Shown piece after piece: positions 1 through 42,278 of a stretch of 42,278 bases of DNA. The notes below the pieces were generated by a model. That model was given only the letters and a program-made list of their open reading frames with translations. It had not been told where the DNA came from and did no database searches. The first letter of the stretch is position 1. Every line of letters starts with the position of its first letter. The position numbers were made by a program, and so were the translations under genes. Source of the DNA: a virus; IMG/VR virus record IMGVR_UViG_3300020172_002369, positions 1 to 42,278 of that record; one strand, given 5' to 3'.

Positions 1-1
1 A

Positions 2-1168
2 AGAACTGTCGCAGGTCCAGATGATCTATATAAAACTGATCGTGTAGGCAAGAAAGGTACCTTGAATAAGACTCGCATGGATATTATGAAAGCATTTAGT
101 CCATATCGTAAGACAGGCCCCGAAGGTCAATTGCCAGAGTCTGGTGTGGCGGAAGGCTCTGATGATGGCTACGGTTATAAGTCATTGTCAACCAAACAAA
201 TTATGAAGTTAATCCAATCAGGTAATTGGGAAGCTGTACAAGATGTTGTACCGGGCAAGCACATTCAATTACGAAACAATAGAAATGGCAAGAATACCAC
301 TGTCCATGTCAAGCAAGATGTAGCAGAAGGATTTGACGAATTGGATGCTTATATAAAAGCCAAACAAGCACCAAAACCAAGTGGTGGTGCTGGTATTAAG
401 CGCGGGTCATATGGAATGCCAGGACGGAAAATCGCAAAAGGTATGCAAGGGGCACGCCCAGGCGGTGGTGGCACAGGTCATACCACTCCGGGTAATAGAG
501 ATTTTGGAAGACCTCATAGCATACCAAGAGCAACACCAAGGGGTATTGACGACTATGACGCAAACTATCGTAGAGAAGTAGACGAAGGCGAATACAAAGA
601 CACCGTCAACAAGAGCAAGATACCTGCAGTGCAACGCAAAGCTCAAGGTGGTGACTGGAAAGTGTCCACCCAAGATCTTGAGCATGAACGCAGCAAGAGC
701 CCCACTGGCGCAGCTGGGCTGGCCAAAGCCAAACAACGCTTGGACATGAATGAAAATTTACGACAATTGCCGCCAGAGGTTATTGAATTGCTTAAGAAGG
801 TAGCGCAAAGCGATGCTGCTCCTGAACATAAAAAGGCTATCATTAACTCTATCATGGCCAAGTATCAGCCCGTCAAAGACATTGCAGAAACACCAACACG
901 AACCGCACGTGAAAAGTTCAACCAAGGTTTGAAACGTGCTGGCTTTGATCCTGAGGCTGCTGCCAAAAGACTCACTGACTTAATCGCCAAGCAAAAAGCC
1001 GAGCGTGACCAATTTGAAAAAGCAAATCCCGCAGTGTATGGTGATGACTCGGCGGTCAAAGAAGAAAAGGTTCGATTGGATCCTAAATGTTGGACAGGCA
1101 AAAAGATTGGTAATCCCAAGACCAAGGTCAAGGGCGGCGTTAGAGTTAACAACTGTGTGCCCAAATGA
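2..1168 (+). CDS. Unrecognised phage protein, 5'-truncated by window edge
   Basis: The reading frame is open to the left edge, so the gene starts outside the window; a TTG at 62 is only an internal codon. At least 388 residues are visible. The protein is rich in Lys, Gly, Pro and charged residues, with a Gly-rich stretch (about residues 125-165) and little hydrophobic core, suggesting a flexible or structural protein. The C-terminus carries a Cys-Trp-Thr-Gly-Lys stretch followed by a basic segment ending Asn-Asn-Cys-Val-Pro-Lys; I recall similar two-cysteine tails on T4-like marine phage proteins. The function is not recognised. The next gene starts in an ATGA overlap with its stop. Confidence 0.7.
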   Translation, partial: RTVAGPDDLYKTDRVGKKGTLNKTRMDIMKAFSPYRKTGPEGQLPESGVAEGSDDGYGYKSLSTKQIMKLIQSGNWEAVQDVVPGKHIQLRNNRNGKNTTVHVKQDVAEGFDELDAYIKAKQAPKPSGGAGIKRGSYGMPGRKIAKGMQGARPGGGGTGHTTPGNRDFGRPHSIPRATPRGIDDYDANYRREVDEGEYKDTVNKSKIPAVQRKAQGGDWKVSTQDLEHERSKSPTGAAGLAKAKQRLDMNENLRQLPPEVIELLKKVAQSDAAPEHKKAIINSIMAKYQPVKDIAETPTRTAREKFNQGLKRAGFDPEAAAKRLTDLIAKQKAERDQFEKANPAVYGDDSAVKEEKVRLDPKCWTGKKIGNPKTKVKGGVRVNNCVPK

Positions 1169-1314
1169 TTACTTACACATTAGAAGCCGTGATTGGGGTT
1201 GATCCTGACGGTAATCCAGTATCTGAGACGTTTGATATTCAGGCCAGTAACTGGAACGAAGCACGTCATAAGTTAGAACAGTTGGTGCAAGACGCCCAAC
1301 TAAATAGAGAATAA
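1165..1314 (+). CDS. Small hypothetical protein (49 aa)
   Basis: ATG at 1165 overlaps the previous stop as ATGA, a strong sign of translational coupling. The 49-residue product begins MITYTLEAVIGVDPDG and reads as a beta strand-turn-strand followed by a helix ending in QLNRE; it has no known motif. The 3' end contains a CTAAATA motif that may promote the next gene. It is too short for a family call, but the coupling and the soluble, non-repetitive sequence support a real gene. Confidence 0.55.
   Translation: MITYTLEAVIGVDPDGNPVSETFDIQASNWNEARHKLEQLVQDAQLNRE
1300..1306 (+). promoter_or_regulatory. TAAATA-type candidate late promoter
   Basis: CTAAATA lies 22 bp before the ATG at 1328, inside the end of the preceding small gene. 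The same motif precedes several other genes here and resembles the T4 late promoter core TATAAATA. The role is inferred from position only. Confidence 0.35.
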
Positions 1315-1327
1315 TAGGAGTTGTTAA

Positions 1328-2080
1328 ATGATATTAGTTCACAGTCCACTAGTACAACGAGGAATTTTACCACTTGCTGCTATACATAAAAATTGGATGA
1401 CAGAGTTTGGTCATTCAACTGATGCAGATGTATTTGCTGCAGAATACGATTTGGTCCTTGACAATGCATCTGATATCACTGTTGAACAATTGAATACTTT
1501 GAGAACTCTAGCATCACAATCAGGTAAAATTGTATTGACTGCATCATTAGATGTAATTCCTGCTGATATTAAGTCACTTAGTTTATCTAGTGGAAAGTTA
1601 GTTGGAATTATTGGTGAGGAATCTACTCGTGCCACAGAAACTTATTTAAAGTTACACAAATTTAAATTTAATTTTAGTTTTGCTGCCACTCAAACGTCAG
1701 AAATGACTTTTTATCAAGCCATGTATCAACAGTTGGGCATTCTAATTTTTAACGAAGTTGGCACGTCAGAACAGTACAGTGTCACTATCACTGCCATAGA
1801 CACACTAGATAAATTAAGTGGTCTAATGTCTGTGGTTCAAACAGACTATGGATTTTCAGCGCCAACACAGGACTGGTCTACTTGGTATACAACTCAAGTT
1901 ACTCCTTCAGAATTGCTAACAAACAATACTCAGATGGCTGCAGATTTTGTCACGTGCTGGAACACAATTAACACAGCCGGCATCAATGCGCAATTCCAAT
2001 CTTATCAGTCAGTGCTGGGGCAAGACAATGCCGCTAAATTTGAATCCGTAATTGATTACCTTCGTACTGCAACTGCTTAA
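1328..2080 (+). CDS. Hypothetical protein (250 aa)
   Basis: The ATG is preceded by a good AGGAG site (about 1317-1321). The 250-residue product has alternating strand/helix character, is rich in Thr, Ser and Ala, and has a Trp-Ser-Thr-Trp-Tyr patch in the C-terminal half. No signal peptide, membrane helix or catalytic motif is evident. Its own TAAATA motif upstream, and a pair of hairpins downstream, suggest a separately expressed, possibly late, transcript. It could be a virion component, but nothing in the sequence proves it. Confidence 0.7.
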   Translation: MILVHSPLVQRGILPLAAIHKNWMTEFGHSTDADVFAAEYDLVLDNASDITVEQLNTLRTLASQSGKIVLTASLDVIPADIKSLSLSSGKLVGIIGEESTRATETYLKLHKFKFNFSFAATQTSEMTFYQAMYQQLGILIFNEVGTSEQYSVTITAIDTLDKLSGLMSVVQTDYGFSAPTQDWSTWYTTQVTPSELLTNNTQMAADFVTCWNTINTAGINAQFQSYQSVLGQDNAAKFESVIDYLRTATA

Positions 2081-2113
2081 TAAACATAACCTTAGGACCG
2101 CTGGGGTTACGTA

Positions 2114-2153
2114 GGGCGGCTGCTGCCCGACGCTACAGACCGCTACCCTGTAG
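2114..2153 (+). other. Two tandem hairpins after the 250-aa gene
   Basis: GGGC (2114-2117) pairs with GCCC (2125-2128), and CTACAG (2133-2138) pairs perfectly with CTGTAG (2148-2153). No U-tract follows, so this is not a standard terminator. It could be an RNA-stability or processing structure in the roughly 110-nt gap before the next gene. Confidence 0.4.
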
Positions 2154-2189
2154 TACAAAGTGAGCATTAAAATAAAAATAATAATAATA

Positions 2190-2414
2190 ATGCTCTATGT
2201 CACCGAAGATGATTGTGGAGTGCCCGTGTATATGGTCACCAATAACGAAGGACTGTGTTTAATTCGCACCACAAATGGTGGAATGGCGCTTTATGTCAAC
2301 GCCTTTACCAAGAATATCAATCCCAATCTTCGCATCAATGTGGGCGGTGATACCGGTACCAGGAATGCTTTGAGTCCACGCATTTTTCATCATGTTCGAC
2401 GATACCACCGTTGA
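2190..2414 (+). CDS. Small hypothetical protein (74 aa)
   Basis: The start is placed at ATG 2190. A GTG at 2160 would add ten residues encoded by an AT-rich microsatellite (AAT/AAA repeats, 2168-2190), which looks non-coding. The product begins MLYVTEDDCGVPVYMV and ends in a basic His/Arg tail. No clear ribosome-binding site is visible because the upstream sequence is the repeat. It directly precedes the first twitch radical SAM gene. No family is recognised and the gene is uncertain. Confidence 0.4.
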   Translation: MLYVTEDDCGVPVYMVTNNEGLCLIRTTNGGMALYVNAFTKNINPNLRINVGGDTGTRNALSPRIFHHVRRYHR

Positions 2415-2445
2415 CTTTAGTGTTGTTTTACTGTATAACTGTTAG

Positions 2446-3480
2446 ATGAAATCCGAGACACTTGTTTACTACAAATACAAACCTACGGTAAAACCAAATC
2501 TTGCAGGTAAATTCTGCGCAATACCATTTTCAATGATTGAAATTGATGAAGATGGAGATGTGATGTTATGTGGGTGTCAGTATCATATGCCCTACGTGAT
2601 TGGCAACATATATCATAATTCTATCACGGACATCTGGCAAAGCCCATCAGCAAAAACAGTGCGTGATAGTGTAGTTGCAGGAGAGTTTACTTACTGCAAT
2701 TGGACTTGCCCAAATCTTCAAAATGCCCCACAGCGGCCGGATGTAATCCCAGATCCGGGTGTATTTCCAGCCTGGGTTAAAATTGACCTTGATCGTAGCT
2801 GTAATCTGAAATGCCCATCATGTCGTGAAACTGTAATCCAAGAAAAAGACAATACACGTATCGCCAAACAACAAGAAATTTTTTCTGAAATTGTTACTCG
2901 AGCGGCCAATAACCCTGATGTCAGCTATACTGTATTCCCAATTGGTAGCGGTGAAGTATTTGCTAGTCGAAGCGGATTGCATTTTTTAAAATCTCTGACC
3001 AATTATCCACACAATAATATACAACTGGCAATATGTACCAATGGCACATTATTATGGCACCACCGCGAACTAGTTGATCAACTGATACATCACATGTCAT
3101 TTACTGTCAGCATTGATGCTGCCACAGCTGAAACCTATGCTCTAGTACGCGGAGGTAACTGGGAAGAATTACAATTGGGCATAGACAGATATCAAAAAAA
3201 CATTCAGCACTTTACTTTTGTAGTACAGGAAAAAAATTGGCATGAGATTGAGTTGATTGCTGAATACGCCGATCAACTGGGCAAACGAGTTGATTATCAA
3301 AAGTTTTTAGATTGGGGGCATTGGACCAATGACTGGTGGCACGAAAATAATCCCTTGGATCGACACAAAGATCATTATTTGGCTGTGCTTGGCGCATTGA
3401 ATCAGGTGCAGCAACGCTATCCAAAATGTACGTTTTCTACTGAGCTAATAAATTTAATGAACAAGGTCAAACAGCGTTGA
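2446..3480 (+). CDS. Twitch-domain radical SAM protein
   Basis: This 344-residue protein has the radical SAM cluster motif CNLKCPSC (C119, C123, C126). A cysteine-rich segment precedes it (FCAIPF, CGCQ, GNIY, then TCP near residue 84), of the twitch/SPASM auxiliary-cluster type, placed at the N-terminus. Family members cleave S-adenosylmethionine to make a radical and often modify peptides or sugars; the substrate here is unknown. It is the first of three similar genes (others at 10651 and 18326). All share the order of auxiliary cluster first, SAM cluster second. Confidence 0.8.
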   Translation: MKSETLVYYKYKPTVKPNLAGKFCAIPFSMIEIDEDGDVMLCGCQYHMPYVIGNIYHNSITDIWQSPSAKTVRDSVVAGEFTYCNWTCPNLQNAPQRPDVIPDPGVFPAWVKIDLDRSCNLKCPSCRETVIQEKDNTRIAKQQEIFSEIVTRAANNPDVSYTVFPIGSGEVFASRSGLHFLKSLTNYPHNNIQLAICTNGTLLWHHRELVDQLIHHMSFTVSIDAATAETYALVRGGNWEELQLGIDRYQKNIQHFTFVVQEKNWHEIELIAEYADQLGKRVDYQKFLDWGHWTNDWWHENNPLDRHKDHYLAVLGALNQVQQRYPKCTFSTELINLMNKVKQR

Positions 3481-3505
3481 CTACGCCCAAATTATTTGCT
3501 ATATT
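3477..3505 (+). promoter_or_regulatory. Sigma70-like promoter for dsbA-polymerase
   Basis: TTGACT (3477-3482), a 17-bp spacer ending in TTGC, and TATATT (3500-3505) form a near-consensus host-type promoter with an extended -10 (TGC). It overlaps the stop of the radical SAM gene and lies just before the AAGGAGG site of dsbA. Confidence 0.65.
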
Positions 3506-3525
3506 GTATATCTAAGGAGGTGTAT

Positions 3526-3786
3526 ATGAACGATCGTATTTTTACAGCAGAACAAAAAGCCAAGCTCACGCAGCTTATCAACCAAGGCATGCAGGTCATG
3601 CACGAAGTTGAAACACTCAACGGTGGCCTTGCTGACACAGTCAAAGCCATCGCCGAAGAACTGGAAATCAAGCCAGCTGTGCTGAAGAAAGCAATTAAAA
3701 TTGCACACAAAGCTGAATTTGGCAAGGCACAGCAAGATCATGAACTATTAGAAACTATTCTTACAACGGTTGGTAAAACACTTTGA
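3526..3786 (+). CDS. dsbA: DsbA-like dsDNA-binding late transcription factor
   Basis: ATG 3526 follows a near-perfect TAAGGAGG site; an upstream in-frame ATG at 3496 would include the promoter and ribosome site and is rejected. The 86-residue product has the helical layout of phage DsbA proteins: an N-terminal helix with EQKAKLTQLINQG, a central GGL..TVKAIAEELEIKP segment, then KKAIKIAHKAEFG. In T4, DsbA binds double-stranded DNA near late promoters and affects late transcription. The polymerase gene starts in an overlap with its stop, so the two are probably translated together from the sigma70-like promoter just upstream. Confidence 0.7.
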   Translation: MNDRIFTAEQKAKLTQLINQGMQVMHEVETLNGGLADTVKAIAEELEIKPAVLKKAIKIAHKAEFGKAQQDHELLETILTTVGKTL

Positions 3787-6449
3787 GTTACATTGATGCA
3801 CTATTTGATCGTGAACACGATCGCATACATGTAGTAGAAAGACGCGACGGTGAACGCTGCTATCAAGAGTATCCGGCCAACTATATTTTCTACTATGATG
3901 ACCCGCGTGGGAAGTTCCAGAGTATCTATGGAAATGCTGTGTCTAGATTCTCCACACGCAGCAACAAAGAGTTTCGCAAGGAGCTGCGCATACAAAACGG
4001 TAAACGGTTCTATGAATCTGATATCAATCCGGTGTTTCGTTGCCTAGAAGAAAACTACAAAGGACACGACGCACCACGTTTACATGCAGCGTTCTTTGAC
4101 ATCGAAGTAGACTTTGATCCGGAAAAAGGATATTCAAGACCCGATGATCCATTCAACCCCATCACAGCAATATCAGTATATCTGAGCTGGTTAGATCAAC
4201 TTGTGACTCTGGCTATACCTCCGCGGCACATCAGCATGGAAACTGCCCAAGAGCTTGTTGCAGACTTTGACAACACTTTCTTGTTTGAATCTGAATCAGA
4301 GATGCTGAAGATGTTTTTGGATCTTATTGATGACACTGATGTGTTGAGTGGATGGAACTCAGAAGGCTATGATATTCCTTATACTGTAAATCGTGTGATT
4401 AGAGTTCTCAGCAAAGATGATACACGCAAATTCTGTTTGTGGGGGCAACTTCCTAAGCAAAGAACGTTTGAAAGATTTGGTGCCGAAGCACAGACATATG
4501 ACCTCGTAGGCCGCGTACACATGGACTATATGCAATTGTATCGCAAGTATACATATGAAGAACGTCACAGCTATAGTTTGGATGCCATTGGTGAATACGA
4601 AGAGGTTGGTAGCAAGACAGCATTTGAAGGAACACTTGATCAACTCTACAATCAAAACTTTAAACTATTCATTGACTACAACAGACAAGACGTTGTGCTG
4701 TTGGCCAAACTAGACAAGAAACTAAAGTTCTTGGATCTTGCCAACACACTGGCACATGAAAATACTGTGTTGCTGCAGACCACAATGGGTGCTGTGGCAG
4801 TGACCGAACAAGCAATCATCAATGAAGCTCATGAACGTGGATTGGTAGTGCCTAACCGTAGAGAAAGACTCACAGATGAAGACACACAAGCCGCAGGTGC
4901 CTATGTTGCTTATCCCAAAAAAGGTCTCCACGACTGGATTGGATCAATTGACATCAACTCGCTCTATCCCTCAGCAATCCGTGCTCTTAACATGGCCGGC
5001 GAAACAATTGTTGGTCAACTCCGGCCAACAATGACCGATAGGTATATTGCAGACAAAATGCGCAGTGGTTCAAGTTTTGCTGCTGCGTGGGAAGGTTTGT
5101 TTGGCAGTTTAGAATACACTGCTGTGATGGAACAACAGCGTGGCACTGAAATCACAGTTGACTGGGAGGACGGAGAAGAAACTGTGTACTCAGCTGCTGA
5201 AATTTGGCGGATGATCTTTGATAGTAATCAACCTTGGATCCTATCGGCCAATGGTACTATCTTTACTTACGAACGCGAAGGCGTGGTTCCAGGGTTGCTC
5301 AAACGTTGGTATGCCGAACGCAAAGACATGCAGAAAAAAGCAAGAGAATACGAAGGAACAGATGACGTACAATTTGAATACTGGGACAAACGACAGTTGG
5401 TTAAGAAGATTAATCTTAATAGTTTGTATGGTGCTATTCTCAATCCTGGTTGTAGGTTTTTTGATAAACGAATTGGTCAATCAACCACACTTACTGGAAG
5501 AGCCGTGGCCAAGCATATGGACGCTTACGTCAATGAGTGTCTCACAGGCAAGTATGATCACACAGGTGAAACAATTATCTACGGTGACACAGACTCATGT
5601 TACTTTTCAGCCTGGCCAGTACTGAAGAAAGAAGTAGAAGAGGGTCGTATGACCTGGAACAAAGATGTTTGTGTGCAGCTATACGATGGTATTGCTGATC
5701 AAGTCAATGATAGTTTTCCGGCGTTTATGGAACAGGCATTTCACATACCCCGAGACATGGGTGCAGTGATACGTGGCGGCCGTGAACTTGTGGCATCCAA
5801 GGGTTTGTTTATTACAAAGAAACGTTATGCTGTGCTGTACTATGACAAAGAAAACAAACGTGCTGATGTTAATGGCAAGCCTGGCAAAGTCAAAGTCATG
5901 GGCTTGGATCTCAAACGTTCGGACACGCCCAAAGTAATCCAAGACTTCTTGTCGGACGTTTTAAACGATGTGTTGACTGGTGCCGAGAAAGACGCTGTGA
6001 TTGAAAAAATCAAAGAGTTCAAATATGTGTTCAAAGAACGTCCGGGCTGGGAGAAAGGTACTCCCAAACGTGTAAACAATCTCACCAAGTTTGTCAAGGC
6101 CGAAGAGCGCGAAGGTAAAACCAACATGCCTGGGCATGTACGTGCTGCAATGAATTGGAATACTATGAGACGCATGCACTCGGACAACTACAGCATAGCC
6201 ATTGTTGATGGCATGAAAACTATTGTGTGCAAACTTAGAAGCAATGCCCTGGGTTGGACATCAATTGGGTATCCCACAGATGAGTTGCATTTGCCTGCAT
6301 GGTTTAAAGAGTTACCGTTTGATGATAGTGAAATGGAATCAACAGTGATTGATGCCAAGATTGATAACTTGTTGGGTGTGCTTGATTGGGAATTAGCAGC
6401 CGCAACAAACACAGAAAATACATTCCAAAGCCTATTTGAATTTTCATGA
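3783..6449 (+). CDS. 43: DNA polymerase, family B (T4 gp43 type)
   Basis: The 888-residue length is close to T4 gp43. The proofreading 3'-5' exonuclease motif FFDIEVDF gives D106 and E108. The polymerase motifs are DINSLYPS (D390), the NSLYG region following the RQLVKKI segment (about 540), and YGDTDS (D602, D604), so both catalytic aspartate sites are intact. The TTG start at 3783 overlaps the dsbA stop (TTGA). It replicates the phage genome with the clamp encoded at 7439. The clear T4-type match anchors the whole window as phage. Confidence 0.97.
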   Translation: MSYIDALFDREHDRIHVVERRDGERCYQEYPANYIFYYDDPRGKFQSIYGNAVSRFSTRSNKEFRKELRIQNGKRFYESDINPVFRCLEENYKGHDAPRLHAAFFDIEVDFDPEKGYSRPDDPFNPITAISVYLSWLDQLVTLAIPPRHISMETAQELVADFDNTFLFESESEMLKMFLDLIDDTDVLSGWNSEGYDIPYTVNRVIRVLSKDDTRKFCLWGQLPKQRTFERFGAEAQTYDLVGRVHMDYMQLYRKYTYEERHSYSLDAIGEYEEVGSKTAFEGTLDQLYNQNFKLFIDYNRQDVVLLAKLDKKLKFLDLANTLAHENTVLLQTTMGAVAVTEQAIINEAHERGLVVPNRRERLTDEDTQAAGAYVAYPKKGLHDWIGSIDINSLYPSAIRALNMAGETIVGQLRPTMTDRYIADKMRSGSSFAAAWEGLFGSLEYTAVMEQQRGTEITVDWEDGEETVYSAAEIWRMIFDSNQPWILSANGTIFTYEREGVVPGLLKRWYAERKDMQKKAREYEGTDDVQFEYWDKRQLVKKINLNSLYGAILNPGCRFFDKRIGQSTTLTGRAVAKHMDAYVNECLTGKYDHTGETIIYGDTDSCYFSAWPVLKKEVEEGRMTWNKDVCVQLYDGIADQVNDSFPAFMEQAFHIPRDMGAVIRGGRELVASKGLFITKKRYAVLYYDKENKRADVNGKPGKVKVMGLDLKRSDTPKVIQDFLSDVLNDVLTGAEKDAVIEKIKEFKYVFKERPGWEKGTPKRVNNLTKFVKAEEREGKTNMPGHVRAAMNWNTMRRMHSDNYSIAIVDGMKTIVCKLRSNALGWTSIGYPTDELHLPAWFKELPFDDSEMESTVIDAKIDNLLGVLDWELAAATNTENTFQSLFEFS

Positions 6450-7387
6450 AACTAAGTGATGTCGTTCGTTATAAAAATACCATAGATCAGTTGCAAAGTG
6501 ATCAAAGTTATCGTCGCGAAGTTGACTTTCGTCTTGATGATCTTATGCGAGCAGTTCGTACCGAAGTTAACATTCGTAATAAATTTGAACTTGATGTTCA
6601 ACACACTGTTGATACTGTTTATTCTTCGCTGCGAAATCTAGAAGAAGAAATGCTTAATGTTGCTCGTGGTGTTGATGCGTTGATAGAAGAAATACAGCCT
6701 CAGTATTTTGAACAAAGTTACAAATGGTATACTGACGAGATGCAACACGAGACTGCACAGTATATTTTAGATCGAAAATTAATTATTAAACCGGAAGAGC
6801 ACGAAATTTTATCAGCTAGAATAAAAACCTGGGCTGATTGGAAATTTCCTGTGTTGTGTATTCGCCCCGGCACTGAGGATTTCGTCAATCACTTAGTGGC
6901 CGGTAGTCCTCTATATATTGTTGATCAATTCCACGAACTGCTAACGCCAACACTGGAAAGATTTAATGAAAAGTACCGCCGTCACATAAGACCCTATGTG
7001 TTCAAAGAAAAAGAAACTGAGCCTATATTTCCCTTCCTACCTGAGAATCAGTTTGGATTGATATTTGCCTATAACTTTTTTAATTTTAGGCCCTTGGAAT
7101 CTATCAAGAACCATCTTGCTGAACTGTTGAAAAAACTGCGACCAGGTGGAGTGTTTATTTTTACCATAAACAACTGTGACAATGCACACCCAGTGGCATT
7201 GGCTGAAAAAAATTATAGTTGTTATACGCCTGGTGGAATGATCATAAACCTTGCAAAACTTCTAGGCTACGAACATCGGTACACGTTTGATGCCAAAGAT
7301 CATCTTTGCTGGATTGAACTTGCCAAACCTGGAGAACTCACTACACTACGTGGTGGACAAAGTCTCGCAAAAATTATACCAAAATAG
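6446..7387 (+). CDS. Methyltransferase-like protein with helical N-terminus
   Basis: ATG 6446 overlaps the polymerase stop (ATGA). Residues 1 to about 110 are helical and charged, probably a coiled coil. The rest resembles a class I methyltransferase fold: a strand PVLCIRPGTEDFV, an acidic strand end PLYIVDQ, FGLIFAYNFFNF, and a LRPGGVFIFTINNCD segment typical of the strand 5 region. The glycine-rich SAM loop is weak (IRPGTED), so it may be degenerate or bind another ligand. Coupling to the polymerase suggests a role near replication or DNA modification, but the substrate is unknown. Confidence 0.55.
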   Translation: MKLSDVVRYKNTIDQLQSDQSYRREVDFRLDDLMRAVRTEVNIRNKFELDVQHTVDTVYSSLRNLEEEMLNVARGVDALIEEIQPQYFEQSYKWYTDEMQHETAQYILDRKLIIKPEEHEILSARIKTWADWKFPVLCIRPGTEDFVNHLVAGSPLYIVDQFHELLTPTLERFNEKYRRHIRPYVFKEKETEPIFPFLPENQFGLIFAYNFFNFRPLESIKNHLAELLKKLRPGGVFIFTINNCDNAHPVALAEKNYSCYTPGGMIINLAKLLGYEHRYTFDAKDHLCWIELAKPGELTTLRGGQSLAKIIPK

Positions 7388-7416
7388 TTGTAAAATCTAA
7401 ATACCCCTGTTACAAT
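7388..7416 (+). promoter_or_regulatory. Sigma70-like promoter before clamp gene
   Basis: TTGTAA (7388-7393), a 17-bp spacer and TACAAT (7411-7416). The spacer also holds CTAAATA (7397-7403), so early-type and candidate late signals overlap here. Confidence 0.5.
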
Positions 7417-7438
7417 AACACATCACATTGGAGAACCT

Positions 7439-8164
7439 ATGAGAGATAATCTGTTGGATTTAGTAGAACACACTTTTGATCTTGGTTGTATTGACCTGAT
7501 CAAAATCACAGGCACTGACAAAGAAACTTTGGTGTCAGGGCTTGATGACAAAGAACGCAAAGTAGTAATTGAAGCACGGTTCGCCAACCCTGCTGCAGAG
7601 TTTATTGGCACATTTGGTATGCCTAATCTTAACAAGCTGAAAATTCTTTTGAACTTACAAGAGTATCGTGAGAATTCTAAACTGTCTATTACAAAGAAAA
7701 GCACAGGCGAACCCGACGGTATTGCATTTGAAAATGCCACTGGTGACTTTAAAAACAGTTATCGCTTTATGAGCAGTGAAATTGTTTCAGACAAACTCAA
7801 GGCAGTGACGTTCAAAGAACCCAAGTGGCACATTGAGTTTGAACCTAGCATCGCCGGCATTCAACGCTTGAAGATGCAGGCACAGGCCAATGCCGAAGAA
7901 ACCCTGTTCCAGGCCAAGACTGAAGGCACAGACTTAAAGTTCTTCTTTGGTGACCACTCAACCCATGCTGGTAACTTTGTGTTTCAATCGGACATTACCG
8001 GACAACTCAAACGTGCTTGGGCATGGCCGGTGTCTACATTCATTTCAATTATGAATCTCAGTGGCGACAAGAAAATCAAGATCAGTGATGATGGCGCTGC
8101 AGAGATCACAGTAGATTCAGGCTTGGCCGTGTATCGTTACATTCTTCCAGCACATACAAAGTAA
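7439..8164 (+). CDS. 45: DNA polymerase sliding clamp (gp45-like)
   Basis: The 241-residue length is near that of T4 gp45 (228). It has the duplicated beta-rich clamp layout: FIGTFGMPNLNKLKILLNL in the first half, and a C-terminal half with FVFQSDITGQLKRAWAWPV followed by KIKISDDGAAEITVDSG and a final strand YRYILPA. The clamp encircles DNA, tethers the polymerase, and in T4 also activates late transcription. A GGAG site precedes ATG 7439. It has its own promoter signals. The kinase-transferase gene follows directly after its stop. Confidence 0.85.
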   Translation: MRDNLLDLVEHTFDLGCIDLIKITGTDKETLVSGLDDKERKVVIEARFANPAAEFIGTFGMPNLNKLKILLNLQEYRENSKLSITKKSTGEPDGIAFENATGDFKNSYRFMSSEIVSDKLKAVTFKEPKWHIEFEPSIAGIQRLKMQAQANAEETLFQAKTEGTDLKFFFGDHSTHAGNFVFQSDITGQLKRAWAWPVSTFISIMNLSGDKKIKISDDGAAEITVDSGLAVYRYILPAHTK

Positions 8165-8953
8165 ATGGCACAACGTATATTAATCATGGGATTGCCTGGT
8201 GCAGGTAAAACCACTTTCGCCGAAGCTCTAAGAGAACGACTCTGGCAAGAAGGTCGTACTGCAAACTGGCTCAATGCTGATGCTATTCGACAACAGTATA
8301 ATGACTGGGATTTTAGTCAAGAAGGTCGTGTGAGACAAAGTAAACGTATGCGTGAACTTGCCGATGCTTCTACAACTGACTATGTAATTGCAGATTTCGT
8401 TGCACCACTAGTTGAAATGCGCAACAATTACAAAGCCGATTGGGTTATTTGGGTAGATACAATTCGTGAAGGCCGGTATGCTGACACCAACGCTATGTTT
8501 CAAGAACCTGATGTGTATGATTTTCGCATTACTGAGCAAGCAGCAGAAAAGTGGAGCGAATTTGTTGCCACACACATTTTAGAAAATCGCCGTAGGCCAA
8601 CTTTTGATTGGCAAAAGGAAACTGTGCAGATGCTGGGACGCTGGCAACCTTGGCATGATGGCCATAGAGCTTTGTTCGAACGGGCTATTGCCAAGACTGG
8701 GCAAGTGTGTATAATGATTAGAGATTGCCAGGGCTGGCAAGGATCAAATCCATTTGAAATTGCCAAAGTCAAAAGTTTTATACAGAGAGATTTAGATCCT
8801 ATATATCAAGGTCAGTATGAAATTATTGTAGTGCCAAATATTGTTAACATCACTTATGGTAGAGATGTTGGGTACAAGATTGAACAAGAAACATTTGATG
8901 ATCAAATATCGTCTATCAGCGCAACAAACATAAGAAAACAACTAGGTGTCTAA
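8165..8953 (+). CDS. Kinase-nucleotidyltransferase fusion protein
   Basis: Two domains are visible in 262 residues. The N-terminal half has a P-loop GLPGAGKTT (9-17) and the layout of adenylylsulfate or small-metabolite kinases (VIADFVAP, then ADWVIWVDT). The C-terminal half has a nucleotidyltransferase signature GRWQPWHDGH (H164, H167) and a late SATNIR motif like the ISSTxxR of NMN adenylyltransferases. This is the reverse domain order of NadR, so NAD salvage is one possibility; sugar or sulfate activation is another. It sits between clamp and dpdA with overlapping stop and start. Confidence 0.7.
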   Translation: MAQRILIMGLPGAGKTTFAEALRERLWQEGRTANWLNADAIRQQYNDWDFSQEGRVRQSKRMRELADASTTDYVIADFVAPLVEMRNNYKADWVIWVDTIREGRYADTNAMFQEPDVYDFRITEQAAEKWSEFVATHILENRRRPTFDWQKETVQMLGRWQPWHDGHRALFERAIAKTGQVCIMIRDCQGWQGSNPFEIAKVKSFIQRDLDPIYQGQYEIIVVPNIVNITYGRDVGYKIEQETFDDQISSISATNIRKQLGV

Positions 8954-10485
8954 TGCCCGAACAACATGATTTAACAGCAGCACAACAGGATTACGCTGTA
9001 TTTCTTCCTGCGGTATCAAGTTTCTATAGTACGTATGTTGGACGTCAACGGTTTGAACCCTATGTTGATGCCACTCGTATGCCAGCTGGTCTTCCTGACA
9101 TGGAGATGTTGAACATTTTCAATGATCAAGCAGGACTGTTTCCCTATCGTTGGGCATTGTATTCAGCAGGACATGCCAATTTAGACTTGACCAAGGCAGA
9201 TCCACGTGAGGATATGATGCGCAATCGGGGTCAGCACACAACCTTGCTGTGCGACTCTGGTGGGTTCCAGATTGCCAAGGGTGTATGGGAAGGTGACTGG
9301 AAAGATCCCAATTGTCCCCGGGCACAAAAGAAACGTGATGCTGCGTTGAAATGGTTAGATGGTATGGCTGACTACGGCATGACTCTAGACATTCCCACAT
9401 GGACTTCTAATGTACCCGGCGCCACTGAGAAGACTGGTATCAGAGACTATGATGATGCGGTAAAAGCCACACATTACAACAATGAATACTTTATTAAACA
9501 TCGTCTTGGTGTTGACAATGGTGGTACCAAGTTCTTGAATGTGTTGCAAGGTGCCAACCACAGCGAAGCTGATCGTTGGTATGACCTAATGAAGCAGTAT
9601 TGTGATCCCAACCAATATCCTGGTCGTCACTTCAATGGCTGGGGCATGGGCGGACAGAACATGTGCGACGTGCATCTTGTGTTGCGTAGACTTGTAACAC
9701 TGATACATGATGGATTGTTAGAGCAAGGTATTCATGACTGGATGCACTTCCTAGGCACATCAAGATTGGAATGGGCATTGTTACTCACTGATGTCATGAG
9801 AGCAGTGCGTCGCTATCATAATCCTGACTTTACCGTTAGTTTTGACTGTGCGTCACCATTCCTGGCCACTGCTAATGGACAGTTATATCACAGCATTGGC
9901 CTAGAGGATCGTGGACGTTTTAATTACTTCATGGAACCCACAGTTGACAACAAGAAGTACGCCACAGACTCACGCAGTTTCCGTGATGCAGTAATGCAAG
10001 ATGGCATCCACAAACAGTTTGAAGACTCGCCCATCAGCGCACGCCTGAAGATATCAGATATCTGTGTGTACAAGCCCGGTGACCTAAATAAGATTGGCAA
10101 AGAAGGCAAAACATCCTGGGATAGTTTCAGTTATGCACTGTTGATGGGACATAATGTTTGGATGCACATTGAATCAGTACAACGTGCCAACCGAGCATAC
10201 GATTCAGGCATTGTGCCAAGTATGTTGATTAACGAGACTTTTAGCCGTATTGCAGTTAGAGATATAGTTGATCAAATTTTTGCCAAAAAAGATCGCCAAC
10301 AAAGTTTGGCATTAGTTGATCATCACAAGAAACTCTGGGAACAGATTATTGGTACTCGCGGGCACACTGGAAAACGAGCAAACAATGCTCATACTATGTT
10401 TAACAGCCTTTTCTCAATAGAAGAAAAGGATTCAGAAGGAGATTTGGATGAATCAAGACTTGACCAACTTGAGCAACAGCAGTAA
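8953..10485 (+). CDS. dpdA: DpdA-like DNA guanine transglycosylase
   Basis: This 510-residue TGT-fold enzyme has CDSGGFQ (D101, base-recognition loop), MGGQNM (about 236-241) and FDCASPF (D298, the expected nucleophile). Phage DpdA proteins swap guanine in DNA for a 7-deazaguanine base, which protects the genome from restriction. The zinc-binding Cys-Xaa-Cys pattern of tRNA TGTs is not evident, fitting a DNA enzyme. The start overlaps the previous stop (TAATG). FolE, QueD and QueE in the same window would supply the precursor. A tRNA-acting TGT is less likely in this context. Confidence 0.88.
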   Translation: MPEQHDLTAAQQDYAVFLPAVSSFYSTYVGRQRFEPYVDATRMPAGLPDMEMLNIFNDQAGLFPYRWALYSAGHANLDLTKADPREDMMRNRGQHTTLLCDSGGFQIAKGVWEGDWKDPNCPRAQKKRDAALKWLDGMADYGMTLDIPTWTSNVPGATEKTGIRDYDDAVKATHYNNEYFIKHRLGVDNGGTKFLNVLQGANHSEADRWYDLMKQYCDPNQYPGRHFNGWGMGGQNMCDVHLVLRRLVTLIHDGLLEQGIHDWMHFLGTSRLEWALLLTDVMRAVRRYHNPDFTVSFDCASPFLATANGQLYHSIGLEDRGRFNYFMEPTVDNKKYATDSRSFRDAVMQDGIHKQFEDSPISARLKISDICVYKPGDLNKIGKEGKTSWDSFSYALLMGHNVWMHIESVQRANRAYDSGIVPSMLINETFSRIAVRDIVDQIFAKKDRQQSLALVDHHKKLWEQIIGTRGHTGKRANNAHTMFNSLFSIEEKDSEGDLDESRLDQLEQQQ

Positions 10486-10654
10486 TATAGAAGAACTTAG
10501 CGTTGAAGAACTTGAACGAGAGCATCATAAATTGGAAAAACAACTAGGCAAATTGGAAAAACATCCCATTGCTGATCATGACCGAATACGCGATATCAAA
10601 AAACTCAAACTACAACTCAAAGATCAAATTAAAGAATTAAAACGTCAGCTATGA
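10448..10654 (+). CDS. YdcH/DUF465-like coiled-coil protein
   Basis: The 68-residue product has an acidic N-terminus, then two amphipathic helices with the pattern LEREHHKLEKQL, HPIADHDRIRDIKKLKLQLKDQI, resembling DUF465 (YdcH family) proteins of unknown function. The start is fixed by AGAAGGA (10434-10440) seven bases before ATG 10448, so it overlaps the last 38 bases of dpdA in another frame. Its stop overlaps the start of the second radical SAM gene. Confidence 0.7.
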   Translation: MNQDLTNLSNSSNIEELSVEELEREHHKLEKQLGKLEKHPIADHDRIRDIKKLKLQLKDQIKELKRQL

Positions 10655-11895
10655 CTGTTGATATCAAAACTGTAAAGAATCAAATCCCTGAGGTTCCACC
10701 AGACAAGTTTTGTGTGGCGCCGTTCATCAGTACTATGCAAACTACTATTGGTAAAACTAGTCCTTGTGCATACGGTGTCACTGAATGGCAATTTGGTGAT
10801 CGCACACCTCAACAACGTTGGGACAGTGCTGAACTCAATCAGTTTAGATTGGATTTTTTACAAGGTACTCCACCTGCTCCATGTAACAAATGTTTTGACG
10901 AAGAAACAGCAGGAAAACAAAGCCTACGTCAACGTATGCTGGAGTGGTATCCGCAGGCCTATGAAGAACTGATACTAAGCGGGCAATGGGAACATGGTCC
11001 TCAACATATCAGCAGCAAAGTAAGCAATGTTTGCAACCTTGCTTGTAGAAGCTGCGGCGGATATGACAGCAACACCTATCATCGTGAAGGTGTGCATTAC
11101 ACTGAAAAATATAAAACCATAAACTTTATTGGTGAACCTGGTAATCGTTTTGTTGCAAGGTTCTCAGCCAAGCACACTGATTATTCAGGCTTCCGTGACA
11201 TTGATGCCAACATCACCAAATTGGAATTTTACGGTGGGGAACCACTGCTCAACTTATCGCATCTTGAGTTGCTGGAGCATCTAGTAAACACAGGACGCAG
11301 TAAAAATGTCACGCTGTTCTATAGCACCAACTGTACTCAACCCATCAACAATCGTCATCGCAAGGTTTGGGATAAGTTCAAACGAGTTGAATTCAGTTTG
11401 AGCATTGACCATGTTGGCGACAAGTTTCATTATCTACGTTGGCCTGGCAATTGGGCAGAAGTGCAAATCAATGTTGATAGTTTGTTGGCATTGCGTGATA
11501 GTTTAGATGCTGAAGTCACCTATGTGGTATCTCCGTGCTGCACCATGCTCAATGTCTACTACATTGATGAAATTTTAGATTGGGCACAGAGTTATGTGGG
11601 AGCCAGTTATATCAACATGGTGGCGAATCCATCCTATTTGGCTGTACATACTGCCCCGGATCATGTAAAATCTGCTATACTAGATCAAATAAAAGCACCC
11701 GAGGTACGAGGATTTTTACAACTTAAACCGCATAACAAGATTGATTGGCGACAATTTATTATCTGGACCAAACGTCAAGACCTATATAGACAACAAGATT
11801 TTACCAAAACTTTTCCTGAATTTTATCAACTGTTTGAATCTGATTGGAATAGTATCACTGATCTATCAGAAGAGAACTTCTTACGTGAGAGTTAA
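10651..11895 (+). CDS. Twitch-domain radical SAM protein
   Basis: The 414-residue protein has an N-terminal auxiliary cluster region (FCVAPF, SPCAYG, then CNKCFDEE), the SAM cluster CNLACRSC (C128, C132, C135) and the SAM-binding FYGGEPLL. It is the longest of the three paralogues here. ATGA coupling to the DUF465-like gene and direct abutment to the 169-residue gene at 11896 suggest a three-gene unit. Related enzymes modify peptides, but neither substrate nor partner can be named from sequence. Confidence 0.82.
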   Translation: MTVDIKTVKNQIPEVPPDKFCVAPFISTMQTTIGKTSPCAYGVTEWQFGDRTPQQRWDSAELNQFRLDFLQGTPPAPCNKCFDEETAGKQSLRQRMLEWYPQAYEELILSGQWEHGPQHISSKVSNVCNLACRSCGGYDSNTYHREGVHYTEKYKTINFIGEPGNRFVARFSAKHTDYSGFRDIDANITKLEFYGGEPLLNLSHLELLEHLVNTGRSKNVTLFYSTNCTQPINNRHRKVWDKFKRVEFSLSIDHVGDKFHYLRWPGNWAEVQINVDSLLALRDSLDAEVTYVVSPCCTMLNVYYIDEILDWAQSYVGASYINMVANPSYLAVHTAPDHVKSAILDQIKAPEVRGFLQLKPHNKIDWRQFIIWTKRQDLYRQQDFTKTFPEFYQLFESDWNSITDLSEENFLRES

Positions 11896-12405
11896 ATGGA
11901 ACGAGCTGGACACGAAACAGTTAACATTTTTACTGGTATAGAAGTTGAACACACAGTTCAATATCTACAACCAACTGTGTTTGTAGTAGGTGTACAAAAC
12001 ATCAATGAAATTGAGCGACGGGCCAAAGAGTTCGGTGCCAATCACATTTATCTTGGTGCCAATCACAGTTTTCCAATCACAGCCACTGCTGAAAACTGGA
12101 GTTACTTTGAAGGCATGGCCAAGTACTTTTTGAAACGAGATTTTTGGGTCACCTTGGATCTTGACATCTCAGCAGTGGATGGCCTATTGGAATCCGCACT
12201 GCCTGAGTATCGCAGATTCATTCCCATGATTTCGGCCAAGGTTCCTTACATCAATCAACTGGGTTATAACGCTGTGCTGAAGATTGATGACATTGATTTT
12301 GATAAGAGCAATCCCGGAGTGTGGTGCCACAAACTACACGATTTACAATCAGCCTCAACATTCACCGGTTGGGACGCTTACAAAGATGATGAGGTATGGC
12401 AATGA
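11896..12405 (+). CDS. Hypothetical protein (169 aa)
   Basis: ATG 11896 follows the radical SAM stop with no gap. The protein alternates strands and helices: VFVVGVQNINEIERRAKEFG, HIYLGANHSFP, FWVTLDLD, then LKIDDIDFD and GVWCHKLHDL. This could be a small Rossmann or partial TIM-barrel fold. It carries acidic pairs and several histidines, but no family motif is recognised. Position suggests it works with the adjacent radical SAM protein. Confidence 0.7.
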   Translation: MERAGHETVNIFTGIEVEHTVQYLQPTVFVVGVQNINEIERRAKEFGANHIYLGANHSFPITATAENWSYFEGMAKYFLKRDFWVTLDLDISAVDGLLESALPEYRRFIPMISAKVPYINQLGYNAVLKIDDIDFDKSNPGVWCHKLHDLQSASTFTGWDAYKDDEVWQ

Positions 12406-12716
12406 AATGGTTTGATCGGTGGTTTATACGCAAAAGCAAATGGGCATGGGAAAACAAGCATTTTTGCGATAATGCTTATTCAGGAGAGGCTATAGCATCA
12501 TCCCCCCGGGTACGGGATATAGAAGAAGACCCACATGACCTCAATGATGGCTTGCGTATCAATCTAAAAAAAGTCATAGGTGGGTCACTGGTGACATTTA
12601 GAACCTATGATAGACGATTAGATCGCAACGAAAACAAGACCTATATAATTACATCTGAACAAGATTTCAATGTAGAACTTGCCAAGATTATCACCATGGA
12701 AAGCCTGCGGCAATGA
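12402..12716 (+). CDS. Hypothetical protein (104 aa)
   Basis: The start is placed at ATG 12402, in ATGA overlap with the previous stop and 10 bases after a GAGG site; ATG 12396 would add two residues. The N-terminus MKWFDRWFIRK resembles the start of the protein at 26088 (MKLFDRFFKKK), an amphipathic basic-aromatic helix that may bind membrane or DNA. The rest is a small soluble domain with GGSLVTFRTYDRRLD. Function unknown. Confidence 0.6.
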   Translation: MKWFDRWFIRKSKWAWENKHFCDNAYSGEAIASSPRVRDIEEDPHDLNDGLRINLKKVIGGSLVTFRTYDRRLDRNENKTYIITSEQDFNVELAKIITMESLRQ

Positions 12717-13189
12717 CCCCAGAGGTTGAAGATAAAGTTTATCAGATAACACCGCTGAATCCCAACAGTATCAAGATTACCTATACCATAGTCAAAGTAA
12801 AAGGTATCACAGAACGTATAGCTAGAATTGATGAATGGTATCGTTGGGGGCGTGGACATGTGTCTACCAAAGATGGGATCAACGTCAACGATAGTTATAT
12901 ACGATGCGATCTTGATTTGGGAGGCGAATTGGATGATTGCATTGCTGTGAGTTATAACTTTGATGGCGACGCTTGGACTGACAAGGATCGACACCGAATT
13001 CAAAAAGACTATGCCCGAGGCGGTGTGGAAAAAATACAAGAGAACGATGCAGATTGGCACATAAAAGAGTCGGCTTTCTATATAAATGCACCGTTTCAGG
13101 TTGCTCTTATTCCAAAACCCATGTATAATCATGTTATTCGTAGTCATGTTAGAGCACCAAAAAAATCATCAAAACAGGAGAAGTTATGA
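12713..13189 (+). CDS. Hypothetical protein (158 aa)
   Basis: ATG 12713 overlaps the previous stop (ATGA). The product is beta-rich at the N-terminus (VYQITPLNPNSIKITYTIVKVKG), has a mixed middle with RWGRGHV and DLDLGGELDD, and ends in a basic Lys-rich tail. No motif, signal peptide or membrane helix is recognised. It belongs to the run of coupled unknown genes 12402-14797. Confidence 0.6.
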   Translation: MTPEVEDKVYQITPLNPNSIKITYTIVKVKGITERIARIDEWYRWGRGHVSTKDGINVNDSYIRCDLDLGGELDDCIAVSYNFDGDAWTDKDRHRIQKDYARGGVEKIQENDADWHIKESAFYINAPFQVALIPKPMYNHVIRSHVRAPKKSSKQEKL

Positions 13190-13632
13190 ATCAAGAATTA
13201 CGTGATCAAGCCAATCGCATCATGGCCGAAGCCAAACGCCAAATTTGGGTCACGTTCCAGCGGGAAGGCATTCATCGTTATCCAGATGCAGCCATGAACC
13301 CCGCATTGGCCACCGGAGACCATTATGATGTTTCGTTCCTTGCTAATTCTCATAGGCATATTTTTCATTTCCGTGTCGGTATTGATGTTTATCATAACGA
13401 CCGCGACATTGAGTTCATCCAGTTCAAACGCTGGTTGGTTGCGTTGTATTCCACTGACGCAGTACTGTCGTTAGATTACAAATCATGCGAGATGATTGCC
13501 GATGACTTGTATATTCAAATAGCCAGTAGGTATCCTAATCGTTCAGTGACCATTGAAGTCAGTGAAGATGGCGAGAATGGCTGTGTGATTGAATACCCTA
13601 CCCATAAACCTTCCCTATCAATTAAAATCTAA
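13186..13632 (+). CDS. Hypothetical protein (148 aa)
   Basis: ATG 13186 overlaps the preceding stop, and CAGGAGAAGTT gives a good ribosome site. The product has an N-terminal helix (QELRDQANRIMAEAKRQIWV), a His/Tyr-rich middle with HRHIFHFRVGIDVYH, and a C-terminal strand pair. No family is recognised. Confidence 0.65.
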   Translation: MNQELRDQANRIMAEAKRQIWVTFQREGIHRYPDAAMNPALATGDHYDVSFLANSHRHIFHFRVGIDVYHNDRDIEFIQFKRWLVALYSTDAVLSLDYKSCEMIADDLYIQIASRYPNRSVTIEVSEDGENGCVIEYPTHKPSLSIKI

Positions 13633-13641
13633 GGAGCTCTC

Positions 13642-14568
13642 ATGCCCCGAACAAAAAAGTCCGCTGAAGTTGTTGCTGATCAAGAACGACTCATTGCGAT
13701 GTTGAAATTCACTCCATGCACCTATAAGATTAGTCTTTGGGGCTACGGTGGCGAGTCTGTTATGGGCACAGTGCCTCGTGAAATCTACGATTACTTCAAA
13801 AGTCGTAGACTAGATGTCAGTGGCTTTGCCTGGGACAGTGATTATGCCGAAGAGCATAACATACCAGAGGCAATGTGGCCATTCCCTCCTGGATCATGGT
13901 ACGAGTGCGACGATATGGCACACACAAATGGAGTTGTACTACAGAGTGGTACTATACGAATTGAAGATGAAAACGGTGACGAAGTTCTTCAAAAAAGTCT
14001 TGATGAGTTTCAAGATGAAGATTGTCCTGAATTATACTACGCAGATGAAACCTTTATTGACAGTAAGCCACCGGGTACTGTAGTATTCATTGGCAACAGC
14101 AATGAAAAGGGTACATTCTTTGAAGGTGATTTTGAACTCACTGCCCCGTTTGATGTTACTAAATTAACTCTTTATATTGAAGATGTGGACGGTAGTGAAG
14201 TTGTCTGCGGTGCAAGTTATGATGGTGATACCATTGACAACTGGGGCGGTGATACTACTGGCAAGAGTTCGGAATTTGGATTCTATGTTGCAGGATCATT
14301 GAAAGACGGTAAGTGGGAACGTTATCAAAACGAAGATGATTGCACCTATGAAATGACAGACTGGTTTCCCAAGAAAGTCAATCCAGTGCGTGAAGGCATT
14401 TATGAAATCAACACAGGTAAAAAGAACGAGTGGCCAAACTACAGTCTAACAACAGCACGGTGGACCGGTACGAGATGGATTTCAGTTTGGGCAGATGACG
14501 CTCCTGAAACCGAAGAATTAAAAATTAAACAGTGGCGTGGTATTGCCCACGACCCTGATGCTGTATAA
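13642..14568 (+). CDS. Hypothetical acidic protein (308 aa)
   Basis: AAGGAG lies seven bases before ATG 13642. The protein is strongly acidic (many Asp/Glu) and beta-rich, with aromatic/Gly patches such as FPPGSWYECDD and a C-terminal run of strands ending TARWTGTRWISVW. That is the kind of sequence seen in phage structural or accessory proteins, but no domain is recognised. The next gene has its own ribosome site 22 bases downstream. Confidence 0.7.
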   Translation: MPRTKKSAEVVADQERLIAMLKFTPCTYKISLWGYGGESVMGTVPREIYDYFKSRRLDVSGFAWDSDYAEEHNIPEAMWPFPPGSWYECDDMAHTNGVVLQSGTIRIEDENGDEVLQKSLDEFQDEDCPELYYADETFIDSKPPGTVVFIGNSNEKGTFFEGDFELTAPFDVTKLTLYIEDVDGSEVVCGASYDGDTIDNWGGDTTGKSSEFGFYVAGSLKDGKWERYQNEDDCTYEMTDWFPKKVNPVREGIYEINTGKKNEWPNYSLTTARWTGTRWISVWADDAPETEELKIKQWRGIAHDPDAV

Positions 14569-14590
14569 AATTGTAAACTAGGAGATACAA

Positions 14591-14797
14591 ATGGCAAAGA
14601 TAACAATCAAACCAAACCCTAAAGCCACACAAATTCTAGATGATCTAGAGCAGTTTCTAGACTTTTGTCGTGACTTTGGGTATAAGTTTAACGAAGCTGA
14701 TCTTTATAACTGGAAGAGTTATGCCTATCAGCAGTTTAACAAATTGCAACAAGGTAAGTCAGTGAAGAACATGTGGATGCAAGACAGCCGTCGATAA
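14591..14797 (+). CDS. Small hypothetical protein (68 aa)
   Basis: TAGGAGATACAA precedes ATG 14591. The product is helical: a charged N-terminus, DDLEQFLDFCRDFGYKFNE, then an aromatic second helix (YNWKSYAYQQFNKLQQG). Similar small proteins are common among T4-like phages, but no function is known to me. Confidence 0.65.
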   Translation: MAKITIKPNPKATQILDDLEQFLDFCRDFGYKFNEADLYNWKSYAYQQFNKLQQGKSVKNMWMQDSRR

Positions 14798-14806
14798 GGA
14801 AATTAC

Positions 14807-16012
14807 ATGAGAAAACTATACTACATGGGACTTGAGAGTTACGAGTCTCGCTATACCCTACAATTAACTGAATGGAATCAACGTGTGTTTGAACGTCGTG
14901 GTCTTGATGTTGTTTATGTGCCTGGTACAACAATTGACAATTCACAGTCAATATCAGTGGGACAGGTATTAGACGCACATGGTCGCAGCTTCTTTGGTAT
15001 GAGCCAGATCATGAATCTTGTACAGATGCATAAAAATGGAGAGATCACCAATGAAGACGTCATCTACTTTGAAGACATATTCCAGCCTGGGATCGAAAGC
15101 CTCCCTTATATATTTGACCAAGTTGACCCTAGCCAGCGTCCCCGTGTTTTTGTTCGTTGCTTGGCTCAGACTATTGACCCTGATGATTTTATACATGTGT
15201 GGGGCTTGGAGAAGTGGATGGCGGCATATGAAAAGATGGTCAATGAATTTGTCACAGGTGTTCTTGCCACTAACGAAGAAATGGTAGCTCACATGCGTAT
15301 TGCAGGTTGGACTGCTCCCATCTACAATATTTCTGGCCTAGCATTTGGCAAAGCAGAAGTTCTAGAACGTATTGGTGGTGCTGGTAACATCAAGCCATTT
15401 GATCAGCGTCCAATGCGTGTAGGCTTTGCAGCAAGATTTGATCAAGAGAAACAACCAGAGTTTTATATGGACCTAATTGAGATGTGGCATCGCCAAGGTG
15501 GATATCCAGTGGAGTTTTGTGTGTACTCTGGAGGACCACTGCGCTCAAATAACCCTCTGCATCTGCAGCGAGCACGACAAATGCAAGAAGCCGGCCAGTT
15601 GACAATCCATGAGGGGCTAAATAAAAATGATTATTATAATTTGCTCAATGATACTCGGGTGCTGTTTAATTGCGCTCTTCAAGATTGGGTTAGCAACACA
15701 GTCTCAGAAGCAGATACTCTTGGCTGTAACGTTTTGTATCCTGCTTACCGTAGCTTTCCTGAAACTTTTGCTAACGATCCTGACAGATTATATGTTCCAT
15801 GGTCAATAGACGATGCTTTTCACAAGCTAGGCAATTTACTTAAAACTCCGCATCACAACATGGGCCTAATAAGCGACTGGAACAACGGTACCGTTGATCG
15901 CATTGTTGACATTATTTCTCACCCTACTAAAAATCGTCTCTGGTACAGAGGAAGCAATCGCTATCGTGAGAATATTGCTGAAGCCAAGTATGCAGTAAAC
16001 AAAATAGAATAA
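14807..16012 (+). CDS. Glycosyltransferase, GT4-like
   Basis: The 401-residue length fits a two-domain GT-B enzyme. The second domain begins with RPMRVGFAARFDQEKQP, continues with FCVYSGGPL, and has the late donor-site segment WVSNTVSEADTLGCNVLYP, corresponding to the acidic region that binds the sugar nucleotide. The N-terminal half is unusual, so the acceptor is unclear. It is followed one base later by an NAD-dependent epimerase, suggesting a sugar-modification unit that could decorate DNA, virion or host surface. Confidence 0.65.
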   Translation: MRKLYYMGLESYESRYTLQLTEWNQRVFERRGLDVVYVPGTTIDNSQSISVGQVLDAHGRSFFGMSQIMNLVQMHKNGEITNEDVIYFEDIFQPGIESLPYIFDQVDPSQRPRVFVRCLAQTIDPDDFIHVWGLEKWMAAYEKMVNEFVTGVLATNEEMVAHMRIAGWTAPIYNISGLAFGKAEVLERIGGAGNIKPFDQRPMRVGFAARFDQEKQPEFYMDLIEMWHRQGGYPVEFCVYSGGPLRSNNPLHLQRARQMQEAGQLTIHEGLNKNDYYNLLNDTRVLFNCALQDWVSNTVSEADTLGCNVLYPAYRSFPETFANDPDRLYVPWSIDDAFHKLGNLLKTPHHNMGLISDWNNGTVDRIVDIISHPTKNRLWYRGSNRYRENIAEAKYAVNKIE

Positions 16013-16013
16013 T

Positions 16014-16934
16014 ATGAAAATATTTGTAACTGGAGCATCCGGATTCATTGGGTCGCATCTTGTTCCTTTGCTGCAACAGGAGCACGATGTTTACTCAATG
16101 ACCGCCGACTTGTTGGACTTTCAAGCAGTCACTCAAGAAGTTTTAGAATATCAACCTGATATCATTGTTCACTTGGCTGCCAGAACCGAAGTAGAAAAAA
16201 GTTTCACTGAACAGATTACGTTTAGTCAAATCAACTATGTGGGATCAGTTAATCTTATTGAAGCTGCATCTAAGTTAAAAAATCTAAAAAACTTTGTGTT
16301 CGCATCAACTATGGAGGTGTATGGGTGGCAGCACATCAGTGACGTAGTTCTTAAAATGGGACGACCTGTGGGCTACCCAGCTTTTAATGAAAAGACGCCG
16401 CCCAATCCCAATGCACCTTATGCAGTGGCCAAATATGCTGTGGAAAAGTATTTAGAATATGCGCATCGATCCCTGATGCTACCGTTTACAGCCATACGTC
16501 AAACCAACTCATATGGTCGCCAAGACAATGACTTTTTTGTAACCGAACAAATAATAACGCAAATGTTACAAAATCCCAACGAGATACATTTGGGATATGG
16601 AGAACCTTATCGTAATTTTATTTTTATCTCGGATTTGCTTGAAGCATGGATGCAAGTGATTGTGAATCCAGATCTAGTCAGTGATGGTAAGATTTTTACT
16701 ATTGGGCCAGACAATCCTGTTAAAATCAGTGACTATGCTGCAATGATTGCTGCAAAACTCAACTGGCAAGGGCAAATACATTGGAACACCAAGCCACCTA
16801 GACCTGGTGAAATCTATTGGCTCAACAGTGACAACCAACTGATAACAGAAGTATTGGGATGGAAACCAGTGGTTGATCTTGACACAGGGCTTGACAAGAC
16901 TATTGAGATCTGGCGAAATAAGTTATGCAAGTAA
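16014..16934 (+). CDS. NAD-dependent sugar epimerase/dehydratase
   Basis: This is an extended short-chain dehydrogenase of 306 residues. The N-terminal nucleotide-binding motif GASGFIG (7-13) is intact, HLAAR follows the fourth strand, and the catalytic Tyr-Xaa3-Lys is Y136/K140 (YAVAK). These enzymes interconvert nucleotide sugars. It probably supplies the donor for the adjacent glycosyltransferase. Its end overlaps the next start by ten bases. Confidence 0.88.
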   Translation: MKIFVTGASGFIGSHLVPLLQQEHDVYSMTADLLDFQAVTQEVLEYQPDIIVHLAARTEVEKSFTEQITFSQINYVGSVNLIEAASKLKNLKNFVFASTMEVYGWQHISDVVLKMGRPVGYPAFNEKTPPNPNAPYAVAKYAVEKYLEYAHRSLMLPFTAIRQTNSYGRQDNDFFVTEQIITQMLQNPNEIHLGYGEPYRNFIFISDLLEAWMQVIVNPDLVSDGKIFTIGPDNPVKISDYAAMIAAKLNWQGQIHWNTKPPRPGEIYWLNSDNQLITEVLGWKPVVDLDTGLDKTIEIWRNKLCK

Positions 16935-17413
16935 CCGGTCATATTGTACCAGTCTGGAACGAAGACTTTAAAACATTGTTGTTTGCACGTCACCCTGATC
17001 CATATCGAGGGTTTGATCTTATTGACGTTGAAGATAAACATCGATACAATGAGATTGGAGTGTTTGTGGCACCAGGCGATATGTTTGGATATCTAGGTGA
17101 ACATTGGTCTGAACTATCAACCAAGGTATTTCAAATCAGTAAAATGACCACAGGTATGATATTGCCGCAGCATGTTGATCGTTATCAGACTTATCGTCAA
17201 AAAAACAACATTGAAGATATCAACAATATACACAGGATAATAGTGTTTCTTGACGATTGGCAAGCCGGACATTATCTAGAAGTTGATGGAAAACCGTTTG
17301 TGAATTGGAAAGCCGGGGATTGGGTGCGTTGGCAAGGACAAACTCCTCATCTTGCGGTAAATTTAGGCAAAGAAGATCGGTACACACTGCAAATTACAGG
17401 AATAAAAAATTGA
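16925..17413 (+). CDS. Cupin/2OG-oxygenase-like protein
   Basis: The 162-residue protein has the layout of a small double-stranded beta-helix: HxD metal motif (H83, D85), a strand HRIIVFLDDW, WKAGDWVRWQG, a distal His (H142 in TPHLAVNLG) and a later Arg (R152) followed by LQITG. This matches an Fe(II)/2-oxoglutarate oxygenase of the aspartyl-hydroxylase-like kind, or a metal cupin. Substrate unknown. The overlap with the epimerase gene suggests a joint sugar or small-molecule role. Confidence 0.6.
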   Translation: MQVTGHIVPVWNEDFKTLLFARHPDPYRGFDLIDVEDKHRYNEIGVFVAPGDMFGYLGEHWSELSTKVFQISKMTTGMILPQHVDRYQTYRQKNNIEDINNIHRIIVFLDDWQAGHYLEVDGKPFVNWKAGDWVRWQGQTPHLAVNLGKEDRYTLQITGIKN

Positions 17414-17438
17414 CTTCTGATCTAAATAACTTTATAAT
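17410..17438 (+). promoter_or_regulatory. Sigma70-like promoter for folE
   Basis: TTGACT (17410-17415), a 17-bp spacer and a perfect TATAAT (17433-17438). A CTAAATAA motif (17422-17429) lies in the spacer. Downstream, TATAGAC (17444-17450) and GTCTATA (17457-17463) form a 7-bp inverted repeat in the leader, a possible operator or RNA hairpin. Confidence 0.65.
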
Positions 17439-17476
17439 TTAAATATAGACATCCACGTCTATAACTTGGAGATAAT

Positions 17477-18244
17477 ATGGTATATGAAAAAATGTATGTA
17501 GACGGCGATGACGAATCAGCGTCAAACGCAACAGCAAGTGATAAAGATTATCAAGAATCATATCTAGCTGATGCAATACGTACCCAAATGAAACATGATA
17601 AGAAACGTTTCTGGGCCGGTGATAACATCAGTGGGTATGTTAATGACAATCAGAAATCTAGACTAATTGACGAAGCCGCGGAAGCATTTGAAACTGTGCT
17701 AGATCGATTGCTGATTGATCGCGAAACAGATCCCAACAGTCAAGGCACAGCACGTAGATTAGCCAAGATGTACTTTAACGAAATCATGGCAGGAAGATAC
17801 GAACCTGCTCCAGATGCAACAGCATTTCCAAACGACACAACAGACCGTTATGAAGGCATGCTGGTTGTTCGCAGCGAGCTTCGTAGTATGTGCAGTCACC
17901 ATCATCAACCAGTCAGCGGAGTTGCATACATTGGAATCATTGCTGCTGAAAAGCTCATTGGTTTGAGCAAGTATACTCGCATTGCTCAGTGGTGCGCTCG
18001 CCGTGGCACACTACAAGAAGAGTTATGTAATGATATCGCCAGAGAGATTATAAAAGCCACTGGCAGTAAAAATGTAGGCGTGTACATACAGGCCACACAT
18101 GGTTGCTGTGAAAATCGCGGTATCATGGCACATAGTTCATTGACACAGACCACTGTGCTGACAGGTGCATTCAAAGATGATGCCAGTGTCAAGAAAGAGT
18201 TTATGGACAATATCAAATTGCAACAAGAGTTTGCGCCTAGATGA
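17477..18244 (+). CDS. folE: GTP cyclohydrolase I
   Basis: FolE converts GTP to dihydroneopterin triphosphate, the first step toward 7-deazaguanines and folates. The family's zinc site is intact: MCSHHH (C139, H141, H142) and THGCCENRG (C210 or C211). The core GLSKYTRIAQWCARR and VYIQATHG are also typical. At 255 residues it is somewhat longer at the N-terminus than bacterial FolE. With QueD, QueE and DpdA it most likely feeds DNA modification. It has the best promoter in the window, and a 31-residue gene starts in overlap with its stop. Confidence 0.95.
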   Translation: MVYEKMYVDGDDESASNATASDKDYQESYLADAIRTQMKHDKKRFWAGDNISGYVNDNQKSRLIDEAAEAFETVLDRLLIDRETDPNSQGTARRLAKMYFNEIMAGRYEPAPDATAFPNDTTDRYEGMLVVRSELRSMCSHHHQPVSGVAYIGIIAAEKLIGLSKYTRIAQWCARRGTLQEELCNDIAREIIKATGSKNVGVYIQATHGCCENRGIMAHSSLTQTTVLTGAFKDDASVKKEFMDNIKLQQEFAPR

Positions 18245-18336
18245 TTGCCGGAATCCTGGCATTGATCAAACTCTTGGCCATGGGAGTGATAATGCTGGCC
18301 ATGGTTTGGTGGGTAACTCAACGACATGATGAATAA
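18241..18336 (+). CDS. 31-residue transmembrane microprotein
   Basis: ATG 18241 overlaps the folE stop (ATGA). The peptide is almost entirely one hydrophobic helix (IAGILALIKLLAMGVIMLAM) with a polar tail ending RHDE. Its last 11 bases overlap the start of the third radical SAM gene. It could be a small membrane peptide of phage function, or a coupling peptide. There is no homology evidence. Confidence 0.45.
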   Translation: MIAGILALIKLLAMGVIMLAMVWWVTQRHDE

Positions 18337-19477
18337 AAACAAAGAGATGACGGATTGGTATTGTCCCTTGCCATTCAAACATGCTTTTGTTGACAGCAAT
18401 GGTATAAGTTCGTGTTGCCAACTCACACGACAACAGACTAGTTTAGATGAATGGCATACCAATCCCAAGTTGCTTCAGTTGCAGCAACAAACTTTGTCAG
18501 GTACAGCACCAGCACAGTGTCAGGCCTGTGTGACTCAGGAACAGTTGCAAGGGCATAGTTTACGCACAGACAGTTGGGCAGATTATAACCATGAAAAGTT
18601 CACCGCTACTGACATTGATTTTGTAGATTATCGCAGCAGCAACATCTGCAATTTTAAATGTCGCAGTTGTGCTCCGGAATTTAGTCATGGTATTGCCAAA
18701 GAGACGCGAGACACAGTTGGATTACAAAAATTCAATGTTGTAGTAGCCGATAAAACTGTGGGAGTTGACGAAACCAATCGTGCATGGATTGTCAACAATT
18801 TGTCAAACATCAAAAGACTAATGTTTACTGGTGGTGAACCCACCGTGATACCCGAAGTTAAATTGATTCTTGAAGAAGTTCGTCGCCAAAACATACATGA
18901 CTTGTCGGTGTTAATAACTACCAATGGTAGCTTTGTTGACAAATTTTGGTATGACATAACTCAAGAATTCACCAACTTACATTGGACTGTGAGTGTCGAC
19001 GCAGTGGACCATGCTGCTGAAATTGTTAGACATGGTACCAACTGGACAACAGTTGAGCACAATCTTCGTTGGTTATCCAAACATGCTCGGAGCATGGATA
19101 TCAACACTGTGGTATCCAATTTAAATGTGTTGCAGTTGGCGCCACTGTTACGATTTGTTAGAAAAATACAATTACAATCCATTGACAGTGGACAGATGGG
19201 CAGTGATGGCTGCAGGCATCAGTTTTTTGTATGTCAGCGTCCTTACATGTTGGCCGCAGACAACTGGCCTGATCAAATGATTGTGTTAGAGTATTTAAAT
19301 CATTGCCTGGCATTGGACTTAGACAGTGCGCAGAGATCAACTATAGAGAATTTAGTTGACGCTATACACAACAATCCATTTGAGATTAAACTGTGGGCAA
19401 AGGGTGTGGAATACAATGCGATATTAGACAATATTCGCAATGAAGATCATAATATACTAAGAGATCCAACATGGTAA
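18326..19477 (+). CDS. Twitch-domain radical SAM protein
   Basis: The 383-residue protein has an N-terminal auxiliary cluster region (WYCPLPF, CCQL, then CQACV), the SAM cluster CNFKCRSC (C108, C112, C115) and a MFTGGEPTV motif for SAM binding. It is a paralogue of the proteins at 2446 and 10651. The start is ATG 18326 or 18329; both overlap the 31-residue gene upstream. Substrate unknown. Confidence 0.82.
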   Translation: MMNKNKEMTDWYCPLPFKHAFVDSNGISSCCQLTRQQTSLDEWHTNPKLLQLQQQTLSGTAPAQCQACVTQEQLQGHSLRTDSWADYNHEKFTATDIDFVDYRSSNICNFKCRSCAPEFSHGIAKETRDTVGLQKFNVVVADKTVGVDETNRAWIVNNLSNIKRLMFTGGEPTVIPEVKLILEEVRRQNIHDLSVLITTNGSFVDKFWYDITQEFTNLHWTVSVDAVDHAAEIVRHGTNWTTVEHNLRWLSKHARSMDINTVVSNLNVLQLAPLLRFVRKIQLQSIDSGQMGSDGCRHQFFVCQRPYMLAADNWPDQMIVLEYLNHCLALDLDSAQRSTIENLVDAIHNNPFEIKLWAKGVEYNAILDNIRNEDHNILRDPTW

Positions 19478-19536
19478 AATAACGTTTTTGTTATATATAA
19501 AATGGTAGTTGACATTTTATAGGAAAAATAAAAACC

Positions 19537-19869
19537 ATGTCCACAGAAGACACCCCAGAAGAGTTTAAAAAGAAGTTAAATGCGTTAAAGCCCAAGAAAA
19601 AGAAACTAGCAGTACCCGAGGGTTTCTTGGACAGTGCCAAAAGCTATGAAGGTAAAGTAGAAGCTGTTAAAATAATTTCCGAGCGAGAGAAGGATCGAGT
19701 TGTTTTGCTGTTTAAAAAAATGATTGCACAGGGGCAAGAAGATGCACTTCGTATTGCACGAGAACGAGAAGCAGCCAAAAAAGCCGACGATGCCAAGGCA
19801 GCAGCAGAAAAAAAGCGTCAGCAAGAATTAGCAAAGAAGTCAAAATCACTATTTGGTAAAAAGAAGTAA
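19537..19869 (+). CDS. Charged coiled-coil hypothetical protein (110 aa)
   Basis: The product is highly charged, with a Lys-rich N-terminus (LKPKKKKLAV), a helical middle and a long Ala/Lys/Glu coiled coil (AREREAAKKADDAKAAAEKKR), ending in a basic GKKK. It may bind nucleic acid or act as a scaffold, but low-complexity composition prevents a family call. The upstream gap holds a TTGACA with no convincing -10. Confidence 0.6.
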   Translation: MSTEDTPEEFKKKLNALKPKKKKLAVPEGFLDSAKSYEGKVEAVKIISEREKDRVVLLFKKMIAQGQEDALRIAREREAAKKADDAKAAAEKKRQQELAKKSKSLFGKKK

Positions 19870-19892
19870 ATTCAACTAATCAAGGAGAGAAC

Positions 19893-20087
19893 ATGGCAAC
19901 AACAATCAGTGACAAACTCACCAAAGTAAATGAAGCATTTACTATCAACATGTACGACAACGGATTTATGATTGAAGTTGGCGGGCGTGATGACAACGAC
20001 GAATGGAAGAATACTAAAATCATAGTATCAACTGTTGAAGAACTTTTAGCGTTGGTCAAAGAAGCAGCATCAATGTCACGGGACTGA
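19893..20087 (+). CDS. Conserved-type small phage protein (64 aa)
   Basis: AAGGAGAGAAC precedes ATG 19893. The product reads SDKLTKVNEAFTINMYDNGFMIEVGG, then a strand with KIIVSTVEELLALVKEA. From memory it resembles short uncharacterised proteins common in marine T4-like phages. It is a small strand-strand-helix domain of unknown function. Confidence 0.7.
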   Translation: MATTISDKLTKVNEAFTINMYDNGFMIEVGGRDDNDEWKNTKIIVSTVEELLALVKEAASMSRD

Positions 20088-20088
20088 T

Positions 20089-20316
20089 ATGAAAACAGCA
20101 GCCGACTATACTCAGGAAATCATAAGCCGAGCACAGCAAATGCGAAGCTACAAAGTTCGTTTGCGAGTTGACGATGGCTGGTTGCCCATGGGCCGTGTGC
20201 CGTTTGACATACACATCAAAAACGGTGTTGCCACTCTCACCGTTGTTGCAGAGAGCATAGAATCTGCTCGCGAACAAGCATCTGTTTACATGGAAAGCGA
20301 TGACTGGTGTGATTGA
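20089..20316 (+). CDS. Small hypothetical protein (75 aa)
   Basis: ATG 20089 follows the previous stop by one base. The product has a helix (DYTQEIISRAQQMRSY), strands (KVRLRVDDGW, ATLTVVAES) and an acidic end. Its last bases overlap the HIT gene. No family recognised. Confidence 0.6.
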   Translation: MKTAADYTQEIISRAQQMRSYKVRLRVDDGWLPMGRVPFDIHIKNGVATLTVVAESIESAREQASVYMESDDWCD

Positions 20317-20710
20317 TCTAGAACAAGCTCAACGACACGGTGTGGCTCCTTGGGACGACATTGTATGGGAAGACTTTCATGTGGTGGTTTATCGTGATCG
20401 CTACCCAGTTACCCCAGGCCACTTGTTATTTGTGCCACGATACAATAATGTGGGCATAATCAATGAAGCAGTTTATTCGGCCATGACACATGGCAACAAA
20501 ATAGTTAATCAAGGTGAGTGTGATGGATTCAACATTGGTATCAACTTTGGTGAGGCTGCTGGGCAAACTGTGATGTATCCGCATGTGCATATGATACCAC
20601 GTCGCAAAGGTGATTGTGCAGATCCAGTTGGCGGAGTGCGTGGTGTAATTACCGGACAGGCCAATTACAAAAAAGATGGTTATAAAAACCCCAATGGTCA
20701 CAGTATATAA
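20300..20710 (+). CDS. HIT-family nucleotide hydrolase
   Basis: The HIT signature is present as HVHMIPR (H95, H97), preceded by GINFGEAAGQTVMYP and VTPGHLLFVPR, in the usual order. HIT proteins hydrolyse or transfer nucleotide phosphates at the second histidine. The 136-residue length is normal. It probably works in nucleotide clean-up; partners cannot be named. Confidence 0.9.
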   Translation: MTGVIDLEQAQRHGVAPWDDIVWEDFHVVVYRDRYPVTPGHLLFVPRYNNVGIINEAVYSAMTHGNKIVNQGECDGFNIGINFGEAAGQTVMYPHVHMIPRRKGDCADPVGGVRGVITGQANYKKDGYKNPNGHSI

Positions 20711-21383
20711 AAATCTGTTGACATCCAAATCAGTTCAGGAGTTAATTGATTATCTTGCCCTTGAAGATTCACGCAGCGATATTAGACCGGGAATATCAAG
20801 CAAACATCCGCGATGGGATATTGATGACTGGCCACAAAATATTGTGAGCGATTGTCTCAACGAATTAATAGACTATCAGTGGGCGGTTGATGAGCTTGTG
20901 ATGTTTTCTACTTACAATCATACCCAGAGCCCGCATGTTGACTCACACCGTGAGTGGCCAATATCAATGCTGGGTCCTGCATTTTTATTCCCTTTGGAAT
21001 TTAGCCCACGTGCATCAACAGTGTTCTTTGACAACTATTGGACTGGAGATACTGGAAAATTTTCAAGGCAAGCTGCCAAAAAGCTCATTAACTCAACCCC
21101 AGCGGCATTGGGGCAAGGTCAATCTCTTATATCCGACTACACCAATATTGTCAACATCAACAATCAACCGTTTGATGAAAACATGTATTATCAATATCTG
21201 GACTATTTGCCCATTGAAGATCTACATGGGCTAACTGTTGATACTGTGGTAGATTGGCATGTTGGTGATGTGATTTCTTGGGATCGAACTCAAATACATT
21301 GCAGTAGTAATCAGCACCACTACAAAAAATATCTAACTGTGTTTACCTATAAACTAGACCAAGTTGGTTCAAATCATATATAA
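20694..21383 (+). CDS. 2OG-Fe(II) oxygenase-like protein
   Basis: The start is put at ATG 20694, giving a first strand MVTVYKNLL and a 17-base overlap with the HIT gene; ATG 20676 is an alternative. A metal HxD motif is visible (H81, D83 in SPHVDSHREWP), with a C-terminal IHCSSNQHHYKKYLTVFTYK in which the distal His and a basic 2OG-anchoring residue fit the fold. The distance between halves is typical of prolyl-hydroxylase-like enzymes. Substrate unknown. Confidence 0.6.
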   Translation: MVTVYKNLLTSKSVQELIDYLALEDSRSDIRPGISSKHPRWDIDDWPQNIVSDCLNELIDYQWAVDELVMFSTYNHTQSPHVDSHREWPISMLGPAFLFPLEFSPRASTVFFDNYWTGDTGKFSRQAAKKLINSTPAALGQGQSLISDYTNIVNINNQPFDENMYYQYLDYLPIEDLHGLTVDTVVDWHVGDVISWDRTQIHCSSNQHHYKKYLTVFTYKLDQVGSNHI

Positions 21384-21437
21384 TAGTTTTCAACAGCGGC
21401 CTTTAGAGCATTCATCCCGCTATACAAATTCTGCAAG

Positions 21438-21460
21438 CCTATGCTAAAATTTAACATAGG
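21438..21460 (+). promoter_or_regulatory. Palindrome over -10 and ribosome site of queD
   Basis: CCTATG (21438-21443) and CATAGG (21455-21460) are perfect arms, and the inner TAAA/TTTA extends the palindrome with one mismatch. It covers an extended -10 (TGC TAAAAT, 21442-21450), and its right arm includes the AGG of the AGGAG ribosome site. It could be a repressor site or an RNA hairpin hiding the ribosome site. Confidence 0.5.
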
Positions 21461-21468
21461 AGAAAATA

Positions 21469-22035
21469 ATGGCAACTATCAATGTAGATGTTGGTGACAT
21501 GTCACCGCAAGAAGCGACTCAATTTCTGAATAAACTCAGACCAATACAATACAAATACACCAGCACCAAAGAATATCACGACGCTTTTCCCTGTGCATAT
21601 AGGCAATGGCGTGCTGACAGTCACTGTAATCTAATACATGGTTACAGTTTCAGCATGAAGTTTTACTTTGGCACAGACAACTTAGATGTGCGCAATTGGG
21701 CAGCTGACTATGGTGGACTCAAAGAACTAAAGAAAATACTCGAGGATCAATTTGATCACACATTGTTGGTGGCGCAAGATGATCCAGAATTAGAAACATT
21801 CAAACTGCTGCAACAGCGGAACATGGCCAAACTCACCATTCTACCAAGATTGGGCTGCGAAGGTCTAGCCGATATGCTTTACAAATATGTCAATGGAGTG
21901 TATATTCCAGACATGTGGGGGCCAGGTGAAGCAGAACGTCTGTGGTGTTATCGAGTTGAAGTACGTGAAACACAGAGCAATATGGCATTCCGAGAAGGAC
22001 ACAGGGAATGGAACGAAGATTTATTTGGAGAATAA
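21469..22035 (+). CDS. queD: QueD-like 6-carboxytetrahydropterin synthase, variant
   Basis: The family pattern is recognisable: FPCAYRQWRADSHCNLIHGYSF aligns with the QueD zinc/catalytic region, followed by DHTLLV and a C-terminal VEVRETQSN. C53 and H57 match the catalytic Cys and one zinc His, but two other zinc histidines appear as tyrosine (Y44, Y59), a variant I recall in marine phage homologues. It would turn the FolE product into carboxytetrahydropterin for QueE. At 188 residues it is longer than E. coli QueD (121). Confidence 0.85.
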   Translation: MATINVDVGDMSPQEATQFLNKLRPIQYKYTSTKEYHDAFPCAYRQWRADSHCNLIHGYSFSMKFYFGTDNLDVRNWAADYGGLKELKKILEDQFDHTLLVAQDDPELETFKLLQQRNMAKLTILPRLGCEGLADMLYKYVNGVYIPDMWGPGEAERLWCYRVEVRETQSNMAFREGHREWNEDLFGE

Positions 22036-22869
22036 ATGGAAAAGCAACATTCGTATGAATATGATATAGCAGTTTTATTGCCCACTCGTGGTCGTACAGT
22101 GGCGTTGACACGCAGTGTGATGAGTTTGGTTAATCGTGTACGCGACATATCAAAAATACAATTTTTGCTTGGGTTTGACGATGATGATGAAGTTGGAATC
22201 AAACACTGGGAAGAAAATCTACAACCGTTGTTAGACGATCGCGGGGTACACTACACTATTTTGAGTTTTGAGCCCTTGGGGTATATTCGTCTCAATGAAT
22301 ATGTAAGTGAACTGGCAAGAAACAGTGATGCGTCTTGGTTTATGTTCTGGAATGATGATGCTGTGATGCAAAGTCAGAACTGGGACGAAGAAATTATAAA
22401 GCATCAAGGACAATTTAAATGCTTGGCCGTTCACACACATCGTGAACACCCTTATTCAATCTTCCCTATTATCCCTAGGGAATGGCTTGATGTGTTTGGA
22501 TACCTTAGCCCACATCAGATCAACGATGCATGGATTTCACAAGTCAGTTACATGCTTGATATTTTAGAACGTATCCCTGTGTGGGTCGAACATGATCGTT
22601 TTGATCTCACTGGCAACAATCATGACGAAACATTCCTTAATCGTCCCATGTTGGAAAATCAACCTGATAACCCCGAAGATTTTCACAGTGACAAATGGCA
22701 TAACAAACGTCTTCAAGATACTGAAAAACTTGCACAATATCTTAGAGACAAAGGTGTTGATACCACGTTTTGGGAAAATGTCAAAGCACAAAAACAAGAC
22801 CCTTGGGTCAAACTTGAAGCCAATGATATCAACCGACAAATGACCACTACTAGGAAAAAGTATGGATAA
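22036..22869 (+). CDS. GT2-like glycosyltransferase
   Basis: The N-terminal DIAVLLPTRGRTVALTRSV is the typical first strand of GT-A family 2 enzymes. FLLGFDDDDEVG and FMFWNDDAVM supply acidic positions where a metal-binding DxD usually lies. Residues 180-277 form a charged tail. ATG follows the queD stop directly. It could glycosylate a phage product. Acceptor and donor unknown. Confidence 0.65.
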   Translation: MEKQHSYEYDIAVLLPTRGRTVALTRSVMSLVNRVRDISKIQFLLGFDDDDEVGIKHWEENLQPLLDDRGVHYTILSFEPLGYIRLNEYVSELARNSDASWFMFWNDDAVMQSQNWDEEIIKHQGQFKCLAVHTHREHPYSIFPIIPREWLDVFGYLSPHQINDAWISQVSYMLDILERIPVWVEHDRFDLTGNNHDETFLNRPMLENQPDNPEDFHSDKWHNKRLQDTEKLAQYLRDKGVDTTFWENVKAQKQDPWVKLEANDINRQMTTTRKKYG

Positions 22870-23647
22870 GTTAGAATGGAAAATACAAGACTACTGGAAT
22901 CGGCAGCCTTGTAACATTCGTCACAGTCAGAAATCTTTTGGATCTGTTGAATACTTTGAAGAAGTCACTGCACGTCGATATCGTGTGGAACCACACATAC
23001 TTGATTTTGCACAGTTTCATCGCTGGCAAGGTCGACGAGTGTTGGAAATTGGCTGCGGCATTGGCACTGATGCTGAACAGTTTGTGCGCCATGGTGCTGA
23101 CTACACTGGCATTGACATCAGTGATGCTAGTTTAAACATCTGCCGTGATCGATTCCAAACTCTAGAATTACATGGCGACTTTCGCAATATCAATTTGCTT
23201 GATCCAGCAGATGAAATCTCAATACAAAATCTTGGTGAATTTGATCTTGTGTACAGTTATGGCGTTATACATCATTCACCCAACATTGCTCAACACATCC
23301 AAGAGATTCACAAGTTGGTAGCGCCGGGCGGTGAGTTTCGTTTTATGGTGTATGCTAAAAACTCCTGGAAGTATGCAATGATTCAAAAGGGGCTTGATCA
23401 GTTTGAAGCACAGGCTGAATGTCCTTATGCCGAAGCATTTACTAGAGATGAAATTTATCAAATGCTTGAAGGGCAATTTGAAATAGAACGTATCAGACAG
23501 GATCATTGTTTTATGTACAATGTACCGGCATATCGTGAAGGTCGTTATGAATTGGAACCTTGGTTTGCTGCCATGGATGATACCATGCGTGATGCAGTCA
23601 AGGAATATTTAGGGTGGCATTTGTTAGTTAAAACAAGGAAACTATGA
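22862..23647 (+). CDS. Class I SAM-dependent methyltransferase
   Basis: A clear motif I is VLEIGCGIGTD (60-70), with GIDISDASL as the acidic end of strand 2, FDLVYSYGVIHHSP at strand 4 and LVAPGGEFRFMVYAK at strand 5. The 261-residue length suits a small-molecule methyltransferase. An AGGAAAAAGT site lies in the overlapping end of the previous gene. Substrate unknown. Confidence 0.85.
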   Translation: MDKLEWKIQDYWNRQPCNIRHSQKSFGSVEYFEEVTARRYRVEPHILDFAQFHRWQGRRVLEIGCGIGTDAEQFVRHGADYTGIDISDASLNICRDRFQTLELHGDFRNINLLDPADEISIQNLGEFDLVYSYGVIHHSPNIAQHIQEIHKLVAPGGEFRFMVYAKNSWKYAMIQKGLDQFEAQAECPYAEAFTRDEIYQMLEGQFEIERIRQDHCFMYNVPAYREGRYELEPWFAAMDDTMRDAVKEYLGWHLLVKTRKL

Positions 23648-24195
23648 AACGTGTATATTACACCTGGCGTGATGTAGAAAACTTCACGCAGGAAATTATC
23701 AGACAGATTCATAATGATAGCTGGCGACCTGACTATGTTGTTGGCATCACTCGCGGTGGACTTGTTCCGGCCAATCTCATCAGTCAATATCTGGGAGTGC
23801 GCATGGAAACACTCAAGGTGAGTCTAAGAGATGGCGGAGAATCTGAAAGCAACTTATGGATGGCCGAGGATGCATTTGGCTACGTACCCGACGACAGTCG
23901 TGGAGAGTCAGGTACGCAAACTGATCCAGCTTATCGTAAAAACATTTTGATTGTAGATGACATTAATGACACTGGTGCCACACTGAATTGGATCCGGAAA
24001 GATTGGCCCAGTAGTTGTTTGCCCAATCATGCTGCATGGGATGCTGTATGGGGGCAAAATGTACGTGTGGCCACTGTGGTTGACAACGAATCCAGTGCAA
24101 GCGAACTTGATGTTAACTATACCGCATGTAACATTAATAAAGCGGCAGATCCGCAATGGATTGTATTTCCCTGGGAACAATGGTGGATGAAATGA
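23644..24195 (+). CDS. Phosphoribosyltransferase, type I
   Basis: The PRPP-binding loop is NILIVDDINDTGAT (100-113), and GITRGGLVPANLIS matches the pyrophosphate loop region. The 183-residue length fits xanthine/guanine-type enzymes. ATGA coupling links it to the methyltransferase before and the MazG-like gene after. It may recycle purine bases for nucleotide synthesis; a role with deazapurine bases is possible but unsupported. Confidence 0.85.
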   Translation: MKRVYYTWRDVENFTQEIIRQIHNDSWRPDYVVGITRGGLVPANLISQYLGVRMETLKVSLRDGGESESNLWMAEDAFGYVPDDSRGESGTQTDPAYRKNILIVDDINDTGATLNWIRKDWPSSCLPNHAAWDAVWGQNVRVATVVDNESSASELDVNYTACNINKAADPQWIVFPWEQWWMK

Positions 24196-24566
24196 CCAAT
24201 ATTTTTGAAGATCAAAAACGTTTCATGTTGGCATGCGATCAAACAGTGGGAGAGTTTGATCCCAAACAGTATCGCATGTATGTAAATCTTGTCAAAGAAG
24301 AATGGCATGAACTCAAAGATGCAGTCAAGGACTCAGATCGAGTGGAACAATTGGATGCATTGATTGATATACTGGTTGTAACCACTGGTGCATTGCACAG
24401 CATGGGAGTGGATGCCGAGGCTGCCTGGAACGAAGTCATGCGTACCAACTTTGCCAAAATTGATCCTGAAACGGGCAAAGTTAAAAAGCGTAAAGATGGC
24501 AAGGTGCTTAAACCCGAAGATTGGGAGCCTCCCAAATTGAAACCGTTTTTAAAAGATGTTGACTAA
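24192..24566 (+). CDS. MazG/PRA-PH-like nucleotide pyrophosphohydrolase
   Basis: ATG 24192 overlaps the previous stop (ATGA), which decides the start over ATG 24156. The 124-residue all-helical protein has EEWHEL and EQLDALIDILVV, the acidic metal-binding helices of the MazG/phosphoribosyl-ATP pyrophosphohydrolase superfamily. Such phage enzymes hydrolyse nucleotide triphosphates. The C-terminal tail is Lys/Pro-rich. Confidence 0.8.
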   Translation: MTNIFEDQKRFMLACDQTVGEFDPKQYRMYVNLVKEEWHELKDAVKDSDRVEQLDALIDILVVTTGALHSMGVDAEAAWNEVMRTNFAKIDPETGKVKKRKDGKVLKPEDWEPPKLKPFLKDVD

Positions 24567-24587
24567 TTTTATTTCTTGTGCTATACT
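24559..24587 (+). promoter_or_regulatory. Sigma70-like promoter for queE
   Basis: TTGACT (24559-24564), a 17-bp spacer ending GTGC, and TATACT (24582-24587), with an extended -10 TGC. It overlaps the last codons of the MazG-like gene. Confidence 0.65.
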
Positions 24588-24611
24588 CGCACAAAACTCT
24601 CAAGGAATATC

Positions 24612-25481
24612 ATGCAACTTAAAATAGCTGAAATATTTTATAGTCTACAAGGTGAAGGACGTTGGGCTGGTGTGCCCAGCGTTTTCATGCGCACATTTGG
24701 TTGTAATTTTCAGTGTCGTGGATTTGGGTTACCGCGTGGCGAGAAGACTACTGAGCCTGAAGAGATTGCCGCTGACATACAACTTTACAAAACCTATCAA
24801 GACTTGCCGCTGGCGCGAACTGGCTGTGACAGCTATGCATCATGGCATCCGGCGTTTAAGCATCTGTCACCATTTATGACCTTGGATGAAATTGCTGATC
24901 GTATGCATGGCATGATTCCCAAAAACAAGTGGAGTCCAGACAACATCAGTGACGATGTTCATTTGGTCATCACTGGTGGTGAACCATTGCTGGGCTATCA
25001 AGTTGAATATCCTGAACTTATTGAAAAGTGTCGCCAACAAGGATTGCGTAACATCACATTTGAAACCAACGGCACTCAGTTTTTACACGAAGAAGTTAGA
25101 GAATATCTCTTTGAAGAATTCACTAGACATGGTAGAGATTATGATCGCTTGACTTTCAGTGTCAGTGCCAAGCTGCCATGTTCGGGTGAGCGGTGGGAAG
25201 ATGCCATACGTCCTGAAGTTGTCAAAAGTTATGAGATGGTGGGCATGACGTATCTCAAGTTTGTTGTGTCCAACGATGATGATTTAAACGACGTTGACGA
25301 AGCAGTGTATCAATTCCGCAAGGCTGGCTTTGGTGGTCCTGTGTATTTGATGCCCACAGGCGGCATTCCTGACTTGTACAACTTCAATGTGCCGCAAGTG
25401 GCTGAGTTGGCAATGAAGCGTGGCTATAGATACAGTCCTAGATTGCAAGTAGATATCTGGCGCAATGCCTGGGGAACTTGA
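24612..25481 (+). CDS. queE: QueE-like 7-carboxy-7-deazaguanine synthase, split cluster motif
   Basis: The start is at ATG 24612 after AAGGA. The N-terminus IAEIFYSLQGEGRWAGVPSVF and the ITGGEPLLG motif are typical of QueE, which makes CDG from carboxytetrahydropterin. The cluster motif is unusual: C31-x3-C35 is followed by Phe where the third Cys should be (CNFQCRGF). C72 begins a CDSYASW segment that matches the usual CDS..TW after the third Cys. This implies a 34-residue insertion inside the cluster loop. The enzyme may still be active. Confidence 0.85.
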   Translation: MQLKIAEIFYSLQGEGRWAGVPSVFMRTFGCNFQCRGFGLPRGEKTTEPEEIAADIQLYKTYQDLPLARTGCDSYASWHPAFKHLSPFMTLDEIADRMHGMIPKNKWSPDNISDDVHLVITGGEPLLGYQVEYPELIEKCRQQGLRNITFETNGTQFLHEEVREYLFEEFTRHGRDYDRLTFSVSAKLPCSGERWEDAIRPEVVKSYEMVGMTYLKFVVSNDDDLNDVDEAVYQFRKAGFGGPVYLMPTGGIPDLYNFNVPQVAELAMKRGYRYSPRLQVDIWRNAWGT

Positions 25482-25487
25482 TGGAAT

Positions 25488-25535
25488 TACATACACGAAC
25501 GTGCATGGTTAAAGATTGATTGGGGTAAAGAATGA
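25488..25535 (+). pseudogene. Remnant 3' end of a DUF2061 gene
   Basis: The 16 codons ending at TGA 25533-25535 read YIHERAWLKIDWGKE and closely match the end of the intact gene that finishes at 25735 (YYVHERIWLKIKWGKE). The two stretches lie exactly 200 bp apart and agree at 41 of 48 bases over 25491-25538 versus 25691-25738. No start exists for this frame after the queE stop, so it is a duplicated, truncated copy. Confidence 0.7.
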
Positions 25536-25735
25536 CTGAAACAAAACAACGCACAGTAGTCAGGATGCTGACCTATCGATTGACCGCATGGGCATTTACA
25601 ATCTTCTGGACATATTTGTTTACTGGTGATGTTGCATCTGCAACTGGATTTGCAACAACATTGCATATTTTATTGAGTATTGACTATTATGTACACGAAC
25701 GTATATGGTTAAAAATTAAATGGGGTAAGGAATGA
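25532..25735 (+). CDS. DUF2061-family membrane protein
   Basis: The 67-residue protein has the DUF2061 pattern: TVVRMLTYRLTAWAFTIFWTY, TGDVASATGF, then IDYYVHERIWLKIKWG. It has two probable membrane helices. Family function is unknown. The ATG overlaps the stop of the remnant copy, just as the next gene's ATG overlaps this stop, showing that the junction was duplicated along with the gene end. Confidence 0.85.
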   Translation: MTETKQRTVVRMLTYRLTAWAFTIFWTYLFTGDVASATGFATTLHILLSIDYYVHERIWLKIKWGKE

Positions 25736-26085
25736 CTGTTAATCAAATTTTATTTGCTGTTGGGGTATGGGCCGTGTTAATTGGTGTAATTTATACGTTT
25801 ACTGGTTGGGGTAAAATCAGAGATTGTTATACAATGTGGTTTACACGAGAATATTGGACTAATTACAATATAGTCGAAGCTGCCAGTTGGTTGGCCAAAG
25901 CAGTGATTATCATCCCAGGATTAATTTTTGGTATTCAGCTTTGGTGGCTATACTTTTTTACTCTAATAACCAGTCTTACCTTAATCTGGGCATCAAACAA
26001 AAAACTGTTACCAACTCTAGTGGGGTTTAACACTATGTGGGTATGGTTAAGTATGATGGTCATTGCACAACATGTAATCAACTAA
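25732..26085 (+). CDS. Small membrane protein (117 aa)
   Basis: ATGA overlap with the DUF2061 gene. Three or four hydrophobic segments are visible: 5-24, about 50-65, 68-85 and 95-115. They are rich in Trp and Ile with few charges. No family recognised. With the gene before it, it may act at the host membrane. Confidence 0.7.
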   Translation: MTVNQILFAVGVWAVLIGVIYTFTGWGKIRDCYTMWFTREYWTNYNIVEAASWLAKAVIIIPGLIFGIQLWWLYFFTLITSLTLIWASNKKLLPTLVGFNTMWVWLSMMVIAQHVIN

Positions 26086-26087
26086 CT

Positions 26088-26489
26088 ATGAAATTATTTG
26101 ATCGTTTTTTTAAGAAGAAAACACAACAAAAAATAGAGACACCCGGTCCGGTAGTTTCTAAGCCGGTAGTTTCTAAAAAGAAAACAGCCAAAGAACTGGC
26201 CACTGAACGCGACGAAGCTTATATCGCCATACTCAGCATGGATATTGATCCTAACAATATAAACCAAGGAGCATTTGAGCTAGATTGGAACGAGAAGTTT
26301 ATATCTAATTTGGTACGTGCAGGATACATGATGAAAAAAGAGGACTCTGATTCAGACATCGTTGATCGTTGGTTTCAAAATGTATGTCGTAATGTGGTAT
26401 TGGAAACGTATGAACAAGAACAGGCAATGAATCCACAACGCTATGTTCGCAGCAAAAATCTTGGCGATGGTCGTAGTGAGGTTAGTTGA
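26088..26489 (+). CDS. Hypothetical protein (133 aa)
   Basis: The start is ATG 26088, two bases after the previous stop; ATG 26037 would overlap the membrane gene heavily. The N-terminus MKLFDRFFKKKTQQK is a basic amphipathic helix like that at 12402, followed by a PVVSKPVVSKKK repeat encoded by a 14-bp tandem repeat, then a helical acidic domain. Function unknown. Confidence 0.65.
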   Translation: MKLFDRFFKKKTQQKIETPGPVVSKPVVSKKKTAKELATERDEAYIAILSMDIDPNNINQGAFELDWNEKFISNLVRAGYMMKKEDSDSDIVDRWFQNVCRNVVLETYEQEQAMNPQRYVRSKNLGDGRSEVS

Positions 26490-27590
26490 ATGAAAATTAC
26501 AAAAATACCCGGACTTGGTAGTCGAGGAATCTACATTGATGATGTAGATCTCAATCACATCAGTGATGAAGAGTGGCTGGAGATTGGACATCTCTACATG
26601 CAGAATCTTGTGACTATTCTACGCAACGTCACTGTGACCAAAGAGCGATATCCAGAGCTGATGGCCAAGTGGGGTCAACAACGTGTGCCCACTGGTATGG
26701 GGAAAAAATTCAAACAAAAGTATGGGCATGGTGTTAAAGATATATTTCAACTTGCCAAAATCAATCCAGAATTAATTGATGCGCAAGATCAGTTATGGAT
26801 TAAATCAATTGAAGAAGCCACTGAAAGAACCAGCAACGGTTATGTGATGATGAAAGTGGCTGGTGGATACACTGCCGACGGAGTGCCCAATGGTATGTTC
26901 AGCGAGGGAGAACTACTGTGGCACAGCAATGAGTCAGGTACATTGACCTTTACTCCCAGTGTATCTTTGCTGGGCTGGAAAAACATGGTAGGATCATCAA
27001 CTGGCTTTGTGCAAACTGCCGACTACTATGAAAACATTTCCAACAGTTTTCGCAGTGAACTTGATGACATGATTGTAGTACATCGCTTTATACCCAACAA
27101 GATTGGGCCAGATATACCAAAATCACAAGATGATTTATTGGGCATAAACATGGTGCCCGAAAACAACAAAGAAGTGCCGCTGGTGCTGACCAGTCCTGGT
27201 GGCATACGTGGATTACACTACAGTATCAACACCGCCTGGCAAATCAAAGGTATGAGTTTACCTGACAGTCACATACTGTTTGAGAGAATCAACAAAGAAT
27301 TGTTTACTGAATCAAATATCTACGATCACTGGTATCAGCAAGACAACGACTTGTTGTTATTTGATAACACAATAACTCTACATCGCAGAATTGGTTACAT
27401 TGATGGACGTGTGGCGTTGAGAAACCCACATGACTTCACAAATCTTCAAACCGGTCCTTGGCTACCTTACGCCGACAAGCCTCAATATCAAAGACAGTAC
27501 AATAGAGAGATTAGAAAAATTGTACGTCAACTTGGCATCACTGACTTTAAACTTCCACCAACCAGCCTGTTAGAAATCCTAGGACTTTGA
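26490..27590 (+). CDS. TauD/TfdA-like oxygenase, altered metal motif
   Basis: The 366-residue protein has the TauD-type order: an N-terminal LGSRGIYIDDVDLN, the metal region LLWHSNESGTLTF (H145), and a distal DNTITLHRR followed by Arg. The usual HxD is H145-Ser-N147, with E148 next to it, so the metal ligand is altered or shifted. Family members hydroxylate small acids with 2-oxoglutarate. Substrate unknown, and activity is uncertain because of the altered site. Confidence 0.75.
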   Translation: MKITKIPGLGSRGIYIDDVDLNHISDEEWLEIGHLYMQNLVTILRNVTVTKERYPELMAKWGQQRVPTGMGKKFKQKYGHGVKDIFQLAKINPELIDAQDQLWIKSIEEATERTSNGYVMMKVAGGYTADGVPNGMFSEGELLWHSNESGTLTFTPSVSLLGWKNMVGSSTGFVQTADYYENISNSFRSELDDMIVVHRFIPNKIGPDIPKSQDDLLGINMVPENNKEVPLVLTSPGGIRGLHYSINTAWQIKGMSLPDSHILFERINKELFTESNIYDHWYQQDNDLLLFDNTITLHRRIGYIDGRVALRNPHDFTNLQTGPWLPYADKPQYQRQYNREIRKIVRQLGITDFKLPPTSLLEILGL

Positions 27591-27591
27591 T

Positions 27592-27807
27592 ATGACCGCA
27601 GTGCATTTGCGTTGGCAAGAGGGTGATACCAATGTCACTCATGCCGACATATACAGTTGGACTGTGACGATGTTTGGTCTTCCAGGAGATAAATTTATGT
27701 TTCATCCCACAAGTCGAGCCATGGAGTTTGAATTTACGGACTCAGATGATGCTCTATTATTTGCGTTGAGATTCAGTGAGAGAGTGATCGTACATGAAAC
27801 CCATTAA
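27592..27807 (+). CDS. Small hypothetical protein (71 aa)
   Basis: It begins one base after the oxygenase stop. It is beta-rich with a ferredoxin-like strand-helix-strand look: VTHADIYSWTVTMFG, KFMFHPTSRAMEFEF, DDALLFALRFSERV. No family recognised. It ends in a 14-base overlap with the next gene. Confidence 0.6.
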   Translation: MTAVHLRWQEGDTNVTHADIYSWTVTMFGLPGDKFMFHPTSRAMEFEFTDSDDALLFALRFSERVIVHETH

Positions 27808-28096
27808 ACTTACTCCGCGACAGTGGCGTATAATACGTGAGCACATGATTGAAGAATACAAAAGTACTCCCAGTGTAATAATGCTTCGCAATAAGATGCG
27901 TGAAGTCTTGGGATTTGTTCCAAGAGAACACACGGAGTATATTGATCACCCGGAGTACACCAATGAGCCACCAGGTCACAGACCTTACTATACTGACAGA
28001 AACATCATGCTTGACTTTTACAGTGAGCCCATGCGTACAATGTTTTTGTTAAAATACTCACACATTCTCAATGATAATGAATCATCTTTACGTTAA
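27794..28096 (+). CDS. Hypothetical protein (100 aa)
   Basis: ATG 27794 lies inside the end of the previous gene. The product starts with a basic helix (LTPRQWRIIREHMIEEY), then a Pro/His/Tyr-rich middle (IDHPEYTNEPPGHRPYY) and a hydrophobic end. It looks like a small phage protein of unknown role. It overlaps the SGNH gene by 26 bases. Confidence 0.6.
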   Translation: MKPIKLTPRQWRIIREHMIEEYKSTPSVIMLRNKMREVLGFVPREHTEYIDHPEYTNEPPGHRPYYTDRNIMLDFYSEPMRTMFLLKYSHILNDNESSLR

Positions 28097-28721
28097 CGGG
28101 GATAGTCACAGTGCAGGAGTGGCGCTGGAATCTACAACTCAGTCGTTTGGATCATTAGTGGCGCAATATTTTAAATTGCCGTTAGTTAATCAGGCCTTAC
28201 CTGGCGCTAGTAATAATTACATCATCCGTATCACACAAGATTGGATTCGCACTTGCAATGACAAATATTTTGTGTTAATAGGTTGGAGCAGTTGGGAACG
28301 AGAAGAATGGCCTTATCGTGGAGAATTTTTTCAAGCCAACAGCAGTGCCGACACCTTTGGTGATGAAGAATTAGATCAACGTTATAAAACTTGGGTCAAT
28401 GGGCTTGACGAAACCAGTATACCCAGACTGGGCAAAGAGTGGCATGAAAGTATCTGGCAGTTTCATGAAAAACTCAAAACAAGAAATATCCCGCATTTGT
28501 TTTTTAACTGCTTCTATGATTTCTTTATAGATTCCAGGCATCAACGGGATTGGGGTGCAAATTTTTTTCATCCCTATGAAAATGACTGGAGCTACTGGTA
28601 CTACCTTCGACGTCAGCAGTTCCGGCCTGCGCAACATGAATCGTTTCACTATGGTGCGGATGCACACCAAGCCTGGGCAGATGTACTGATACAACATATT
28701 AAAAAACACAATCTACTATGA
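28071..28721 (+). CDS. SGNH-hydrolase-like protein, copy 1
   Basis: The 216-residue product has YVNGDSHSAG near the N-terminus (catalytic Ser12 in GDSHS), an Asn in PGASNNY, a conserved WSSWEREEW core, and a C-terminal HYGADAHQAW that supplies the Asp and His of the SGNH triad. Such enzymes cut esters, often acyl groups on sugars. A paralogue follows directly. ATG 28077 is an equally good start. Confidence 0.75.
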   Translation: MIMNHLYVNGDSHSAGVALESTTQSFGSLVAQYFKLPLVNQALPGASNNYIIRITQDWIRTCNDKYFVLIGWSSWEREEWPYRGEFFQANSSADTFGDEELDQRYKTWVNGLDETSIPRLGKEWHESIWQFHEKLKTRNIPHLFFNCFYDFFIDSRHQRDWGANFFHPYENDWSYWYYLRRQQFRPAQHESFHYGADAHQAWADVLIQHIKKHNLL

Positions 28722-29425
28722 TAATTTATGTAAATGGCGATAGCCACAGTGCTGCAGCCGAAGCAGTGAATCCACATTGTTTTGCCGAAGATGACCCATT
28801 CTTCTGGGGACTGGGACGACGTCCGCATCCCGAAAACGAACGTGTGAGCTATGGCTGTGAAATAGCCAATGCTCTATACGCTATACTTTGGTGCGACGCA
28901 GAATCAGCCAGCTCAAATCAACGCATCATGCGTACCACACGCAGTTGGATCAACGAACAAACTCCGCAGGCACTCAAAGATACTTTTATGATCATCCAAT
29001 GGTCAACTTGGGAACGCGAGGAATGGTTAGACGAGGGTGTGTACTACCAAGTCAATGCGTCAGGTATAGATCATGTGCCTGAACATCTACAATCACGCTA
29101 CCAGCAATTCATTGCCGACATTGATTGGCAACAATGCACTGAATCTGCACACCAAGCAATTTGGGAGTTTCACCAGGAGTTACAGCAGCTCAACATACGT
29201 CATGTAATGTTCAATGGCAATTCGGATTTTAGCAAAATCACAACTCAACAGGATTGGAACAACCATTACCTTGCACCTTATGATTCCATGCAGACCTATG
29301 ATAGTGTGCTGAAAAACAACGGATTTGCCACAGTAAAGCCTGATAGTTGGCATTTTGGTGCTGATGCTCATTGCTTTTGGGCCAATCATGTGCTACAATA
29401 TGTACGTACTCACAACATAATCTAA
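28718..29425 (+). CDS. SGNH-hydrolase-like protein, copy 2
   Basis: ATGA overlap with copy 1. The 235-residue product shares IIYVNGDSHSAA, WSTWEREEW, WEFHQEL and HFGADAHCFW with it, so the pair arose by tandem duplication. It has an extra insertion of about 20 residues after the first motif. Probable roles are de-esterification of host or virion polysaccharide, but no substrate can be named. Confidence 0.75.
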   Translation: MIIYVNGDSHSAAAEAVNPHCFAEDDPFFWGLGRRPHPENERVSYGCEIANALYAILWCDAESASSNQRIMRTTRSWINEQTPQALKDTFMIIQWSTWEREEWLDEGVYYQVNASGIDHVPEHLQSRYQQFIADIDWQQCTESAHQAIWEFHQELQQLNIRHVMFNGNSDFSKITTQQDWNNHYLAPYDSMQTYDSVLKNNGFATVKPDSWHFGADAHCFWANHVLQYVRTHNII

Positions 29426-29427
29426 TC

Positions 29428-30477
29428 ATGCGATACTTACTCATTGATACTGCCAACATGTTCTTTCGTGCCCGACACGTGGCTTTTCGCGCCACCAGTG
29501 CCGAGGAAAAAGTAGGCTATGCCCTACACATTACACTGGCAGCAATCAACAAAGTACACAAGAAATTCTCAGCTGATCACGTGATATTTGCCCTAGAGGG
29601 GCGCAGTTGGCGCAAGGACTTCTACGAGCCCTACAAAAAGAACCGTGCTGTGGCTCGTGCTGCCCTGACAGAAAAAGAACAAGAAGAAGATCAATTGTTC
29701 TGGGAAACCTTTGATCTGTTCACTAAATACTTGGGTGAACAGACCAACTGCTCTGTAATACGGCATCCTGAAGCCGAAGCTGACGACGTTATTGCTCGCT
29801 GGATTGCTTTACATCCCCAAGATCAACATTTTATTGTAAGTTCCGACACAGACTTTGTACAACTTCTAGCACCCAACGTTCAGCAATTTAACGGTATTAC
29901 CGACGAGCTCATCACATTAGAAGGAATTTTTGATGCCAAGGGCAAACAGATTATTGACAAGAAGACCAAAGAACCAAAAACGGTTCCAGATCCTACGTGG
30001 CTTCTCTTCGAAAAATGTATGCGAGGCGATGCGTCGGATAATGTGTTCTCGGCATATCCAGGCGTTAGGACCAAAGGAACTAAGAACAAAGTTGGGCTCC
30101 AAGAGGCCTATGCGGATCGCAATACAAAAGGCTATGCGTGGAACAATTTAATGTTGCAGAAGTGGGTAGACCACAACGGTGCAGAGCATCGTGTGTTGGA
30201 TGACTATAATCGCAACGTTGCCCTGGTTGATTTAACTGCCCAACCCACAGAGATCAAAATCAAAGTGGATCAGGCCATTGTCCAGCAGATCTCACACCGA
30301 GACATTGGGCAGGTAGGTGTACGTTTTATGAAGTTCTGTGGACGTTACGACTTACAAAAAATTTCTGAGTCAGCTGAGCAATACGCTCAATGGCTCAACG
30401 CTACATACAAAGGAGCTCTTGATGATAATAGCCAAACCCGTGGTACCCAATCAGTACTGGATACTGCGACACAATGA
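29428..30477 (+). CDS. rnh: 5'-3' exonuclease / T4 RNase H-like
   Basis: ATG 29428 follows the previous stop by two bases and gives the typical MRYLLIDTANMFFRAR start, with the first metal Asp at position 7. Further motifs of the FEN/PIN family follow: EGRSWRKDFYEPYKKNR, AEADDVIARW (metal acids), SSDTDFVQLL and MRGDASDNVFSAYPGV, the helix-hairpin region. T4 RNase H removes RNA primers during lagging-strand synthesis. The 349-residue length is slightly more than T4's 305. Confidence 0.92.
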   Translation: MRYLLIDTANMFFRARHVAFRATSAEEKVGYALHITLAAINKVHKKFSADHVIFALEGRSWRKDFYEPYKKNRAVARAALTEKEQEEDQLFWETFDLFTKYLGEQTNCSVIRHPEAEADDVIARWIALHPQDQHFIVSSDTDFVQLLAPNVQQFNGITDELITLEGIFDAKGKQIIDKKTKEPKTVPDPTWLLFEKCMRGDASDNVFSAYPGVRTKGTKNKVGLQEAYADRNTKGYAWNNLMLQKWVDHNGAEHRVLDDYNRNVALVDLTAQPTEIKIKVDQAIVQQISHRDIGQVGVRFMKFCGRYDLQKISESAEQYAQWLNATYKGALDDNSQTRGTQSVLDTATQ

Positions 30478-30856
30478 TGAAAAAATAGGTAACATCCAAG
30501 CCACTGACAATGGCTTTCAGGTAAAGATCAACAATCAAATACAAAGTTTCAAATCTATGCGCATGATTCGTCAGCGTGTGGGTGTTGACTTTGAACCTGC
30601 AGTCAAAACCGCCAACCCTGCACAAGATGAAATTTACGGGTTTAAAACTGGCTGTCGAGCCTACAATGGTATTTTTGAAGTGCGCAAACAGTTGCCATTG
30701 TTTACTAAAACACGCAAATCAAAGTCTTGGTATGCAGCGGGGTGGTATCTTATACAACAAAATCGCAACTGGGAAATAGTACAAAATCCCAAACTTATCA
30801 CACTGCAACGATACACATACAAAGGTCCATTCAAAACCAAGGAAGAAGCACAATGA
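30422..30856 (+). CDS. Conserved-type phage protein (144 aa)
   Basis: AAAGGAG (about 30409-30415) sets the start at ATG 30422, overlapping the exonuclease end by 56 bases in another frame. The product has a beta-rich N-terminus, then FKTGCRAYNGIFEVRKQLP, KSWYAAGWYLIQQNRNW and LITLQRYTYKGPFKTKEEA. From memory it is like an uncharacterised protein found near replication genes in T4-like marine phages. Function unknown. Confidence 0.75.
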   Translation: MIIAKPVVPNQYWILRHNDEKIGNIQATDNGFQVKINNQIQSFKSMRMIRQRVGVDFEPAVKTANPAQDEIYGFKTGCRAYNGIFEVRKQLPLFTKTRKSKSWYAAGWYLIQQNRNWEIVQNPKLITLQRYTYKGPFKTKEEAQ

Positions 30857-31056
30857 GTTTACACATCAATCGTTTTGTAGATCGTATCAAAGCGCACGAA
30901 TCACGAGCTGCTCGAGATTTTTCAATGCCCATGCAAGATGCCCGAGATTTACATGCTGACATAACCAAATTACTAGCCCAAGTTCAGGCATTACATGAGC
31001 AAACAACACAACAACCGGAAACTGTTCAAGTAGAGATCACAGGCGGCTCGTTCTAA
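30853..31056 (+). CDS. Small conserved-type phage protein (67 aa)
   Basis: ATG 30853 overlaps the preceding stop (ATGA). The product LHINRFVDRIKAHESRAARDF followed by a helical DARDLHADITKLLAQVQAL fits a small helical phage protein, with a strand (VQVEITGG) at the end. No function known. Confidence 0.7.
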   Translation: MSLHINRFVDRIKAHESRAARDFSMPMQDARDLHADITKLLAQVQALHEQTTQQPETVQVEITGGSF

Positions 31057-31074
31057 AACTGCTTAGATTACGGA

Positions 31075-31083
31075 CTAAATAAT
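31075..31083 (+). promoter_or_regulatory. TAAATA-type candidate late promoter
   Basis: CTAAATAAT sits in the gap 25 bp before the TTG start at 31108. It is one of the clearest copies of this motif outside coding sequence. Confidence 0.45.
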
Positions 31084-31107
31084 AGCGTTATATTATTGGA
31101 GACTCCG

Positions 31108-31410
31108 TTGTCTAGACCCAAACCTCAAGTATTAGTTGAACTTACCAACAAGACCACTTACAAAACTGAGCAGGTGTTGGCATCTGACGGTATTTGGGCT
31201 GTGTTCTTTGACAATGCTCCAATCAATCTCAAGACTTCAAACATGCTGCAACAATTTCCTGGACCCAAGTACAAGAAAGTAAGTTTCTCAAATCCAGGGC
31301 ATGCCATTAACTTGGCTCGCAAGCTCAACACGCAGTTCAAAACTGAAAAATTTTCAGTGGTGTTGCTCACAGCCGGGGAAAGGATTTTCCCTGATGGCCC
31401 ATCGAGCTGA
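31108..31410 (+). CDS. Conserved-type phage protein (100 aa)
   Basis: TGGAG (31097-31101) lies six bases before TTG 31108, which is chosen over TTG 31096. The product SRPKPQVLVELTNKTTYKTEQ continues with GIWAVFFDNAPINLK and GPKYKKVSFSNPGHAINLA. From memory it resembles a small protein conserved in T4-like marine phages. Function unknown. Confidence 0.75.
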   Translation: MSRPKPQVLVELTNKTTYKTEQVLASDGIWAVFFDNAPINLKTSNMLQQFPGPKYKKVSFSNPGHAINLARKLNTQFKTEKFSVVLLTAGERIFPDGPSS

Positions 31411-31753
31411 AATCACACGTCGAGTCTTAGAAGTAATTCCTGCCGAGCATCAAATATCATTTGACACGGCTATGCTGCACTGGTGGCAGAATCTACGGGC
31501 CGAAGGAGGTCTGCGCCTAACTGACGCCGGACTCGCTGCATTTCGTGATCATGCTGAGTTAGAATCGTATACTCATGAGTTACCAACCAAACAACCTCTC
31601 ACCAAGTTGATGCTGTTGAAGTTGGATCGCAGTATCACCATGCCGTACTATATTGGCCCTCGGCGTACCATTGTGTTTTTTGGTAGTCGCGAAGCAATGA
31701 TGGCAGCATTGTACGGAGACTTAGCAAAATATATACAAAATCTTGGCACTTGA
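31394..31753 (+). CDS. Conserved-type phage protein (119 aa)
   Basis: ATG 31394 overlaps the previous gene by 17 bases. The product has a helical start (MAHRAEITRRVLEVIPAEH), MLHWWQNLRAEGGLRLTDAG, then MPYYIGPRRTIVFFGSREAMM. It is linked to its neighbour as often seen in T4-like phages. No function known. Its stop overlaps the -35 box of the next promoter. Confidence 0.7.
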   Translation: MAHRAEITRRVLEVIPAEHQISFDTAMLHWWQNLRAEGGLRLTDAGLAAFRDHAELESYTHELPTKQPLTKLMLLKLDRSITMPYYIGPRRTIVFFGSREAMMAALYGDLAKYIQNLGT

Positions 31754-31778
31754 CCAATAATTGGTGGTCTGCTATAAT
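31750..31778 (+). promoter_or_regulatory. Sigma70-like promoter for metallophosphoesterase
   Basis: TTGACC (31750-31755), a 17-bp spacer ending CTGC, and TATAAT (31773-31778), with an extended TGC. The -10 lies in the centre of a perfect inverted repeat CTGCTA-TAA-TAGCAG (31769-31783), and ACCAA-TAA-TTGGT lies in the spacer; both are possible operators. Confidence 0.7.
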
Positions 31779-31824
31779 AGCAGTATAGTTAAATTAGTTG
31801 TTAAAATTGCAACAGGAGCACATT

Positions 31825-32406
31825 ATGCCAGCAGTATTTTTAGTCAGCGACACGCATTTTGGACACGCAGGCGTTTGCCGTTTTATGCGCAACGATGGTG
31901 TCACCAAACTGCGCCCTTGGGACACACCTGAGGACATGGATGAGGCGATGGTCAAGGCCTGGAACGAACGTGTCCGGCCCAACGACAAAGTCTACCACCT
32001 TGGAGATGTTGTTATCAATCGCCGAGCACTGGCTACAATGGCTCGTCTAAACGGTGACAAGGTGTTGATACGTGGTAACCATGACATCTTCCGTGATGAC
32101 GAATATCGTAAATACTTCCGTGAACTACGTGCATACCATGTGATGAACGGAATGATACTAAGCCATATTCCCATACACTCGGAGAGTCTGGGTCGCTTTG
32201 GTACCAACATACACGGACATCTGCATTCAAACCGTGTGATGACCGAAGTATGGGGCGAATACAAAATTGATGTTCGCTACCATTGCGTCTGCGTAGAACA
32301 AACCGACTTTGCGCCTATACTGTTTGAAGATGTGATCAAACGTATTGAAGCAGAAGGTGGCAAAATTGGCTTTCAAAACGGCAACGGACCTGTGGGTGCC
32401 ACATAA
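31825..32406 (+). CDS. Calcineurin-like metallophosphoesterase
   Basis: ATG 31825 follows CAGGAG. All family metal motifs are present: SDTHFGH (D9, H11), LGDVV, RGNHD, SHIPIH and HGHLH. The 193-residue length matches small phage or bacterial phosphoesterases acting on nucleotides, phosphate esters or RNA ends. It has its own promoter and a hairpin right after the stop, so it is probably a single-gene transcript. A phosphate role is possible but not shown. Confidence 0.9.
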   Translation: MPAVFLVSDTHFGHAGVCRFMRNDGVTKLRPWDTPEDMDEAMVKAWNERVRPNDKVYHLGDVVINRRALATMARLNGDKVLIRGNHDIFRDDEYRKYFRELRAYHVMNGMILSHIPIHSESLGRFGTNIHGHLHSNRVMTEVWGEYKIDVRYHCVCVEQTDFAPILFEDVIKRIEAEGGKIGFQNGNGPVGAT

Positions 32407-32437
32407 CTTGAGGTTGACTTAATACGCAACCTCAAGT
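32406..32437 (+). terminator. 11-bp inverted repeat (terminator or operator)
   Basis: ACTTGAGGTTG (32406-32416) and CAACCTCAAGT (32427-32437) are perfect arms around a 10-nt loop. It starts on the phosphoesterase stop codon. No long T-run follows, and the repeat encloses the -35 and spacer of the next promoter, so an operator role is equally likely. Confidence 0.5.
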
Positions 32438-32442
32438 AAAAT
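32414..32442 (+). promoter_or_regulatory. Sigma70-like promoter
   Basis: TTGACT (32414-32419), a 17-bp spacer and TAAAAT (32437-32442), mostly within the inverted repeat at 32406-32437. It would drive the small membrane protein at 32479. Confidence 0.55.
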
Positions 32443-32478
32443 ATAGGTTCAGTAGTTAATTTATTGAAAGGAAACGAA

Positions 32479-32688
32479 ATGTATTTGAAACTTAGAGCAG
32501 CAGCAATCACCTTGGGCGTGATTAGCAGTGGATTGTTGGCGGGATTCTTGTTGAGTTATTTGCCTAACTGGGCAGTGTTGACAATTGCAGTGGCAGTTGT
32601 TTGTTATTTTGTATATGTCACAGCACTGGCTGGATTGAAGTTTGATGAGAGCATTGAGAAAATGAACTCAAAGCACAATGACAAATAA
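32479..32688 (+). CDS. Small membrane protein (69 aa)
   Basis: GAAAGGAAACGAA sets the start at ATG 32479. Two hydrophobic helices are visible (about 8-30 and 33-55), joined by a LPNW turn, with a charged C-terminal tail. No family recognised. Possible roles include lysis or membrane change, without direct evidence. Confidence 0.65.
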   Translation: MYLKLRAAAITLGVISSGLLAGFLLSYLPNWAVLTIAVAVVCYFVYVTALAGLKFDESIEKMNSKHNDK

Positions 32689-32702
32689 TTTCGTAAGATA
32701 CT

Positions 32703-32849
32703 ATGAAGGAACAAGATCAGAAACAACCGCGGAAATCTGAGCACGAACTCACTGCCAAGCAATTGGCAGAGTTGCTTGAAGCCAAACTTGAACGTGCCAG
32801 ATTGATGCAACAAAGTTTTAGACAAGTACAGCAATTGGTTGACCATTAA
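32703..32849 (+). CDS. Small charged helical protein (48 aa)
   Basis: The gene starts 14 bases after the membrane protein stop. The product is one long charged helix (HELTAKQLAELLEAKLERAR), probably a coiled coil. There is no strong ribosome site, so it may be translated by coupling. Confidence 0.45.
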   Translation: MKEQDQKQPRKSEHELTAKQLAELLEAKLERARLMQQSFRQVQQLVDH

Positions 32850-32867
32850 TGCATTATCAGTTAAACT
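32839..32867 (+). promoter_or_regulatory. Sigma70-like promoter for RNA region
   Basis: TTGACC (32839-32844), a 17-bp spacer and TAAACT (32862-32867). Transcription would start near 32874 and enter the structured RNA/tRNA region. Confidence 0.5.
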
Positions 32868-32873
32868 GTATTT

Positions 32874-33660
32874 TTGTATCAGTTCTAGATTAAAACGATT
32901 GAGTGCGAATCGTCCCGCAAGGGTTTAGCAAGGGTTTGATGCAGTAACGTGACTTCGGCATCATGTAACAGTCAGTTCCTTGTTAGCATTAGATCAGATG
33001 GTAGGAAACTACCCAATGGTTGTAGGTGACGATGGGCTTTATAGGAACCTTCACTTTTTATGCACCGTTCATCTAGGGGTTAGGATACCGCCCTTTCACG
33101 GCGGGTACAGGGGTTCAAATCCCCTACGGTGTACCATATTAAAGCACATTACGGCCAAGGTCTAGAGATAACTTCATACTACGCCGTGACAGGATATAGA
33201 AGCAGACCTAAACCTGTTGTATAGTGTGTTTTAATATGGTAATAACTTGAGTTGTGGCAAGTATAGTCCACAAACAGGAGTGTAACCTGATAAGCATAGA
33301 AAATAAATGCTTAACGTGAATGAGCCATCTTTTGACCGTGGGCTTTAGGCAAGAAACACATAAGAAAACGGCAGGCGTAAAACGTGACCACAATCGCCTA
33401 GGTGGTTCGAGTCCGTACATCGAGGCCATATTGAAGCACATTGCGATGCCGTTCCGCGGCGGCGACCACAAAGAGAGTAGTGTGCTTCAATATGGTGGAG
33501 TCGACCAAAAGAACGTTCCAGCGTCACTGGATACTCTGACCCAGAGGATGAGAAGTAGTGTGACAACTACGGGTGGTACCGTTCCAACCGAAACGGCGCT
33601 GGCAATGCGAGAACGGGCCCTGTTGTGGAGCGGGTGGAGGCCGTAGCAATACGGTATAAT
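32874..33660 (+). ncRNA. Large structured RNA candidate around tRNA-Glu
   Basis: About 790 bases with no credible protein gene but dense base-pairing. GNRA-capped hairpins are at 33000-33013 (GGTAG-GAAA-CTACC) and 33641-33654 (CCGTA-GCAA-TACGG). Long stems pair 33132-33148 with 33225-33241 and 33426-33440 with 33481-33495. Hairpins include TTGTGG/CCACAA and TAAGCAT/ATGCTTA (in 33250-33320). A four-way junction is closed by 33518-33523/33597-33602 with three 5-bp hairpins inside (33534-33546, 33555-33570, 33579-33596). Size, tRNA linkage and phage setting recall GOLLD RNAs, but I cannot confirm the family. Confidence 0.55.
33062..33136 (+). tRNA. tRNA-Glu (TTC)
   Basis: The cloverleaf is complete: acceptor GCACCGT pairs with ACGGTGT, the anticodon stem CCGCC/GGCGG encloses loop CTTTCAC with anticodon TTC (33095-33097), the T-arm is GGGG-TTCAAAT-CCCC, and the CCA end is encoded. 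The CCA is also the start of a 17-bp stem that continues downstream. Confidence 0.92.
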
Positions 33661-33699
33661 TACCGCCAGGGGTCGCAGAGCATTTTCAATTTTAATTAT

Positions 33700-33791
33700 G
33701 GAGATATGGCTGAGAGGCTTAAGGCAGCGGTTTGCTAAACCGTCGTATTGATTAAACAGTACCGTTGGTTCGAATCCAACTGTCTCCGCCA
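33700..33791 (+). tRNA. tRNA-Ser (GCT)
   Basis: The 92-nt length and long variable arm fit serine. Acceptor GGAGATA/TGTCTCC, anticodon GCT at 33734-33736 in loop TTGCTAA, T-loop TTCGAAT, encoded CCA. It reads AGC/AGU codons. Confidence 0.93.
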
Positions 33792-33797
33792 AGTAAT

Positions 33798-33871
33798 TCC
33801 GGTGTCGTATAGTGGCAGTACAGCGGTCTCCAAAACCGTTAGTGGCAGTTCGATTCTGTCCACCGGAGCCA
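33798..33871 (+). tRNA. tRNA-Trp (CCA)
   Basis: Acceptor TCCGGTG/CACCGGA, anticodon stem GCGGT/ACCGT with loop CTCCAAA and anticodon CCA (33830-33832), T-loop TTCGATT, encoded CCA end. It lies six bases after tRNA-Ser. Confidence 0.92.
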
Positions 33872-33890
33872 CTAAACTAGTGAGATAGTC

Positions 33891-34916
33891 ATGCAAGATA
33901 ATAATACAGGCGAGCCGCTCATCAAAAGTTACTATAACTTTACCGAAGATTATTGGAATCATATATTGTCAAAGACGTTTGACAAACGCTATTATGAATA
34001 TGCCAGCCGCAAGGCTTGGTTCCTTGAGCAGTCTGACAACCAGCGCGATCAAAGGTATGATATCAATCCCTTGCGCAGTTGGAAAAAATCATATGATGCA
34101 ATTAGAGATGTGTCCTGGCCGAACTGTGACACTGTAGAAGAATTTGAAAATCTTCCCGAAACAATAAAACATGAATGCAAGACTGTGCATAATTTCAGCG
34201 CAGCTCAATGGCTTGACAAAGATATCAGTTTTAATCAATGGCAAGAAGATACAACCTGGAACATTCAGGCGTTTGATTTAGTAAGACTCAATTATATTAT
34301 TGTAGAGAATTTAGAATTTATTGCCGACAAAAAAGTTGTTGACTTTGCTGGACATATAGGATTTTTTGCCGGATGCTGTTTACACAATGGCGCCAGCACT
34401 GTAACACTTACTAATATTAAAGAAGAATGTGTTGCCATTGGCAATGAAATGTTGAGTCTAATAGAACCCAACACAGACCGACATCAGTCAATAGTTGCCG
34501 ACATTCATGATTACGATTACAATCGTCAGATCTGTCAGGGACAAGATACTGTTATGCTTTTGGGCATCATGGACATCGTACATGATCATTATAAAATATT
34601 AGAATCAATTACCAGTTGCGCACCTAAAACTATTATTATTGAACATGTAGAACCAATAAAAATTCTTGATCATCCTGATCCGTTGGTGTATTGGTGGTCT
34701 GAAGTCACTCATACAACTTGGAAAGGCTACCACAAAGATTTAAAACCAATTGTAGTTGGTAGTCCAAACTCAAGTTGGTTTGATCTTGTCATGGATAGAC
34801 TTGGATACACCAAGCTCAAACAAACTAGATTTAAAATTTGGGAGGCAGCAGCACAAGATTTTAGCAACGAAGAAGATTTATCTCACCACACTGTTTATGT
34901 GTATGTGAGTAAATAA
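33891..34916 (+). CDS. Methyltransferase-like protein (341 aa)
   Basis: The C-terminal two thirds has a class I methyltransferase layout: KKVVDFAGHIGFFAGCCLHNGA as strand 1 and loop, VTLTNIKEECVAIG as strand 2, DTVMLLGIMDIVHDHY as strand 4 and KTIIIEHVEP as strand 5. The N-terminal 120 residues are a helical, Tyr/Trp-rich domain of unknown type. It stands alone after the tRNAs. Target unknown. Confidence 0.65.
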   Translation: MQDNNTGEPLIKSYYNFTEDYWNHILSKTFDKRYYEYASRKAWFLEQSDNQRDQRYDINPLRSWKKSYDAIRDVSWPNCDTVEEFENLPETIKHECKTVHNFSAAQWLDKDISFNQWQEDTTWNIQAFDLVRLNYIIVENLEFIADKKVVDFAGHIGFFAGCCLHNGASTVTLTNIKEECVAIGNEMLSLIEPNTDRHQSIVADIHDYDYNRQICQGQDTVMLLGIMDIVHDHYKILESITSCAPKTIIIEHVEPIKILDHPDPLVYWWSEVTHTTWKGYHKDLKPIVVGSPNSSWFDLVMDRLGYTKLKQTRFKIWEAAAQDFSNEEDLSHHTVYVYVSK

Positions 34917-34944
34917 TCTTGGTATTGCTAACAAGGAGATTGTC

Positions 34945-35193
34945 ATGTCAACTGATTGGATAAGACAACATATAAAGCCCAGCCTAGTAGCACGGTATGA
35001 ACGAGAAATGGCCAAGATACGAGGAGATCATAGTGATCAACACACTATTGAAGAAAACATTAAAAAGTTATCCGCTGAGGTAGAAATTATAGAGACCGAA
35101 GAAGAGCGTCGTGCTAGAATATTTGCCGAGGATGCAGAAGAGGAAAGACATTATCAAGAACGACTTGAACGTGAAAGAATGAACAAAAAATAA
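34945..35193 (+). CDS. Charged coiled-coil hypothetical protein (82 aa)
   Basis: ACAAGGAGATTGTC gives a strong ribosome site before ATG 34945. The product is mostly helical and highly charged (EERRARIFAEDAEEERHYQE), with no recognised family. A GTAAATAATC copy of the TAAATA motif overlaps the previous stop. Confidence 0.6.
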   Translation: MSTDWIRQHIKPSLVARYEREMAKIRGDHSDQHTIEENIKKLSAEVEIIETEEERRARIFAEDAEEERHYQERLERERMNKK

Positions 35194-35202
35194 GTAGAAA
35201 TG

Positions 35203-35225
35203 TGTTAAAATGTGAAATAAATAAT
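35203..35225 (+). promoter_or_regulatory. Candidate dnaK promoters
   Basis: An extended -10 (TGT TAAAAT, 35203-35211) with a poor -35 is followed by ATAAATAAT (35217-35225), the closest match here to a T4-type late core. A weak hairpin GCC-GACA-GGC follows in the leader. No heat-shock promoter was seen. Confidence 0.35.
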
Positions 35226-35285
35226 CACTTGTAAATGTGCCGACAGGGCATCTACAAAATCTTGCTTAATTCAAAGGAGAAAACA

Positions 35286-37163
35286 ATGAGCACAATTATA
35301 GGTATTGACCTTGGCACCACCAACTCATGCGTGGCTGTTGTAGAAAACGGAACCCCAAAAGTAATTGAAAATTCTGAAGGCGCACGTACTACGCCATCGA
35401 TTGTTGCCTACACCGACGCCGAAGTTCTAGTTGGTGCACCGGCAAAACGTCAGGCAGTGACAAACCCCAAGAATACAATTTACGCAGCCAAGCGTTTGAT
35501 TGGACGCAAGTTCAAAGAACAGGCTGTGCAAAAAGACATTGACCTAATGCCATATCAAATCATGGAAGCATCAAATGGTGATGCATGGGTCCGAGCCAAC
35601 GATCGAGAACTAGCACCTCCACAAATTTCAGCTGAAGTCTTGCGTAAGATGAAAAAGACTGCAGAAGATTATCTTGGACATGAAGTCACACAGGCAGTTA
35701 TCACAGTGCCTGCTTACTTCAATGATTCGCAACGTCAAGCTACCAAGGACGCTGGTAAGATTGCAGGCTTAGAAGTGTTGCGTATTATCAACGAACCCAC
35801 CGCTGCTGCATTGGCCTATGGCGTGGACAAACAAGATACACGCGATCGCAAGATTGCTGTGTATGACTTGGGTGGTGGCACATTTGACGTGTCAATTATT
35901 GAGATTGCTCATGTTGACGGCGACAAACAAATTGAAGTGTTGAGCACAAACGGTGATACATTCCTAGGTGGTGAGGACTTTGACCAGCGCATCATGGATT
36001 ATCTAGTTGACGAGTTCAAGAAAGAGTCAGGAGTTGATCTCAAGGCCGATGTAATGGCCTTGCAGCGTCTCAAAGAAGCTGCCGAACGCACAAAGATTGA
36101 ATTGTCAAACAGCGCACAAACTGATGTAAACTTGCCTTACATCACTGCCGACGCCACCGGTCCCAAACATCTAAATGTCAAAATGACTCGTGCCAAATTG
36201 GAAAGTCTTGTGGAAGAATTGATTCAACGCAGTCTGGCACCATGCCGTCAGGCCTTGACCGATGCCAAAGTCACTGCCTCAGACATTGATGAAGTTATTC
36301 TCGTTGGTGGTCAAACACGTATGCCCAAGGTACAGGAAGCAGTTGAAAAACTGTTTGGCAAGGCACCACGTCGTGATGTCAATCCTGACGAAGCAGTGGC
36401 CGCAGGTGCTGCCTTGCAAGGTGCTGTGTTGGGCGGTGAACGCAAAGACGTATTGTTGCTTGACGTAACTCCACTAAGCCTTGGTATTGAAACACAGGGC
36501 GGTGTGTTTACTAAATTGATCAACAAGAACACTACCATACCAACCAAGCATAGCCAAGTGTTCTCCACTGCCGATGACAATCAACCTGCTGTGACTATCA
36601 AAGTTGCGCAGGGCGAGCGTGAACTATTTCAGTACAATAAATCATTAGGTGAGTTTAATCTTGAAGGTATTGCACCAGCACGTCGTGGTCAGCCACAAAT
36701 TGAAGTCACACTTGACATTGATGCCAATGGTATTATGCATGTATCGGCCAAGGACAAAAACACCGGCAAAGAAAACAAGATCACTATCAAATCCAACTCA
36801 GGTCTCAGCGATGCCGAAGTTGAACAGATGATCAAGGATGCTGAACTCAATGCCGAGGCCGACAAGAAGCAACGTGAATCCATTGAAACACGCAATCAGG
36901 CCGAATCACAGTTACACATGATTCGTGCTGAAATGAAAGAAGTGGAATCGCAATTGACCGACGAACAAAAGGCCTCTGTCAACTCAGCAATCACTGCGGT
37001 TGAAACTGCTGTACAAGGCGATGACCTGGAAGCAATTAAATCTAGCCTAGATGAATTGTTCAAGGCTGCTGCTCCAATCTTCGAGGCCAAGGCCAAAGCA
37101 TCCGAGGCTGCACAACCAGCAGATGAAACTGTTGTTGACGCCGACTTCAAAGAAAGCAAGTAA
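35286..37163 (+). CDS. dnaK: DnaK (Hsp70) chaperone, complete
   Basis: AAAGGAG fixes the start at ATG 35286, rejecting ATG 35235. The 625-residue product is a complete Hsp70: [15 protein letters not shown] (phosphate 1), [40 protein letters not shown] (phosphate 2), [11 protein letters not shown] (adenosine) and the substrate-binding domain starting near [14 protein letters not shown], then a helical lid. The sequence looks betaproteobacterial and is probably acquired from a host. No dnaJ or grpE is present. It likely aids virion protein folding or replication using host co-chaperones. Confidence 0.97.
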
Positions 37164-37166
37164 ATC

Positions 37167-37192
37167 AAAGCCCGGCAACAACCGGGCTTTTT
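37167..37192 (+). terminator. Rho-independent terminator after dnaK
   Basis: AAAGCCCGG and CCGGGCTTT form a 9-bp stem around CAACAA, followed by more T. It begins three bases after the dnaK stop and ends before tRNA-Arg. Confidence 0.9.
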
Positions 37193-37202
37193 CTTAAAAC
37201 AC

Positions 37203-37277
37203 CTGGCGTTCGTTCAACGGATAGGACATAGAGCTTCTACCTCTAGAATGTGGGTTCGATTCCTGCACGCCGGACCA
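37203..37277 (+). tRNA. tRNA-Arg (TCT)
   Basis: Acceptor CTGGCGT/ACGCCGG (one G-U pair), anticodon stem TAGAG/CTCTA with loop CTTCTAC and anticodon TCT (37236-37238), T-loop TTCGATT, encoded CCA. It reads AGA/AGG codons. Confidence 0.9.
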
Positions 37278-37287
37278 AAAAAACCAG

Positions 37288-37296
37288 CTAAATATT
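37288..37296 (+). promoter_or_regulatory. TAAATA-type candidate late promoter
   Basis: CTAAATATT is placed 39 bp before the TTG start of the peptidase gene, downstream of tRNA-Arg. Confidence 0.4.
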
Positions 37297-37335
37297 AAAC
37301 AGGCTTTTGTCTGACATATTTAGATGGAGTAGACA

Positions 37336-38184
37336 TTGAAAAAAATCCTAACTATAATCGTCGTGTCGTTGTGTTTAGTCGGCACTGCTGAAGCGAAAAA
37401 ACGTCACCACCATCATCGTCATTCACATCCGGCAGTGGTAAAAAAAGCAAAACGTCATTCTGTTCACACAACTAATCCCATCAGCGTCTGGGCGTATGAC
37501 ATCAAAACACAATTACCAATTGTTGGACAAGGCACACAACTTGTAAGGCCAATGGCCAGTCTGACAAAGTTAATGACTGCAATGGTGAGCCTTGACCACA
37601 ACAACAATCTTCAACAGACAGTGTATTATCAAGGTCGGTCAGTGCCTAGAGAACGATTATTTCAACGTTTGTTGATTCGTAGCGATAACAACGTAGCAGA
37701 ATTTCTAAGTCAAGATTATCCAGGTGGCCGTACTGCATTTCTCAATGCCATGAATCACAAAGCCGCACGGCTGGCCATGTTAAACACACACTTTGATGAT
37801 CCATCAGGTCGTATTCAAACCAATGTCAGCACTGCCGAGGATGTTGGTAGAATGTTGGAAGCAGCACATGGATATCAAATCATACGTAGAATTTCAACTT
37901 ACCAAGATTTAGAAACCACCACAGTAGTACATCGTAGACACAAAACCTATACTAGTGTTAGCCATGTACCAAATACCAACACTATGGTACTGTCGGCTTT
38001 TCCTGAAGTGGTAGTAAGCAAAACTGGGTTTACCAATCCGGCTGGGTATTGTGTGGGAGTAGTTGTTGAACAAAACGGTCGCACTTATGCTGTGGTCATT
38101 ATGGGTGCTCAAAATCGTTATCAAAGATTTGACAAAGTAAAAGAAGTCATGCATAATCATATTGTAACGGCTTCAACCATATAA
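37336..38184 (+). CDS. S11 D-Ala-D-Ala endopeptidase/carboxypeptidase-like
   Basis: TTG 37336 follows GGAG by six bases and gives a signal peptide (KKILTIIVVSLCLVGTAEA). A very basic, His-rich segment (KKRHHHHRHSHP) comes next. The penicillin-binding triad is complete: SLTK (S75, K78), SDN (116-118) and KTG (229-231). The 282-residue length and lack of a C-terminal anchor fit PBP7-type endopeptidases that cut peptidoglycan cross-links in the periplasm. It may help lysis or prevent superinfection. It is unusual in phage and probably host-derived. Confidence 0.88.
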   Translation: MKKILTIIVVSLCLVGTAEAKKRHHHHRHSHPAVVKKAKRHSVHTTNPISVWAYDIKTQLPIVGQGTQLVRPMASLTKLMTAMVSLDHNNNLQQTVYYQGRSVPRERLFQRLLIRSDNNVAEFLSQDYPGGRTAFLNAMNHKAARLAMLNTHFDDPSGRIQTNVSTAEDVGRMLEAAHGYQIIRRISTYQDLETTTVVHRRHKTYTSVSHVPNTNTMVLSAFPEVVVSKTGFTNPAGYCVGVVVEQNGRTYAVVIMGAQNRYQRFDKVKEVMHNHIVTASTI

Positions 38185-38192
38185 AGAATAAT

Positions 38193-38266
38193 GCGGGGTT
38201 CGTATAATGGTAATACCTTAGCCTTCCAAGCTAAAGCCGAGGGTTCGATTCCCTTACCCCGCTCCA
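38193..38266 (+). tRNA. tRNA-Gly (TCC)
   Basis: Acceptor GCGGGGT/ACCCCGC, anticodon stem TTAGC/GCTAA with loop CTTCCAA and anticodon TCC (38225-38227), T-loop TTCGATT, discriminator T, encoded CCA. It reads GGA/GGG codons. Confidence 0.93.
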
Positions 38267-38286
38267 TAATTTAAGTAAATAAGTGC

Positions 38287-38412
38287 ATGGGCACTGAACA
38301 ATTATACTTTGTTATTGGATTCTTACTTGGTACAATGTTGACCGGCTGTTTGGTGGTAATTGCCTATGCGTTTTGGCATGAAGTATTAGACAAGCCAGAG
38401 ATAGAAGAATAA
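38287..38412 (+). CDS. Single-pass membrane microprotein (41 aa)
   Basis: The short frame between tRNA-Gly and tmRNA encodes one hydrophobic helix (LYFVIGFLLGTMLTGCLVVI) and an acidic tail (DKPEIEE). There is no good ribosome site. It ends immediately before the tmRNA acceptor piece. Confidence 0.5.
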   Translation: MGTEQLYFVIGFLLGTMLTGCLVVIAYAFWHEVLDKPEIEE

Positions 38413-38734
38413 AAGAATTGTTGTAATTCCTTTGGAGTAAAGGCATTCTGGACGTGGGTTCGACTCCCACCTGGTCCACCAGAAGCATATTTGCAGACCG
38501 TGCGACTCTTTGTGAAAAAGACCGTACTGCAGGACGAAGTATGTTTCTGATGGGCCAGACCCGGCTTCGACAGGGTGAGATAGCAAAGAAGGCAACACGG
38601 TAATGTGAAAACCGTAGGGTTGGGGTAACCTAGCCGAAGAAGCAAAACTAGTAACTGCAAACGCAGCTAACGACGAGGTTTTTGCTCTCGCAGCGTAATC
38701 TCCGGGGCAACTATGCCTTGTAACCCAAAATAGT
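38413..38734 (+). ncRNA. ssrA: Circularly permuted (two-piece) tmRNA
   Basis: The 3' tRNA-like half comes first: T-arm GTGGG-TTCGACT-CCCAC, acceptor strand CTGGTCC, discriminator A and CCA (ending 38481). A 70-nt intervening segment (38482-38551) folds as a stem GAAGCATA/TATGTTTC with TGCAG/CTGCA inside. The 5' half begins with GGGCCAG (38552-38558), which pairs with CTGGTCC over all seven positions. The tag frame is 38657-38698, reading ANAANDEVFALAA then TAA. Permuted tmRNAs occur in alpha- and betaproteobacteria and cyanobacteria. It rescues stalled ribosomes and tags their products for proteolysis. The exact 5' end is uncertain. Confidence 0.92.
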
Positions 38735-38757
38735 AAGCCCGCTTCGGCGGGCTTTTT
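38735..38757 (+). terminator. Rho-independent terminator after tmRNA
   Basis: AAGCCCGC-TTCG-GCGGGCTT, an 8-bp stem with a stable UUCG loop, followed by TTT. Confidence 0.92.
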
Positions 38758-38777
38758 CATTTCCGTATCTGGGCGTT

Positions 38778-38785
38778 CTTAAATA
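38778..38785 (+). promoter_or_regulatory. TAAATA-type candidate late promoter
   Basis: CTTAAATA sits 15 bp before ATG 38801, just after the tmRNA terminator, so the next gene needs a promoter here. Confidence 0.4.
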
Positions 38786-38800
38786 CAGCAAGGAGAATAC

Positions 38801-39412
38801 ATGGGCGCACGAAGTCATCATTTAATTGTTGAGTATCTTGATCAACTGCAGGGATCTATTGTAGAAATTGGAGCTGGTCGCAATGAAGGCAGCACTGATT
38901 TTTTTGCAGGCATTGCGGCTTGTAGGCTTGATTTGCAATATCACAGTGTTGACTTTGATCCTGAAGCACACAAAGTCATGGACAAATATGCCGCCAAGAT
39001 ATCAAACATGCATTCGCATTTGATGTTGGGCGAAGATTTCCTGGCCAACATTCTCATTCCGTCAGGCGAACGTGTATGCTGGGCATATCTTGATAACTTT
39101 GACTGGATCTATTACGAGCCAGACAACATGCCACCTTGGGTGCAAAAACAAATCATGCGCTATGCCAGTTTTGATTTGATCATGAACAATGAAAACAGTC
39201 AACGAGCACATCTTGAACAGACCAAACTCATTGCATCCGTCGCAGCAGAAAAGTGTGTGATACATTTTGACGACACACGACTAGTACCAACCCACGAAAA
39301 CACTCCAAGACATTTTGATGGCAAAGGTGGCACTGCAGTTCCGTGGTTGGTATCTCAGGGTTGGCGTGTGTTGTATGGCGATAATTCAAACATAGCCTGT
39401 GCAAATTTTTAA
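38801..39412 (+). CDS. Methyltransferase-fold protein (203 aa)
   Basis: AAGGAG precedes ATG 38801. SIVEIGAGRNEGST has the look of the first strand and glycine loop of class I methyltransferases, QYHSVDFDPEA the acidic strand 2, and FDLIMNNENSQ strand 4. The fold continues to a C-terminal GWRVLYGDNSN. Substrate unknown. The Pho box of the next operon starts eight bases after its stop. Confidence 0.6.
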   Translation: MGARSHHLIVEYLDQLQGSIVEIGAGRNEGSTDFFAGIAACRLDLQYHSVDFDPEAHKVMDKYAAKISNMHSHLMLGEDFLANILIPSGERVCWAYLDNFDWIYYEPDNMPPWVQKQIMRYASFDLIMNNENSQRAHLEQTKLIASVAAEKCVIHFDDTRLVPTHENTPRHFDGKGGTAVPWLVSQGWRVLYGDNSNIACANF

Positions 39413-39419
39413 TCAATTG

Positions 39420-39453
39420 CTGTAACACTATTGTAATGTGTATGGGCTTAAAT
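39420..39453 (+). promoter_or_regulatory. Pho box and -10 for plcP-agt
   Basis: CTGTAAC-ACTA-TTGTAAT (39420-39437) is a 7-4-7 direct repeat like a PhoB-binding box. Exactly 10 bp later lies TTAAAT (39448-39453), the usual place for a -10 in Pho promoters. GGGCTTA (39444-39450) and TAAGCCC (39460-39466) form a hairpin over the start region. The same layout recurs before pstS. Confidence 0.72.
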
Positions 39454-39475
39454 ATTTGTCTAAGCCCAACCACTC

Positions 39476-40309
39476 ATGACAATAAAAACATATCGCAGTG
39501 TATTCATTTCAGATGTTCACCTTGGCACTAAAGATTGCAAAGCTGAACAACTCAACAACTTTCTCAAACACACCACCTGTGATACATTGTATCTAGTTGG
39601 CGATATCATTGATGCCTGGAAGATCAAACAAAACAAATGGCGTTGGAAACAAAGTCATACCAATGTAGTGCGCCGTGTACTTGGCTATAGCAAACGCGGA
39701 ACACGAGTTGTTTACGTTGCTGGCAACCATGACGAATTCCTAAGACCATTTATGCAGTATGGCATAGGATTTGGCAACTTTGAAATAGTCAATCAATGCG
39801 AACACATAGGTGCTGACGGTCGGCATTATCTAGTCACACATGGTGACTTATTTGACGGTATCACTAGACTGGCACCGTGGTTATCGTTATTAGGAGACAA
39901 AGCATATGATTTTATACTCACACTTAATTCCCGCTTTAATTGGATTCGCCACCGGCTCGGCTTTGGTTATTGGAGTCTTAGCCTATATCTTAAAGGTCGA
40001 GTCAAGAAGGCGATTGATTTCGTCTTTCAATTTGAAAAGAACCTAGCAACATATTGTAAGAAACGCGGATACGATGGTGTGATTTGTGGACACATACACA
40101 AAGCAGAAATCAAAGAAATAGATGGTGTTGTGTACATGAACGATGGCGACTGGGTTGAATCATGCACAGCATTGGTTGAGCATCACAACGGTCGCTGGGA
40201 AATCTTAACTTGGACACAGGAGAGAGATGATGTGGCTGATGATATTGATAGCAGTACACGTAAACGATCCAGCAGATCAACCCGGCAGGATAGAGTTGGA
40301 ATTCACTGA
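39476..40309 (+). CDS. plcP: PlcP-like metallophosphoesterase (lipid remodelling)
   Basis: The 277-residue protein has the LpxH/PlcP metal motifs: SDVHLG (D13, H15), VGDIIDAW (D43), AGNHDE (83-87), VTHGDLFD (H122) and CGHIHKAE. PlcP removes phospholipid head groups during phosphate starvation, giving diacylglycerol for glycolipids. Specificity cannot be told from LpxH (UDP-diacylglucosamine hydrolase) by motifs alone. The Pho box upstream and the agt-like gene downstream favour PlcP. The C-terminal 25 residues are Ser/Arg-rich. Confidence 0.8.
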   Translation: MTIKTYRSVFISDVHLGTKDCKAEQLNNFLKHTTCDTLYLVGDIIDAWKIKQNKWRWKQSHTNVVRRVLGYSKRGTRVVYVAGNHDEFLRPFMQYGIGFGNFEIVNQCEHIGADGRHYLVTHGDLFDGITRLAPWLSLLGDKAYDFILTLNSRFNWIRHRLGFGYWSLSLYLKGRVKKAIDFVFQFEKNLATYCKKRGYDGVICGHIHKAEIKEIDGVVYMNDGDWVESCTALVEHHNGRWEILTWTQERDDVADDIDSSTRKRSSRSTRQDRVGIH

Positions 40310-40400
40310 TCGCACTGCCTGCGAGCGAGTTCTACGAACAATGCGTTACGATTTTAAATTTAAAAGTTTCAAAGTGGAGGGTTCATGTCAGCAAAAATAA
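40227..40400 (+). CDS. Small protein overlapping plcP and agt (57 aa)
   Basis: CAGGAGAGAG precedes ATG 40227. The frame runs through the gap between plcP and agt and overlaps both, so it would couple their translation. The product has a hydrophobic start (MMWLMILIAVHV), then RIELEFTDRTACERVLRTMRY and a basic end. The non-overlapping part looks protein-like. No homologue is known to me. Confidence 0.5.
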   Translation: MMWLMILIAVHVNDPADQPGRIELEFTDRTACERVLRTMRYDFKFKSFKVEGSCQQK

Positions 40401-41389
40401 TCTTGATCATCACAGATAATTTACCGGATCAAATCAATGGCGTTGTTACAACATACAAAAATATTGAGGCTTTTGCGATTCTGGATGGTTATTGCGTTGT
40501 TTACATTACTCCCGGGGACTTCAGCTACATTAGTTGTCCTCGCTACAACGAAGTCAAGATTGCCTATCCGCGGGCGATGGGCAAGAAGATTGAGGAGATC
40601 AATCCGGATCATATCCATATCGCCACCGAGGGTCCTATTGGTCTGTCTGCTAGAAAATATCTTTCAAAACGTGGCTATCGCTACAATACTGCTTATCATA
40701 CTAAATTTCCTGAAGGACTCAAAAAGCTTTTTGGAATTCCTGAAGCTCTTACTTGGCCCTTAGTGCGTTGGTTTCACAAGCACTCGGGCAAAGTGCTGAC
40801 CACAACTGATACCATGGTACAAGAGCTCAAGGATCATGGCTTTGATGGTGAATTAGTTTCTTGGACACGTGGGGTAGATCGTACACTTTTCAATTCAGCA
40901 TCGCGCACACAGAGTCGCACTGGTCCGGTACTATTGTGTGTGAGTCGTATCAGTCAAGAGAAAAATTTAGATGACTTTTGCGGACTAGACTATCCTGGCG
41001 CAACAAAAATCATGGTGGGTGATGGACCATACCGAGAAGAACTAGAACGTCGTTATCCTGATGTGCATTTTGTGGGATTTAAAACCGGAGAAAGATTGGC
41101 CACATACTATGCCAATGCCGATGTGTTTGTGTTTCCTAGTCAATGGGAAACATTTGGCATTGTGATGATTGAAGCCATGGCCTGTGGCACACCTGTTGCG
41201 GCTTATCCCTGTGCTGGTCCTTTAGATGTTGTTGACCCCGGAGTCACTGGATACCTTAGTTTGGACTTAAAGCACGCCGTGGATGAATGTTTAAAACTGG
41301 ATAGAACCATAGTAGAAAAAGGCAGTCATCGTTGGTCATGGCAATCTGCTTGGGAAATTTTCCGTAATAATTTGGTAGAATTGATTTAG
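40385..41389 (+). CDS. agt: GT4 glycosyltransferase, Agt/SqdX-like
   Basis: GTGGAGG precedes ATG 40385. The 334-residue GT-B enzyme shows NGVVTTYKN at the N-terminus, HIHIATEGPIG, YHTKFPEG, SWTRGVDRTLF, LLCVSRISQEKN, VGDGPYREEL and the donor-site FPSQWETFGIVMIEAMACG. This set is typical of GT4 enzymes that glycosylate diacylglycerol (Agt, SqdX) or phosphatidylinositol. In marine bacteria agt follows plcP and makes the glycolipids that replace phospholipids; the same order here supports the name. Confidence 0.8.
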   Translation: MSAKIILIITDNLPDQINGVVTTYKNIEAFAILDGYCVVYITPGDFSYISCPRYNEVKIAYPRAMGKKIEEINPDHIHIATEGPIGLSARKYLSKRGYRYNTAYHTKFPEGLKKLFGIPEALTWPLVRWFHKHSGKVLTTTDTMVQELKDHGFDGELVSWTRGVDRTLFNSASRTQSRTGPVLLCVSRISQEKNLDDFCGLDYPGATKIMVGDGPYREELERRYPDVHFVGFKTGERLATYYANADVFVFPSQWETFGIVMIEAMACGTPVAAYPCAGPLDVVDPGVTGYLSLDLKHAVDECLKLDRTIVEKGSHRWSWQSAWEIFRNNLVELI

Positions 41390-41392
41390 ATT

Positions 41393-41426
41393 TTGTAATG
41401 CTGTTGTAATATCAATGTGTTTAAAT
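41393..41426 (+). promoter_or_regulatory. Pho box and -10 for pstS
   Basis: TTGTAAT-GCTG-TTGTAAT (41393-41410) is a perfect 7-bp direct repeat with a 4-bp gap. TTAAAT (41421-41426) follows after exactly 10 bp, as before plcP. The -10 is also part of TTTAAATAAT, so it may serve as late promoter as well. The box begins just after the agt stop. Confidence 0.8.
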
Positions 41427-41471
41427 AATAGCTGCAGAGCATCATCGTCTGCTTACTTTTAAGGACAATTT

Positions 41472-42278
41472 ATGAAAAAAATTATTGCAGCCGTATTGAT
41501 CTCACTAACAGGAGTGGCGTTCTCAGCAGACTTAACAGGTGCTGGCGCCACTTTTCCATATCCAATCTATGCTAAGTGGGCAGAAGCATACAAAGCAGCA
41601 ACAGGCATCGGACTCAATTATCAAAGCATTGGCTCAGGTGGTGGTATCCGTCAGATCAAAGCAAAAACAGTTGACTTTGGCGCCAGTGACATGCCACTGA
41701 AACTAGAGGAATTAGACAAAGAAGGCTTGATGCAATTCCCAGCAATTATTGGTGGAGTTGTTCCAGTGATCAATCTTGAAGGTGTAGAACCAGGTCAATT
41801 GAAACTGACAGCAGATGTTATCGCAGGTATTCACCTAGGTAAGATTACCAAGTGGAACGACAAGGCGATTGCTGAATTGAATCCTGGCATCACATTACCA
41901 GCAATCAACATCACTGAAGTGCATCGTGCAGATGGTTCAGGTACAACATTTATTTGGACAAACTATCTTGGCAAAGCCAATGCTGAGTTTGCTAAAACAA
42001 TTGGTGAAGGTACCGCAGTTAAATGGCCAGTTGGCATAGGTGGCAAAGGTAATGAAGGTGTGGCAGCACAGGTACAACGCATCAAAGGTGCCTTTGGTTA
42101 TATTGAATATGCTTACGCTAAGAAAAACAAAATTGCTCACGCACAATTGAAAAATCGTGATGGCAACTTTGTACAACCGAGCGACGATACTTTTAAAGCA
42201 GCAGCAGCAGGCGCAGACTGGGCAAATGCTCCAGGAATGTATTTGTTACTGACAAACCAAACTGGCAAAGATTCATGG
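41472..42278 (+). CDS. pstS: Phosphate-binding protein PstS, 3'-truncated by window edge
   Basis: AAGGACAATTT precedes ATG 41472. A signal peptide (KKIIAAVLISLTGVAFSA) is followed by the mature start LTGAGATFPYPIYAKW, and YQSIGSGGGIRQIKAKTVDFGASDMP and HRADGSGTTFIW carry the phosphate-binding residues. 269 residues are visible; the usual length is about 340-350, and the frame is open at the edge. PstS captures phosphate in the periplasm for the PstCAB transporter. Phage pstS genes under Pho boxes are known in cyanophages. Confidence 0.95.
   Translation, partial: MKKIIAAVLISLTGVAFSADLTGAGATFPYPIYAKWAEAYKAATGIGLNYQSIGSGGGIRQIKAKTVDFGASDMPLKLEELDKEGLMQFPAIIGGVVPVINLEGVEPGQLKLTADVIAGIHLGKITKWNDKAIAELNPGITLPAINITEVHRADGSGTTFIWTNYLGKANAEFAKTIGEGTAVKWPVGIGGKGNEGVAAQVQRIKGAFGYIEYAYAKKNKIAHAQLKNRDGNFVQPSDDTFKAAAAGADWANAPGMYLLLTNQTGKDSW

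Follow-up and report, generated by a model that had tools for sequence, protein, structure and literature searches.

The 42-kb virus record analysed here (IMGVR_UViG_3300020172_002369; 42,278 nucleotides), hereafter called the window, is an incomplete fragment of a freshwater phage. Within a tRNA-rich stretch of this fragment, positions 38413-38757 of the plus strand hold a tmRNA gene of the betaproteobacterial type that is complete and circularly permuted (two-piece). ARAGORN called a permuted tmRNA at 38389-38789, and cmscan with Rfam matched beta_tmRNA (RF01850) from end to end of the model at 38364-38759 (130.4 bits, E 1.2e-39) and tmRNA_permuted (RF04321) at 38419-38698 (119.7 bits). The curated cut-offs of these models are 84 and 47 bits, respectively. 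For the unpermuted model RF00023, no match over the window's gene was listed by cmscan, with weaker overlapping clan matches dropped, and in relatives this model reached 23.6 bits at most, against a cut-off of 47. A preliminary description made from the sequence had proposed that the phage encodes a permuted tmRNA with a tag of its own, to be checked by covariance search; ARAGORN and both permuted models agreed with that proposal, and the better unpermuted hit that it had named as refuting did not appear. The E-values, together with the ANAAND tags of 37 or more relatives, excluded a chance match. The beta_tmRNA score of the window fell well short of the 284 bits reached by a Cupriavidus plasmid copy.

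The features of the locus, all on the plus strand, were as follows.

38193-38266 (+): tRNA-Gly(TCC) just upstream of the tmRNA, a possible co-transcript (ARAGORN, cmscan)
38419-38481 (+): acceptor (tRNA-like 3') piece, with the 3' half of helix 2, the T-arm (38454-38470) and ACCA (38478-38481), from the cmscan alignments to RF01850 and RF04321
38471-38477 (+): acceptor 3' strand CTGGTCC, pairing with 38552-38558
38482-38551 (+): 70-nt intervening segment (spacer) whose ends pair, 38482-38491 with 38538-38547 (10/10)
38552-38558 (+): acceptor 5' strand GGGCCAG, start of the coding piece, pairing with 38471-38477 including G3.U70
38593-38650 (+): putative pseudoknot 1 region in a long version, from alignments; shorter in the nearest relatives
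38655-38666 (+): predicted resume-codon hairpin CUGC-AAAC-GCAG, from an invariant block; fold of -4.6 kcal/mol
38657-38698 (+): tag frame ANAANDEVFALAA plus TAA, with resume codon GCA at 38657-38659, from the sequence and relatives
38703-38734 (+): H-type pseudoknot downstream of the tag, with S1 38703-38707/38716-38720 and S2 38710-38714/38730-38734
38735-38757 (+): intrinsic terminator AAGCCCGCTTCGGCGGGCTTTTT, from a terminator scan

The acceptor half (38471-38481) precedes the 70-nt spacer and the coding half (38552 onward), as first described, and the two acceptor strands pair at all seven positions claimed (7/7). The only G.U is the third pair, where it is the alanine identity element. 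The 7-bp acceptor, G3.U70, encoded CCA and T-arm were all identified from the sequence and the cmscan alignment. The GGGCCAG strand was identical in 37/37 distinct phage sequences, a set picked by exact match to the 3' strand. Between the tRNA-Gly and the tmRNA lies a 41-codon frame (38287-38412) whose stop codon abuts the start of the interval first described. Antisense open frames over the tmRNA (38386-38760, minus strand) and over a tRNA-Ser (33487-33792, minus strand) would be easy false gene calls.

In known permuted tmRNAs the intervening segment is missing from the mature RNA. The spacer arms of 37 distinct phage segments paired at 9.3/10 positions on average, compared to 6.7 with the arms swapped (0/5000 permutations as high), and the pair types differed on both sides across the phage sequences. 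The spacer-end stem also appeared in the minimum free energy (MFE) fold of the window. The paired spacer was ruled out as a phage invention by the same pairing (GAAGCACATTG...CAGTGCGCTTCTGAT) in the Cupriavidus plasmid copy. That copy (L237:550-881) is a beta-type permuted tmRNA with the tag ANDEKFALAA on a 1.67-Mb plasmid; its acceptor, GGGCCTG/CAGGTCC, is close to the phage type, and similar matches occurred on two more Cupriavidus plasmids.

Analyses of the tag frame confirmed the 13-residue tag ending in ALAA, encoded by GCA AAC GCA GCT AAC GAC GAG GTT TTT GCT CTC GCA GCG TAA. The resume context reads GUAACU|GCA; positions -5 and -4 are T and A, a combination found ahead of the first GCA only. 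In E. coli, SmpB recognises this -5/-4 context (PMC4236655, PMC8363625); SmpB contacts the four nucleotides ahead of the resume codon, of which the A at -4 is critical (PMC8363625). The tag given by ARAGORN for the window, EEAKLVTANAANDEVFALAA, was seven residues too long at its N-terminus. We attribute this to an error in start choice, because the same program read ANAANDEVFALAA in the closest relatives and because only the first GCA has T(-5)A(-4). As standard annotation misreads the tag of the window, extended tags may be misannotated elsewhere. The tag consists of ANA, three residues from a 9-nt insertion, ahead of the canonical ten residues ANDEVFALAA, themselves a common phage tag. Since the insertion itself ends in alanine directly before ANDE, the AAND...ALAA degron is left whole, and the frame has an alanine resume codon, a short tag ending in ALAA and a stop codon. 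No mention of the extended tag was found in the tmRNA literature searched, and it may still have been reported.

The whole interval folded better than 100/100 shuffles (MFE z-score -3.09). A lack of pseudoknots on folding had been named in the preliminary description as evidence against the gene; the downstream pseudoknot was supported by comparison among phages. The same layout was present in approximately 38/43 distinct phage sequences, and the letters of S2 changed with pairing kept, as within the window's own sub-type (ACTAT/ATAGT to GTTAT/ATAAC in L224). The stems were picked by a pairing-maximising search, and the pseudoknot was not significant on the window's own sequence, for which 118/258 shuffles scored equally high; the claim therefore rests on the repeated layout. 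The pseudoknot 1 region of the window differed in length and sequence from that of its nearest relatives (L191, L202) and resembled that of L194, L223, L247 and L262. Sequence resemblance of this kind suggests that a pseudoknot 1 module has been exchanged among phage tmRNAs.

Searches for the extended-tag pattern ANAANDE-x-(F/Y)-x-L-A-A with any synonymous codon identified 46 viral contigs, and the pattern tied to the TAR-NN-GCA context identified 47, nearly the same set. Among the loci tested with ARAGORN there were 38 NAAND tags, one of them ATAAND, all in permuted tmRNAs, whose acceptor stems were of five or more kinds. In 34/34 distinct extended-tag sequences (a set that omits one cut by a contig end), the 16-nt block TAACTGCAAACGCAGC around the resume codon was invariant, including its synonymous sites, three of which are third positions left free by the search pattern. 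All ten third positions after the block varied across these sequences with the amino acids kept. The same places also varied in 60 distinct non-extended ANDE tags (TAAATGCC in 31, TAAATGCA in 10 and TAAACGCA in 9). An invariant block offers no covariation by which the predicted hairpin could be proven. The hairpin was not stronger than in non-extended tags (mean folding energy -4.65 for extended versus -5.76 for non-extended tags). A hairpin unique to the extended-tag class was ruled out, as the E. coli sequence folds alike and a hairpin at that place in E. coli is published (PMC8363625). Predicted tags of a different kind, very long ones of 28-34 residues such as ANANTFDFSAMSFTGNTVRGAANESRFALAA, were seen in the phage permuted tmRNAs L165, L176, L208, L213, L223 and L228; one of these does not end in Ala-Ala.

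An exact 26-nt stretch of the acceptor and T-arm was found in 67 viral contigs, and 63 of these 67 loci were read as permuted tmRNA by ARAGORN. Its only occurrence in approximately 85,000 bacterial and archaeal species genomes was in a tRNA-Ala gene, which ruled out the Eremiobacterota metagenome-assembled genome concerned as a host lead. Based on these counts, the acceptor variant is a mark of the phage lineage and no recent acquisition from a sequenced host. A host search by exact 36-mer gave no match. In isolate phages, blastn with the tmRNA gave no match at the default limit; with E values up to 10 allowed, the matches were only partial and none covered more than 16% of the query. A query with the extended-tag DNA gave no real match there either. 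As for the host, the one indication is the betaproteobacterial type of the tmRNA, and the tag names no host genus here. The preliminary description overstated the case in calling tmRNA genes rare in phages and permuted ones rarer: tmRNA was reported in 402/18,146 phage genomes, and 53/133 distinct phage tmRNA forms were two-piece, 50 of those 53 from marine or aquatic samples (PMC9004378), while a single 26-mer led to 67 viral contigs here. A current tmRNA database holds 11,946 unique permuted entries and 79 phage sequences of all forms (PMC11915505). A two-piece tmRNA in a phage is not unusual and has already been published for aquatic phages. The new detail is the three-residue extension of the tag, common to approximately 46 uncultured viral contigs, a modest lineage-specific twist.

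The best matches of the family-B DNA polymerase (polB) of the fragment were to Sinorhizobium phage Phosso and Agrobacterium phage Atu_ph07 (45-50% identity), both jumbo phages of more than 460 kb, and phrog_262 and phrog_107 were further markers of phage identity. The polymerase had at least 80 close relatives in IMG/VR. A beta-type tmRNA match was present in 4/50 relative polymerase contigs, most of them short fragments, and was over the cut-off in three. Two contigs (IMGVR 3300028025_004186 and 3300010885_049703) carried the same tmRNA and tag in the same neighbourhood of DnaK, carboxypeptidase and tRNA genes, with the DnaK 95-98% and the carboxypeptidase 87-91% identical to those of the window. 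The DnaK/HSP70 of the window (35235-37163, plus strand) is full-length, with 642 aa and a PF00012 match of 865 bits; HSP70 was found in 6 of the 37 contigs tested, mostly tmRNA-bearing. The gene at 37336-38184 (plus strand) encodes a D-Ala-D-Ala carboxypeptidase-like protein (Peptidase_S11), possibly for phage cell-wall work. Elsewhere on the plus strand are genes for GTP cyclohydrolase I (17477-18244), a PTPS/QueD-like protein (21469-22035) and a radical-SAM (QueE-like) protein (24576-25481), which likely represent a 7-deazaguanine pathway like that of phages whose DNA is modified. Three more radical-SAM proteins are encoded at 2446-3480, 10651-11895 and 18326-19477 (plus strand), one with a SPASM domain.

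Taken together, the data make it very likely that a jumbo-type phage here carries a complete ssrA of the permuted betaproteobacterial type, which probably works. SmpB was identified in 0/50 tmRNA-bearing or closely related phage contigs, all of them fragments, whereas it was detected in 10/14 positive-control genomes. A phage SmpB could lie outside the incomplete fragment, and the partner is presumed to be the host SmpB. As judged from the sequence, ordinary trans-translation by phage tmRNA, host SmpB and host proteases is most likely the best reading. The gene architecture, the tag, the conservation and covariation across phages and the SmpB-free related contigs were observed directly; we infer expression, processing, charging, the SmpB partner, the protease and the benefit as follows. 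The transcript would fold with its spacer ends and acceptor strands paired, and excision of the 70-nt spacer by tRNA-processing enzymes of the host would leave two RNA pieces held by base pairing. Charged with alanine via the G3.U70 pair, the RNA would enter stalled ribosomes with host SmpB and resume at GCA (38657). The stalled peptide would receive A+ANAANDEVFALAA, an ssrA-type degron for host ClpXP-type proteases. The likely benefit would be to sustain ribosome rescue in infected cells, where host RNA breaks down and truncated mRNAs abound. The roles suggested in the preliminary description, steering to host proteases beyond the ordinary ssrA role or replacement of a host tmRNA lost in infection, gained no support from the data here and are at most possible.

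Three other explanations were weighed against a working phage ssrA. One is that the gene is a recently captured host tmRNA without phage function, either a passenger or a relic of integration at ssrA. Its beta-type bacterial ancestry is clear, and capture has been proposed as the source of phage ssrA (PMC9004378). However, the distribution of the 26-mer, in many viral contigs and in a single tRNA-Ala of the species genomes, argues against such a passenger, as do the diversification of tags, acceptors and spacers among phages with coding and structure kept and the continued constraint observed on the gene across many phages; we regard it as very improbable. Equally improbable is resumption at the later alanine codon GCU (38666-38668), which would yield canonical ANDEVFALAA and make the 9-nt insertion structural only. 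The exact length and invariant nucleotides of the insertion and the common phage tag encoded downstream fit this idea, but the T(-5)A(-4) context of the first GCA is missing at the GCU, including the A at -4 that is critical for SmpB (PMC8363625).

Slightly less improbable, but still unlikely, is an RNA that interferes and does not help, by competing with the host tmRNA or re-addressing tagged proteins. A tag-less tmRNA-like RNA of phage DS6A is described, in work cited in PMC11915505, as inhibiting the endogenous tmRNA, and some phage tags lack the Ala-Ala end (e.g., ANANTGEVTVSGKNVKFSARTVKAESFAV). In the window, however, the AANDEVFALAA degron is complete, and the tag frame has a proper resume context and a stop codon. 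Beyond the working ssrA that we favor, we speculate, with considerable doubt, that the extended-tag genes form a phage-specific two-piece tmRNA class with the ANA extension, in which UAACUGCAAACGCAGC (the 16-nt resume-codon block) is kept invariant as a hairpin, and which is exchanged among many aquatic phages and tuned for rescue better than, or different from, that by host tmRNA in infection. The approximately 46 contigs with one extended tag provide a defined set for testing tag choice, the resume-codon hairpin and dependence on host SmpB.

Compared to known systems, the window's gene shares with the betaproteobacterial permuted tmRNA (RF01850) the permuted order, G3.U70 acceptor, T-arm, helix 2, resume context and ALAA tag, and differs in its lower model score, its acceptor GGGCCAG/CTGGTCC, its longer spacer (70 nt) and its tag of 13 residues instead of the usual 10. 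The predicted small hairpin over the resume codon resembles that of E. coli (U88-A100; PMC8363625) and may protect the codon until use; unlike in E. coli, the 9-nt insertion would contribute to the extended-tag phage hairpin CUGC-AAAC-GCAG, whose letters show strict conservation. Huge phages with tmRNA and SmpB are likewise large-genome phages carrying translation-rescue genes, and sometimes encode SmpB (PMC7162821), in contrast to the relatives of the window (0/50 contigs, as above). The closest published parallel in setting is the Methylophilales phage Melnitz, an aquatic phage with tRNA genes and a phage-borne permuted ssrA (PMC9004378). The Melnitz tmRNA belongs to the alphaproteobacterial lineage and has a linked glutamine riboswitch (PMC9004378), whereas that of the window is beta-type, with no riboswitch in the window over the Rfam cut-off by cmscan. 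Alongside that example, the window is one more piece of evidence for phage-encoded tmRNAs in many aquatic phages.
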